Part shown: positions 1-64,000 of the stretch, piece by piece
Layout: each line of letters starts with the position of its first letter
Numbering within the stretch: position 1 is the first letter of the stretch
Assembly: GCF_025352425.1 (NCBI RefSeq)
Contig: NZ_JANXTI010000008.1
Location: 1-64,000 of the forward strand
DNA length: 64,000 nt
DNA from: Flavobacterium sp.
GTDB lineage: Bacteria > Bacteroidota > Bacteroidia > Flavobacteriales > Flavobacteriaceae
Direction of reading: 5' to 3'
Notes under the pieces: model-generated
Seen by the model: the letters and a program-made list of their open reading frames with translations, nothing else
Database searches by the model: none
Told to the model about the DNA's origin: nothing
Program-made: the position numbers and the translations under genes

Positions 1-570
1 GTATGTTCCTGCAGGTGTTGGTGTAGCAGTTACTGTTGCTGGTGTGCCTGCACAAACAGGCGCACTGGCTACTGTTACCGTTGGTGTTGGATTGATAACC
101 ACTGTGGTTTGTCCCGGTTGGCTTGGACAGTTTGTAGTAGTATTGGTAATGATAACACTATAAACTCCTGCCGTAGTTGTTGTGAATGTAGCTACATTTC
201 CGGGATTCGTTGCTCCCGATGGGACTGTCCATGCATATGAGTATGTTCCTGCGGGTGTTGGTGTAGCAGTTACTGTAGCTGGTGTGCCGGCACAAACCGG
301 GGCGCTGCTTACTGTTACCGTTGGTGTTGGATTGATAACCACTGTGGTTTGTCCCGGTTGGCTTGGACAACTTGTAGTGGTATTGGTAATGATAACACTA
401 TAAACTCCCGCCGTAGTCGTTGTGAATGTAGCCACATTTCCAGGATTCGTTGCTCCCGATGCAACTGTCCATGCATAAGAGTATGTTCCTGCGGGTGTTG
501 GTGTTGCAGTTACTGTTGCCGGTGTGCCGGCACAAACAGGCGCACTGCTTACTGTTACCGTTGGTTTTGG
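1..570. repeat. 240-bp in-frame tandem repeat (about 2.4 copies; 80-aa unit), continuing beyond the window
   Basis: gtatgttcctgc[a/g]ggtgttggtgt recurs at 1, 241 and 481. Copies 1 and 2 differ at roughly 18 of 240 positions by eye. Confidence 0.93.
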
Positions 571-1620
571 GTTTATTGTTATAGTTACAGTTGCTGTATC
601 CGTTGCACATATAGCTGAAGAAACTGTATACGTAAATACATAAGGACTTCCTGCCAAAGTCATGGTTGAGATGTTAAGTGTACCTTGAGAACCATTAGTT
701 GTAGCAATGGGACCTGTCCAAACTCCTGTATTATCTGGTGTTCCACCTAATAAATTAAATAAATCGAATGGAGCAGTGGAAGAAACCTGGTCTATACATA
801 TTCCTCTATTACCATCATTACCTGCATCATTTGGCTCATAAATATTAACTAAAACATCAAGCCTATTACTACTTTCACATGGTGGATCAACTGTAGTCGC
901 ATAGTAATGTTGCCCATTTACAAGTGGAGTCGATGGATCCAAAGGAATTCCAAAAGTAGATGTCGAATACCAATTATTATTACCTGAGGCCACTAAGTCA
1001 TTTATCGTTGGAGGATTGTCATTACAAAACTCCTGAATTGCCGGTCCGGTAGGAACCGGAACAATTCCAACATTTACAAACAGTTGAAGTCTCGAAGTTT
1101 CACATCCTGTGGAGGGATTAGTTTGGCTAATATAATAAATGGTATTATCTGTCAAAACCGCGTTAGGCAATAGAGCAGTTCCACCACTTGGCACCGTATA
1201 CCATCTTAAACCGTTACCCGATATCACGAATTGTGGATTGGATGGAGTTGCCTGGTTGGCGTTAGTAACACAAACGCCTTGAAAATTTGCTCCTGTTGGT
1301 GCAGAATATATTGTAACTACAACACTTTGTCTTGTTGCACAAGGTCCGGTTGCTGCATCTGCAAAATAATCCTCACCATTTGTTAAACCTGTAGCATTTG
1401 ATAAAGCCGGTCCACCAGTTGCATTAGCATACCATTTTATACCCCCACCATTATCCGTTGCAACAAGACTAGCAACTGTAGGTGATTGCGTATCACAGAA
1501 AGTTTGGGTTGCATTTGTTACTGTTGGACATTGAGAATATACAAAATCATTACACCCAAAAAGAGATACTAATAAAACAATATAGAAGTGATAATTTTTA
1601 ACAAGAGTAGTGATTCTCAT
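1..1620 (-). CDS. Ig-like/PKD-like repeat surface protein, truncated at the left window edge (C-terminus not visible)
   Basis: Reverse-strand ATG at 1620 (MRITTLVKNYHFYIVLLVSLFGCNDFVYSQCPTVTNATQTFCDTQ...). The stretches I translated (about 1081-1620 and the 240-480 repeat) are open and in the same frame. It has no stop in the window, so the ORF track omits it. Repeat unit TPTPAGTYSYAWTVASGATNPGNVATFTTTTAGVYSVIITNTTT... Confidence 0.85.
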   Translation of the reverse strand, partial: MRITTLVKNYHFYIVLLVSLFGCNDFVYSQCPTVTNATQTFCDTQSPTVASLVATDNGGGIKWYANATGGPALSNATGLTNGEDYFADAATGPCATRQSVVVTIYSAPTGANFQGVCVTNANQATPSNPQFVISGNGLRWYTVPSGGTALLPNAVLTDNTIYYISQTNPSTGCETSRLQLFVNVGIVPVPTGPAIQEFCNDNPPTINDLVASGNNNWYSTSTFGIPLDPSTPLVNGQHYYATTVDPPCESSNRLDVLVNIYEPNDAGNDGNRGICIDQVSSTAPFDLFNLLGGTPDNTGVWTGPIATTNGSQGTLNISTMTLAGSPYVFTYTVSSAICATDTATVTITINPKPTVTVSSAPVCAGTPATVTATPTPAGTYSYAWTVASGATNPGNVATFTTTTAGVYSVIITNTTTSCPSQPGQTTVVINPTPTVTVSSAPVCAGTPATVTATPTPAGTYSYAWTVPSGATNPGNVATFTTTTAGVYSVIITNTTTNCPSQPGQTTVVINPTPTVTVASAPVCAGTPATVTATPTPAGTY

Positions 1621-2004
1621 AAGCAATTCAATTTTTGACAATTCTTTGCTAATTCTGGTACACTCTTTACATATCCTTCAATTTTCACATCTTATTGGTA
1701 AAAATGATTTAATTTGATATTCGACAGCATACTCCGAGCAAAAAAATACTTCCACTATATTACTCATAATAATAATAATGGAATTTGACTTATTAAAATG
1801 TTATAAACAAAATTATCAACACAATTGCCGATAAATCGATTCGTAAAAATTGATTTATAATATTGAAATCTAATATTTTATGAAATATTAAAATCGAATT
1901 TTAAGGTTATTAAGAATTTAATTTTCATTTAGAAATAAAAAATTTGTTAATAAGTTTACTAACAATCGAAACCTATTAACAATTAGTTGCAAAACTAATA
2001 TGAA

Positions 2005-2949
2005 TTAAAAAGTAATATTCTCGATGCCCTTTGAGACTATTCGAAATTCCTGGATTATGTCATCAATAATAGATTCTACAGATTTTATTTCATGAATTAA
2101 TCCCGCTATTTGGCCTATTTCTAACTCTCCGTCTTCTAAATCTCCTTCAAACATTCCCTTTTTGGCTCTGGCCCGACCCAATAATGCTTTTAACTCTTCG
2201 GCTGTTGGAGACTTTAAATACAAATTTTGGATATCATCGTAAAATTTGTTTTTTATCAATCGTACGGGAGCTAGTTCCTTTAACGTTAATTGGGTATCAC
2301 CTTCCTTAATCTCAGTGATGGTTTTTTTAAAATTATCATGAGAAGAACTTTCAAAAGAAGCTGCAAATCGAGAACCCATTTGCACTCCATCGGCACCGAG
2401 AACCATTGCTGCCAGCATTCCTCTTCCTGAAGCAATTCCCCCCGCAGCTATCAACGGAATATTAATTTGTTCTTTTACCATCGGGATTAAAGTAAACGTA
2501 GTAGTTTCCTCTCTACCATTGTGTCCGCCGGCTTCGAACCCTTCGGCTACGACCGCGTTAACTCCGGCCTCTTGCGCTTTCATGGCAAACTTTGAACTAC
2601 TTACAACATGAACAACTATAATTCCTTTTTCTTTTAAATAACTGGTCCAGGTTTTTGGGTTCCCTGCTGATGTGAAAACAATCTTCACTTCCTCTTCAAT
2701 AATAATCTGAATGATTTCTTCAATATTAGGGTACAACATCGGAACGTTAACTCCAAATGGTTTATCCGTCGCTTTTTTACATTTTTGGATATGTTCACGC
2801 AAAACATCAGGATACATTGAACCCGCACCTATCAATCCTAACCCTCCCGAATTACTCACGGCACTGGCTAATTTGTAACCGCTATTCCAAATCATTCCGC
2901 CTTGAATAATTGGGTATTTTATATTGAAAAGGTGCGTGATTTTATTCAT
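2005..2949 (-). CDS. NAD(P)H-dependent flavin oxidoreductase, nitronate monooxygenase/FabK-like
   Basis: N-terminal YPIIQGGM, AEGFEAGGHNG, PLIAAGGIASGRGMLAAMVLGADGVQMGSRF motifs of the NMO family. Confidence 0.88.
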   Translation of the reverse strand: MNKITHLFNIKYPIIQGGMIWNSGYKLASAVSNSGGLGLIGAGSMYPDVLREHIQKCKKATDKPFGVNVPMLYPNIEEIIQIIIEEEVKIVFTSAGNPKTWTSYLKEKGIIVVHVVSSSKFAMKAQEAGVNAVVAEGFEAGGHNGREETTTFTLIPMVKEQINIPLIAAGGIASGRGMLAAMVLGADGVQMGSRFAASFESSSHDNFKKTITEIKEGDTQLTLKELAPVRLIKNKFYDDIQNLYLKSPTAEELKALLGRARAKKGMFEGDLEDGELEIGQIAGLIHEIKSVESIIDDIIQEFRIVSKGIENITF

Positions 2950-2997
2950 TTATGCTGAATTAATTTACTGCGTCAGTTAACGTCGCTTGTCTCAATA

Positions 2998-4623
2998 TTA
3001 ATTTTTAATGATTTTTCCAGTTTGCACAAATGAATTGCTTTTTATTTTATAGAAATAAATTCCGGAATTGATGTTTTCCATTGAAAATGATGTGTCCGAA
3101 TTTTGAATCGCCTTTTCAAAAATAATCTGACCTAAAGTATTGTAAAACCTAATTTTTGCTTCACTAAAAAAAGGCGGAAATGAAATAAAAAGTTCATCAG
3201 AAACCGGATTTGGATATACTAAAAATCTCCCCACTGAATTTTGGTTTACAGAAAGCTGGGCACTATTTAATGCTGATTGAAAATCCGGAATTCCATAGCC
3301 ATATTGATCCGTTGGATTAGCAAATCTATCGGCAGATTGCTTAACAAAATCTACAACTTGTTGGTTAGTTGCCCATGGAATTGCCTGCCAAAAACTAGTA
3401 ACTGCCCCAGCCATGATTGGCCCGGAAAACGAAGTTCCGCTTGCAGTTACAATATTTCCCGAAGTATTAGAAACTACAGAACTTTGTCCTTGTGCCATTA
3501 CATCCGGTTTGACTCTTCCGTCAAATGTAGGTCCAATTGAACTAAAAGTAGCATAGGTTTCATCTGGTTTTACAGCACCAACCGCCAAAACATGTATCGC
3601 ATCGGCAGGAACACCAATATGAGGATCTGCACTATTACCCGAATTTCCTGCACTGGCTATGCAAATCATTCCCCGGCTAAAAGCAATGTCTGCCCCTTTA
3701 GATATATAAGAAGTTATTCCATTAATGTCTTCATAGGTATAGCTATAATTAGGATTGTCATAGTCAAAGTAACCTAAGGAAGTTGTAATCACATCGACAC
3801 CCAAACTGTCTGCAACCTCAGCAGCTTCCACCCAATTGCTTTCTTCAACCGGATTTTCAGAAGCTACATCTTCTGTGATAAACAAGTAGTATTGCGCATC
3901 TGGTGCTGTTCCCACCAATTGATTTTCAACATAGCCGCCCATGGTAGAAAGTACCAAAGTTCCATGTGAGTTTCCTGTGTAAAAATTATTGTTTCTATCT
4001 ACAAAATTATAACCTCCGAGAATTTGATTGTTATCCCGTAATCTTTGAAATGGCGGAACAACATCTACATTCGGAAATCCTGCATCCATCACCGCAATTA
4101 TTTTACCTGTTCCTGTATAATCCAGCTGGTGCAGCAAATGTGCGTTCAGCATTTGAATTTGATTGGCAGAATTACCGTAAGGAAATAAAATAGTAGTTTC
4201 CAAAACCTTATTTATTTTATTGGCAACGGCCGTTTTGGACTTATTTTTCATTTTAGCCGAAGTATTCAGACTTCTATCCGCAAAATAAATATGATCCACA
4301 AAAGATAAAGATGCTAAGTTTTGAATATTTATAATGTCGCCCCGAACATGCACTGCGTTAAACCATTTTGATTTAGCTTTTACTTCTATTCCTGAAGCAG
4401 CGATAATCTCGTCAACATATGGTTGATAAATAGGCACATCTTTTATATCCAAAGCAATTCCCTGATTGGTTCTTCTGTTTAAAGCACGCTGTGAAAGCAT
4501 TTCCAACGGATTGTCAAAATAGAATTGTGCATTGGGTTTGTCTGTAAAATAAACCCAGGCATCTTCCTGAGAATATCCATGAAAACTTAAAAGAAAAAAG
4601 GCAAGGAACAATAGTTTTTTCAT
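2998..4623 (-). CDS. Secreted S8 (subtilisin-like) serine peptidase with T9SS type A C-terminal sorting domain
   Basis: Signal peptide; triad motifs VMDAGFP (D), NSHGT (H), GTSFSGP (S); C-terminal YPNPVSDEL...GIYFYKIKSNSFVQTGKIIKN. Confidence 0.92.
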   Translation of the reverse strand: MKKLLFLAFFLLSFHGYSQEDAWVYFTDKPNAQFYFDNPLEMLSQRALNRRTNQGIALDIKDVPIYQPYVDEIIAASGIEVKAKSKWFNAVHVRGDIINIQNLASLSFVDHIYFADRSLNTSAKMKNKSKTAVANKINKVLETTILFPYGNSANQIQMLNAHLLHQLDYTGTGKIIAVMDAGFPNVDVVPPFQRLRDNNQILGGYNFVDRNNNFYTGNSHGTLVLSTMGGYVENQLVGTAPDAQYYLFITEDVASENPVEESNWVEAAEVADSLGVDVITTSLGYFDYDNPNYSYTYEDINGITSYISKGADIAFSRGMICIASAGNSGNSADPHIGVPADAIHVLAVGAVKPDETYATFSSIGPTFDGRVKPDVMAQGQSSVVSNTSGNIVTASGTSFSGPIMAGAVTSFWQAIPWATNQQVVDFVKQSADRFANPTDQYGYGIPDFQSALNSAQLSVNQNSVGRFLVYPNPVSDELFISFPPFFSEAKIRFYNTLGQIIFEKAIQNSDTSFSMENINSGIYFYKIKSNSFVQTGKIIKN

Positions 4624-4649
4624 AGCTGTGACTCATTGGAAGCGCTAAT

Positions 4650-5837
4650 TTATGAAATTACTCCTGAACCAACTAATTCATCATCAATATTCCAGGCAAC
4701 AAACTGACCTTCGGTAATAGCTGATTGTGGTTCGTCAAAAGAAACGTACAAACCACTTTTAAATTGATATAAAGTTGCTTTTTGCAAAGCCTGACGGTAA
4801 CGAATACGGGCCATGACCTGCATCGTTTCCCCGTTTTTTAATGCTAAATCCTTTCGTATCCAATGAATTTCTGAAGGTTGAACTTTTAATGTTTTTTTGA
4901 ATAAACCAGGATGATTCGCACCTTGACCGGTATAAATTGCATTTGATTTTACATCAGTAGCAATAATGAAAAGCGCTTCTTTTGTTCCACCAACATTCAA
5001 TCCTTTGCGTTGTCCAATAGTGAAGTAATGTGCGCCCTGATGTTTGCCTACTACTTTTCCATTTTCCGGTGAATAGGATATCGAAGTGGATTCAAAAATT
5101 AGTTTTTCTTCCAAAGAATTAAAATCCGGTTGTTCTTGGTTATATTTAGAATTATCAACGTCAATTTCATAAATCAAACCTTCTTTGGGTTGTAATTGTT
5201 GCTGCAAAAAATCAGGCAAACGAACTTTTCCAATAAAGCATAATCCTTGTGAATCTTTTTTTTCTGCTGTAACCAAATCTAATTTTGCCGCTATATCCCG
5301 AACCTCTGGTTTGGTTAATTCTCCAATTGGAAATAAAGATTTTGCTAATTGTTCCTGCGATAATTGACAAAGAAAATAAGACTGGTCTTTGTTCCCATCT
5401 TTTCCTGCTAATAATTGATAAACAGGTTTTCCATCGACTTTAATTTCTCCTTTTCGGCAATAATGTCCCGTGGCAACATAATCCGCACCAAGGCTTAAAG
5501 CAATTTTCATAAAAACATCAAACTTAATTTCGCGATTGCACAATACATCGGGATTAGGAGTTCGTCCTTGTTCGTATTCCTTGAACATATAGTCCACGAT
5601 TTTTTCTTTGTATTGTTCGCTTAAATCAACTGTTTGGAAAGGAATTCCAAGTTTTTCAGCAACCAAAAGTGCGTCGTTGCTGTCTTCAAGCCACGGACAT
5701 TCATTAGAAATGGTTACCGAATCATCATGCCAATTTTTCATAAAAAGACCAATGACTTCATAGCCTTGCTCTTTTAAAAGATAAGCAGCAACACTCGAAT
5801 CAACCCCACCGGAAAGTCCAACAACTACTCTTTTCAT
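4650..5837 (-). CDS. mnmA: tRNA-specific 2-thiouridylase MnmA (ORF-track start probably 8 codons too long)
   Basis: [53 protein letters not shown]. Confidence 0.95.
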
Positions 5838-5849
5838 TTTAAAACAAAA

Positions 5850-5875
5850 AATTTGCGGCAAAGTTACCGCAAATT
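5850..5875. promoter_or_regulatory. Perfect 9-bp dyad (AATTTGCGG / CCGCAAATT) whose 8-nt centre on the minus strand is TAACTTTG, a -7-like box upstream of mnmA
   Basis: Plus strand aatttgcgg-caaagtta-ccgcaaatt; about 12 bp upstream of the mnmA ATG. Confidence 0.55.
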
Positions 5876-5939
5876 CTGTAAAATGGTATACAATAATATC
5901 AGTTAAAACAATTCAACCGTTGGCAAAACTTATTTAGCT

Positions 5940-6713
5940 TCACATTTTGCTTTTCAGTTCTTTTTCCAAGTCGGGATTCGGCTTTTCCGCATCTTTAACT
6001 TCAACCTTAACATCTGACTGACTCGGCATTTTTGGTTTTTTGAAGTTTTTATTTTCGTAGTTCATATTGACATCTTTCAATTTTCCTTTTACAAGCATTT
6101 TCCACATACCTACTTTCTTTCCGTTTTTAAAAAGTCCTTGGGCGGCGACTTGATTATCTACATTTCTAAAAATCGCCAATCCATCGTATTGTCCATTTTT
6201 ATAAATAGATTCCTCAAGTACGATGCCATTTTCGGCATAACTTTTATAAGCTCCGTTTTTGATTCCGTCTTTATAAGTTGTCGCTTCAGCTACTTCACCG
6301 CTTTTATAAAATACTTTTCTCACACCATTCAGTTTTCCATTTACATACTTTTCAAGCGTCATAATTGTTGGCAAATCTTCGTGGTAATATTTCCATTCTC
6401 CATCAAATTGTTTATTGACAACTTTTCCTTCGCTTACTTTATTCTTATTTTGATTGTAAAAAATAGTGTAGCACGAATTGTCTTTGGCATTAAATTCCCT
6501 TGTAGCTATTACGGTTCCTGCTTTGGTATCATCAAAGAATTTGAAAATTCCGGTTTCTTTTCCGTGCTCAAAAGTTCCTTCATACCGAGGTCGTTTTGAT
6601 TCCTCATATACACCTTTCCACAAGCCATTCTTTTTGCCGCCTTCATCCAATTTATTGATGTCCTGGGCGAAACCAATCGATGTTAAAAAAAGTAATGCAA
6701 TAATATATTTCAT
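5940..6713 (-). CDS. Secreted MORN-variant repeat protein, YwqK-like
   Basis: Signal peptide MKYIIALLFLTSIGFAQ; repeats such as NGKLNGVRKVFYKSGEVAEATTYKDGIKNGAYKSYAENG. Confidence 0.75.
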   Translation of the reverse strand: MKYIIALLFLTSIGFAQDINKLDEGGKKNGLWKGVYEESKRPRYEGTFEHGKETGIFKFFDDTKAGTVIATREFNAKDNSCYTIFYNQNKNKVSEGKVVNKQFDGEWKYYHEDLPTIMTLEKYVNGKLNGVRKVFYKSGEVAEATTYKDGIKNGAYKSYAENGIVLEESIYKNGQYDGLAIFRNVDNQVAAQGLFKNGKKVGMWKMLVKGKLKDVNMNYENKNFKKPKMPSQSDVKVEVKDAEKPNPDLEKELKSKM

Positions 6714-6776
6714 GATGCAGATTTTTAGTATAACGATAAAATGAGGTTTTTAGTATTCAAAAACAGTTCCAAAAAT

Positions 6777-7577
6777 TTACGACCCCAATTCCATCGCTCT
6801 GTCATTGGCAGCTTTTACCGCTTCAATAATGGTTTTTTCCAATATTCCTTTTTCAAAAATACGCAGAGCACTTTCAGTTGTTCCTCCTTTTGATGCCACT
6901 TTAGCAATCCATTCTTCATTGGATAAAGAATAACTATTTTGGATTGCTACTGAACCCATAAAAGTTTGATTTACTAACAACTCCGCTTCCGATTCATTAA
7001 ATCCTAAATCGACTGCCGCTTTTATCATGGATTGCATAAAATAAAACACATAAGCTGGTCCGCTTCCGGAAATTGCGGTGGCGGCATCAATGAGTTTTTC
7101 ATTTTCTGCATAAACTGACTTTCCGGTAGTGTTTATGAGGTTTTGAATGATGAACAATTCCTTTCTGTCTACATTGGCAGAAGCCGTAAAAACAGTCATT
7201 CCCATTCCGATTTGAGTGGGAATATTTGGCATGGACCGCACTATTTTTGAACAAGAAAGTTGAGTTTCTAATTTAGCTATTGTAATTCCGGCCATAACCG
7301 AAAAAATAATCTGACTGTCTTTTAAGTAAGGCTTAATTGATACTGCCAAAACAGTAAAATCCTGTGGCTTCACGGCTAGAATAACAATGTCAAAATCGCC
7401 TATTTTTTCAGAAACCGAAGTTGAAAAATTGGCTTTCGGAATAGCACTTTCGATTTTGGAAAAATCACTATTTCTGACCAAAACAAAAATATCTTCCGGT
7501 TTGATGAATCGGGAACTGATAAAACTATTAGCATACGTTTTACCCATATTTCCGTGACCAATTATTAGTACTTTCAT
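6777..7577 (-). CDS. proC: Pyrroline-5-carboxylate reductase
   Basis: MKVLIIGHGNMGKTYA; AVKPQD; RSMPNIPTQIGMGMTV; AISGSGPAYVFYF; ASKGGTTESAL. Confidence 0.95.
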   Translation of the reverse strand: MKVLIIGHGNMGKTYANSFISSRFIKPEDIFVLVRNSDFSKIESAIPKANFSTSVSEKIGDFDIVILAVKPQDFTVLAVSIKPYLKDSQIIFSVMAGITIAKLETQLSCSKIVRSMPNIPTQIGMGMTVFTASANVDRKELFIIQNLINTTGKSVYAENEKLIDAATAISGSGPAYVFYFMQSMIKAAVDLGFNESEAELLVNQTFMGSVAIQNSYSLSNEEWIAKVASKGGTTESALRIFEKGILEKTIIEAVKAANDRAMELGS

Positions 7578-7589
7578 TACGTTTAAAAT

Positions 7590-7630
7590 TAAAAACTCTG
7601 TTTAAAGATATGTTTTTAAACAGAGTTTTG
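7590..7630 (-). terminator. Intrinsic terminator downstream of yidC, close to the proC start codon
   Basis: 15-bp perfect arms AAAACTCTGTTTAAA (7592-7606) / TTTAAACAGAGTTTT (7615-7629) with T-rich flanks. Confidence 0.8.
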
Positions 7631-7648
7631 AAAATGTATTACTGAGAA

Positions 7649-9544
7649 TTATTTCTTTTTATTTTGCAATTGCTTTTGAGCTTCAGCTTGTTCCATCATT
7701 TCCCTCATCTTCTTTTGGAACTTACTTTCGGATTTTACTTTAGTTTTGTTCTCCTGGATTTGAGTATGAATCTTATCGCTATTGATGAAGTATCTTTTAA
7801 TGACCAACATAATTCCAATCGTAATTAAGTTGGAAATAAAGTTATACAAACTCAATCCAGAACCGTAACTATTGAAGAAAATCAACATCATTACCGGGGA
7901 AACATAAATCATGATTTTCATCATCTTCGCCATATCAGGCATACCATCTTGCTGTGGTTGGGCCATCGCCTGGTCACCAGAAGTCATTTTCATGTAAAAG
8001 AAAATCGCGATTGCTGCCAAAATTGGGAACAAACTAATATGGTCACCATATAATGGAATGTTGAAAGGTAATTTTACTATTTGGTCAAAGGATGATAAAT
8101 CGTCTGCCCAAAGGAATCCTTTTTGTCTCAACTCAAATGCTGACGGGAAAAACTGAAACGATGCATACATAAACGGAATTTGTATCAAAGCCGGAATACA
8201 GCCGGCCATTGGATTCACTCCCGCTTTATTGTAAAGCTTCATAGTTTCCTGTTGTTTTTTCATTGGATCTTTTTTGAATTTTTCTCCAATTTCCATAATT
8301 TCGGGACGTAACACTTTCATTTTCGCCTGCGACAAAAATGATTTAAAAGTAATTGGCGACATTGCAATTTTGATCAAAATAGTGAAGACAATAATTGCAA
8401 TTCCTAATCCCATGAACGAGCTTAAAAAGCCGAATAACGGAATGAAAATAAACTTATTTATCCAACCAAAAATTCCCCATCCTAACGGAACAATCTTCTC
8501 AAGATTTCTGTTGTAATTCTTTAAAGTTTTATAATCTGTTGGGCCAAAATACCAACTCATTTTATAATCTAACTCATTATTATTGAAGGCTAACGGAACA
8601 TTAGTTTTGAATTGTTTGGTAAAAGTGGTATCAACTTTTTCGTCTTTGATTAAATTATTCGAATGCAATTTTGAAGTCGCAAATGGCATTTTTGTCAAAA
8701 GAATTGTTGAGAAAAAATGTTGCTTGTAAGCTATATAAGAAACCTTTTCCGGTGTTTCTTCAGCATCTTTTCCCAAACCAACATTATTGTTTTTTCCGTC
8801 TTCATATTCATAACGAATATCCGCAAAACGATTCTCATAAGCGATACTTTTCTCATTGCGAAACGTTTTCAAATCCCATTCTAAATCAATCGGTTTAGAA
8901 GTATTTAAAACAGTATTCAGTCCTTGTGAACGAATATCAAAATCAACTAAATATTTATCTGGTGCCAAAACATATTTGTATTCCAAATACTCATTTGCTC
9001 CTGCTTTTAACTTCATCGAAAGAATTTGGTTCGCTCCTACTTTGGTCAAAGTCGGCTCAAAAAATAAGTCTTTCGTATTTAAAACTCTATTATCTTTTGT
9101 CTGTAACTGAAGATTAAAACTGGCATTATTATCTTTAATCAACTCTACTAATTGCCCTGAATTCTTCTTAAACTTTTCATATTTTTTTAAAATCGCTTCA
9201 ACAACATATCCTCCTTTGTTAGCTATTTTTAAGCGTACAAATTCGTTTTCTAAAGTGGTAAAGTTCTCTTTTGCAGAAGGTAAAGTTGCTGAGTAAGCGA
9301 AGCTTCCTAGTGTGCCTTGAAGTTTTTGAATTTTAACTGAATCAGCAACGGCAGTATCTGTTACGGTTGTAGTAGTTTCTTTTGGAATTGCAGATACAGA
9401 TGTCTTTGCTGCTTTCTCTGTTTTGGCTTTTTCCTGTTGCTCTTTCGCTTCATTATTGCTATTGTTATACATCATCCAAATGATGATAACGAATATCAAA
9501 CCAAAACCGATAATTGTATTAAAATCAAATTTCTTTTCTTCCAT
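7649..9544 (-). CDS. yidC: Membrane protein insertase YidC
   Basis: N-terminal TM, large periplasmic domain, then GIAIIVFTILIKIAMSPITFKSFLSQAKM and KAGVNPMAGCIPALIQIPFMYASFQFF. Confidence 0.96.
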   Translation of the reverse strand: MEEKKFDFNTIIGFGLIFVIIIWMMYNNSNNEAKEQQEKAKTEKAAKTSVSAIPKETTTTVTDTAVADSVKIQKLQGTLGSFAYSATLPSAKENFTTLENEFVRLKIANKGGYVVEAILKKYEKFKKNSGQLVELIKDNNASFNLQLQTKDNRVLNTKDLFFEPTLTKVGANQILSMKLKAGANEYLEYKYVLAPDKYLVDFDIRSQGLNTVLNTSKPIDLEWDLKTFRNEKSIAYENRFADIRYEYEDGKNNNVGLGKDAEETPEKVSYIAYKQHFFSTILLTKMPFATSKLHSNNLIKDEKVDTTFTKQFKTNVPLAFNNNELDYKMSWYFGPTDYKTLKNYNRNLEKIVPLGWGIFGWINKFIFIPLFGFLSSFMGLGIAIIVFTILIKIAMSPITFKSFLSQAKMKVLRPEIMEIGEKFKKDPMKKQQETMKLYNKAGVNPMAGCIPALIQIPFMYASFQFFPSAFELRQKGFLWADDLSSFDQIVKLPFNIPLYGDHISLFPILAAIAIFFYMKMTSGDQAMAQPQQDGMPDMAKMMKIMIYVSPVMMLIFFNSYGSGLSLYNFISNLITIGIMLVIKRYFINSDKIHTQIQENKTKVKSESKFQKKMREMMEQAEAQKQLQNKKK

Positions 9545-9570
9545 AGTACTGCTGAACTTATTTCAGTTCC

Positions 9571-11473
<1,903 letters not shown>

Positions 11474-11566
11474 TTAAAAAACAAATAGAAAAAAGATGAA
11501 AGAGAAAAGATAATTATGTTGGAAAAAGAAATCTATATTCTATGTTCTTTTATCTATATTCCTATT

Positions 11567-11971
11567 TTATTTCCAATTAAAAGTAATCACTTTTTCAATA
11601 TCCGGATGTAAACTTAAAAAAACAGGGCAGGTCATTGCACTTCGTTCAAGTATAGTTTTGTTTTTATCAGAAGTCGCTACAGCCATATTTAAAATCACTT
11701 CTATTCGGGCAATTTTCCTGGGTTCGGACTGCATAATTTTAGTAACTTCGGCTGTTGATCCTTTTAATTCAATGTCCAGATCTTTCGATTTTATAGCCAT
11801 AATCGAAATCATACAGGTTCCTAAAGAATTAGCCACCATATCTGTTGGTGAAAACGCTTCACCCTTACCGTGATTATCAGTTGGAGCATCGGTCAGAATC
11901 TCTGTTCCCGATTGTAAATGCATGGACGAAGTTCTTAATTCTCCTAAATATCTAATAATTGATGTGGTCAT
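11567..11971 (-). CDS. OsmC family protein
   Basis: GKGEAFSPTDMVANSLGTCMISIMAIKSKDLDIELKG...; ERSAMTCPVFLSLHPDI. Confidence 0.88.
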   Translation of the reverse strand: MTTSIIRYLGELRTSSMHLQSGTEILTDAPTDNHGKGEAFSPTDMVANSLGTCMISIMAIKSKDLDIELKGSTAEVTKIMQSEPRKIARIEVILNMAVATSDKNKTILERSAMTCPVFLSLHPDIEKVITFNWK

Positions 11972-14031
11972 TACAATGCTTCTTTTATGGTTAAATCGGT
12001 GTCGTAATACAAGATGTAAATTCCATTATTGGAATAACCATAAGTTGCATTTTGAACGTAATCAAACTTGTTTTCTATTTGCTCTGATGGAGAAGCCTGA
12101 ATTGTTTCTTCAAAAGTTTTGTCCTGCGATAATCGAAGCAAGGTGTCAAACGTTACATCAAAACCTCGAATGGCATATTGATTGGGTATAATTTTATTGA
12201 TCTTTTTATACTTCACATCAAATTGATTCGCTTCATCCGTTTCGTTTGGTCTGGAAAGCGATGGATACAAAAGCTTTAATTTGGTTAATCGTGTCAACGA
12301 AATTTCCTCAAAATCAAAGGTGTCGTTTGGTTCCAAAATTACCAACTGCACCTGATACTCTTTTTGAGCGGTAAGCATTGCTGATGTAGTGGCTAAAATC
12401 ATTCCTGTACTTTCCGAAGCCAAAACCACATAATTGAGTTTATCTTTTTGGAACAAGACTTTTAAACTATCAGCAACAAAACTTCCTTTAGCACTTAAAC
12501 CTGCAATCCTTACATCGGGTTGCATTTCCTGAATGTATTGTTTCACACTGCCTTTCTTATAGTCAATAACGGCTATGATATTGCCATTTCTGGCTTTCAT
12601 AAAATCAAAAATGGAACTTCGCAAAAGCTCTGTCGATGGCATCGATTGGTATAAGTTAGAATACTTTTTCCCATCTTCTTTTGATAACGGAGAAATAACC
12701 GGAGTTTTTGTTGGCTCAACCAGTTCAGCTAATTTTTCAACATTCGACTGATAGAACGGTCCAACAATCGCATCCATGCTTTCAAGATTATTTTGTCGAA
12801 CCAAAGCTGACACATTGGAGGAGTTTTTTGTTTCCTGAGAATCTAAAATTTTGATGTCAACGTTCATCCCTAATACTTTCGCTGAATCAATCGCCATCAA
12901 AGCTCCGGAATAGAAGTCCAAGGTCAGATTCAAAAACTTATCTTTTTTCAATCGGGCCTGCGTCGAATTTATGGTGTCGCTTTCAATTTTTGAAATATTA
13001 AAAGGCAAAAGTAATGCGAGTTGTTTCCTCGCATTAGTGTTAATAGTTTTTAGTAAATTTCCCTGTTCCTTTTTGACGGGTTCTTTTCGTTGGCCTTTGG
13101 GCACACGGAGTATCATTCCTAGTTTAATTCCTCTTTTCAGTTCCGGATTCAATGAAATCAATTCTTGTTCCGACATTCCATAATCGTTGGCAATACTCAA
13201 AATGGTTTCTTTTGGTTTAACTACATATTCTTCTAAATATTTTTTAGTGCTTGAAGTTGAAGCTGTCGTTTCGACGGAAGGCTTTGTAGTTTCAACATTA
13301 GGTTTTGTATTATCAACAGCTGGTTTTGTAATTTCTACAACGGCTTGATTTACGGCATTGCCCGAAACTACCAATTTAAAGCCAATTGGAAATTCAGAGA
13401 CAATTTGAGGATTTAAACGTTCTAATTCAGGAATCGTCATTCCATACTTTTTAGAAATCCCGTATTTTGTTTCTTTTGGTTCAATTATATGGTAGGTGGT
13501 TTCTCCTTTTGGGATTTCAACCTTTGGTGCTGCTTTCACAACAGCAGGTTTTGTAACTGCGGGAGCAACTACTTTGGCTGATTCAGCAAGTTTAGAGACA
13601 GCAACAGTATTTTGTCCATTACCGGAAGGGATTTTAATATTCTGTCCTATCTTCAAACCGTTATTCAACATATCTCCATTGGCTGCCTTTATCGCATCAA
13701 CAGTGACGCCATATTGTTTGGAAATGCTGTACAATGTTTCTTTAGGCTGCACCAAATGACTCTTTGGAGTATCGCTTTGTGTTGGACTTTGGGAAGAATG
13801 TATTACAGGTGAAGGCGGAATCAATAAAACGCTGTTCAACTGAATTCCATTTTGGGAATCGGGATTTAAACTATAAATATCGTAGGGTGTAACCTTATAT
13901 TTTTGAGCTATCATATTAATAGTTTCACCTTTAGCGACAGTATGTTTAGTATATTTTTCCTGCTTTGCAGAAACTGTAAACACAAAAGAAAACAGCGTTA
14001 GAAATATAGAAAAAAGGATACGGTTTTTCAT
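11971..14031 (-). CDS. Multi-LysM protein with C-terminal type 1 periplasmic-binding-protein-like domain
   Basis: Four LysM-like segments (YTKHTVAKGETINMIAQKYKVT..., LVQPKETLYSISKQYGVT..., HIIEPKETKYGISKKYGMT..., YVVKPKETILSIANDYGMS...), then LALLLPFNIS...DAIVGPFYQSNVEKLAELVEPTKTPVISPLS. Confidence 0.85.
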   Translation of the reverse strand: MKNRILFSIFLTLFSFVFTVSAKQEKYTKHTVAKGETINMIAQKYKVTPYDIYSLNPDSQNGIQLNSVLLIPPSPVIHSSQSPTQSDTPKSHLVQPKETLYSISKQYGVTVDAIKAANGDMLNNGLKIGQNIKIPSGNGQNTVAVSKLAESAKVVAPAVTKPAVVKAAPKVEIPKGETTYHIIEPKETKYGISKKYGMTIPELERLNPQIVSEFPIGFKLVVSGNAVNQAVVEITKPAVDNTKPNVETTKPSVETTASTSSTKKYLEEYVVKPKETILSIANDYGMSEQELISLNPELKRGIKLGMILRVPKGQRKEPVKKEQGNLLKTINTNARKQLALLLPFNISKIESDTINSTQARLKKDKFLNLTLDFYSGALMAIDSAKVLGMNVDIKILDSQETKNSSNVSALVRQNNLESMDAIVGPFYQSNVEKLAELVEPTKTPVISPLSKEDGKKYSNLYQSMPSTELLRSSIFDFMKARNGNIIAVIDYKKGSVKQYIQEMQPDVRIAGLSAKGSFVADSLKVLFQKDKLNYVVLASESTGMILATTSAMLTAQKEYQVQLVILEPNDTFDFEEISLTRLTKLKLLYPSLSRPNETDEANQFDVKYKKINKIIPNQYAIRGFDVTFDTLLRLSQDKTFEETIQASPSEQIENKFDYVQNATYGYSNNGIYILYYDTDLTIKEAL

Positions 14032-14127
14032 TTACTTATTGTTTATTTAACGTCTAAAGTTAACAAATCTTTTTAAACCCAATATAAAATGCGAATTTTT
14101 TCATTAACTTTTTTGTGTTAACAAAAA

Positions 14128-15657
14128 CTATTCCCATTCGATTGTTGCTGGTGGTTTGGAGCTGATATCATACACTACTCTATTCACACCCTTTACTTTA
14201 TTGATAATCTCGTTAGAGATTTTCATCAAAAATTCATAGGGCAAATGAACCCAATCCGCTGTCATTCCGTCGGTTGATTCTACAGCACGAAGCGCAACTA
14301 CCTTCTCATAAGTACGCTCGTCTCCCATTACACCAACACTATTTACAGGAAGCAAAATCGCACCGGCTTGCCAAACTTTATCGTATAATCCGTGTTCTTT
14401 TAATCCGTTGATAAAAACGGCATCAACTTCCTGCAGGATTCTAACTTTTTCAGGTGTAATAGCTCCCAAAATCCTAATTGACAATCCTGGTCCGGGGAAT
14501 GGATGCCTGCCCAAAAGTTCCGGGTCAATGCCCAATGTTTTACCAACCCTACGCACTTCGTCTTTGAACAACATGCGCAAAGGTTCTACTATTTTTAGTT
14601 TCATATAATCAGGTAAACCGCCGACATTGTGATGGGATTTGATGGTTGCTGATGGTCCTTTTACCGAAACCGATTCGATTACATCCGGATAAATTGTTCC
14701 CTGAGCCAACCAGGTTACATTTTCTATTAAATGTGCTTCTTCGTCGAAGACTTCGATAAAAGCATTGCCTATGGCTTTTCTCTTGGCTTCCGGTTCTTCA
14801 ACACCATCTAACGCATTCATAAATCTGGCAGTAGCATCAACGCCTTTTACATTCAGTCCCATGTCTTTGTATTGATGCAAAACGTTTTCGAATTCATTTT
14901 TACGAAGCAAGCCATTATTGACAAAAATACAATAGAGGTTTTTGCCAATGGCTTTATGCAATAATACTGCAGCAACAGTTGAATCTACGCCGCCGGAAAG
15001 TCCAAGAACGACTTTGTCATTTTTAACTTTTTCCTGTAATTCTTTTACGCAGTCTTCTACGAAAGCGTTTGGAGTAAAGTTTTGAGGAACCTGGGCAATC
15101 TTTACCAAAAAGTTCTCAAGGATTTGCTTCCCATCGGTAGAATGATAAACCTCGGGGTGAAACTGAATTGCATAAGTTGGTTCGCCTTCTATTTTATAGG
15201 CTGCGTTTTCTACATCCTTGGTACTGGCTAATTTCACAGCATTGGTTGGTAAATGTTTGATGGTGTCACTGTGGCTCATCCAAACTTGGGAATTTAGATT
15301 AACGTTTTCCAAGAACGTTTCCCCTACTTTGATATAGGATAAATTTGCTCTTCCATATTCCCTGATATTTGAAGCTGCTACTTCTCCACCTGAAAAATGT
15401 GCCAAATACTGAGCGCCATAACAAACCGCAAGTAATGGCAATTTGCCACGGATATCGGATAAATCTATTTGCAAAGCGTCTTCAGAGCGAACAGAATAAG
15501 GGCTTCCGCCAAGGATAACAGCTTTGTAAGGTGATAAATCAGCTGGAAAATGATTGTAAGGAAAGATTTCGCAGAATATATTTAATTCCCGAACCCTTCT
15601 CGCAATAAGTTGTGTGTATTGCGAACCGAAATCTAAAATAAGTACGTTGTGTTGCAT
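14128..15657 (-). CDS. guaA: GMP synthase, glutamine-hydrolysing (start trimmed to [11 protein letters not shown])
   Basis: [61 protein letters not shown]. Confidence 0.96.
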
Positions 15658-15660
15658 GTG

Positions 15661-15668
15661 CAAAAGTA
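15661..15668 (-). promoter_or_regulatory. Candidate guaA -7 box TACTTTTG, 3 nt upstream of the ATG
   Basis: Minus strand TACTTTTG-CAC-ATG. Confidence 0.5.
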
Positions 15669-15759
15669 CAATTCCACTTTGAAAATAAAAATTCAAATTT
15701 GGAATAAATGAAACAAAAATCACGAAAACCCAAAGCTACCTAGCTTGGAGCCTCCATGT

Positions 15760-15800
15760 CTTCCCGAAAGCTTGCCGCTATGTAGATTTGTGGTTTCGGG
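15760..15800. repeat. Dispersed palindromic element, copy a
   Basis: cttcccgaaagcttgccgctatgtagatttgtggtttcggg; ends CCCGAAA/TTTCGGG; related to 15803-15844 and 45946-45989. Confidence 0.75.
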
Positions 15801-15802
15801 TG

Positions 15803-15844
15803 TCCCCGAAAGTTGTCGCTACATAGCTTGAAGGTTTCGGGAAA
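15803..15844. repeat. Dispersed palindromic element, copy b
   Basis: tccccgaaagttgtcgctacatagcttgaaggtttcgggaaaa. Confidence 0.75.
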
Positions 15845-15845
15845 A

Positions 15846-15882
15846 CAAAACACCTGTCAGGTTTCAGAAACCTGTCAGGTGT
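15846..15882 (-). terminator. Intrinsic terminator downstream of eno
   Basis: 15-bp perfect arms acacctgtcaggttt (15850-15864) / aaacctgtcaggtgt (15868-15882), 3-nt loop, T-rich on the minus-strand 3' side. Confidence 0.85.
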
Positions 15883-15902
15883 AATTAATATAGTGTAAAG
15901 AG

Positions 15903-17207
<1,305 letters not shown>

Positions 17208-17229
17208 TTAAGATTTTTTAATTGGTTTA

Positions 17230-17237
17230 CAAATTTA
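17230..17237 (-). promoter_or_regulatory. Candidate eno -7 box TAAATTTG
   Basis: TAnnTTTG match about 34 nt upstream of the eno ATG. Confidence 0.45.
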
Positions 17238-17415
17238 GGAAATTAAAAAAACAGAGGTGCAATTATTTGCAGAACTTATAAACGCAATCGTTTTAGTCCC
17301 AACAATCGATGAACTGCACGTCATATGATAATTATATAAGTTTATGCAATTATAGTGTAATAAGGCTTTTCTTTGCCATCCCTAACTTTACGCCAATATT
17401 TAACCTACTAATATT

Positions 17416-18489
17416 ATGAAAAATTATACGTCTTCACACGCTAGATTCTTTCCGCATAAATCTACTTTCGTTCTATTATTTCTGGGTCTTTTCCCATCAC
17501 TCATTTTTTCGCAAGATTATAGAACCATAAATGCCTATATGGAAGATTTTGCAAAAAATGAACTATATGTCAAAAAATCGCTGATGGATTATTCGGTTAC
17601 TATTGTTGAATCCAAACTATATACACGGACACAATATGCCGCTGAAAGAATCATAACCAAATTGGAAAATGTCAATACCATGTTGAAAACCAACAATAAA
17701 GGGTTTGAAGGGAACACGTCGCTTCGGGATGGTTTTATAAAAATGAATCAAAAAACAATAGATTGCCTGAAAAATGGAACGTTAATTTTGAGTGATTATG
17801 AATATCAGGCTAGTTTACCATTAGCGGAGATTGCAGAAAATTTTGTCCGAAAAGAAAGAGAATTACGTTCCTACTACGATGAGCTTGAAATTTATGAAGC
17901 AACCAAAAAAAGCTTTGCACAACAGAATAAATTTCCTTTGAAGGTCATTAAAAGAAAGAATATCCTCGTTTACAACGCCTTTCAAAATCTGTTATTTTAT
18001 AAAATGAATGTATTGGATGAGAAGCTTGTATCAATTGTAATGGAAAAAGATAAAGCAGGATTTTCGGAGTGTTTGCGCATGCTCGATGCTATGAATTTGG
18101 AGACTATGGATAAAACAGCTGAATATCGCAACGATTATACTGATACATCGTTAAATGATGCCAGCGCGCAATATGCTGATTTTATAGCGGAACAAAAAGC
18201 CAAACTTAGTCCCTTGTTTAATGACTACGCTGATCAGTACAACTCCCTTAAAAGGTTAAAAGATAAAGTGTCACCGGAGACAACCGAAACAATTGACGAA
18301 TACAACAATGCCGTTATAAATTTTAACGCAAAAAAGAAATTGTTCTATACCGTATTTAATAATATACAAGCAACTAAAGACAAATTATATAACAATTGGT
18401 TAGATACTAATAGTTCGTTTCTGAAAAGAAATGCGAAATTCGACAGTATTTATGCCAATACTATTGTTAGCGAGAGCGATAAGAGTTAA
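17416..18489 (+). CDS. Secreted alpha-helical protein of unknown function
   Basis: N-terminal signal (FVLLFLGLFPSLIFSQ); 357 aa, Lys/Glu/Asn-rich, no recognised catalytic motif. Confidence 0.8.
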   Translation: MKNYTSSHARFFPHKSTFVLLFLGLFPSLIFSQDYRTINAYMEDFAKNELYVKKSLMDYSVTIVESKLYTRTQYAAERIITKLENVNTMLKTNNKGFEGNTSLRDGFIKMNQKTIDCLKNGTLILSDYEYQASLPLAEIAENFVRKERELRSYYDELEIYEATKKSFAQQNKFPLKVIKRKNILVYNAFQNLLFYKMNVLDEKLVSIVMEKDKAGFSECLRMLDAMNLETMDKTAEYRNDYTDTSLNDASAQYADFIAEQKAKLSPLFNDYADQYNSLKRLKDKVSPETTETIDEYNNAVINFNAKKKLFYTVFNNIQATKDKLYNNWLDTNSSFLKRNAKFDSIYANTIVSESDKS

Positions 18490-19613
18490 ACAACCTTTTT
18501 GTGTACACTTTTAGCTTTCGTAACATTAGCAATGAAATCATCAAAGAGATACGCCGAGTCATGCGGACCAGGACTTGCTTCCGGATGATATTGAACAGAA
18601 AAAACATTCTTTGATTTCATTCGCATTCCGGCCACAGTATTATCGTTAATGTGGTAATGAGTTATTTCTAAGTCGGGGTGATTTTCAAGCTCTTCCCTGT
18701 TGACCGCAAACCCGTGATTTTGGGAAGTGATTTCTCCTTTTCCTGTCAAGATATTCATAACCGGATGATTGATTCCTCTGTGCCCGTTAAACATTTTATA
18801 TGTCGAAACTCCATTAGCTAGACCAATGATTTGATGTCCTAAACAGATTCCAAAAACGGGTTTGTCAGAAGTAATTATTTTTTGAGCAGTGCCGATTACT
18901 TGCTCTAACGGTTCAGGATCGCCTGGGCCATTTGACAAGAAATAGCCATCAGGATTGAAAGATTTCAATTCTTCAAATGTTGCGTTGTATGGAAATACTT
19001 TTATATAACAATCTCTTTTAGCCAAGTTTCGCAGGATGTTTCTTTTGATTCCTAAATCTAAAGCTGATATTTTATATTTGGCGTTTTCGTTTCCGAAGAA
19101 ATACGGTTCTACTGTAGAAACTTTGGAAGCCAATTCTAATCCTTTCATATCGGGAACGTTCCCCAAGAGTACTTTCAATTCGGATACCGCAGTTCCGTCT
19201 GTGCAAATTACGGCATTTTGCGCGCCGTGATCACGTATATAACTTACCAAAGCTCTGGTATCAACATCGGAAATGCAGATTAGGTTTTGTTTTTGGAAGT
19301 AGTCATACAGATTGCTTTCAGAATCCGGACGCGAATGATTAAAGCTGAAATTTTTGCAAACCAATCCTGAAATCATAATTTGGTCTGCTTCTATTTCGTT
19401 GGCGTTAACGCCGTAGTTTCCAATATGGGGATTGGTGGCTACCATAATTTGCCCGAAATAAGAAGGATCGGTAAAGATTTCCTGGTAACCGGTCATGCCC
19501 GTGTTGAAGCAGACTTCTCCAAAGGTTTTCCCTGGAATTCCGATAGATTTACCGTGGAATATGGTTCCGTCGGCTAATAGTAAGATGGCTTTTGATTTTG
19601 TTGTGTGTTGCAT
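18486..19613 (-). CDS. carA: Carbamoyl-phosphate synthase small subunit
   Basis: LADGTIFHGKSIG; EVCFNTGMTGYQEIFTDPSY; PVFGICLGHQIIGLA; QYHPEASPGPHD. Confidence 0.96.
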   Translation of the reverse strand: MQHTTKSKAILLLADGTIFHGKSIGIPGKTFGEVCFNTGMTGYQEIFTDPSYFGQIMVATNPHIGNYGVNANEIEADQIMISGLVCKNFSFNHSRPDSESNLYDYFQKQNLICISDVDTRALVSYIRDHGAQNAVICTDGTAVSELKVLLGNVPDMKGLELASKVSTVEPYFFGNENAKYKISALDLGIKRNILRNLAKRDCYIKVFPYNATFEELKSFNPDGYFLSNGPGDPEPLEQVIGTAQKIITSDKPVFGICLGHQIIGLANGVSTYKMFNGHRGINHPVMNILTGKGEITSQNHGFAVNREELENHPDLEITHYHINDNTVAGMRMKSKNVFSVQYHPEASPGPHDSAYLFDDFIANVTKAKSVHKKVV

Positions 19614-19921
19614 AGTGTAGTTGTGTTTGGCCCCTCAACTGCGCTCAGGGTGACAATTTAGTTGTTGTGGGCAAATTTATTTATTTAGGTTCAATTTTTA
19701 GAAAAGAATTATTATAGTTTATAAACATTCCTATAGTTTCTTTTTTAGCCCCGATAGTAGTGAAAATCCTTTTTATTGTTTTTAAGAAAAGCATCTCTAC
19801 TGGGCTCGATGTGACAAAAAACAATAAAAAGATTGCAGCGGATAGCGGGACAAAACGCAAATTGAAATTCAAAGTTTATGCTCCTAATTATAAGATTGCT
19901 TCGTTCCTCGCAATGACTATA

Positions 19922-19960
19922 CAAAAAAAAAAGGATAAACAAAACTGCTTATCCTTTTTT
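19922..19960 (-). terminator. Intrinsic, possibly bidirectional terminator after rplQ
   Basis: AAAGGATAA ... TTATCCTTT hairpin flanked by A-run and T-run. Confidence 0.85.
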
Positions 19961-19981
19961 ATATTTATGAGTTGGCAACCA

Positions 19982-20728
19982 TTATGCCTCTTCTTCTTTA
20001 GAATCGTCTTCAGTAGCCGGAGCTTCTGGTGTCTCATCAGCCGGAGTCTCTTCTACTTCTGCAACTGCAGGAACTTCTTCAACTACTTCAGGAGTTTCCA
20101 CTTCAGCCACCGGAGTTTCTTCTACCGTTGGAGTTTCCTCTACAGCGGGAGTTTCAATAACCTCTGCAGCGGGAGTTTGCTCCGCCTGTTCGCTTGCGCT
20201 CGAGTCAACAACTTCCTCTACAATTGGAGCAGCTTCTTCAATAACAGGTGCCGCAATAACTTCTTCCACAACCGGAGCAGGTGCTTTAGGAGTTGCAGTA
20301 GGTTCAGTCGTTTTCTTAGGACGACGAGTTCTACCTTTTTTCTCTTCTTTTTTACCTCCGTTGTATAGTTCGTTAAAGTCAACTAATTCAATCATTGCCA
20401 TATCTGCATTATCTCCAAGACGGTTACCCATTTTGATGATACGAGTATAACCACCCGGACGATCACCAACTTTGGCAGCTACGTCTCTGAACAAGTCAGT
20501 TACTGCATATTTGCTACGTAGGTAAGCGAAACAGATACGACGATTGTGAGTTGTATCTTCTTTTGATTTTGTAATAAGCGGTTCAACGAATTGTTTTAAC
20601 GCTTTTGCTTTAGCAACAGTAGTGTTAATACGTTTGTGCTCGATAAGAGAACAAGCCATATTAGCCAACATAGCTTTTCTATGTCCGGTCTGTCTGCTTA
20701 AGTGATTGAATTTTTTTCCGTGTCTCAT
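19982..20728 (-). CDS. rplQ: 50S ribosomal protein L17 with long acidic Pro/Glu/Ala/Val/Thr-rich C-terminal extension
   Basis: [34 protein letters not shown]...; extension after about residue 130. Confidence 0.96.
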
Positions 20729-20790
20729 GACGTTTTTTTTAAGCCTTCATCTTGCTACAATCCGCTTTGGAGAGCAAAATATGAAGACAT

Positions 20791-21783
20791 TTATTCTTTA
20801 TCTAATTTGTATTTACCTAAATCCATTCCGAAAGTTAAATTCTTGTTGGCAACCAATTCATCTAACTCAGTTAGTGATTTTTTACCGAAGTTACGGAACT
20901 TCATAAGGTCATTTTTGTTGAATGATACAAGATCTCCAAGTGTATCAACTTCTGCAGCTTTCAAACAGTTTAATGCTCTTACGGATAAATCCATATCAAC
21001 AAGTTTTGTTTTAAGCAATTGTCTCATGTGTAATGATTCCTCATCATAAGACTCTGTTTGAGCAATTTCATCAGCTTCAAGCGTTATTCTCTCATCAGAG
21101 AATAACATAAAGTGGTGAATTAAAACTTTGGCAGCTTCAGTTAAAGCATCTTTTGGATTGATTGAACCATCAGTTTTGATTTCGAAAACTAATTTTTCAT
21201 AATCTGTTTTTTGCTCCACACGGAAGTTTTCAATAGCATACTTTACATTTTTTACCGGAGTAAAAATTGAGTCAGTAAATATTGTTCCTATTGCTGCGTT
21301 TTGTTTTTTGTTCTCTTCTGCAGGAACATAACCACGACCTTTCTCGATGGTTAATTCCATATTAAGATTTACTTTGCTATCCAAGTTACAGATAACCAAT
21401 TCCGGATTCAACACCTGAAAACCAGAGATGAATTTTTGGAAATCGCCAGCTGTAATCTGATCTTTTCCGGAGATTGAGATAGAAACTGTTTCATTATCTA
21501 CATCTTCAATCTGACGTTTGAAACGCACTTGTTTTAGATTTAGGATAATTTCAGTAACATCTTCTACAACTCCTGAAATGGTAGAAAACTCATGCTCAAC
21601 ACCATCAATTCTGATAGATGTAATTGCATAACCTTCTAACGCAGAAAGTAAAACTCTTCTAAGTGCATTACCAACTGTCAATCCGTATCCTGGTTCTAAA
21701 GGTCTGAATTCAAACTTACCTTCAAAATCGGTTGAATCGATCATGATAACTTTATCGGGCTTCTGAAAATTAAATATTGCCAT
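20791..21783 (-). CDS. rpoA: DNA-directed RNA polymerase subunit alpha
   Basis: [31 protein letters not shown]; alpha-[19 protein letters not shown]...FGKKSLTEL. Confidence 0.98.
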
Positions 21784-21804
21784 AATTTAGACTAATGTCA
21801 ATTA

Positions 21805-22410
21805 TTATTTGTTGTACAATTCGACGATTAACTGCTCTTTAATATTTTCTGGGATTTGAAGTCTTGCTGGAACAGAAACAAAAGTTCCTTCCATGGTATC
21901 ATTATTCCAGGTAATCCACTCATATACATGAGAAGAGTTTGATAATGAAGTACCAATTGCTTCAACAGATTTAGATTTTTCACGAACAGCAACTTTGTCA
22001 CCTGGTTTTAAGTGGTAAGAAGGGATGTTAACCAATTCTCCGTTCACAGTTACGTGACGGTGAGAAACGATTTGACGTGCTGCTCTTCTTGACGGAGCAA
22101 TTCCCATTCTAAAAACTACGTTATCTAATCTAGCTTCGCATAATTGTAAAAGGATTTCACCTGTTACACCTTTAGAAGCTGCTGCTTTTTCGAATAAATT
22201 CCTGAATTGTTTTTCTAAAATTCCATAAGAATATTTAGCTTTTTGCTTTTCCATCAATTGGACAGCGTACTCAGATTTCTTACCTCTTTTTTTAGCCATC
22301 CCGTGTTGTCCAGGAGGATAATTTCTTTTTTCGAAGGCTTTGTCTTCTCCGAATATCGCTTCTCCAAATTTACGGGCGATTCTTGTACTTGGACCAGTAT
22401 ATCTTGCCAT
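21805..22410 (-). CDS. rpsD: 30S ribosomal protein S4
   Basis: [22 protein letters not shown]4 domain [31 protein letters not shown]. Confidence 0.98.
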
Positions 22411-22430
22411 TTTAAATTGTTTTAAGACAG

Positions 22431-22465
22431 AGGTTATGAATTCAGGTCGAATCCTTCGATAACCT
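22431..22465 (-). promoter_or_regulatory. Structured intergenic element upstream of rpsD (candidate r-protein leader/processing hairpin)
   Basis: Minus-strand RNA AGGUUAU-CGAAGGAUUCG-ACCUGAAUUC-AUAACCU: 7-bp outer stem with an inner CGAA/UUCG stem. Confidence 0.35.
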
Positions 22466-22492
22466 TTTATTCTATCTTGATTATACTATATA

Positions 22493-22876
22493 TTAAACTC
22501 TACGTCTTTTAGGAGGACGACATCCGTTGTGTGGCATTGGAGTAACGTCAATGATTTCTGTTACTTCAATTCCTGCATTGTGTATAGATCTGATAGCAGA
22601 CTCACGTCCGTTTCCTGGTCCTTTTACATACACTTTTACTTTTTTAAGTCCAGCTTCCAATGCTACTTTACCGCAATCTTCTGCTGCCATCTGAGCTGCA
22701 TACGGAGTATTCTTTTTAGAACCTCTGAAACCCATTTTACCAGCTGAAGACCAAGAAATAACCTCACCTTTTTTGTTTGTTAACGAAATGATGATGTTGT
22801 TAAAGGTTGCACTAATATGAGCCTCACCCGTTGATTCAACGATAACTTTACGTTTTTTTGTTGTTGCTTTAGCCAT
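22493..22876 (-). CDS. rpsK: 30S ribosomal protein S11
   Basis: [55 protein letters not shown]. Confidence 0.98.
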
Positions 22877-22884
22877 ATTACTTA

Positions 22885-23259
22885 TTATTTAGTTGCTTTT
22901 TTCTTGTTAGCAACAGTTTTTCTTTTCCCTTTTCTTGTTCTGGAATTGTTCTTAGTTCTTTGTCCTCTTAATGGAAGACCAGATCTGTGACGGATTCCTC
23001 TGTAGCATCCAATATCCATTAGACGTTTGATGTGTAGTGAAACTTCTGAACGAAGTTCACCTTCAATTTTGTAATATGATACCGCGTCCCGGATTGCTCC
23101 GATTTCGTCATCATTCCAATCTTGAACTTTTGTATCTTGGCTTACTTGAGCTTTTTCTAAAATCTCAATTGCTCTACTTTTTCCCACTCCGAAGATGTAG
23201 GTTAAAGCGATAACTCCTCTTTTGTTTTTAGGTATATCTACCCCTGCTATTCTTGCCAT
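22885..23259 (-). CDS. rpsM: 30S ribosomal protein S13
   Basis: [54 protein letters not shown]. Confidence 0.98.
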
Positions 23260-23261
23260 AA

Positions 23262-23378
23262 CTATCCTTGTCTTTGTTTAAATCTAGGATTCTTTTTGTT
23301 GATTACGTATAATCTGCCTTTTCTTCGTACAATCTTGCACTCGGCACTTCTTTTTTTAACTGATGTTCTTACTTTCAT
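23262..23378 (-). CDS. rpmJ: 50S ribosomal protein L36 (too short for the ORF track)
   Basis: Hand-translated minus strand: [38 protein letters not shown], then stop. Confidence 0.96.
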
Positions 23379-23389
23379 TTTGAATATCT

Positions 23390-23605
23390 TTAGTATCTAT
23401 AAGTAATTCTTGCTTTTGACAAATCGTAAGGACTCATTTCTAACTTTACTTTGTCACCAGGTAACAATTTAATGTAATGCATACGCATTTTTCCAGAAAT
23501 ATGAGCAATTACAACATGTCCGTTTTCTAACTCTACACGGAACATCGCATTTGACAATGCTTCAATTATTGATCCGTCTTGTTCTATTGCTGATTGTTTC
23601 GCCAT
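23390..23605 (-). CDS. infA: Translation initiation factor IF-1
   Basis: 71 aa; [60 protein letters not shown]. Confidence 0.98.
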
Positions 23606-23611
23606 AAAAAA

Positions 23612-24955
23612 TTAAGCTACTGCTTTTCTATTTTTACCACTTTTCATCAATCCGTCATAGTGTTTATTCAACAAATAAGAATTTACCTGTTGGATAGTGT
23701 CAATTGCAACTCCAACCATAATAATAAGTGAAGTTCCACCATAGAACATTGCCCAAGATTGTTGCACACCAAAGCCTACAACAATTGCTGGGAACACAGC
23801 TATTAATGCAAGAAACAGAGCGCCAGGGAACGTTATTAGAGACATGATTCTATCTAAGTAGTCTCCAGTTTCAATTCCCGGTTTAACACCTGGAATAAAA
23901 CCGCCGCTTCTTTTTAAATCATCTGCCATTTTATTTGTTGGGACGGTAATTGCCGTATAAAAGAATGTAAAGATTACAATCAATAAGGCAAAAACCAAAC
24001 AATACCAAAAACCAAACATATTACTGAATGTTCCTGCAATTGATTGCGATGTTTCCGATTTTGAAAGACCTGCAACTGCAGCGGGTATAAACATAATTGC
24101 CTGGGCAAAAATGATTGGCATTACTCCGGCAGAATTCAGTTTTAACGGAATCCATTGTCTGTTTCCGCCCATCATATCCTGTTCGAAATCTCCGGTTGTT
24201 GTACGACGCGCATACTGTACAGGAATTTTCCTAACTGCCATAACTAGTAGAACACACGCAATAATTACCAATAACCAAACAATTACTTCAATTACCAACA
24301 ACATTGGTCCACCATTATTATTGGTAACTTTTGAAGTAAATTCCTGAAATAATGCTTGTGGTAACCTGGCAAGAATACCTACCATAATCAATAATGAAAT
24401 ACCATTTCCAATTCCCTTATCAGTGATTTTTTCTCCTAACCACATGGCGAAAATAGTACCTGTAGTTAAAATTAAAACTGATGAAAATAAGAAAGAGAAC
24501 GAATCAAATCCTAAAAGGAATGCACTACTTGGTAAAGTTCTGTATAAGTTATAGATATAACCCGGACCTTGAACTAAAGTAATTGCGATGGTTAACCATC
24601 TTGTAATTTGATTTAATTTCTTTCTGCCGCTTTCACCATCTTTTTGCAGTTTTTGCAAATATGGAATGGCAATACCCATTAATTGAACAACAATTGAAGC
24701 AGAAATGTATGGCATGATACCCAACGCAAATACTGACGCTTTTGAAAAAGCTCCACCGGTAAACATGTCAAGTATTGATCCAATACCTTTATCTGTCTGA
24801 CCAGCCAAGCTGTGCAATTGTGTAGCATCAATACCCGGAAGCGTAACGTGCGCACCAAATCGATAAACTAAAAGCATTAGAAGAGTTAAAACAATTCTAT
24901 TCTTTAGTTCTTCTATTTTCCAAACATTTATAAATGATTCAAAAAATTTCTTCAT
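23612..24955 (-). CDS. secY: Protein translocase subunit SecY
   Basis: Multi-TM; GIMPYISASIVVQL; GFIPGVKPGIETGDYLD; adjacent to rplO/infA. Confidence 0.97.
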   Translation of the reverse strand: MKKFFESFINVWKIEELKNRIVLTLLMLLVYRFGAHVTLPGIDATQLHSLAGQTDKGIGSILDMFTGGAFSKASVFALGIMPYISASIVVQLMGIAIPYLQKLQKDGESGRKKLNQITRWLTIAITLVQGPGYIYNLYRTLPSSAFLLGFDSFSFLFSSVLILTTGTIFAMWLGEKITDKGIGNGISLLIMVGILARLPQALFQEFTSKVTNNNGGPMLLVIEVIVWLLVIIACVLLVMAVRKIPVQYARRTTTGDFEQDMMGGNRQWIPLKLNSAGVMPIIFAQAIMFIPAAVAGLSKSETSQSIAGTFSNMFGFWYCLVFALLIVIFTFFYTAITVPTNKMADDLKRSGGFIPGVKPGIETGDYLDRIMSLITFPGALFLALIAVFPAIVVGFGVQQSWAMFYGGTSLIIMVGVAIDTIQQVNSYLLNKHYDGLMKSGKNRKAVA

Positions 24956-24965
24956 TGTTCTATAA

Positions 24966-25418
24966 TTATAAGGTTACAGCTTCTCCACCAGCAGCTTCGA
25001 TAGCGGCTTTTGCAGTAGCAGTAAATTTATGTGCGGTTACTTTTAATTTTGCTTTTAATTCTCCTCTTCCAAGAATTTTAACCATTTCATTTTTAGTAGC
25101 CAAACGGTTTTCAACAAATACTGTAAAATCTACAGTATCGGTAACAATTCCGTTATCAACTAACAATTGAAGATTGTCAAGATTTACACCTTGATATTCT
25201 TTACGATTGATGTTTGTGAAACCAAACTTAGGCACACGTCTTTGAAGTGGCATCTGACCACCTTCAAAACCAATCTTTTTTGAATAACCAGAACGAGACT
25301 TAGCTCCTTTGTGTCCTCTTGCAGAAGTACCACCTTTTCCGGAACCTTCTCCTCTACCTAATCTTTTATTTTGATTGTGTGTAGAACCTTCAGCAGGTTG
25401 TAAGTTACTTAAATTCAT
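24966..25418 (-). CDS. rplO: 50S ribosomal protein L15
   Basis: [44 protein letters not shown]. Confidence 0.97.
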
Positions 25419-25429
25419 TACTGTATTTG

Positions 25430-25612
25430 TTATTTAACTTCCTCAACGGAAACTAAGTGTTTAACTTTATTTATCATTCCAAGGATTGCAGGATTTGAAT
25501 CATGCTCCACAGTTTGTCCCATTTTACGAAGACCCAAAGCCTCTAATCCCCTTTTTTGTGTAAGCGGACAATTGATTTTGCTTCTAACTTGTTTTACTAA
25601 TAATTTAGCCAT
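25430..25612 (-). CDS. rpmD: 50S ribosomal protein L30
   Basis: 60 aa; [34 protein letters not shown]. Confidence 0.96.
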
Positions 25613-25624
25613 AATTTCCTTGAA

Positions 25625-26146
25625 TTAACCTTTAAAAACTTTTTCTAAAGAAATACCTCTTTGTTTTGCAACAGTAACGGCACTTCTCATTTGTAATAAA
25701 GCATCAAAAGTTGCTTTTACCACGTTGTGAGGGTTTGATGAACCTTGTGATTTTGATAATACATCATGAATACCAACTGACTCAAGAACAGAACGAACAG
25801 CTCCACCTGCAATTACTCCGGTACCATGAGATGCCGGCATCAAAAATACTGCAGCTCCACCAAATTTTCCTTTTTGTTCGTGAGGAACTGATTGTCCGCT
25901 CAAAGGAATTCTAACTAAGTTTTTCTTTGCATCTTCTACTGCTTTTGCAATAGCTTCAGAAACATCTTTAGATTTTCCTAATCCGTGACCAACAACTCCG
26001 TTTTCATCACCTACAACAACAATTGCAGAAAAACCAAATGCTCTTCCTCCTTTTGTTACTTTGGTAACACGATTTACACTTACCAGACGATCTTTTAATT
26101 CAAGACCACTAGGTTTTACCAATTCTACATTTTTGTATTTAGACAT
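25625..26146 (-). CDS. rpsE: 30S ribosomal protein S5
   Basis: [42 protein letters not shown]. Confidence 0.98.
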
Positions 26147-26152
26147 AATATA

Positions 26153-26506
26153 TTAGAATTTAAGCCCAGCCGCTCTTGCGCCTTCTGCTAATGATTTAAT
26201 ACGACCGTGGTATAAATAACCTCCTCTATCAAAAGTTACTGTATCAATCCCGGCTTTTAACGCTTTTTCTGCAACTAGTTTTCCAACTGCAGCTGCAACT
26301 TCAATGCTGGTACCTTTAGTATCCGCTCCTTTATCTTTTGATGAAGCAGCCAATAAAGTAACTCCATTCACATCATCAATTAGTTGTGTATAGATTTCTT
26401 TATTACTTCTGAATACAGATAATCTTGGTCTTGCAGCGGTTCCGCTTACAATCTTTCTGATTCTGTATTGTATCCTTTGTCTTCTTTCAGATTTTGTTAA
26501 TGACAT
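26153..26506 (-). CDS. rplR: 50S ribosomal protein L18
   Basis: [48 protein letters not shown]. Confidence 0.97.
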
Positions 26507-26517
26507 AATGCTAATTT

Positions 26518-27060
26518 TTAAGCTGATTTACCTGCTTTTCTTCTTAATACTTCACCAACAAACTTAACTCCTTTACCTTTGTAAGGCTCTGGTTTACGGA
26601 AACCTCTGATTTTGGCAGCGACTTGACCTACTAATTGTTTGTCGAAAGATGTTAACTTCACGATTGGGTTTTTACCTTTCTCAGATATTGTTTCTAGTTT
26701 TACTTCTGGAGCAATTTCCAAAACAATATTATGAGAGAAACCTAAAGCTAAATCTAATTTTTGACCTTGATTCGAAGCTCTGTAACCTACCCCAACCAAT
26801 TCTAATTCTTTAGTAAACCCTTCGGATACACCCATAACCATATTATTGATTAATGATCTGTACAATCCGTGTTTTGCTCTGTGATCTTTACTATCAGATG
26901 GTCTTTCTACTACTAGTTGACCTTCTTCAACATTAACAGTTACGTCTGCGTAGTTCTGTGTAAGTTGACCTAATTTTCCTTTAACTGTAATTACTGTATC
27001 GCTAACTTCAACAGTAACACCAGCAGGAATCGAAATTGGATTTTTACCTATTCTTGACAT
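26518..27060 (-). CDS. rplF: 50S ribosomal protein L6
   Basis: [34 protein letters not shown]. Confidence 0.98.
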
Positions 27061-27075
27061 TGTTTTCTGTTTTAA

Positions 27076-27474
27076 TTAGTATACGTAACAAATTACTTCT
27101 CCACCAACATTTAATTGCTTAGCTTGTTTCCCGGTCATTAAACCTTTTGAAGTTGAAACAATGGCAATTCCTAAACCGTTAAGGATTCTAGGTAATTTTG
27201 AAGCACCTGCGTACTTACGTAAACCTGGTTTACTAATTCTTTGGATATCTTTAATTACAGAGTCTTTAGTATCTTTATCATACTTAAGAGCAATTTTGAT
27301 GGTTCCCTGAACGGAATTGTCATCAAATTTGTAACTTAAAATATACCCTTGATCGAATAAAATTTTTGTGATTTCTTTTTTAAGGTTCGAAGCTGGGATT
27401 TCAACCACCTTGTGGTTTGCCATCACTGCATTTCTAACTCTCGTAAGATAATCTGCAATTGGATCTGTATACAT
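27076..27474 (-). CDS. rpsH: 30S ribosomal protein S8
   Basis: DPIADYLTRVRNAVMANHKVVEIPAS; GLGIAIVSTSKGLMTGKQA. Confidence 0.98.
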   Translation of the reverse strand: MYTDPIADYLTRVRNAVMANHKVVEIPASNLKKEITKILFDQGYILSYKFDDNSVQGTIKIALKYDKDTKDSVIKDIQRISKPGLRKYAGASKLPRILNGLGIAIVSTSKGLMTGKQAKQLNVGGEVICYVY

Positions 27475-27546
27475 TTGTATTAATTTGCGACTATGGTTTT
27501 CAAAAAGTACTCACTAATTGAACCTTTAATCAATTTATAATTTTTT

Positions 27547-27816
27547 TTACCAGCTAGCTTTTCTAACTCCCGGTATCAATCCTTGGTTAGCCATTTCACG
27601 GAATGTTACACGTGAAAGACCGAATTGTCTCATGTACCCTCTTGGTCTACCTGTTAATTTACAACGATTGTGTAAACGAACCGGTGAAGCATTTTTAGGT
27701 AATTTTTGTAAGCCTTCGCGATCTCCGGCTTCTAATAAAGCCTTTCTTTTTTCAGCATACTTTGCCACCGTTTTTTCTCTCTTAACCTCACGGGCTTTCA
27801 TTGATTCTTTAGCCAT
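27547..27816 (-). CDS. rpsN: 30S ribosomal protein S14
   Basis: [59 protein letters not shown]. Confidence 0.98.
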
Positions 27817-27819
27817 GTC

Positions 27820-28371
27820 TTAATTCTTTTTAAAAGGTAAACCTAATTCTGCCAACAATGATTTTGCTTCTTTATCTGTGCCTGCTGAAGTTACGAATGT
27901 AATATCCAAACCTGATATTTTGTTTACTTTGTCAATATCAATTTCAGGGAAAATGATTTGCTCAGTAACACCAAGGTTGTAATTACCTCTTCCGTCAAAA
28001 CCAGTCGCTTTGATACCGCTGAAATCTCTAACACGTGGTAAAGATGATGTGATAAGTCTGTCTAAAAACTCATACATTCTCTCTCCTCTAAGCGTTACTT
28101 TCGCTCCAATTGGCATACCTTTTCTCAATTTGAAAGACGCAACGTCTTTCTTTGAGATTGTAGATACTGCTTTTTGTCCGGTAACTTTTGTCAACTCATC
28201 AACTGCATAGTCAACAAGTTTTTTATCAGATACGGCTGCTCCAACGCCACGGCTTAAAACGATTTTCTCCAATTTAGGAACCTGCATTACGTTTTTATAA
28301 CCGAATTCTTCCTTAAGGGCAGCAATTACTCTGTCCTTATACTCTTGCTTAAGTCTGGGTGTATATGCCAT
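27820..28371 (-). CDS. rplE: 50S ribosomal protein L5
   Basis: [50 protein letters not shown]. Confidence 0.98.
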
Positions 28372-28373
28372 AA

Positions 28374-28658
28374 CTATGCTTTATTAGCTTTTTTTGAATC
28401 TTTTTTTGCTCCGCCTTTAGCTGTATCAGCACTGCTCACCAATGAAAGGTTTGAGATGTGGATAGGAGCTTCTTTCTTAACGATTCCTCCTTGAGGGCTT
28501 TTTGCACTTGGTTTCGTATGTTTCGACACCATGTTCACACCTTCAACGATCGCTTTGTTTTTCTCTCTGTAAACACGCGTAATTTTTCCTGTTAACCCTT
28601 TATGGTCACCAGCTATTACTTTTACAGTGTCGCCAGATTTTACTTTTAACTTTATCAT
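28374..28658 (-). CDS. rplX: 50S ribosomal protein L24
   Basis: [38 protein letters not shown]. Confidence 0.97.
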
Positions 28659-28669
28659 CTTACTATGAA

Positions 28670-29038
28670 TTAAAGCACTTCTGGTGCTAATGATACAATT
28701 TTCATGAATTGTTTTTCACGAAGTTCTCTTGCAACCGGACCAAAAACACGAGTTCCTCTCATTTCACCCGCAGCATTCAAAAGAACACATGCATTGTCAT
28801 CGAAACGGATATAAGAACCATCAGCTCTTCTCACTTCTTTTTTGGTACGTACAACTACTGCAGTTGAAACAGCACCTTTCTTAACGTTGCCGTTTGGTGT
28901 TGCATCTTTGATAGAAACTACAATTTTATCTCCAACAGAGGCATAACGACGTTTCGTTCCTCCTAATACACGGATAGTCAAAACTTCTTTTGCTCCTGTG
29001 TTATCTGCGACTTTTAGTCTTGATTCTTGTTGTACCAT
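28670..29038 (-). CDS. rplN: 50S ribosomal protein L14
   Basis: [61 protein letters not shown]. Confidence 0.98.
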
Positions 29039-29040
29039 AA

Positions 29041-29301
29041 TTATTTAGCTCTTTCCATGATTTCAACTAATCTCCAACATTTGGTTTTTGATAAAGGTCT
29101 TGTTTCCATGATCTTTACTGTATCGCCGATGTTACAGTCATTTGTTTCGTCGTGTGCATGAAACTTTTTAGTTTTCAATACGAACTTACCGTATAATGGG
29201 TGTTTTACTCTGGTAACCTGTGCCACAACAATAGACTTGTCCATTTTGTTTGAGGTAACCACACCAATTCTTTCTTTTCTTAAATTTCTTTTATCTTCCA
29301 T
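29041..29301 (-). CDS. rpsQ: 30S ribosomal protein S17
   Basis: [42 protein letters not shown]. Confidence 0.97.
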
Positions 29302-29315
29302 TTTGCAGAATACAA

Positions 29316-29507
29316 TTATTGTAACTCTCTTTTAGTTAGCTCTGTTGCCACTCTGGCAACTGCTCTTCTGGCACTTCTAATTTGAAGTGGATTGGCAATT
29401 GGTGAAATAGCGTGAGCATTTCTTAGATCAGCGTATGCTTTTCTCAATTGACTAAGTTTTTCTTGTAACTCAGCTGCGGATAGATTTATAATTTCTGATT
29501 GTTTCAT
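29316..29507 (-). CDS. rpmC: 50S ribosomal protein L29 (start trimmed to [10 protein letters not shown])
   Basis: [53 protein letters not shown]. Confidence 0.95.
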
Positions 29508-29520
29508 AATTAATTTTAGA

Positions 29521-29946
29521 TTATGCTTCGAAATCTCTAGCAACGACAAACTTAGTTTTTACCGGAAGTTTTTGAGCTGCAAGACGTAGTGCCTCTTTAG
29601 CGACAGAAAGTGGAACTCCACCAACTTCAAACATTATTCTTCCTGGTTTTACAACTGCAGCCCAATATTCGACCGCACCTTTTCCTTTACCCATACGTAC
29701 CTCAAGAGGCTTTTTGGTGATTGGTTTGTCTGGGAAAATATTGATCCATAATTGACCTTCTCTTTTCATATATCTGGTTGCAGCAATACGCGCAGCTTCG
29801 ATTTGACGTGAAGTTAAAAACATTCCGTTTTCGTGTACAGATTTAATTCCAAACATTCCACTAGAAAGTTCGTGCCCTCTTTGAGCATTCCCTTTCATTT
29901 TACCCTTCTGTACCTTACGGTATTTTGTTCTTTTAGGCTGTAACAT
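29521..29946 (-). CDS. rplP: 50S ribosomal protein L16
   Basis: [36 protein letters not shown]. Confidence 0.98.
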
Positions 29947-29965
29947 TTTTCTTTAATTTAAAAAT

Positions 29966-30724
29966 TTACTTTCTTTTACGGTCTCCCGCAGGTTTTCTGT
30001 CTTTGTTGAAAGGCTTACGGTCACCGCCACCTCTAGGAGAATCGCCACCTTTACCGGCTTGTTTTTTGTCCATGCCTACAAGTGGAGAAAGATCTCTTTT
30101 TCCATAAACCTCACCTTTCATGATCCATACTTTGATACCCATTCTACCATAAGTAGTATGTGCTTCAGCCAAAGCATAATCAATATCGGCTCTGAAAGTT
30201 GATAGAGGAATTCTTCCTTCTTTGAATTGTTCTGAACGTGCCATTTCAGCTCCGTTCAAACGACCAGAAATCAAAACTTTAATACCTTCTGCATTCATAC
30301 GCATTGCTGCTGCGATAGCCATTTTAATAGCTCTTCTGTATGAAATACGGCTTTCGATTTGACGTGCAATACTAGTTCCAACTAAATATGCATCTAACTC
30401 CGGTCTTTTAATTTCAAAGATGTTGATTTGAACCTCTTTGTCAGTAACTTTCTTAAGTTCTTCTTTCAACTTGTCTACCTCTTGACCACCTTTTCCGATA
30501 ATGATACCAGGACGGGCAGTTGTGATAGTAACGGTTACAAGTTTCAAAGTTCTCTCGATGATTACTTTTGATACACTAGCTTTTGATAAACGAGCATGGA
30601 TATACTTTCTGATTTTATAATCTTCGGCGATTTTGTCACCGTAATCATTTCCACCATACCAGTTTGAATCCCATCCTCTGATGATACCAAGTCTGTTTCC
30701 TATTGGATTTGTCTTTTGTCCCAT
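29966..30724 (-). CDS. rpsC: 30S ribosomal protein S3
   Basis: [27 protein letters not shown] domain [18 protein letters not shown]; Gly/Lys/Arg-rich tail. Confidence 0.98.
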
Positions 30725-30729
30725 CTTAA

Positions 30730-31140
30730 TTAATTTGCTTGTGTGTTATCATTAGCTCCTAACACGATTGTCACGTGGTTTGAACGTTTTCTAATCCTGT
30801 GTGCTCTTCCTTGTGGAGCTGGACGAAGTCTTTTCAACATCATTCCACCATCTACAGTGATCGTTTTTATAAATAAGCCTGCTTCTGAAACGTTTCCGTC
30901 AGCATTTTTCTGCTCCCAATTGTTGATAGCTGATAATACTAATTTCTCTAATTTTCTTGAAGCTTCTTTTGAGCTGAATCTTAAAATATTCAAAGCTCTT
31001 TCCACTTTCTGACCTCTTACCAAGTCCGCTACTAAGCGCATTTTTCTAGGTGAAGTAGGGCAGTTATTCAATTTCGCGAAAGCAATCGACTTATTAGCCT
31101 CTTTTCTCGCATCTGCTGTTTCTCTTTTACGAACTCCCAT
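30730..31140 (-). CDS. rplV: 50S ribosomal protein L22
   Basis: [52 protein letters not shown]. Confidence 0.97.
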
Positions 31141-31146
31141 TGCTTC

Positions 31147-31425
31147 TTATTTTTTACCTTTATTTTTTGCTCCAGCGTGACCTCTAAAAGATCTAGTTGG
31201 TGAAAACTCTCCTAATTTGTGACCTACCATGTTTTCTGTTACGTAAACCGGTACAAACTGACGACCATTGTGTACTGCGATAGTTTGTCCAACAAAATCC
31301 GGAGTAATCATAGAAGCTCTAGACCAAGTCTTTACTACTCCTTTGTTTCCACCTGCAATGTTTTCCTGAACTTTTTTATCTAATTTGTAATGAACAAAAG
31401 GTCCTTTTTTTAATGAACGTGCCAT
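31147..31425 (-). CDS. rpsS: 30S ribosomal protein S19
   Basis: [69 protein letters not shown]. Confidence 0.98.
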
Positions 31426-31431
31426 ATCTTA

Positions 31432-32256
31432 TTATTTCTTTCTACGTTCTACAATATACTTATTACTAGGGTTAACTTTAGAACGAGTTCTGTAACCTTT
31501 AGCTGGTAGTCCTTTTCTAGAACGTGGATGACCTCCTGATGAACGTCCTTCTCCTCCACCCATTGGGTGATCGACAGGGTTCATTGCAACAGGTCTTGTT
31601 CTTGGTCTTCTTCCTAACCATCTTGTTCTACCTGCTTTACCAGATACAATAAGTTGGTGATCAGAATTTGATACAGCTCCAATAGTTGCTGAACAAGTCA
31701 ACAAGATTAATCTTGTTTCACCTGAAGGCATTTTGATTGTAGCGTATTTTCCGTCTCTCGCCATTAACTGAGCAAAAGTTCCAGCCGAACGAGCAATAAC
31801 TGCTCCCTGACCCGGACGTAACTCAATACAAGAAATAACTGTTCCCAAAGGAATTTTACTTAATGGCAACGTGTTTCCAATTTCCGGAGAAGCATCTTCA
31901 CCAGACACAACTGTCTGACCAACCTGCAATCCGTTTTGAGCAACGATATACGTTTTTTGTCCATCAGCATAAGCTAATAAAGCAATAAACGCCGTTCGGT
32001 TTGGATCATATTCAATTGATTTCACTGAAGCTGGAATACCATCTTTAGTTCTTTTGAAATCAATCATACGATACCTTTGCTTGTGACCACCGCCCGTATA
32101 ACGCATGGTCATTTTTCCTTGACTATTTCTACCGCCTGAGTTTTTTATCGGTGCGATCAATGAACGCTCCGGCTTATCAGTCGTGATGGCGTCAAAACCA
32201 TTCACAACTCTAAAACGCTGACCCGGGGTAATAGGTTTTAATTTTCTAACTGACAT
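31432..32256 (-). CDS. rplB: 50S ribosomal protein L2
   Basis: [67 protein letters not shown]. Confidence 0.98.
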
Positions 32257-32262
32257 TTTCTA

Positions 32263-32553
32263 TTAGATATTATTGTAAAAATCTATTGTTTCTCCTTCTT
32301 TTACTTGAACGATAGCTTTCTTATAGCTATTCGTTTTTCCGCTGATCAAACCACTTTTTGTGAATTTCGTAGTTCTGTCAGCTCTATAGTTCATCGTGTT
32401 TACAGTAACAACAGAAATTCCATAAGCAGCCTCAACAGCTTTCTTAATTTGAACTTTGTTTGCTTTTTTGTCAACAACAAAACCAAAACGATTGAAAACT
32501 TCACCTTCTTTGGTGATTTTTTCTGTTATGATAGGTTTAATTATGATACTCAT
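32263..32553 (-). CDS. rplW: 50S ribosomal protein L23
   Basis: IIIKPIITEKITKEGEVFNRFGFVVDKKANKVQIKKAVEAAYGISVVTVNTMNY. Confidence 0.97.
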   Translation of the reverse strand: MSIIIKPIITEKITKEGEVFNRFGFVVDKKANKVQIKKAVEAAYGISVVTVNTMNYRADRTTKFTKSGLISGKTNSYKKAIVQVKEGETIDFYNNI

Positions 32554-32560
32554 GACGCTG

Positions 32561-33190
32561 TTATTTACTTAAATTTTCTTCAATACCTTCTAAAGAGCCT
32601 TCTGAAAGAACTAAGTTATTTGCATTTAAAATTGCATAAGTACTTAGTTCTGAATTAGTTACGACGCTAGAAGCTTTCAAATTACGTGACGACAAATATA
32701 CATTTTTATTTGATTCCCCCAACACAAACAAAGATTTTTTGTTTTCTAACCCCAATGCTTTCAAAACATTGATGAAATTTTTGGTGTTTGGCGTTTCAAA
32801 ATTGAAGTCTTCAACAACTACTATATTTGATTCTTTTGCTTTGATAGAGAAAGCAGATTTTCTTGCTAATCTCTTTACCGTTTTATTCAATTTGAAAGAA
32901 TAACTTCTTGGACGCGGTCCAAATACAGTACCTCCACCTTTGAACAAAGGGTTTTTTGCACTACCGGCACGAGCTGTACCAGTACCTTTTTGTTTTTTAA
33001 TCTTACGAGTAGAACCTGCAACTTCAGCTCTTTCTTTAGCTTTGTGCGTTCCTTGTCTTTGATTTGCTAAATATTGTTTAACATCAAGATAAACCGCATG
33101 ATTATTTGGCTCGATTGCGAAAACTGAATCAGAAAGTTGAACTTTTCTTCCAGTTTCTTTTCCGTTGATATCTATTACTTTTACTTCCAT
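32561..33190 (-). CDS. rplD: 50S ribosomal protein L4 (start trimmed to [17 protein letters not shown] overlap with rplC)
   Basis: [52 protein letters not shown]. Confidence 0.96.
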
Positions 33191-33807
33191 TACTTCTGAA
33201 TGATTACATAAGAGTTTTTGCATCCTGGAATTGCTCCCTTAACAACAAGCAGGTTCTTTTCAGCTACTACTTTTAAAACTCTAAGATTTTGTACTTTCAC
33301 ATTATCTCCTCCCATTCTTCCTGCCATACGCATTCCCTTGAATACACGTGATGGATAAGAAGATGCTCCTACAGAACCTGGCGCTCTCAAACGGTTGTGT
33401 TGTCCGTGAGTTGCTTGTCCAACACCACCAAAACCGTGACGTTTAACAACACCCTGGAAACCTTTTCCTTTTGATACACCTTGTACATCAACAAATTCTC
33501 CTTCGCTGAATACTTCCACGGTAACATTGTCACCTAATTTAAAATCACTTTCGAAACCTTGGAATTCAACGACTTTTTTCTTAGCAGAAGAACCCGCTTT
33601 TTTAAAGTGCCCGAGAGCAGCTTTAGTTGCGTGTTTTTCTGTTTTGTCATCGAAACCAAGTTGAAGTGCTTCATACCCGTCAACCTCTTTGGTTCTGACT
33701 TGGGTAACGACACAAGGTCCAGCTTCGATTACTGTACAAGGAATGTTCTTCCCGTTCTCATCGAATAAGCTAGTCATGCCGATTTTTCTTCCTATTAACC
33801 CAGACAT
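33190..33807 (-). CDS. rplC: 50S ribosomal protein L3
   Basis: [72 protein letters not shown]. Confidence 0.98.
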
Positions 33808-33847
33808 ATTAAACTAATTATTAATTAATAAATTTATTTTTTCTTTT

Positions 33848-33887
33848 AAAAAGAATTAAGTGTCGGACAGAATCCAACACTTAATTC
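33848..33887 (-). promoter_or_regulatory. Terminator/attenuator-like hairpin between rpsJ and rplC
   Basis: Minus-strand RNA GAAUUAAGUGUUGGA-UUCUG-UCCGACACUUAAUUC-UUUUUAAAAG: 15-bp stem with one G-U wobble, followed by U5. Confidence 0.7.
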
Positions 33888-33908
33888 CTGTTTTGTATTC
33901 AAGTATAA

Positions 33909-34214
33909 TTATACTTTGATTTCTACTTCAACGCCACTTGGTAATTCAAGTTTCATCAACGCATCAATAGTTTTCGAAGAAGAACTATAGATGTCAAGTA
34001 ATCTTTTGTATGAACTTACCTGGAACTGCTCTCTTGCTTTTTTGTTAACGTGCGGAGAACGTAGAACAGTAAATATTTTTTTGTGCGTAGGTAACGGAAT
34101 TGGACCTGTTACAACAGCACCTGTGCTTTTCACAGTTTTTACGATTTTTTCAGCAGATTTATCTACCAACATGTGATCGTAAGACTTCAATTTAATTCTA
34201 ATTTTTTGACTCAT
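33909..34214 (-). CDS. rpsJ: 30S ribosomal protein S10
   Basis: [64 protein letters not shown]. Confidence 0.98.
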
Positions 34215-34225
34215 CTTGATAAATA

Positions 34226-36382
34226 TTAAGCGTTACCTTTTGCTTTTTTGATTACTTCTTCTGAAATGTTAGAAGGAGTTTGTTCGTAGTGTGAAAATTC
34301 CATTGTAGAAGTTGCTCTACCTGAAGACAGTGTTCTTAATGTGGTTACATAACCAAACATTTCAGATAAAGGAACATTAGCTTTAATAGTTTTAGCTCCG
34401 GCTCTGTCACCCATATCATTCACCTGGCCTCTACGACGGTTGATATCACCTACGATATCTCCCATGTTTTCTTCCGGAGTAATAACTTCCATTTTCATGA
34501 TTGGCTCAAGAATTACAGCTCCGGCAGCTTTTGCTACTTCTCTGTAACCCATTCTTGCTGCTAATTCAAATGAAAGAGCATCAGAATCCACTGGGTGGAA
34601 AGATCCATCTAATAAAGTTACTTTTAAACTATCAACCTGGTATCCGGCTAACGGACCCGTTTTCATAGCTTCTCTGAAGCCTTTTTCCACAGAAGGAATA
34701 AATTCTTTGGGAACGTTACCACCTTTAACTGCATTTACAAACTGTAAACCAACTGGTATTTTACCATCCACTTCATCCGCTGGCGCAAGAATAAATACGA
34801 TATCACCGAATTTACCACGACCTCCAGATTGTTTCTTGTAAGTTTCTCTGTGTTGAGCAGATTTTGTGAAAGCTTCTTTGTATTCAACCTGAGGCTCACC
34901 TTGGTTTACTTCAACTTTGAATTCTCTTTTCATACGATCTACAAGAATGTCTAAGTGTAACTCACCCATTCCTGAGATAATCGTTTGACCTGAAGCTTCA
35001 TCAGTTCTTACTGTAAATGTTGGATCTTCTTCGGCTAATTTTGCTAAAGCCATACCCATTTTATCAACGTCAGCTTTAGTTTTTGGTTCGATAGCGATAC
35101 CAATTACCGGTGCCGGGAATTTCATTGACTCAAGAATAATTGGATGTTTTTCATCACACAATGTATCTCCGGTCTTGATATCCTTAAATCCAACTGCTGC
35201 ACCAATATCACCTGCTTCGATATAATCGATTGGGTTTTGCTTGTTAGCGTGCATTTGGTAGATACGTGAGATTCTTTCCTTGTTTCCAGAACGTGTGTTT
35301 AAAACATACGAACCTGCATCCAAACGGCCAGAATAAGCACGGAAAAAAGCCAAACGCCCAACAAATGGATCGGTAGCAATCTTAAATGCCAAAGCAGCGA
35401 ACGGCTCTTTTACATCTGGTTTACGTAATATTTTAGTTTGATCTTCTTCTAATAAATCAGCATCATCAGGGTGAATTCCTTCAATACCTTCTTTATCCAT
35501 TGGAGATGGCAAGTATTTACACACTGCATCTAACATGAATTGAACTCCTTTGTTTTTGAAAGAAGAACCGGCAATCATAGGAATGATGGCCATGTCCATG
35601 GTAGCTGCTCGTAATGCGTTGTTGATTTCTTCCTCAGTGATTGAGTTTTCGTCTTCCATGAATTTCTCCAAAAGATTTTCATCATAATCCGCAACTGCTT
35701 CAATAAGAATTGATCTGTATTCTTTTACTTCTGCGAGCATGTCTTCCGGGATAGGCACAATATCAAAAGTAGCACCTAAAGTTTCATCATGCCATACAAT
35801 AGCTTGATTTTTAACCAAATCTACTACACCTTTAAAATCGATTTCATCACCAATTGGCAATGTAATTGCAACAGCATTCGACTTCAACATATCCCTAACT
35901 TGTTGACAAACCATCAAAAAGTTAGACCCTTGTCTGTCCATTTTGTTTACGAATCCCATACGTGGCACTCTGTATTGATCAGCCAATCTCCAGTTAGTTT
36001 CTGATTGTGGTTCGACACCATCAACAGCACTAAACAAGAAAACCAAACCATCCAACACACGTAACGAACGGTTTACCTCAACGGTAAAGTCAACGTGACC
36101 CGGGGTATCAATAATGTTAAAGTGATAAGGAATAGATTCAGGCAAAACTGTACCTTGTTTTGTTGGAAAATTCCATTCACAAGTAGTAGCAGCCGAAGTA
36201 ATGGTAATACCTCTTTCCTGCTCTTGTGCCATCCAGTCCATTGTTGCAGCACCATCGTGTACTTCACCAATTTTGTGTGATTTTCCGGTATAGAATAATA
36301 TACGCTCCGTTGTTGTTGTTTTACCAGCATCAATGTGAGCAGCAATTCCGATATTTCTTGTAAATTTTAAATCTCTAGCCAT
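34226..36382 (-). CDS. fusA: Elongation factor G
   Basis: [48 protein letters not shown]; 718 aa. Confidence 0.98.
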
Positions 36383-36392
36383 TTCTTAAATA

Positions 36393-36869
36393 TTAAAATC
36401 TGAAGTGAGAGAAAGCTTTATTTGCTTCTGCCATTTTGTGAGTATCCATTCTCTTTTTAACAGCAGCACCTTCTTCTTTAGCCGCTGCTAAAATTTCAGA
36501 AGCTAATTTACCTGACATCGATTTCTCGTTTCTTCTACGAGCATAAAGTATCATCCACTTCATGGCCATAGAGATTTTTCTGTCCGGACGAATTTGCATA
36601 GGGATTTGGAATGTAGCTCCACCAACTCTACGGCTACGTACTTCTACGTGAGGCATAACGTTTGTTAAAGCATCTTTCCATACTTCTAATGACGATTTTT
36701 CATCATTGTTCTTTTTTGTTTCTACAATTTCCATAGCATCATAAAATACTTTGAAAGCTGTCGATTTCTTACCATCCCACATTAAGTTGTTCACGAAACG
36801 TGTTACTAACTGATCGTTAAATTTTGGATCTGGTAAAAGTGGTCTTTTCTTTGCCGCTCTTTTTCTCAT
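36393..36869 (-). CDS. rpsG: 30S ribosomal protein S7
   Basis: [46 protein letters not shown]. Confidence 0.98.
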
Positions 36870-36892
36870 GTCTTTACTTTAAAGTTTTTAGA

Positions 36893-37276
36893 TTACTTTT
36901 TTGCTTCTTTTGGGCGTTTAGCACCATACTTAGATCTTCGTTGTGTTCTTCCTGCTACACCTGATGTATCAAGCGCACCACGCACAATGTGGTATCTAAC
37001 TCCTGGTAAATCTTTTACCCTTCCGCCTCGCACTAATACTATCGAGTGCTCTTGTAGATTGTGTCCTTCTCCGGGGATGTATGCATTTACCTCATTTCCA
37101 TTAGTCAAACGTACCCGCGCAACTTTACGCATTGCAGAGTTTGGTTTTTTTGGAGTAGTAGTGTAAACACGCGTACAAACACCTCTTCGTTGAGGACAAG
37201 AATCTAAAGCAACCGATTTACTCTTCTTAGTGATCTGAGTTCTTCCTGTTCTTACTAATTGTTGAATTGTTGGCAT
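36893..37276 (-). CDS. rpsL: 30S ribosomal protein S12
   Basis: [60 protein letters not shown]. Confidence 0.98.
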
Positions 37277-37330
37277 AATTAAATACTAATTTTTCTTTTA
37301 TTTATTAAATTCCCGCTTTTTTAGGGGTTG

Positions 37331-37361
37331 CAAATGTAGTAATTATTTTGAATGAAACAAA
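37331..37361 (-). promoter_or_regulatory. Consensus Bacteroidota promoter for the ribosomal supercluster: -33 TTTG (37358-37361), 19-nt spacer, -7 TACATTTG (37331-37338)
   Basis: Minus strand TTTGTTTCATTCAAAATAATTACTACATTTG about 55 nt upstream of the rpsL ATG; matches TTG-N19-TAnnTTTG. Confidence 0.75.
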
Positions 37362-37552
37362 TCGTAATTAATTAATTTTTTTATCAATTAAATATTTGTC
37401 TTTTAATGAGATAAAGAATAGCCATTAAATTGCCTATGCCTTTAAAAACCTAAGTCCCGCGAATGGCTATTTCAAACAAATTGTTATTCGCAATCATTAA
37501 CAACAATAAAAACAGATTTTTTGCGTTATTTTGAAGCAAACAATTAGAGATT

Positions 37553-39220
37553 TTGAAAAAGATTTTGCTCTTTTTTTTCATAATTATCATCAGCGGAAAT
37601 ATTTCTGCCCAGGAATTCCATCTGAAAATTATAGGGCAAACCGAAAAAGAAACCAAAATTATTGACAGTATTGGCTATGTTCTGAAACATAAAAATGCAA
37701 AATCAATTCTGGATGAAAACAATTTATTTTACGAAAAGCTTAGCAAAGTAGGCTATTTGGAAAGTCAGCTTATAGAAAATTTCAAGCTAAATGACTCTAC
37801 TTTTAGCTTCAAATACAGCCTTGGAAATAAAATAAAATATGCGCGCATATATATAGGTGTAAAATCAAAAGAAAATATCGCTGGAAATTACAGTATAAAA
37901 AATGATACCTTAACACTTCCTTACGATGAAACCGAGGGCTTTTTAAATGCAACTATAAAAAAATTAGAAAGCAATGGTTTTTCCATGGCAAAAGTCAAAC
38001 TCATAAATCTACAAAAGAAAAATAACTCCATTACTGCTGACTTATCAATTGAAACAGAAATAAAAAGGCAAGTAAACGATATTGTAATTAATGGCTATGA
38101 TAAATTTCCTGAAAGTCATAAAAAAAATATCATACGCTTATATCGCAATAAAGTTTTTAATCAAAAGAATTTGGATAAGCTCTATAATGATTTTGAAAAA
38201 TTCCGATTCGTCAAGCAAAGTAAATATCCCGAAATTCTTTTTACAAAAGACTCAACAAAAATTTACGTTTATTTAGAAAAGACAAAGCCAAATACTTTTG
38301 ACGGTTACGTCGGTTTTACCAATGATGAAAACAAGAAAGTGGTTTTTAGCGGTTATGTGGATTTGGTTTTGAACAATATTTTGAATTCCGGAGAAAAATT
38401 GGCCTTATATTGGAAGAGTGACGGGCAGGACCAAAAAACATTTAATCTTGGTGTTGAATTGCCCTATATTTTTAAAAGCCCATTGGGAATAAAAGCAGAA
38501 TTAAATATATTTAAGCAGGACAGCACTTTTCAGAACACAAAAACGTCCATAAACTTAGGTTATTTTTTTAATTATAATACGAGGTTGTTTCTGGGTTATC
38601 AATCTACAGAGTCAAGCGATATTCAGAATGTAAATACTTCCACCTTAAGTGATTTTAATAATTCGTATATAACAACTGCGCTAGAATATCTCGATTTCAA
38701 GAATGATGATTTTCTTTTTCCAGAGAAAACTTCTTTCGATTTGAAAATAGGCACCGGGAAAAGAGATACAAAACTTCTTTCTGACAATCAGTTTTTCGGA
38801 AGTCTATTTGTAAAACACAATTTCTATCTTAATCAGAAAAACATCGTAAATATCAAATCTCAAAATTTTTATCTTCAAAGTGGTAACTACATAATAAATG
38901 AATTACAACGCTTTGGCGGAATAAACTCCATTCGGGGTTTTAACGAAAATAGTTTGCAGGGAAATTTGTTTAATTCAATTCTCTCTGAATATCGATATGT
39001 TCTCACCTCCAACCTTTATGTTCACTCGATTATTGACTACGGCTATCTTCAGGACAAAACTTCAAATAGCGATCAAAACCTTCTCGGTTTGGGTTTTGGC
39101 TTTGGTTTATCAACTAAAAATGGACTTTTTAACATCGTCTACGCTAACGGAAGCACGAATGAGCAAGTCATAAAACTTTCAAACTCCATTGTACACATCA
39201 GTTTTAAAGCAAGTTTTTAA
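37553..39220 (+). CDS. BamA/Omp85/ShlB-like outer-membrane beta-barrel protein with POTRA-like N-terminus
   Basis: Signal peptide MKKILLFFFIIIISGNISAQ; POTRA-like VNDIVINGYDKFPESHKKNIIRL...; RFGGINSIRGFNENSLQGN (RGF motif); C-terminal Phe. The ORF-track start is TTG. Confidence 0.8.
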   Translation: MKKILLFFFIIIISGNISAQEFHLKIIGQTEKETKIIDSIGYVLKHKNAKSILDENNLFYEKLSKVGYLESQLIENFKLNDSTFSFKYSLGNKIKYARIYIGVKSKENIAGNYSIKNDTLTLPYDETEGFLNATIKKLESNGFSMAKVKLINLQKKNNSITADLSIETEIKRQVNDIVINGYDKFPESHKKNIIRLYRNKVFNQKNLDKLYNDFEKFRFVKQSKYPEILFTKDSTKIYVYLEKTKPNTFDGYVGFTNDENKKVVFSGYVDLVLNNILNSGEKLALYWKSDGQDQKTFNLGVELPYIFKSPLGIKAELNIFKQDSTFQNTKTSINLGYFFNYNTRLFLGYQSTESSDIQNVNTSTLSDFNNSYITTALEYLDFKNDDFLFPEKTSFDLKIGTGKRDTKLLSDNQFFGSLFVKHNFYLNQKNIVNIKSQNFYLQSGNYIINELQRFGGINSIRGFNENSLQGNLFNSILSEYRYVLTSNLYVHSIIDYGYLQDKTSNSDQNLLGLGFGFGLSTKNGLFNIVYANGSTNEQVIKLSNSIVHISFKASF

Positions 39221-39428
39221 TTCCGAAATTCTACCTCAATCAATCGTTAATAAAATATGTAGTTCGACGACGTTTCGTTGCGAATTTTTAGGTGATTTTG
39301 CATAATTTCTGAGTTATTTTACATAATTCCCATTTTTTGTAAAATTTAACACGGTATTTTAACTATTCATTAGGATTTCTGATAAATGTTTATGACATTT
39401 GATAGACTAATTATAACCAAATTATAAG

Positions 39429-42400
39429 ATGAAAACAAAGTTAAATGGATTCTTGACGCTTTTTATAGCGTTGTTGGTGCAAATCTCTTTTGCACAAGAA
39501 AGGATTGTTACTGGAGTTGTTTCAGACAACAGCGGCTTACCAATCCCTGGAGTAAATGTTCTCGTGAAGGGAACTACGTCGGGTACTCAAACCGATATTG
39601 ATGGAAGATATTCCATTAGTGCTAGTCCAACCCAAACACTTATCTTTAATTTTGTTGGAATGAAATCCCAAGAAATTGTGGCTTCGTCGACAACAGTTAA
39701 TGCAAAGATGAGTGATGACGCTATCGAATTAGAAGGTGTTGTTGTTACTGCTTTGGGTATTAAACGAGAAAAAAAATCTCTTGGTTATGCCACTCAGGAA
39801 ATTAAAGGAGCCGATTTAAACTCAGGTACCGCAGGAGGGAACTTTTTAAACGACTTGTCGGGGAAAGTTGCTGGTCTACAGGTTAGAAGAAACAACAACT
39901 TTGGAGGTTCTACTAATCTTGTTTCACGTGGTGTAAAAAGTTTGACTGGTAACAATCAGATGCTGGTGGTAATTGATGGTGTTCCTGTAAATAATTCGAA
40001 TACCAATTCACGAGCCCAGGTAACAGGTCGAGGAACAACTTTTGACTACGGTAATGCAGCTGCGGATGTTAATCCCGAAGATATCGAATCTGTAAATGTA
40101 CTTAAAGGTGCTGCTGCGAGTGCTTTATATGGCTATCAAGCGGGTAACGGGGTTTTATTAATTACTACTAAAAAAGGAAAAGCGGGTAAAAAAGGTATGG
40201 GAGTAACTTTCTCAACTGAAGCCGTTGTAGGAAGTATTGACAAAAGTACTTTTATCAAATATCAAAACAAGTATGGTGCAGGATATGGATTGTATTACGG
40301 ACCAGACGAAGATGGTTACTTCAATCAAGAAGATATTGATGGTGATGGAACTTTAGATAATTTAGTTCCTTTTTATGAAGATGCCTCTTTTGGAGCTCCT
40401 TTTGACAATAGTCTTGTTTACCAATGGGATGCCTTCACTCCATATTCTCCAAACTTTGGTCAAAAAACAGAGTGGAAAGTGGCAAAAAATGGTCCGATTA
40501 CTTTTTTCGAAACTCCTCTTTCTTTAAATAATAGCATCTCTATAGAAGATGGGAATGAGAAGTCCAATTTTGTTTTTAACTTTAGTAATTTAAAACAAAC
40601 TGGGCTACTACCAAATAGCGAAATCAACAAAAATAACTTTAGCGTAAAATTAAACCATAATTTAACCGACAGGTTTACTGTATCAGTTTTTGCTAATTAC
40701 ACTACACAAAAAGCCGTTGGTAGAAACTCCACAGGATATAACGACAACATCATGTCAAACTTCCGTCAATGGTGGCAAACAAACGTTGACATAAAAGAAT
40801 TGGAACAAGTTTACAATGCCTCGGGCGGCCAAAATGTTACCTGGAATATCAAGTCACCAACAGACTTATCACCAGCATACTGGGATAACCCCTATTTCCA
40901 AAGATATAAAAACTATCAAAATGATAGCCGAGACAGATTCTTAGGTTATGCTAAATTTGATTATAAGATTAACAGTTGGTTATCAGCTACAACGAGAGTA
41001 TCTACGGACACTTACTTTGAAACACAGGAAGAAAGAAGAGCCAAAGGCTCAGTTTCTTCCGAGTTTGGAGTCCCAAATGCTGATAATGTTCGCCAAGATG
41101 AGAAATCTGGTTATCAAAGATTTGAAAAAAACTACCGTGAAAACAACTATGATTTGATGTTCAATTTCAAAAAAACTTGGGACAAAATTAATTTTACAGG
41201 TTTATTTGGAGGTACAATCAACAGAATAAACCAAAATATTTTATTTGCTTCCACAAATGGTGGGCTCATTGTTCCTGGAGTATATAGTTTATTAAACTCA
41301 GTTCAGCCTATTAATGATCCTTATGAATTGCGTCCAAAAAGCGGAATTAACAGTTACTATGCTCAGGCTTCTTTCGGTTTTAATGACTTTATATTTTTAG
41401 ACGGTACCGTGAGACGTGATGCTTACTCTTCCTTGCCTAAAGATAATAATGTTGTAACTTATCCATCAATTTCAGGTAGTTTATTGTTCTCTAACTTAAT
41501 TAAACAAAAATGGATGTCCTTTGGTAAATTAAGATTAAATTGGGCAGAAGTAGGTAACGGCGCGCCGGACCAAGCTTTAGCTGATACTTATTCTAAATTC
41601 CCCGCGTTTAATGGGAATGGATTATTCTCTGTAAATTCTATCAAAAACAATCCAAATTTAAGACCAACTGTAACGTCCAGTTATGAAGCGGGTATAGAAA
41701 TGCAGATGTTTGATAAAAGATTGGGATTTGATGTGAGTTACTATCGTTCTTTGAGTAAGGATCAAATTTACAGGGTTCCATATTCTGAGGCAACAGGTAT
41801 TACTTCAAGATACGTTAATGCAGGCTCCATAGAAAACAAAGGAGTTGAAGTACAATTGAACATTACACCAGTAAAGACCGCAAATTTCCAATGGGATATT
41901 AATGTAAACTGGGCAAGAAACAGAAATGAAGTTGTTTCACTTGCAAAAGGTATTGATAATCTGCAATTAGGAAGCTTCCAAGGTGGTGTATCTATCAACG
42001 CCAGTGTAGGACAACCTTACGGTATTATTAAAGGAACTGACTTTACTTATTTAGACGGTCAGAGAATTGTTGGAGCTAATGGTAGATATGTACTAAACTC
42101 CAGCTCTAATAACAATATTGGTGATATCAATCCGGATTGGACAGGTGGTCTTAGAAACAAATTTACTTATAAGGATTTTGCATTCAGTTTCTTAATTGAT
42201 TCACAAAAAGGAGGAGATATTTTCTCTTTGGACAGATCGTATGGTTTAGCAACCGGTTTACCTGATGAAACCGCGGCACTAAATGACCTTGGAAACCCAA
42301 TCCGGAATCCTATAACAACAGGAACTGACTCCGGAGGTATTATACTTCCAGGTGTTCATGCAGATGGAACTCCAAACGAAACAAGAGCCCCTGGACCGTT

Positions 42401-42704
42401 TAACTTTGGAAACAGTTTTGGATACAGAAGACAGCCAAACAAAGCTTTTATTTATGACGCTTCCTATGTTAAATTAAGAGAAGTTTCTATATCGTACAAT
42501 TTCCCTAAAAAATGGATAGACAACTTGAGGATAGACAACATGACGTTCAGCTTGGTTGGAACCAATTTATGGATAATTCACAAAAACTTACCAGATGCTG
42601 ACCCCGAAAGTGGTCTAGGCTCAGGTAATCTTTCATCTGGTTATTCAGTGGGGTCATTACCAACCACAAGAAATATTGGAGGTAACTTAACGCTTAAATT
42701 TTAA
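39429..42704 (+). CDS. SusC/RagA family TonB-linked outer membrane protein
   Basis: CarboxypepD_reg-like N-domain RIVTGVVSDNSGLPIPGVNVLVKGTTSGTQTDIDGRYSI; ELEGVVVTALGIKREKKSLGYATQEI; plug GVPVNNSNTN; 1091 aa. Confidence 0.96.
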   Translation: MKTKLNGFLTLFIALLVQISFAQERIVTGVVSDNSGLPIPGVNVLVKGTTSGTQTDIDGRYSISASPTQTLIFNFVGMKSQEIVASSTTVNAKMSDDAIELEGVVVTALGIKREKKSLGYATQEIKGADLNSGTAGGNFLNDLSGKVAGLQVRRNNNFGGSTNLVSRGVKSLTGNNQMLVVIDGVPVNNSNTNSRAQVTGRGTTFDYGNAAADVNPEDIESVNVLKGAAASALYGYQAGNGVLLITTKKGKAGKKGMGVTFSTEAVVGSIDKSTFIKYQNKYGAGYGLYYGPDEDGYFNQEDIDGDGTLDNLVPFYEDASFGAPFDNSLVYQWDAFTPYSPNFGQKTEWKVAKNGPITFFETPLSLNNSISIEDGNEKSNFVFNFSNLKQTGLLPNSEINKNNFSVKLNHNLTDRFTVSVFANYTTQKAVGRNSTGYNDNIMSNFRQWWQTNVDIKELEQVYNASGGQNVTWNIKSPTDLSPAYWDNPYFQRYKNYQNDSRDRFLGYAKFDYKINSWLSATTRVSTDTYFETQEERRAKGSVSSEFGVPNADNVRQDEKSGYQRFEKNYRENNYDLMFNFKKTWDKINFTGLFGGTINRINQNILFASTNGGLIVPGVYSLLNSVQPINDPYELRPKSGINSYYAQASFGFNDFIFLDGTVRRDAYSSLPKDNNVVTYPSISGSLLFSNLIKQKWMSFGKLRLNWAEVGNGAPDQALADTYSKFPAFNGNGLFSVNSIKNNPNLRPTVTSSYEAGIEMQMFDKRLGFDVSYYRSLSKDQIYRVPYSEATGITSRYVNAGSIENKGVEVQLNITPVKTANFQWDINVNWARNRNEVVSLAKGIDNLQLGSFQGGVSINASVGQPYGIIKGTDFTYLDGQRIVGANGRYVLNSSSNNNIGDINPDWTGGLRNKFTYKDFAFSFLIDSQKGGDIFSLDRSYGLATGLPDETAALNDLGNPIRNPITTGTDSGGIILPGVHADGTPNETRAPGPFNFGNSFGYRRQPNKAFIYDASYVKLREVSISYNFPKKWIDNLRIDNMTFSLVGTNLWIIHKNLPDADPESGLGSGNLSSGYSVGSLPTTRNIGGNLTLKF

Positions 42705-42706
42705 TT

Positions 42707-44161
42707 ATGAAAAAGATATTTTTATTAATGTTTGTTTTTGCGGGTTTTTATTCCTGCACAGACGATATAACAGATCTAAACGAAGACACTGTAAACCCTA
42801 CCGCGGTTCCGGCGGAGTTTTTGTTTTCCAATGCTGAGAAAAACATGGTGGACCAAATGGTCAATACGAGTGTTAATCTTAATGTGTTCAGGTTGTTTAT
42901 GCAACAATGGACTGAAACAACATATACTGATGAAAGTAACTATGATGTCGCTACAAGAACAATTCCAGACAATCACTGGCAAGCTATCTACAGAGATGTA
43001 TTAAGAGATTTAAAAGAATCCAGAAAAGTTTTGGCTACTGAAGTCTATACAGGTACAACTCAGGAAATTGCCGATAAGGAAATTGAAAGAACAAATAAAG
43101 GGCACTTGATAGACATCATGACGGCTTATGCTTATTCTGTATTAGTAGACACTTTTGGTAATGTTCCATATACTGAAGCATTAGATCCTTTAGATCATCC
43201 TCTGCCTGCTTATGATGATGCTAAAACTATATATAAAGATTTAATTTCAAAGTTAACCATTGCTTCGCATGGATTAGACACCAGTCATGGAAGTTTCGAC
43301 ACACAAGATTTGATTTATGGTGGCGACACTTCGCAATGGCAAAAATTTGCTAACTCTTTACGTTTAAGAATGGCTATCAATATGGATGACATCGATCATA
43401 CTTATGCTTCTGCTCAGGTTGTTTCTGCGGTAACGGATGGTGTAATTTTAACTAATAATGATAACACTGACCTGTCGTACTTAGCAGCAAAACCAAATAC
43501 GAATCCTATTTTTGTGGATGTAATATCTACAGGAAGAGACGACTTTGTTCCAACAAGTACTATTATTGATAAAATGAATGCCCTGAATGACCCAAGAAGA
43601 GCTGCGTATTTCACACAGATTGGCGGCATTTATGAAGGTGGTACTCCTGGAGACAGTAACAACTTTGCCAATTTTTCACATATTGGTACCATGATAGTGG
43701 AACCAACATTTGAAGGAACCATAATGGATGCTGCTGAAGTCGAGTTTTTATTAGCGGAAGCTGTTGAAAGAGGAATACCTATCGCGGGTACCGCTGAATC
43801 CCATTATAATGCGGCGATTACTGCATCAATGAGTTACTGGGGTGTTTCCCCTGTAGCCATTGCAGCTTATTTAGCGCAGCCAAGCGTAGCCTATGCAACA
43901 GCAACAGGACCATGGCAGCAAAAAATAGGCGAACAAGCTTATCTGGCTCTTTACAACAGAGGCTTCGAAGCATGGATATCTTGGAGAAGATTGAATTACC
44001 CAGTTTTAATTGCTCCGGCAGATGCAAATGAAACTGAAGTGCCTACACGTTTAACTTACCCTGCTAGAGAAGAAACTTTAAATGCAACTAATGTGGAAGC
44101 TGCTTCTACGGCTATTGGAGGAAATACGCTGACAACTCATATATTCTGGGACGTTAATTAA
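42707..44161 (+). CDS. SusD/RagB family nutrient-binding outer membrane lipoprotein
   Basis: Lipobox FAGFYSC; immediately downstream of SusC; RLRMAINMDDID; AEVEFLLAEAVERG; QKIGEQAYLALYNRGFEAWISWRRLNYP. Confidence 0.94.
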   Translation: MKKIFLLMFVFAGFYSCTDDITDLNEDTVNPTAVPAEFLFSNAEKNMVDQMVNTSVNLNVFRLFMQQWTETTYTDESNYDVATRTIPDNHWQAIYRDVLRDLKESRKVLATEVYTGTTQEIADKEIERTNKGHLIDIMTAYAYSVLVDTFGNVPYTEALDPLDHPLPAYDDAKTIYKDLISKLTIASHGLDTSHGSFDTQDLIYGGDTSQWQKFANSLRLRMAINMDDIDHTYASAQVVSAVTDGVILTNNDNTDLSYLAAKPNTNPIFVDVISTGRDDFVPTSTIIDKMNALNDPRRAAYFTQIGGIYEGGTPGDSNNFANFSHIGTMIVEPTFEGTIMDAAEVEFLLAEAVERGIPIAGTAESHYNAAITASMSYWGVSPVAIAAYLAQPSVAYATATGPWQQKIGEQAYLALYNRGFEAWISWRRLNYPVLIAPADANETEVPTRLTYPAREETLNATNVEAASTAIGGNTLTTHIFWDVN

Positions 44162-44183
44162 TCTTAAGAATGTTTTTATAATC

Positions 44184-44218
44184 AAAACCATCTCGTTCTA
44201 AAACGGGATGGTTTTTTT
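44184..44218 (+). terminator. Intrinsic terminator after susD, abutting the rlmB promoter
   Basis: AAAACCATCTCGTT-CTAA-AACGGGATGGTTTTTTT (one wobble). Confidence 0.85.
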
Positions 44219-44219
44219 A

Positions 44220-44227
44220 TATCTTTG
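44220..44227 (+). promoter_or_regulatory. Candidate rlmB -7 box TATCTTTG, 4 nt upstream of the ATG
   Basis: TATCTTTG-CGCC-ATG. Confidence 0.6.
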
Positions 44228-44231
44228 CGCC

Positions 44232-44966
44232 ATGGAAAAAGAACATCAAATCTTCGGGATTAGAGCAATTATTGAAGGAATACAGTCGGGTGCAGCTATT
44301 GACAAAGTGTTTATTCAATCGGACACGCAAGGCGAATTAATGAAGGAACTTATGAAAGTGATGAAACAAAAAAGCATCAATTTCTCCTATGTTCCCGTTG
44401 AAAAACTAAACCGATTAACTTCCAACAATCATCAAGGCGCGGTTGCTACAATTTCCCCTATTGCCTTCCACGATTTGGAAACTTTAATCGAAAAAGTGCT
44501 GGAATCGGGAAAAACACCTTTATTCCTGATACTTGACCAAATATCCGATGCCCGAAATTTCGGTGCCATCATAAGAACCGCTGAATGTACCGGTGTTGAT
44601 GGAATCATAGTTCAAAAAGCGGGTTCTGCTCCTGTTAATGGTGATACCGTAAAAACTTCAGCCGGCGCTGTATTTAATGTTCCAATCTGCAAAGTCGAAC
44701 ATATCAAAGATGCTATCTTTCATCTTCAGGGAAGCGGAATAAAAACCGTAGCCGCCACCGAAAAAACAGACCAAAACATTTACGATATTTCGTTAAACGA
44801 ACCCGTCGCAATTATCATGGGAAGTGAAGACAGAGGAATCAATCCATCCGTATTAAAAATCGTAGATGAAAAAGCAAAGCTTCCTATGTTTGGAAGTATT
44901 GGCTCGCTCAATGTTTCTGTGGCTTGTGGTGCTTTTCTTTATGAAGCTGTTCGTCAAAGACAGTAA
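44232..44966 (+). CDS. rlmB: 23S rRNA (guanosine-2'-O)-methyltransferase RlmB family (SpoU/TrmH) (start trimmed)
   Basis: MEKEHQIFGIRAIIEGIQSG; LDQISDARNFGAIIRTAECTGVDGIIV; IMGSEDRGINPSVL; GSIGSLNVSVACGAFLYE. Confidence 0.94.
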   Translation: MEKEHQIFGIRAIIEGIQSGAAIDKVFIQSDTQGELMKELMKVMKQKSINFSYVPVEKLNRLTSNNHQGAVATISPIAFHDLETLIEKVLESGKTPLFLILDQISDARNFGAIIRTAECTGVDGIIVQKAGSAPVNGDTVKTSAGAVFNVPICKVEHIKDAIFHLQGSGIKTVAATEKTDQNIYDISLNEPVAIIMGSEDRGINPSVLKIVDEKAKLPMFGSIGSLNVSVACGAFLYEAVRQRQ

Positions 44967-45031
44967 ATATTTGATATTTAGAAGCGAATGGTTCGGGATT
45001 ATCAGTTATCCTTATTCCCGCTATTCAATAC

Positions 45032-45067
45032 AATAAAAATGTCACGAAGTGTCGTGACATTTTTATT
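45032..45067. terminator. Bidirectional intrinsic terminator between convergent rlmB and rhomboid
   Basis: 16-bp perfect arms AATAAAAATGTCACGA / TCGTGACATTTTTATT, loop AGTG. Confidence 0.92.
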
Positions 45068-45094
45068 TTCATTACTATCGGGGCTAGAAAAGAA

Positions 45095-45862
45095 CTAATC
45101 GTTTGGTTTGGTATCGTTTGTCGTTTCCTTATAAACATAAGAATAACCAATCGCCGGAGATGCAATAATTTCTTCCGTTTCTTCATCAGGCTTCGGAGTA
45201 TTGACAAAGTTTCCATTCTCATCAAAGTGCTTCATGAAAGCATCATCTTCCGGATTGAAATCGGGTTTTTCCCAATTGTATTGTATCGCTTTTTTATAAT
45301 CGGGTGTTTTAAATTTTATAGCGAAAAAGAAACCCGTAATCAAACCTGCCAAATGTCCTTCCCAGGAAATTTGCTTATCCACTTCTGGAAAAACATACCA
45401 AATCAATCCACCGTAGAGCATCACAACTGTCAACGATAACGACATTAATCGGTAATATTGCGTCATCATTCCTTTGAAAAAAATAAAGGAAACAAGTACA
45501 TATATTAAACTGCTGGCACCAATATGATAGGAATCCCGTCCAATTATCCAGGTTATTAATCCGGAAAGGAAAATCCCATAAAACAAAATTTTCAACGAAA
45601 TATCCCTGTAGAAATAAATAAGTGCCGTTGCCAAAATAAATAAAGGAATCGAATTGTTAGCAATATGGTTCAAATCGCCATGAAGAAACGGACTGAAGAT
45701 TACACCTTGCAAGCCTGATACGGTTCTTGGTAAAATTCCGTGTGAAGTCAAATCAATATTGAAACTATTTTCGAAGAAGAAAACTGCCCACATCAGAATA
45801 AGCAGCAATGAAGGCACCAGCCAAACAGAAGGGGTAAACTTAAAATGATGGTAATCGTTCAT
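45095..45862 (-). CDS. Rhomboid family intramembrane serine protease
   Basis: Multi-TM; HGDLNHIANNSIPL; GASSLIYVLV (active Ser); WEGHLAGLITG (His). Confidence 0.92.
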   Translation of the reverse strand: MNDYHHFKFTPSVWLVPSLLLILMWAVFFFENSFNIDLTSHGILPRTVSGLQGVIFSPFLHGDLNHIANNSIPLFILATALIYFYRDISLKILFYGIFLSGLITWIIGRDSYHIGASSLIYVLVSFIFFKGMMTQYYRLMSLSLTVVMLYGGLIWYVFPEVDKQISWEGHLAGLITGFFFAIKFKTPDYKKAIQYNWEKPDFNPEDDAFMKHFDENGNFVNTPKPDEETEEIIASPAIGYSYVYKETTNDTKPND

Positions 45863-45945
45863 TGCTAAAGCTAAAATTATTTTTTGCTATTGTCAAAAAT
45901 ATAGCCAAACTAAAAGTAATGCTAATTTGTCAGTTTAAACCAAAG

Positions 45946-45989
45946 CTTCCCGAAAGTTTGCCGATACATAGCGAGAAGGTTTCGGGAAA
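45946..45989. repeat. Dispersed palindromic element, copy c
   Basis: cttcccgaaagtttgccgatacatagcgagaaggtttcgggaaa; related to 15760-15800 and 15803-15844. Confidence 0.75.
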
Positions 45990-45995
45990 GAATTG

Positions 45996-46026
45996 TTGCC
46001 CATTGATTGGTAAAGCCGTATTTTTA
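45996..46026 (+). promoter_or_regulatory. Candidate rarA promoter: TTG (45996-45998), 20-nt spacer, TATTTTTA (46019-46026), 4 nt before ATG
   Basis: Near-consensus Bacteroidota -33/-7 arrangement. Confidence 0.5.
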
Positions 46027-46030
46027 CATC

Positions 46031-47308
46031 ATGGAAGCACCACTTGCCGAGCGCATTCGACCACAAAAATTGGAGGATTATATAAGCCAATTACACCTTG
46101 TTGGTGAAAATGGTTCGTTGACCCAACAAATTGCCCGTGGTATAATTCCATCTATGATATTTTGGGGGTCACCCGGCACCGGAAAAACTACTTTGGCACA
46201 GATTATAGCTAAGCAAAGTAATCGTCCGTTTTATGAGTTAAGCGCCATAAATAGTGGTGTGGCAGCCATTCGCGATGTGATTGACAAAGCCAAACAAAGC
46301 GGCGGCTTATTCACTGCAAAAAACCCAATCCTGTTTATTGATGAGATTCACCGGTTTAGCAAATCGCAGCAGGATTCGCTTTTGGCCGCTGTAGAAAAAG
46401 GGTGGATAACGCTTATTGGAGCCACAACCGAAAACCCAAGCTTTGAGGTCATTCCCGCGCTTTTGTCACGTTGTCAGGTGTATGTCTTAAATCCGTTTTC
46501 AAAAGATGATTTGTTGGCTTTATTAAATCGAGCCATGAAGGAAGATGTATTTATGGTTTCCAAAAAAATAAAACTAAAAGAAACCGAAGCGCTAATCAGG
46601 CTTTCCGGCGGCGATGGACGAAAGCTATTAAATGTTTTTGAACTTGTCGTTAACGCCAGCCCAGAAGGCCTAATTACAATAACCAATGCTAAAGTTTTGC
46701 AATTGGTGCAACAAAACACGGTTCTTTATGATAAAACCGGCGAACAGCATTACGATATTGTTTCGGCATTTATAAAATCCATACGCGGAAGCGATCCAAA
46801 CGGCGCGGTGTATTGGTTGGCCCGAATGATTGAAGGCGGCGAAGATGTGAAATTCATTGCCCGAAGAATGCTAATTTTGTCAAGCGAAGACATCGGAAAC
46901 GCAAATCCAACAGCCTTCATTATGGCAAATAGTACGTTTCAGGCAGTTTCGACCATTGGTTATCCCGAAAGCCGGATTATCCTGAGCCAATGTGCTGTTT
47001 ATTTGGCAACATCGGCTAAAAGCAATGCAAGTTATATGGCTATTGGCGAGGCGCAGCAAATGGTAAAACAAACCGGCGATTTATCGGTGCCGATACATTT
47101 GCGTAATGCGCCAACAAAACTGATGAAAGAATTGGGTTATGGTGAAGAATACCAATATTCACACAGCTATGAAAACAATTTTTCGGCCCAGGAATATTTG
47201 CCTGATGAAATCAAAAATACCGCTTTTTACAAACCTGGGAATAATGCACGTGAAAATGAATTGGGTAACTTCTTAAAGAATCGCTGGAAGGATAAGTATG
47301 GTTATTAA
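46031..47308 (+). CDS. rarA: Replication-associated recombination protein A, AAA+ ATPase (start trimmed)
   Basis: [65 protein letters not shown]. Confidence 0.95.
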
Positions 47309-48045
47309 TTAAGGTTTACTATAGATACTAGTTGGGAAATTAATTTGTCTTCTTTATAATATTCTAAAAACCATTTACCCGATTTTCGTAGCAAAACACC
47401 ATTATTTATAAGATAACAATCGGGTGATGATGTCTTATAAATTGTCATTACGAATCGGGGAACGTCGGTGTTATTCGTCAGTAATTGAAATCCAGTTTCA
47501 CCATATGGTTTTGCAAAAAGCGGCTCCGAATACAATGAAGAAATCTCAGTTGGTTCAATTGATTTTTTAGGAATTGTAACTGCTGTTTTGGTCTCTATTA
47601 CTTCAAGCGTAGCTTCACTTTTTCCACTATATTTATAATCCAGTTTATCAAATGATTTTCCAGCTTCACGCAATGCCTGATTATATGCCGCTGCATATTC
47701 TTTCTCTCGGCTACTACCAAATTGAGTTTCGAAAAGCAGTTGCTCTTTACAGTCTTTCAAGGCTACCTTAACTTTAGTCATCAGAATTCCGCTGTCATCT
47801 GTAACATCAGCATATAAAAAATTGCATCTCTGATTGTCAACATTTAACGGAATTTCTTCAGAGCTTAAATAAGCTTTAAAACCATATTTCTGCAGCAATA
47901 ATTTGGTTAATGTATTTAGTCCGTATTGGTCATCTTTTTTTAAAAAATCAAACTTTACAGGCACAATTACATATTGGAAATCATTAATGTTTTGCGAAAA
48001 TGCATAACCCGAGATTAAAATAAACAACAATACAATTTTCTTCAT
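47305..48045 (-). CDS. Secreted protein of unknown function
   Basis: Signal peptide MKKIVLLFILISGYAFSQ; abuts the yjjG-like gene in the same orientation. Confidence 0.8.
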   Translation of the reverse strand: MKKIVLLFILISGYAFSQNINDFQYVIVPVKFDFLKKDDQYGLNTLTKLLLQKYGFKAYLSSEEIPLNVDNQRCNFLYADVTDDSGILMTKVKVALKDCKEQLLFETQFGSSREKEYAAAYNQALREAGKSFDKLDYKYSGKSEATLEVIETKTAVTIPKKSIEPTEISSLYSEPLFAKPYGETGFQLLTNNTDVPRFVMTIYKTSSPDCYLINNGVLLRKSGKWFLEYYKEDKLISQLVSIVNLN

Positions 48046-48729
48046 TTACAATATTTTTTTTAATTCTAATAAATGATTTATAGTTTGCAACCCTTCTGCA
48101 GCGTAGATTCCTTTTTCATCAAACAAAATAGCTTTCATACCAAAATTTATCGCGCCGCGAATATCCGCATCAATGCAGTCACCAATCATGATAGCATTTT
48201 CTTTTTTAACATTCGCCAAAGATAGCGCATATTCAAATATGGTAGCGTGTGGTTTTTTCACACCTGCCATTTCCGAATTGGTAATGGTATTGAAATACTT
48301 CCCTAAACCCGAATTATTGATCTTCTTCCCTTGCACTTCGGCAAACCCATTGGTAATAATATGAAGGTTGTATTTTGGCTTTAAATATTCCAAAACTTCA
48401 ATTGCGCCATCAAATAACTGATTGTTATCGGGCATATACTCGATGTAATAATGGGCAATGTGATTTATTTCTTCATCAGAAATAGTATAATTTAAAGCAT
48501 CAAAAGATTGTCGCAAACGACTATATCGCAACTCTTCATGCGTAATTTCATCAACCTGATACAACTTCCAGCACGCCTGGTTTATTGGTGCGTAGATTTT
48601 GATAAACGCATTGGTGGCAATTGTTGGATGATGTTCTGCAAAGATTTTATCAAAAGCCAAAACCGAATTTGCATCAAAATCCCAAAGCGTGTGATCTAAA
48701 TCGAAGAAAATATCTGTTATGTTTTTCAT
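48046..48729 (-). CDS. HAD-family hydrolase, YjjG-type nucleotidase
   Basis: IFFDLDHTLWDFDANS; HIITNGFAEVQGKKINNSGL; KPHATIFEYAL; MIGDCIDADIRGAINFGMKAI. Confidence 0.9.
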   Translation of the reverse strand: MKNITDIFFDLDHTLWDFDANSVLAFDKIFAEHHPTIATNAFIKIYAPINQACWKLYQVDEITHEELRYSRLRQSFDALNYTISDEEINHIAHYYIEYMPDNNQLFDGAIEVLEYLKPKYNLHIITNGFAEVQGKKINNSGLGKYFNTITNSEMAGVKKPHATIFEYALSLANVKKENAIMIGDCIDADIRGAINFGMKAILFDEKGIYAAEGLQTINHLLELKKIL

Positions 48730-48730
48730 T

Positions 48731-49426
48731 TTAAAAAATGCCTTCGTCCTGAAAACTGAAATAGCCAGTTTCGGTAATTATAATGTGGTCGAGGACTTTG
48801 ATATCTAATTGTTCGCCAGCCACTTTTAGTTTTTTGGTAATATCCTTATCCGCATCGCTCGCTTGAAGTTTGCCCGAAGGATGATTGTGGGTCAAAATTA
48901 TGGAAATTGCGCCTTGTTCCAAAGCAGTTTTGAATATTAATCGCACATCGACCACAGTTCCTGTAATTCCGCCTTTGGAAAGCTGTGACTTGTATATTAC
49001 TTTATTAGAATTATTAAGATACAACACCCAAAATTCTTCGTGTGGCAGCTCGCCAATTATGGGTTGCATAATTTCAAAAACAGCTTTGCTTGAAGTTATT
49101 TTTTGGAGGTCGACAGTTTCCTCTGCTCTACGTCGTCGGCCTAATTCTAAAGCGGCAACGATTGAAACAGCTTTCGCTTCGCCTATTCCTTTGAATTCCA
49201 TTAATTGCTTCAATGATAATTTTCCTAATGCATTTAGGTTATTATCTACACTAGACAAAATCCTTTTGCTTAAACCGACAGCACTTTCGTTTCTGCTTCC
49301 CGAACCAATGAGAATAGCAACCAACTCGGCGTCACTCAAAGCAGTTTTTCCTTTTAGCATCAGCTTTTCTCGTGGCTTATCATCTTCCGCCCAATTCTTT
49401 ATGGAAAATTTTTGTTCACTCATCAT
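48731..49426 (-). CDS. radC: RadC family JAB-domain protein
   Basis: KTALSDAELVAILIGSGSRNESAVGLSKRIL; HhH LMEFKGIGEAKA; JAMM motif LTHNHPSG. Confidence 0.95.
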   Translation of the reverse strand: MMSEQKFSIKNWAEDDKPREKLMLKGKTALSDAELVAILIGSGSRNESAVGLSKRILSSVDNNLNALGKLSLKQLMEFKGIGEAKAVSIVAALELGRRRRAEETVDLQKITSSKAVFEIMQPIIGELPHEEFWVLYLNNSNKVIYKSQLSKGGITGTVVDVRLIFKTALEQGAISIILTHNHPSGKLQASDADKDITKKLKVAGEQLDIKVLDHIIITETGYFSFQDEGIF

Positions 49427-49458
49427 TATTTAATTAATGATAAATGTAAGAATTTGAT

Positions 49459-50814
49459 TTAAATAATTAACGCTTTCACCTCATCAAAATTCAATCCGCC
49501 ATAATTCCCGGAACTCATTAATAACAGCGCCGAATTACTTAAATCATAATTAAAAAGAAAATCCTTAAACTCAGCGGGATTGGTATAAATAATCAAATCA
49601 TCGCGTTTGAAGGATTGCGCAATTTGGTTATAAGTCACTTCTTCCAGTTGCTTTATCTTCACTGCATCAGGCGAATAGAAAACCACCGCAACATCTGCAG
49701 CATCAAGTGCGCCTTCATATTCTTTCAAGAATTCGGCATTCAAACTACTGTACGTGTGAAGTTCCAGACAAGCCACTAATTTTCTGTTTGGATATTGTGC
49801 TTTAACAGCTGTGGTTGTTGCCGATACCTTGCTTGGTGAATGCGCAAAATCCTTGTAAGCGACTTTGCCCTTGCCTTCCGCAATTTTTTCTAAACGTTTG
49901 GATGCGCCTTTGAAACTGGCAATGGCTTCGTAGAAATCGGCTTCGTCAACGCCCATGTTTTGACAAATCCATTTGGCACCAGCTAAATTATTGAGATTGT
50001 GTGCTCCGAAAACTTCAATTGGCATTTGTCCTTCAGGTGTGTCTAATAAAGTGGTTCCACTTTCAACGTTATAACTTGGTGTTTTATAAGGTATTCTTCT
50101 GATGGTATTTGTAGTTTCTTCGGCGACTTTTTTAACCATTTCGTCTTCTTCATTGTACACCAAAATTCCGCCTTTGGTGATTTGGTTAACAAAGATTTCA
50201 AATTGCTCTACATAATTCTCAAACGTCGGGAACACATTGATATGATCCCAGGCAATGCCCGAAATTAGAGCGATATTTGGCTGGTACAAATGAAACTTTG
50301 GCCTTCTGTCAATTGGAGACGACAGGTATTCGTCGCCCTCCAAAACAATAAAATCATTTTCATGAGTCAAATGAACCATAGTGTCAAAGCCCTCCAATTG
50401 TGCGCCAACCATATAATCGACTTCAATATTGTGATAATGCATAACATGCAGAATCATTGATGTGATGGTTGTCTTTCCGTGTGAACCGCCAATAACGACG
50501 CGGGTTTTGTTTTTGGATTGTTCGTATAAAAATTCCGGATAGGAATAGATTTTTAAACCTAATTGCTGAGCTTTCAATAATTCAGGATTATCTGCTTTTG
50601 CATGCATACCGAGAATAATGGCTTCGATTTCTGAAGTTATTTTTTCGGGAAACCAGCCAAATTCATTTGGCAGTAAGCCTTTCTTTTCCAATCTTGTTTT
50701 TGAAGGCTCAAAAATAGCATCATCGCTTCCGGTTACCTGATATCCTTTATTGTGTAATGCTAAAGCAAGATTGTGCATTGCCGCTCCTCCAATGGCTATG
50801 AAATGTGTACGCAT
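49459..50814 (-). CDS. mpl: Mur ligase family protein, Mpl-like (UDP-MurNAc:tripeptide ligase type)
   Basis: HFIAIGGAAMHNLALALHNKGYQVTGSDD; VVIGGSHGKTTITSMI; VLEGDEYLSSPIDRRPKF. Confidence 0.85.
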   Translation of the reverse strand: MRTHFIAIGGAAMHNLALALHNKGYQVTGSDDAIFEPSKTRLEKKGLLPNEFGWFPEKITSEIEAIILGMHAKADNPELLKAQQLGLKIYSYPEFLYEQSKNKTRVVIGGSHGKTTITSMILHVMHYHNIEVDYMVGAQLEGFDTMVHLTHENDFIVLEGDEYLSSPIDRRPKFHLYQPNIALISGIAWDHINVFPTFENYVEQFEIFVNQITKGGILVYNEEDEMVKKVAEETTNTIRRIPYKTPSYNVESGTTLLDTPEGQMPIEVFGAHNLNNLAGAKWICQNMGVDEADFYEAIASFKGASKRLEKIAEGKGKVAYKDFAHSPSKVSATTTAVKAQYPNRKLVACLELHTYSSLNAEFLKEYEGALDAADVAVVFYSPDAVKIKQLEEVTYNQIAQSFKRDDLIIYTNPAEFKDFLFNYDLSNSALLLMSSGNYGGLNFDEVKALII

Positions 50815-50815
50815 T

Positions 50816-51514
50816 TTATGACTTGTTTTTTTCTTTATATTCCTGTAAAACCTGAAGGGCTTTTTCGGGTTGATGTAGTTTTTCCCTATATAAATCTGCT
50901 AATCGTTGATAGGTGTTTTTTGAGCCGCCCATTTGTAGAGCTTTAATATAGTTTTTTTCAGCACTTTTATATCGCTTAAAATATTCGTCAATATGTGCCT
51001 TGGAAAGATATCCATCTACAGGCGAAATTTTAAATAATTCATTCGAATATCGTTGCGCTTTTCTTTCGCTACCGCCAACAAAAGCGGGTAACTGAAGATA
51101 ATATTCTATTAAAGCCCATCGTGCTCCGATATGGTTTGGATTAAGGCTCAGTGCTTTTTCAAATGATCCTCTAATATCACTTATGAGTTTGATGGCAACC
51201 CATTTTCCGCCAGTTTGTGCTCTCATTCCTAAAGCGCCACCATACTTATAGTAATAATCCGCTTCATTAGGCTTTAATGTTTTTAGTTTTTCATAATAAA
51301 AAGCCGCTTTATCCCAATCTTTAGTATTACTGGCAATATCGCCAAGATACTCAATAGTCTTTAACTGATTTGGATTTTCCTTGTAACTGCTTTCAAAAAT
51401 AGGCTTTGCTGCAGCAAATTTTTCTTGCTTAAATAGTTTTTCGGCTTTCTCAAAATTAGTTTGGGAAAAGATTGCCATGGGCAAAAAAAGTAAAAAAGCG
51501 CTAGAAATTTTCAT
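50816..51514 (-). CDS. Secreted tetratricopeptide repeat protein
   Basis: Signal peptide; NFEKAEKLFKQEKFAAAKPIFESSYKENPNQLKTIEYLGDIASNTKDWDKAAFYYEKL. Confidence 0.85.
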   Translation of the reverse strand: MKISSAFLLFLPMAIFSQTNFEKAEKLFKQEKFAAAKPIFESSYKENPNQLKTIEYLGDIASNTKDWDKAAFYYEKLKTLKPNEADYYYKYGGALGMRAQTGGKWVAIKLISDIRGSFEKALSLNPNHIGARWALIEYYLQLPAFVGGSERKAQRYSNELFKISPVDGYLSKAHIDEYFKRYKSAEKNYIKALQMGGSKNTYQRLADLYREKLHQPEKALQVLQEYKEKNKS

Positions 51515-51803
51515 CGAAACAAATATAAGTGATTAATCCTATTTGTTGAAATAGTAATTGTTAAGATTGATAGAAGGATTGATAATCCAAAATATCTATG
51601 AAAGTTCTATTTCGTTCGTTGAAATGCGCCTTACTAAAATATGCATGTTGTTGAATAACAGATTTTTAAAATTAATATAACAATAAAAAAATAGGAAAAT
51701 GCACTTTATCGGGTTTTTAAAGCAGTGTGTCCGAAAAATTATTTAAGGTTAAAAACTCGACATACCTTCGCATTATTATTAATAGTTTAAAATTCATTGC
51801 CCA

Positions 51804-54800
51804 ATGAAAAAAAACTACTTATCACAAAAAACAAAATTTCTGCTAGAATTATTTTTGAAACAAAAATATATCTTACTTCTAGCTACGCTCATTCTTTTCC
51901 CAGGAAACTTTACGATAGCTCAAACAGCCGGACCAAACAATGCCGGAACTGGTGCTAACAATGCTGCAACCGGAACAATCGGATGGACAAATTCAGGAAA
52001 TATTACTGCTGCTGACGGCGTTAATGCTACAGTTGCTGTTACAAGTGGTGCATTCACCAATTATATCCATGGAAGCAATTATGGTTTTTCTATTCCGGCT
52101 GGTGTAGTAATTAATGGTATTGAAGTTATAATCAATAGAAGAACAAGTGCTAATAATGGTGGCAGGGTTACTAGTGACAGTGTTGTTAAATTAGTAAAAA
52201 ACGGTTCTGTTCTTGGCAATAACAATGCGGCAATTGGCGTTGGTTATCCAACTGCCTTAACTACTGCAACGTATGGAAGCCCGACTGATAAATGGGGTTT
52301 AACATGGTTAGCTTCTGATATTAATGCTTCAAATTTCGGCGCTGTATTATCCGTAACTGCGAACAATTCGCTTACTGCTTCTGTGGATTATATTCAAATT
52401 AAGGTCTATTATACACCTGCGCCAACGATTTCAAGTTTTACAGCTACAAATGCCTGTATTGGCTCAACTCCTTCAATAGTTATTACAGGAAATCATTTTA
52501 ATACAGCTACTAATGTTAGTTTTAATGGTGTTTCTGCTTCATTTACAGTTAACAGCAATACACAAATTACGGCAACCTTACCTGTTAGTGCTACAACCGG
52601 AACTATAACAGTTAACTCGCCGTCAGGAACAGGAACCAGTGCCAGTAATTTCACTGTAAATCCTTTACCTGTTTTAAATCCTATTACAGGAACCACATCA
52701 GTTTGTATTGGTTCTACTACTACCTTGTCAAATTCAACTTCGGGCGGTAGCTGGAATAGTGCTTCAACTGGAGTTGCCACCATAAATTCAAGTGGCGTTG
52801 TTTCGACTGTTTCCGCAGGTACTTCAATTATCACTTATTCTTATACTAATGGAAATGGTTGTACAAGTTCTGTAAATACTACAGTTACTGTTAATGCACT
52901 TCCTGTGGTTTCATCACCAACCAGTGTATGTATTGGAAATTCTATTCAATTAAGCCCCAATTCAGGAGGAACTTGGACTAGCAGTGATAATACCAAAGCA
53001 ACGATTGATAATACCGGACTTGTAAATTGTCTTGCACCAGGAAGTACAACTTTCACTTTTACCAATTCAACCACAAATTGTAGTAAAACAACCAATACTG
53101 TAAATGTATTGGCATTACCTGCAATAAGTTCACAACCTATTGCTACACAAACTATTTGTTCAGGAAGTTCAGTTAGCTTTTCGGTAAGTGCGACTGGAGT
53201 AGGATTGACCTATCAATGGTACAATGGCGCTACTGCATTAAATAATGTGGGTTCAATTGCGGGTGCAACAAGTGCTACTCTTACTATAAATCCAGTTGCT
53301 TTAGGCGATGCATCAGTAAATTACAATTGCATTGTAAGCGGAACTTGTTCTCCAGCTGCAACTTCAGCAAATGCTGAGTTGATAGTAATAGAAAAAGTTA
53401 TTATAACTTCTCAACCTGTTGCAACTCAAACTTTATGTACAGGAGATACTGCAACATTTGTAGTTGCTGCTACTGGAACCAGTTTGAGTTATCAGTGGTA
53501 CAAAGGTGTTACAGCCTTAGTTGACGGCGGGTCCATTTCAGGTGCAACATCAGCAACGTTAACAATAAATCCAGTGGTGACCAGCGATGCAGCAACCAAT
53601 TATAAATGTGTGGTTTCGGGAACGAGTCCGTGTGTTGCGGCAACTTCAAATAACGCGGCTTTGGTTGTCAACCAACTTCCTGCAATTACCTCCCAACCTG
53701 CAGCTTCTCAAACTATATGTTCCGGGAGTTCCGTTAGCTTTTCGGTAACTGCGACGGGATCTAATTTAACATACCAATGGTTTAATGGAGCGACTACTAT
53801 GACTAATGGTGGTTCAGTTTCAGGAGCCACATCAGCAACCTTAACAATAAATCCTGCAAGCACTTCAGATGCTTCAGCAAATTATAAATGTGTCGTTAGC
53901 GGAAGCTGCGTTCCTAATGTTACTTCCAATGATGCGGCATTAATAGTTAACCAAATTGTTTCCATAACAAGTCAACCTGTCCTTACCCAAACTATATGTG
54001 CTGGAAGCCCAGCTACTTTTTCAGTCGCGGCAACAGGAACCGGATTAAGTTATCAGTGGTATAAAGGTGTGACAGCCTTAGTTGACGGTGGATCCATTTC
54101 AGGTGCAACATCGGCAACGTTAACAATAAATCCTGTCGTGACCGGCGATGCAGCAACGAATTATAAATGTGTGGTTTCAGGAACAAGTCCGTGTGCGGCG
54201 GTAACTTCAAATAATGCGGCTTTGGTTGTGAATCAACTTCCTGCAATTACCTCCCAACCGGCTGCTTCCCAAACTATATGTTCCGGGAGTTCCGTTAGCT
54301 TTTCGGTAACGGCAACAGGTACTAATTTAACATACCAATGGTTCAATGGAGCGACTCCTATTGCTAATGGTGGTTCGGTTTCAGGAGCCACATCAGCAAC
54401 CTTAACGATAAATCCCGCAAGCACTTCAGATGCTTCAACAAATTATAAATGTGTTGTTAGCGGAAGTTGTGCTCCTAGTGTTACTTCAAATGATGCGGCA
54501 TTAATAGTTAACCAAATTGTTTCCATAACAAGTCAACCTGTCATTACCCAAACTATATGTGCTGGAAGCTCAGCTACTTTTTCAGTTGCGGCAACCGGAA
54601 CCGGATTGAGTTATCAGTGGTATAAAGGAGCAATTGCCTTAACTAATGTCGGATCGATTTCAGGCGCAACATCGGCAGCCTTAACAATTAATCCAGTCGT
54701 TACCGGAGATGCGGCAACCAATTATAAATGTGTTGTTTCAGGAACAAGTCCGTGTGCTGCGGCAACTTCAAATAACGCGGCTTTGGTTGTCAGCCAACTT

Positions 54801-57776
54801 CCTGCAATTACCGCCCAACCGGCAGCTTCTCAAACTATATGTTCCGGGAGTTCCGTTAGCTTTTCGGTAACTGCGACGGGATCTAATTTAACATACCAAT
54901 GGTTTAATGGAGCGACTACTATGACTAATGGTGGTTCAGTTTCAGGAGCAACATCCGCAAGCTTAACAATAAATCCTATAAGCGCATCAAATGCTTCATC
55001 GAATTATAAATGTGTCGTTAGCGGAAGCTGTGCTCCTAGTGTTACCTCAAATGATGCGCAACTCATAGTCAGTCCAAAGGCGGTTATTCCAACTCAAACC
55101 GTTACTACCTGTAGTCAAAGTGGATTTAGTCTTACACCTATTGACGGAGTTCCAAACGCGAGTACCGTTGTGCCATCGAACACTTTATATTCGTGGTCAG
55201 CACCGAGTGTTACCGGCGGAATGACGGGTGGCGCTTTACAGAACGGACAAACTTCTATTGTCGGAACTTTAACCAATAATACCAACGTAAATCAAACAGC
55301 CACCTATACTGTTACACCTGCTTCCGGAATTTCGCCAATTTGTAGCGGCTCATCGTTCACTGTAATTGTAACGGTAGAACCTAAACCATTTGTACAAAAT
55401 GTAACTGCGACAGTTTGTACCGAAAACAGTTTAACTTTTACGCCAACAAATGGCAGTGGAAATATCATTCCAACTGGAACTTTATATTCATGGGGAATTC
55501 CTGTGGTTACAGGCGGAATTACGGGTGGAACAGCTGGAAGTAATCAGGCTTCGGTTGTTCAGACTTTAACAAACCCTACAACTAGTGCGCAAACAGCGAC
55601 TTATACCATAACTCCAACTTCTGGAAATTGTAATGGAAGTACATTCACCTTAACGGTTACTGTCAACCCAAAACCGACAACAACCGTAAATATAGCTACT
55701 CAAACAGCTTGTTCCGGAATTGCATTTTCAGCGATTGTTGTCGGCAATACTAATAACCTAGCTACGACTTATACCTGGACGCGAGATAATACTACTAATG
55801 TGTCCGGCACCACAAGTGGAACTTCGGGGGTAATTGCTGCCGGTAGCACGTTTTCACTTTCTCAAATTTTGACCAATAATACCGCAATTGCGCAAAGTGT
55901 TATCTATACTTTCACTCCTACATCTAATGGTTGTGTCGGAAATCAAATTACATCTACCGTTATTGTTAATAATTCTTCTGTTGGCGGTACTGTTTCAAGT
56001 TCCTTACCGGGAGTTACTCCGGTTGTCAGAACCATAACAGAATGTCACTTCGCTACCGGAACAGTTTATCTAACCGGTCATGTTGGCAATGTCGTACGTT
56101 GGGAATATAGTAGTAATGGAGGATCAATATGGGTGCCTATTGCAAACACGACTGCAAGCAATACTTACACAAACATTACACAGTCAACTATATTTAGAGC
56201 TGTGATACAAAATGGTGCTGCCTGTAATTTGGCTTATTCACTGGTAACAATGGTAAATGTTATTCCAAATATCAAACCCACGCCGGTAACTGCTACACCT
56301 CAGACTATTTGTGCTGGCGATTCATCAAATTTATATTCAGAAAGTGGGTTTGCTACTAATGCGTTCATCGCAACGGGCGGTACATTTAGCAACTCTAATC
56401 CTGTTAACTGGTTAGTTGATGGCTGCGGGAATTGTTTAAATGCAAGTAACAACTCTACCGGCCCTTTTAGATTAAGTGCCAGCAACGGAGGTACCTATGC
56501 AGGTATTAATTATACGGCATCTGGTAAATTTGCTATCGCTAGCGGAAATTTTAACTCAATAATGCAAACGCCTATTTTCAGCACTTTGGGACTCTCATCT
56601 GGTACTTTAAGTTTCAATCATGCCTTTAATCTTCAAACCGGTGCATCCATATCGGTAGAGTTATCATTGGATGGCGGTGTAACCTATACAGTCGTATTAG
56701 CTCAATATTTGGGTGCAAGCACAAGAAGTCCGTATAACGCTTTCCCGCTTGAAACTATTGATTTGAGCAATTATATTGGGCAAACAAATTTAAGAATTAG
56801 GTTTGTATATAATGGAAATGCCAATAGCTCCTGGGCGATCGACAATATTGATATCCCGGACGCTCCTTTAAATTTGACATCAGAATGGGTAGATTCCTCG
56901 ACAGGGTTGGTAATAAGTACGACAGCAACTGCAGTAGTAAGTCCAACAATAACTACAACATACGCTATTACCTCTCACTTAAACGGATGTACAAGTACCG
57001 GCCCTAATGGAACTACTTATATAACAGTTACCGTCAATCAGCGGCCAACCGCCTCTATTGGCCCATCACAAACCATTTGTAACGGAGGAACGGCAACTTT
57101 TAGCGTGGCTTTAACCGGTGTCGCACCTTGGAGCGTAACCTATAGTAATGGAACCACTTCAACGACAGTAAATAATATCAATACGAATCCGTATGTATTT
57201 AGTATCTCAGGGATCACCGTTAATCAAACCTATACTATAACAGCTTTAAGCGACTCAAAATGTACTGCAAAACCGCAAGATTTGACTGGTTCAGCGGTGG
57301 TTACTACACTAAACGGCGTTGCAGGACTATGGACAGGATTAGTAAGCAACGATTGGTTTGATTGTAAAAACTGGGCTGGCGGATTACCATCGGCAACCAT
57401 AAATGCACAAATTCCTAACGGATTATCCCGATATCCAATTGTTGACCCTTCAACTTCAAGCTATGCGTCATTGTATAGCGGTATCGCCAACGCACAGGAC
57501 GTAATAATTGCCAATGCCGCATCAGTGACCATGGCGACCAGCTCGAATTTGTATGTTAGCAGGGATTGGAAAAACAGCGGTACTTTTACACCTGGACAAG
57601 GAACTGTTACCTTTAATAGTGCGACATTAAATCAGATTCAAGGGATTAATTCCGGAATTAAAACAAATGAAACTTTTTATAACTTAACATTAAACAATTC
57701 CAATAGTGCGATTGGGATTAGCATTGTTGACGGATTTGAATTAACAGTTGCAAATAATTTATCTTTATTGAATTGA
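51804..57776 (+). CDS. Giant Ig-like/PKD-like repeat surface protein, N-terminal part; ends just before the C-terminal segment (apparent frameshift)
   Basis: Signal region LLLATLILFPGNFTIAQ; many ITSQP...TICSGSSVSFSVTATG...YQWFNGAT...YKCVVSG repeats; ends ANNLSLLN-stop with no T9SS domain. Confidence 0.9.
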   Translation: MKKNYLSQKTKFLLELFLKQKYILLLATLILFPGNFTIAQTAGPNNAGTGANNAATGTIGWTNSGNITAADGVNATVAVTSGAFTNYIHGSNYGFSIPAGVVINGIEVIINRRTSANNGGRVTSDSVVKLVKNGSVLGNNNAAIGVGYPTALTTATYGSPTDKWGLTWLASDINASNFGAVLSVTANNSLTASVDYIQIKVYYTPAPTISSFTATNACIGSTPSIVITGNHFNTATNVSFNGVSASFTVNSNTQITATLPVSATTGTITVNSPSGTGTSASNFTVNPLPVLNPITGTTSVCIGSTTTLSNSTSGGSWNSASTGVATINSSGVVSTVSAGTSIITYSYTNGNGCTSSVNTTVTVNALPVVSSPTSVCIGNSIQLSPNSGGTWTSSDNTKATIDNTGLVNCLAPGSTTFTFTNSTTNCSKTTNTVNVLALPAISSQPIATQTICSGSSVSFSVSATGVGLTYQWYNGATALNNVGSIAGATSATLTINPVALGDASVNYNCIVSGTCSPAATSANAELIVIEKVIITSQPVATQTLCTGDTATFVVAATGTSLSYQWYKGVTALVDGGSISGATSATLTINPVVTSDAATNYKCVVSGTSPCVAATSNNAALVVNQLPAITSQPAASQTICSGSSVSFSVTATGSNLTYQWFNGATTMTNGGSVSGATSATLTINPASTSDASANYKCVVSGSCVPNVTSNDAALIVNQIVSITSQPVLTQTICAGSPATFSVAATGTGLSYQWYKGVTALVDGGSISGATSATLTINPVVTGDAATNYKCVVSGTSPCAAVTSNNAALVVNQLPAITSQPAASQTICSGSSVSFSVTATGTNLTYQWFNGATPIANGGSVSGATSATLTINPASTSDASTNYKCVVSGSCAPSVTSNDAALIVNQIVSITSQPVITQTICAGSSATFSVAATGTGLSYQWYKGAIALTNVGSISGATSAALTINPVVTGDAATNYKCVVSGTSPCAAATSNNAALVVSQLPAITAQPAASQTICSGSSVSFSVTATGSNLTYQWFNGATTMTNGGSVSGATSASLTINPISASNASSNYKCVVSGSCAPSVTSNDAQLIVSPKAVIPTQTVTTCSQSGFSLTPIDGVPNASTVVPSNTLYSWSAPSVTGGMTGGALQNGQTSIVGTLTNNTNVNQTATYTVTPASGISPICSGSSFTVIVTVEPKPFVQNVTATVCTENSLTFTPTNGSGNIIPTGTLYSWGIPVVTGGITGGTAGSNQASVVQTLTNPTTSAQTATYTITPTSGNCNGSTFTLTVTVNPKPTTTVNIATQTACSGIAFSAIVVGNTNNLATTYTWTRDNTTNVSGTTSGTSGVIAAGSTFSLSQILTNNTAIAQSVIYTFTPTSNGCVGNQITSTVIVNNSSVGGTVSSSLPGVTPVVRTITECHFATGTVYLTGHVGNVVRWEYSSNGGSIWVPIANTTASNTYTNITQSTIFRAVIQNGAACNLAYSLVTMVNVIPNIKPTPVTATPQTICAGDSSNLYSESGFATNAFIATGGTFSNSNPVNWLVDGCGNCLNASNNSTGPFRLSASNGGTYAGINYTASGKFAIASGNFNSIMQTPIFSTLGLSSGTLSFNHAFNLQTGASISVELSLDGGVTYTVVLAQYLGASTRSPYNAFPLETIDLSNYIGQTNLRIRFVYNGNANSSWAIDNIDIPDAPLNLTSEWVDSSTGLVISTTATAVVSPTITTTYAITSHLNGCTSTGPNGTTYITVTVNQRPTASIGPSQTICNGGTATFSVALTGVAPWSVTYSNGTTSTTVNNINTNPYVFSISGITVNQTYTITALSDSKCTAKPQDLTGSAVVTTLNGVAGLWTGLVSNDWFDCKNWAGGLPSATINAQIPNGLSRYPIVDPSTSSYASLYSGIANAQDVIIANAASVTMATSSNLYVSRDWKNSGTFTPGQGTVTFNSATLNQIQGINSGIKTNETFYNLTLNNSNSAIGISIVDGFELTVANNLSLLN
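53404..55086. repeat. Higher-order tandem repeat: about 3 copies of a 561-bp (187-aa) unit made of two alternating Ig-like domains
   Basis: atcagtgg at 53491, 54052, 54613 and tgcaatta at 53681, 54242, 54803: all steps exactly 561 bp. Confidence 0.92.
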
Positions 57777-59401
57777 GTGGGGACTTAAGATTAGTTGGTG
57801 AGGCTCAAATTGTTCAAAACGGAACAGCAGCGAATCCAACAACCGGAACCGGAAAGATTTTAAAAGACCAACAGGGTAACAGAAGTAGTTATCACTATAA
57901 CTATTGGTCATCACCGGTTACTACCAACGGCACTAATTATACTTTAAACGGTGTCTTAATGGACGGGACAGACTCAGCTACAAATCTATTTAATCCAAGT
58001 GCTATAACTTTTGGCGCGGGTGCTTATTTTGCAGATGGGGCAGTAACAAATCCTGTTAAACTTAGTATACGTTGGATGTATAAATATACAAGCGTCAGCA
58101 CAGCTTATGCAGGATGGCAATATATTGGGAGTACAGGAACCATTAATATCGGCGAAGGTTTCACAATGAAAGGAGTTACCGGAATTGCACCATTTACAAC
58201 TCCGCAAAATTATGTTTTTGTTGGTAAACCGAATAATGGGACTATTCCTTTGTCGATTTCTTTAAATCAAAGTTATCTAGTTGGAAATCCATATCCATCT
58301 GCATTAGACGCAGATGAATTTATTAAAGATAACATAAAAGATGGTGCCGGAAGAGCGGCTACAAATATTTTTAACGGGGCGTTATATTTTTGGGATCATT
58401 TTGGAGGACAAACTCATATTTTGACTCAATATATCGGTGGCTATTCAAGTTATACATTAATGGGTGGAGTTGTAGCGATTTCAAACGATCCGTTGATAAA
58501 TGCTAACGGCTCAATGGGAACTAAAGTCCCAAAACGATACATTCCGGTAGCTCAAGGATTCTTTATTGGTACTGGCTCAAATTCAGCATTGACAGGAAAT
58601 AATCCAGGTTTAAGTACGGCAGTTACTGGTGGCACCATTAATTTTAAGAACAGTCAACGAACTTTCAAAATTGAATCAGCGAGCAATTCGGTATTTTTCA
58701 AGTCTGGCAATCAGATTCAAACAGCAAGTGACACCATTGATACAAGACAAAAAATCAGATTATTGTATCAATCACCTTCTAATATATACCGACAAATTTT
58801 AGTAGGTGTTGATGAGAACGCTACCGATTATTTTGATGTAGGTTATGATGCTCCGATTATAGATGAAAATGCTGAAGATTTATATTGGAAAACTACCGAT
58901 ACCAAATTGACTATTCAGGGGGTTTCAAATTTTAATCTAGACCAAATAGTACCTCTAGGCCTAAAAACTTCTACAGCTGGTATATGCACAATTAAAATTG
59001 ACACATTGGAAAACATCTCTGAAGATACTCAATTATACATTCATGATGCAGAAACGGGAACGGATTATGATATTAAAAATGCCGACTTCAGTATTTCGTT
59101 ACCTGTTGGCATATACAATGATCGATTTTCCCTTCGTTTCACGGGAAGTGCATTAGGGACAGACAATCCAAGTATTACAAACACTTTTGCTTCGATTTCC
59201 AGTCATGTAATAAGAATAGAATCGATTGAATTTATTAAAGAAATCAGTCTTTATGATATAGCCGGAAAACTTATCAATACTTACTCTCCAACCGAGATTT
59301 CAAACCAATTTTCGGCCGCCTTCAATTATCCTAATGGGGTTTACATTGCAAAAATTACTTTGGGCAATGATGTTGTAGTTACCAAAAAATTAATAAATTA
59401 A
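57773..59401 (+). CDS. C-terminal part of the same surface protein, with T9SS type A sorting domain (shifted frame; TTG pseudo-start)
   Basis: SGDLRLVGEAQIVQNGTAANPTTGTGKILKDQQGNRSSYHYNYWSSPV... ending EISLYDIAGKLINTYS...NGVYIAKITLGNDVVVTKKLIN; no signal peptide. Confidence 0.85.
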   Translation: MSGDLRLVGEAQIVQNGTAANPTTGTGKILKDQQGNRSSYHYNYWSSPVTTNGTNYTLNGVLMDGTDSATNLFNPSAITFGAGAYFADGAVTNPVKLSIRWMYKYTSVSTAYAGWQYIGSTGTINIGEGFTMKGVTGIAPFTTPQNYVFVGKPNNGTIPLSISLNQSYLVGNPYPSALDADEFIKDNIKDGAGRAATNIFNGALYFWDHFGGQTHILTQYIGGYSSYTLMGGVVAISNDPLINANGSMGTKVPKRYIPVAQGFFIGTGSNSALTGNNPGLSTAVTGGTINFKNSQRTFKIESASNSVFFKSGNQIQTASDTIDTRQKIRLLYQSPSNIYRQILVGVDENATDYFDVGYDAPIIDENAEDLYWKTTDTKLTIQGVSNFNLDQIVPLGLKTSTAGICTIKIDTLENISEDTQLYIHDAETGTDYDIKNADFSISLPVGIYNDRFSLRFTGSALGTDNPSITNTFASISSHVIRIESIEFIKEISLYDIAGKLINTYSPTEISNQFSAAFNYPNGVYIAKITLGNDVVVTKKLIN

Positions 59402-59408
59402 TTATAAA

Positions 59409-59439
59409 TAAAAAATCCCGCTTTAATCGGGATTTTTTA
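59409..59439. terminator. Bidirectional intrinsic terminator between the adhesin and obg
   Basis: AAAAATCCCG-ctttaat-CGGGATTTTT. Confidence 0.88.
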
Positions 59440-59441
59440 TT

Positions 59442-60476
59442 TTATAAACCATGACTGTTTTCTGGTTCTTCAGTGTCAACATTGAGCATTTCCCAAAGTT
59501 TATCCTTTAGTTCTGTCAATCCTTGCTGTGCCACGGAAGAGATAAACATAAACGGAATTCCTTTAATTTCCTTTTTGAGTTGCGCTTTAAGTTCGGCTTT
59601 TAATTCCTCATCAAGCATATCACATTTTGAAACAACAAGCAATTTATCCTTGTCTAACATTTCCGGATTGTAACGACGTAATTCATCCAAAAGGATTTCG
59701 TATTCTTTTTTGATATCATCGGCATCCGCAGGGACCAAAAATAATAACGTTGAATTTCGTTCAATATGACGCAAAAAATAGTGTCCCAATCCTTTCCCCT
59801 CAGCTGCGCCTTCAATAATTCCGGGAATGTCAGCCATAATGAACGATTTAAATTCACGATAGGCAACAATTCCCAAATTAGGTTTTAAAGTTGTAAAAGG
59901 ATAATCGGCAATTTTTGGCTTAGCCGATGTCAACACAGAAAGCAAAGTCGATTTACCGGCATTTGGAAAACCTACTAAACCAACATCTGCTAAAACTTTC
60001 AACTCCAGGACAATATCCCATTCTTCCGGTGGCATACCCGGTTGCGCATAACGAGGCGTTTGATTGGTGGAACTTCTGAAATTCCAGTTACCCAATCCAC
60101 CTTTTCCTCCTTTGGCCAAAATTCTTTCTTCACCATTTTCGGTTATTTCAAATAATATTTCATCGGTTTCCTTATCGCGAACTACCGTTCCTAAAGGAAC
60201 TTCAATCGTAATGTCTTCGCCATCATGACCTGTACTTCTTGAACTTCCGCCATCACCACCATGACCTGCTTTGACATGGCGGGCGAACTTTAAGTGAAAC
60301 AGCGTCCAGAGGCTCTTGTTTCCTTTCAAAATTACGTGACCACCGCGACCGCCATCACCACCATCAGGACCACCTTTTTCAATAAATTTTTCTCTGTGCA
60401 GATGCGAAGAACCCTTTCCTCCTTTTCCGGAAGAAACATATATTTTTACGTAGTCTACGAAGTTTCCTTCTGTCAT
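59442..60476 (-). CDS. obg: GTPase Obg/CgtA
   Basis: [81 protein letters not shown]. Confidence 0.96.
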
Positions 60477-60483
60477 GTTTTCT

Positions 60484-61758
60484 TTATTCTTTTAACGTTT
60501 TTACCAGCACTTTATCAATCTTAACACCATCCATGTCTATGACTTCCAATTCTAATTTGTTCCAAATTACTGTTTCTCCCGTTGTTGGTATTTTTCCCAT
60601 TTCGGTCATAATTAATCCGCTAACAGTTGTTACTTCATAATCATTGGTCAACTCATCCATATCAAAATACGTCAGGAAATCATGTAATGAATACAGTCCA
60701 TCTACCAACCAGGTTCCGTCTTGGCGCGCTATCAATTGGTACTCATCTTCATCAAAATCGGCGGCGTCACCAACTAAAGCTTCCAAGATATCGTTTAACG
60801 TAATTATTCCTTGAAATACACCGTATTCATCAGTAACTAAGGCATAATGTACTTTCGATTTCTTGAAATTCTCCAACGCTTTGTAGGCCGAAGTATGCTC
60901 AATCAAATAAACCGGTGTTTTGGTAATAGATTTCAAATTGAATGTGCCTTTTTCAAAACTTGCAAACAAATCTTTCAGTAAAACGACACCTTCAACATCA
61001 TCCATATTGTCTTTGCAAACGGGATATATCGAGTGCAATTCTTCCAAAACTTTAGCTTTCAACTCTTCGATCGAATCTTCAAGTGAAAGATAGACAATCG
61101 ACTGTCGGTGCGTCATTAACGAATTGATTTTTCTATCGCCAATATGAAAAACGCGCTCCACTATGTCCTGTTCTATTTCCTGCACTTCGCCACTTTCTGT
61201 ACTTTCCTTGATGATGGCCTTAATTTCTTCCTCAGTTACTTTTCCGTCAGCTGAAGGTTTTATTTTCAGGATTTTCAGAATTCCTTCGGTTGAAATAGTT
61301 AACAACCAAATAAATGGCATTGTTACAATTGAAACCATTTTCATCGGAAGTGCTACCGCTTTGGCAATGGTTTCTGGATAATTCAGTCCAATTCTTTTTG
61401 GTAATAATTCTCCTAATACTAAAGAGAAGAAGGTCAAAATCACTACCACTATCCCAACGGCAATAGTATGTCCGTAAGGTTTTAATACTGAAAATCCTTC
61501 TACAACTACTTGAGTGTCCTGAGTAATTTTATTTCCCGAAAATATACCTGTTAAAATACTAATCAACGTTATTCCTATCTGAACCGTGGAAAGCAATTTA
61601 TTGGGTGCATTGAGTAAATCCAATGCTGTTTTGGCGCCTTTGTTTCCTTTTTTCGCAGCTGTTTCCAATCGATTTCTACGCGCCGATATCAATGCAATTT
61701 CCGACATGGAAAAAACGCCGTTGAGCAGGATTAAAAAGAGTATGATTAGTATTTCCAT
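60484..61758 (-). CDS. Hemolysin/CorC-like CNNM-CBS membrane protein
   Basis: [32 protein letters not shown] domains; [20 protein letters not shown]-terminal CorC_HlyC region. Confidence 0.92.
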
Positions 61759-61783
61759 TTTGAGTTATAAGCTATAAATTATG

Positions 61784-61813
61784 ACCCGAGCCAAGGGCGA
61801 ATTGAGCGAAGCT
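61784..61813. repeat. Degenerate intergenic repeat, copy 1, in the interval downstream of adk
   Basis: acccgagccaagggcgaattgagcgaagct; resembles the inverse of 62450-62488. Confidence 0.45.
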
Positions 61814-61842
61814 AGTTGTAATAACCAATAACAAAAAAAAAA

Positions 61843-62415
61843 TTAAAATTTATCGAAAACGTTAGTCAAACGCGCTGTTACTTCCGCAATTGTTCCAATT
61901 CCGTCCACCACGTGAAACTTGCCTTGTCCTTCATAATAGTGCATTAAAGGAGCTGTTTTTTGGTTGTATTCATCGTAACGGTTTCTTATTTTTCCTTCGT
62001 CCTGATCGTCTGGTCTGCCTGAAGTTTTTCCTCTTTCCAACAAACGTGCGACTAAAATATTATCATCAGCTTCCAACGCTACAGTAGCTGTAACACTTTG
62101 GTTTTTTGTTTCCAAAAAAGTATCCAAAGCGGCTGCCTGCGCCAATGTTCTTGGAAAACCATCAAATAGAAAACCTGCTGATTGCGGATTTTTGTCCACT
62201 TCGCTTTGCAACATTTGAATGGTTACTTCATCGGGAACTAAATCGCCTTTGTCCATAAAAGTCTTGGCAAGTTGACCCAATTCAGTATTATTTTTAATAT
62301 TATATCTAAAAATATCGCCTGTTGAAAGATGTGTCAAATTGTATTTTTCTTTTAAAAATTCAGCTTGTGTGCCTTTTCCTGCACCTGGTTTTCCGAAAAG
62401 AACGATGTTAATCAT
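61843..62415 (-). CDS. adk: Adenylate kinase
   Basis: MINIVLFGKPGAGKGTQAEFLKEKYNLTHLSTGDIFR; FLFDGFPRTLAQA; GRPDDQDEGKIRNR. Confidence 0.97.
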   Translation of the reverse strand: MINIVLFGKPGAGKGTQAEFLKEKYNLTHLSTGDIFRYNIKNNTELGQLAKTFMDKGDLVPDEVTIQMLQSEVDKNPQSAGFLFDGFPRTLAQAAALDTFLETKNQSVTATVALEADDNILVARLLERGKTSGRPDDQDEGKIRNRYDEYNQKTAPLMHYYEGQGKFHVVDGIGTIAEVTARLTNVFDKF

Positions 62416-62449
62416 TTTAAATAATTATGAGTTATGAATTATAATTTAT

Positions 62450-62488
62450 TCCGCTGCGCTCCATACAATTCGGCTGTGCCTCGGGTTT
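62450..62488. repeat. Degenerate intergenic repeat, copy 2, on the other side of adk and inverted relative to copy 1
   Basis: ccgctgcgctccatacaattcggctgtgcctcgggttt; reverse complement aacccgaggcacagccgaattgtatggagcgcagcgg. Confidence 0.45.
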
Positions 62489-62491
62489 GAG

Positions 62492-63022
62492 TTATTTCGC
62501 TAATTGATAGATGTCTGGTAAATTCCTTCCCAATCCATCATAGTCTAAACCGTAGCCAACAATGAACTTATTCGGAATTCTGATACCTACATAATCAATT
62601 TTAATGTCTTTTTTATAAGCTTCCGGTTTAAAGAAAAGGGTTGCGATTTTTAAATGCTTTACTTTTTTTTGCTTAAAAATAGCTTTCAATTCTTCAACCG
62701 TATTTCCGGTATCAACAATATCCTCTACAACAACCACTGTTCTTCCCTCTAAATCCTGATTTAGTCCAATCAATTGCTTTACATCATTGGTGGTTGATGT
62801 TCCTTCATACGAAGCCATTTTCACAAAACTCACTTCACACATACCGCGATATTGTTTCATCAAATCGCTCATCACCATAAAAGCGCCATTCAAAACACCA
62901 ATAAAAACAGGCACTTCGTCAAAAAAATCATCATCCATTTGTTTAGCCATATTCTTGATTGCAAAATCAATTTCTTCTGAAGAAATGAATGGTTCGAACG
63001 TTTTATCGTGGAGGTGTATCAT
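62492..63022 (-). CDS. hpt: Hypoxanthine phosphoribosyltransferase
   Basis: PVFIGVLNGAFMVMSDLM; VVVVEDIVDTGNTVEELKA; YVGIRIPNKFIVGYGLDYDGLGRNLPDIYQL. Confidence 0.95.
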   Translation of the reverse strand: MIHLHDKTFEPFISSEEIDFAIKNMAKQMDDDFFDEVPVFIGVLNGAFMVMSDLMKQYRGMCEVSFVKMASYEGTSTTNDVKQLIGLNQDLEGRTVVVVEDIVDTGNTVEELKAIFKQKKVKHLKIATLFFKPEAYKKDIKIDYVGIRIPNKFIVGYGLDYDGLGRNLPDIYQLAK

Positions 63023-63047
63023 ATGGTTTGGATTTTTAAATAAGCTG

Positions 63048-63055
63048 CAAAGATA
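63048..63055 (-). promoter_or_regulatory. Candidate hpt -7 box TATCTTTG
   Basis: TAnnTTTG match about 25 nt upstream of the hpt ATG. Confidence 0.5.
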
Positions 63056-63115
63056 AGAAGTTGAATGTTAGAAGTTAGACCTTGGAAGTGAAAATGTTAA
63101 ATAAAATGTATTTTT

Positions 63116-63123
63116 TATATTTA
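63116..63123 (+). promoter_or_regulatory. Candidate -7 box TATATTTA, 4 nt upstream of the ATG at 63128
   Basis: TATATTTA-CAAA-ATG. Confidence 0.4.
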
Positions 63124-63127
63124 CAAA

Positions 63128-63664
63128 ATGGATACAACTTTTTTTAACCGAATCAGTAAAAGCAACGCTAGTACCAATTCCCGAAATGGTATTAGGGATT
63201 TTGTTATCGAAAATCCGGATTACATGAAGGATTTGGTAGCATTTGCAACAGATTTAACCAATAAAAATCAGTACAAAGCTGTTTGGATTATCGAAATGCT
63301 TGTGGAAACACATGCCGAAATGCTTATTCCTTTTGTTGATGTAATTTGCGCTACCATTTCAAAATACAAGCACGAATCCGCCATCAGAGGAATGTCAAGA
63401 ACCGCTTTCTTTCTAAGTACTTCCAAATCAATTCACTTAACAGAAACCCAACAGGAAAAATTAATTGAAATTTGTCTGGATTGGCTTATTGGCAATGCCA
63501 AAATTGCTCCAAAGGTTTACGCTATGTATACTTTGAGTCATTATACCAAGCAGCACGATTGGGTAAAAGAGGAATTGCAGAATATTATCAATAAAGATTT
63601 TGCCAAGCAATCTGCGGGATATAAAGCTGCCGCCAGAGAAGTTTTACTTCAACTATCCAAATGA
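63128..63664 (+). CDS. HEAT-repeat-like alpha-helical protein of unknown function, upstream of purK
   Basis: 178 aa, all-helical pattern (NQYKAVWIIEMLVETHAEMLIPFVDVICATISKYKHESAIRGMSRTAFFL). Confidence 0.8.
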   Translation: MDTTFFNRISKSNASTNSRNGIRDFVIENPDYMKDLVAFATDLTNKNQYKAVWIIEMLVETHAEMLIPFVDVICATISKYKHESAIRGMSRTAFFLSTSKSIHLTETQQEKLIEICLDWLIGNAKIAPKVYAMYTLSHYTKQHDWVKEELQNIINKDFAKQSAGYKAAAREVLLQLSK

Positions 63665-63682
63665 TTTTTGGATTTGAAATAC

Positions 63683-63690
63683 TATCTTTG
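63683..63690 (+). promoter_or_regulatory. Candidate purK -7 box TATCTTTG
   Basis: TAnnTTTG match 40 nt upstream of the purK ATG. Confidence 0.5.
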
Positions 63691-63730
63691 TGCCAATCTA
63701 CCTGTCGGCAGACAGGCAACATACGACTAA

Positions 63731-64000
63731 ATGAACTACTTCTCTTCCGATTTTAAACTTGGAATTCTCGGTGGCGGACAATTAGGCAAAATGCTATTGG
63801 CTGAAACCAGAAAATTTGATATTCAAACCTATGTTATTGATTCAAGCACAGAAGCGCCTTGTCAATTTGGCGCTACTCATTTCATAATTGGCGATTTGAT
63901 GAATTATGAAACCGTTTATGAATTTGGGAAAAAAGTAGATTTACTAACCATCGAAATTGAAAATATCAATCTTGATGCTTTGGATAAATTGGAAGCAGAA
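63731..64000 (+). CDS. purK: 5-(carboxyamino)imidazole ribonucleotide synthase PurK, truncated at the right window edge
   Basis: Hand-translated: MNYFSSDFKLGILGGGQLGKMLLAETRKFDIQTYVIDSSTEAPCQFGATHFIIGDLMNYETVYEF... Confidence 0.92.
   Translation, partial: MNYFSSDFKLGILGGGQLGKMLLAETRKFDIQTYVIDSSTEAPCQFGATHFIIGDLMNYETVYEFGKKVDLLTIEIENINLDALDKLEAE

Follow-up and report, generated by a model that had tools for sequence, protein, structure and literature searches.

According to PMC4022640, which cites Waite et al. (2001, 2003) for them, short tandem duplications in bacterial surface genes, either phase-variable or inactivating, occur in the pneumococcal type 3 capsule locus, cap8E/wchA, and tts; the same source states that insertions no longer than nine bp revert at about 1e-5 at most. 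The closest counterparts of the gene considered here are the giant surface proteins of Flavobacterium that carry a T9SS type A CTD and CHU_C-associated Ig_7/PKD_5 repeats (e.g., the L039–L053 orthologues), with which it shares a putative signal peptide, the repeats, a conserved pre-CTD region, and a sorting domain, and its neighbors are the same as those in Flavobacterium sp. AS60.

The gene lies in a stretch of 64,000 nucleotides (the window), part of contig C34 of a draft genome of 2.72 Mb (104 contigs, 99.5% complete); judged by this locus, the closest named relatives are Flavobacterium species. Two overlapping frames (Table 1) have the coordinates, ends, TTG start, and T9SS domain that an earlier sequence-only reading of the DNA had assigned to them. 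ORF1 contains a putative signal peptide (by eye), Ig_7/PKD_5 repeats, and the start of a domain that spans the break; PKD_5, Ig_7, and Big_2 were matched (Pfam). Its start is signal-peptide-like (MKKNYLSQ...ILLLATLILFPGNFTIAQ-TAGPN), the Sec signal being judged by eye without a predictor, and its C-terminus reads ...VANNLSLLN, followed by TGA. The downstream frame is open from 57758, directly 3' of a TAA at 57755–57757, and runs to 59401. The sorting domain that marks T9SS type A cargo is found at the end of this frame: TIGR04183 (NCBIfam; residues 488–546) scores 30.8 bits against a cut-off of 23, and the Pfam domain Por_Secre_tail reaches 23.7 bits for the protein, short of its cut-off of 27, and 28.6 in the genome search, which exceeds it. 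In this genome the putative signal peptide and the sorting domain do not stand on one polypeptide, being split by a doubled 5-bp sequence. The T9SS translocon is encoded by a full-length SprA (2818 bits) and five intact PorP-family genes, and thus the T9SS pathway is present.

Table 1. Features of the split T9SS cargo gene in the window.
Feature	Position	Strand	Description
ORF1	51804..57776	+	1990 aa; N-terminal part of giant T9SS cargo protein; out-of-frame TGA at end
Ig-like repeats within ORF1 (seven, alternating, ~280 nt each)	53118..55026	+	About 65–76% DNA identity
Stretch with both frames open	57758..57776	+	19 nt, by direct reading; sole place where a frame change could join the frames
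Perfect 5-bp tandem duplication, ATTGA ATTGA	57767–57771 and 57772–57776	+	TGA stop (57774–57776) within second copy
ORF2	57773..59401	+	542 aa; TTG start; no signal peptide; rest of same ancestral gene, with T9SS C-terminal domain
B-derived sorting-domain segment fused to A body	59160..59401	+	Breakpoint about 59141–59170, ALGTxNP linker

Comparison with homologous sequences identifies ORF1 and the sorting-domain frame (57758–59401) as the two halves of one ancestral gene. The frame is uninterrupted across the junction in all 44 homologues fetched from a species-level collection (upstream open frame 285 to 2404 residues, in some loci limited by the end of the sequence stretch), which bears out the earlier proposal that a frameshift lies between the adhesin body and the T9SS sorting domain. 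Alignment to full-length orthologues, suggested at the time as a check, gave one continuous gene as the ancestral state, consistently separate ORFs occurring in none of the 44. Across 60 related genomes, the best matches to the downstream half sit in long frames that extend upstream. The nearest orthologue, in AS60 (L039), is a single frame of 2538 aa, nearly equal in length to the sum of ORF1 and the downstream frame. ORF1 has 74% identity to residues 9–1119 of this orthologue and 66% identity over its own last 283 aa, ORF2 has 79% identity to residues 1991–2535 (AS60 gene A), and the genes flanking the locus correspond to those in AS60.

It is very unlikely that the two ORFs are independently started genes, the second being translated after ribosomes reinitiate at a TTG overlapping the stop (TTGA). 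The TTG/TGA overlap could permit translational coupling, but no homologue is split at the junction (0/44), for which reason separate genes were rejected; moreover, the second product would lack a signal peptide, promoter-like sites do not exceed the number expected by chance, and the break would fall within a run of beta strands. The last point comes from a low-confidence structure model of the AS60 C-terminal region (mean pLDDT 54.8), used only for placing the junction, which falls inside a beta-strand run at about residues 104–215 (local pLDDT mostly 56–86). In another Flavobacterium genome, with a fragmented assembly of 590 contigs, a homologue (L018; G031 C224:10486–12062) has a frame break ~340–365 residues into the downstream part, at a site other than that in the window.

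At the junction, the window DNA reads TT ATTGA ATTGA GTGGGGAC. The 15 closest Flavobacterium orthologues all read LTVxNxLxLxSGDLR here, with small substitutions and constant length, and the pentamer repeat is absent from every one of them; a single copy of ATTGA would give the orthologue length. The single extra T by which the sequence-only reading had restored the frame does not fit: the resulting NNLSLLN-LSGDLR would exceed 15/15 close orthologues by two residues, and a single-base indel was rejected because orthologue length is constant at the junction. The lesion is instead a perfect 5-bp tandem duplication, a typical product of strand slippage, which accounts for the frame change and the length together. 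Of 19-nt stretches drawn at random from this gene, only 0.5% hold a perfect pentamer repeat. Tandem pentamers are not enriched across the window (68 observed vs. 67 expected from shuffled sequence), and a window-wide pentamer-repeat hotspot was rejected on this count.

Programmed -1 frameshifting or transcriptional slippage might in principle join the frames, which overlap by 19 nt and of which the downstream one is conserved, but such recoding is extremely improbable. The overlap (57758–57776) has no long homopolymer run and, as already stated in the earlier reading and judged by eye, no canonical X-XXY-YYZ heptamer; the frame break is unique to this genome (0/44 homologues), arguing against a conserved recoding signal, and the joined product would be two residues too long. 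Slippery-site recoding was rejected for want of a site and of a conserved split. The alternatives predict different peptides: recoding of the two-copy gene would yield the junction peptide NLSLLNLSGDLR, and reversion to one copy would yield NLSLLSGDLR, two residues apart.

The sorting domain itself has a separate history. In AS60 and the four next relatives (L040–L043), two giant T9SS genes, A and B, stand in tandem at this position; a single such gene occupies it in the window. The body of this gene aligns with A, but the sequence from ~59141–59170 to the stop, together with the terminator beyond (region 59141–59440), matches B: the tail has 75% identity to the AS60 gene-B tail and no meaningful match to the A tail. 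A search of the rest of the genome for the body of gene B gave no copy of it, only paralogues of 34–47% identity (43% for the strongest). By these alignments, the window gene is a chimera that took its sorting domain from a lost adjacent giant paralogue, B, an origin that is beyond what a reading of a single window could reveal. A deletion of about 7.4 kb between the pre-CTD linkers of A and B (cf. L039 9647–17020) would have left the A body with the B sorting domain, and is proposed because it explains the A body, the B tail and terminator, and the missing B body. The fusion illustrates the transfer of a T9SS sorting domain from one giant adhesin to another; a literature search on T9SS sorting-domain exchange returned nothing apparently relevant.

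Similar lesions were sought among 52 sorting-domain loci of this genome, using a crude signal-peptide rule and with the non-T9SS comparison confined to genes of the window. Two of the 52, both encoding RCC1-repeat proteins, also shift frame just upstream of the sorting domain. One (G000 C36:52522–53700; L085, L113) has lost its frame through GGTACAAATC x2, a perfect 10-bp tandem duplication, at a site where the homologues in L154/L159 are intact and read NRTQPVQIGTDTDW. In the other (G000 C44:32400–33129; L087, L112), the frame changes just before the sorting domain, for which a doubled GT dinucleotide (TGTG) would be the simplest account. These counts of duplication-broken T9SS cargo genes are suggestive only. 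It is an improbable generalization that, in this lineage, short tandem duplications, themselves liable to be lost, keep several giant T9SS surface proteins switched off, with sorting domains exchanged between neighbors by deletion; if true, surface display would be varied through slippage and recombination, not by dedicated switches. Two further observations concern sorting-domain genes at large. The same sequence edge (TTACACCCAACGGGTTAA) occurs beside several of them (L089, L099, L115, L128, L132), in several cases ~130 nt from contig ends; it probably marks one end of a repeated insertion element lying within or beside T9SS cargo genes. The contig of the window also carries an isolated 83-codon sorting-domain remnant (G000 C34:93195–93395; L083), with no evident coding sequence just upstream.

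A single assembled allele bears the entire case for a real mutation, and in a long repetitive gene with a second oddity (the A/B fusion) an assembly fault is thinkable. The gene would then be intact, and the extra 5 bases would stem from the consensus, perhaps through mixed strains or local misassembly in repeats. This explanation, to which the draft state of the assembly (104 contigs), the repeats, and the fusion lend some weight, is unlikely. Roughly 50 AS60 genes align well within the window, and the frame is broken in this one alone, the others being full length (two more frame flags in the comparison were spurious antisense frames), so that general sequence error is unlikely. The Ig repeats lie >2.7 kb upstream of the lesion, a clean 5-bp duplication is atypical of short-read error, and the same class of lesion is seen in a second T9SS cargo gene, that on C36. 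Exact 141-nt overlaps between contig ends (C76/C77, C18/C17) point to de Bruijn short-read assembly with k = 141, from which one would expect no clean 5-bp duplication and no join over an ~8-bp shared run, and which makes joining through short shared sequence unlikely. On these sequence features, a real mutation is favored over an artefact.

A real duplication might also represent one position of a reversible on/off switch for surface proteins, precise loss of a copy restoring the frame. The locus does have the frame-breaking perfect tandem duplication expected of a phase-variable gene (ATTGA x2, 57767–57776), its downstream coding sequence is well preserved, three T9SS cargo genes of this genome appear duplicated by 5, 10, and 2 bp, and in capsule genes of the pneumococcus, short tandem duplications that arise spontaneously give reversible phase variation (Waite 2001, 2003, as cited in PMC4022640). 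Such a switch is nonetheless improbable. The pentamer repeat occurs in 0/15 close orthologues, which speaks against a conserved, predisposed switch, and for this reason the locus was not classed as a phase-variable gene; two copies of a 5-mer are few, with insertions of up to 9 bp reverting at most at about 1e-5 (PMC4022640), and tandem pentamers in the window occur at the chance rate. A literature search on reversible microhomology duplications found no paper. Among the causes listed in the earlier reading, a true inactivating indel is thus preferred to sequencing error, phase variation would be possible at a low rate, and recoding is disfavored.

Compared with AS60, the downstream half as far as the fusion point (first 459 codons) has dS 1.11, dN 0.062, and dN/dS 0.056; lineage-specific amino-acid changes number 13 in the window gene and 11 in AS60, with no acceleration, and the CTD compared with its source, AS60 gene B, has dN/dS 0.093. 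Given this strong constraint on the downstream half, the break is recent: up to a short time ago, selection maintained this half within a working protein. The low dN/dS shows that any loss of function is recent; it does not by itself show that function has been lost.

Ancestrally, the locus was a single gene encoding a giant surface protein with Ig/PKD repeats, exported by the T9SS, in which recent slippage doubled ATTGA at 57767–57776, shifting the frame and bringing a TGA immediately in frame. By the known logic of the pathway, the N-terminal fragment would still be Sec-exported to the periplasm and, without the C-terminal domain recognized by the type IX translocon, would not be attached to the surface; the C-terminal fragment, without a start or signal peptide of its own, would be untranslated or cytosolic. 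Precise loss of one ATTGA copy could restore the frame, an event that would be rare with two 5-mer copies. The most likely outcome for the product is a null allele, at most slowly revertible. Taken as a whole, the account of a real, recent ATTGA duplication that broke one ancestral T9SS surface-protein gene to give a null allele is probably correct. The ambiguous split gene becomes a defined mutation, a 5-bp tandem duplication, in what is otherwise a routine loss-of-function allele; it is best described as a null allele, of recent origin and possibly revertible, of the gene for a giant T9SS surface protein, produced by an ordinary gene-breaking mutation with no new mechanism.

Compared with its giant orthologues in Flavobacterium, the window gene differs in being split by a frameshift and in having its sorting domain swapped with that of the adjacent paralogue. 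With the pneumococcal capsule duplications it shares a perfect tandem duplication, within a reading frame, that breaks a gene for a surface structure and whose precise loss is possible in principle. It differs from them in affecting T9SS cargo of Flavobacterium and in having a unit of only 5 bp without flanking microhomology.
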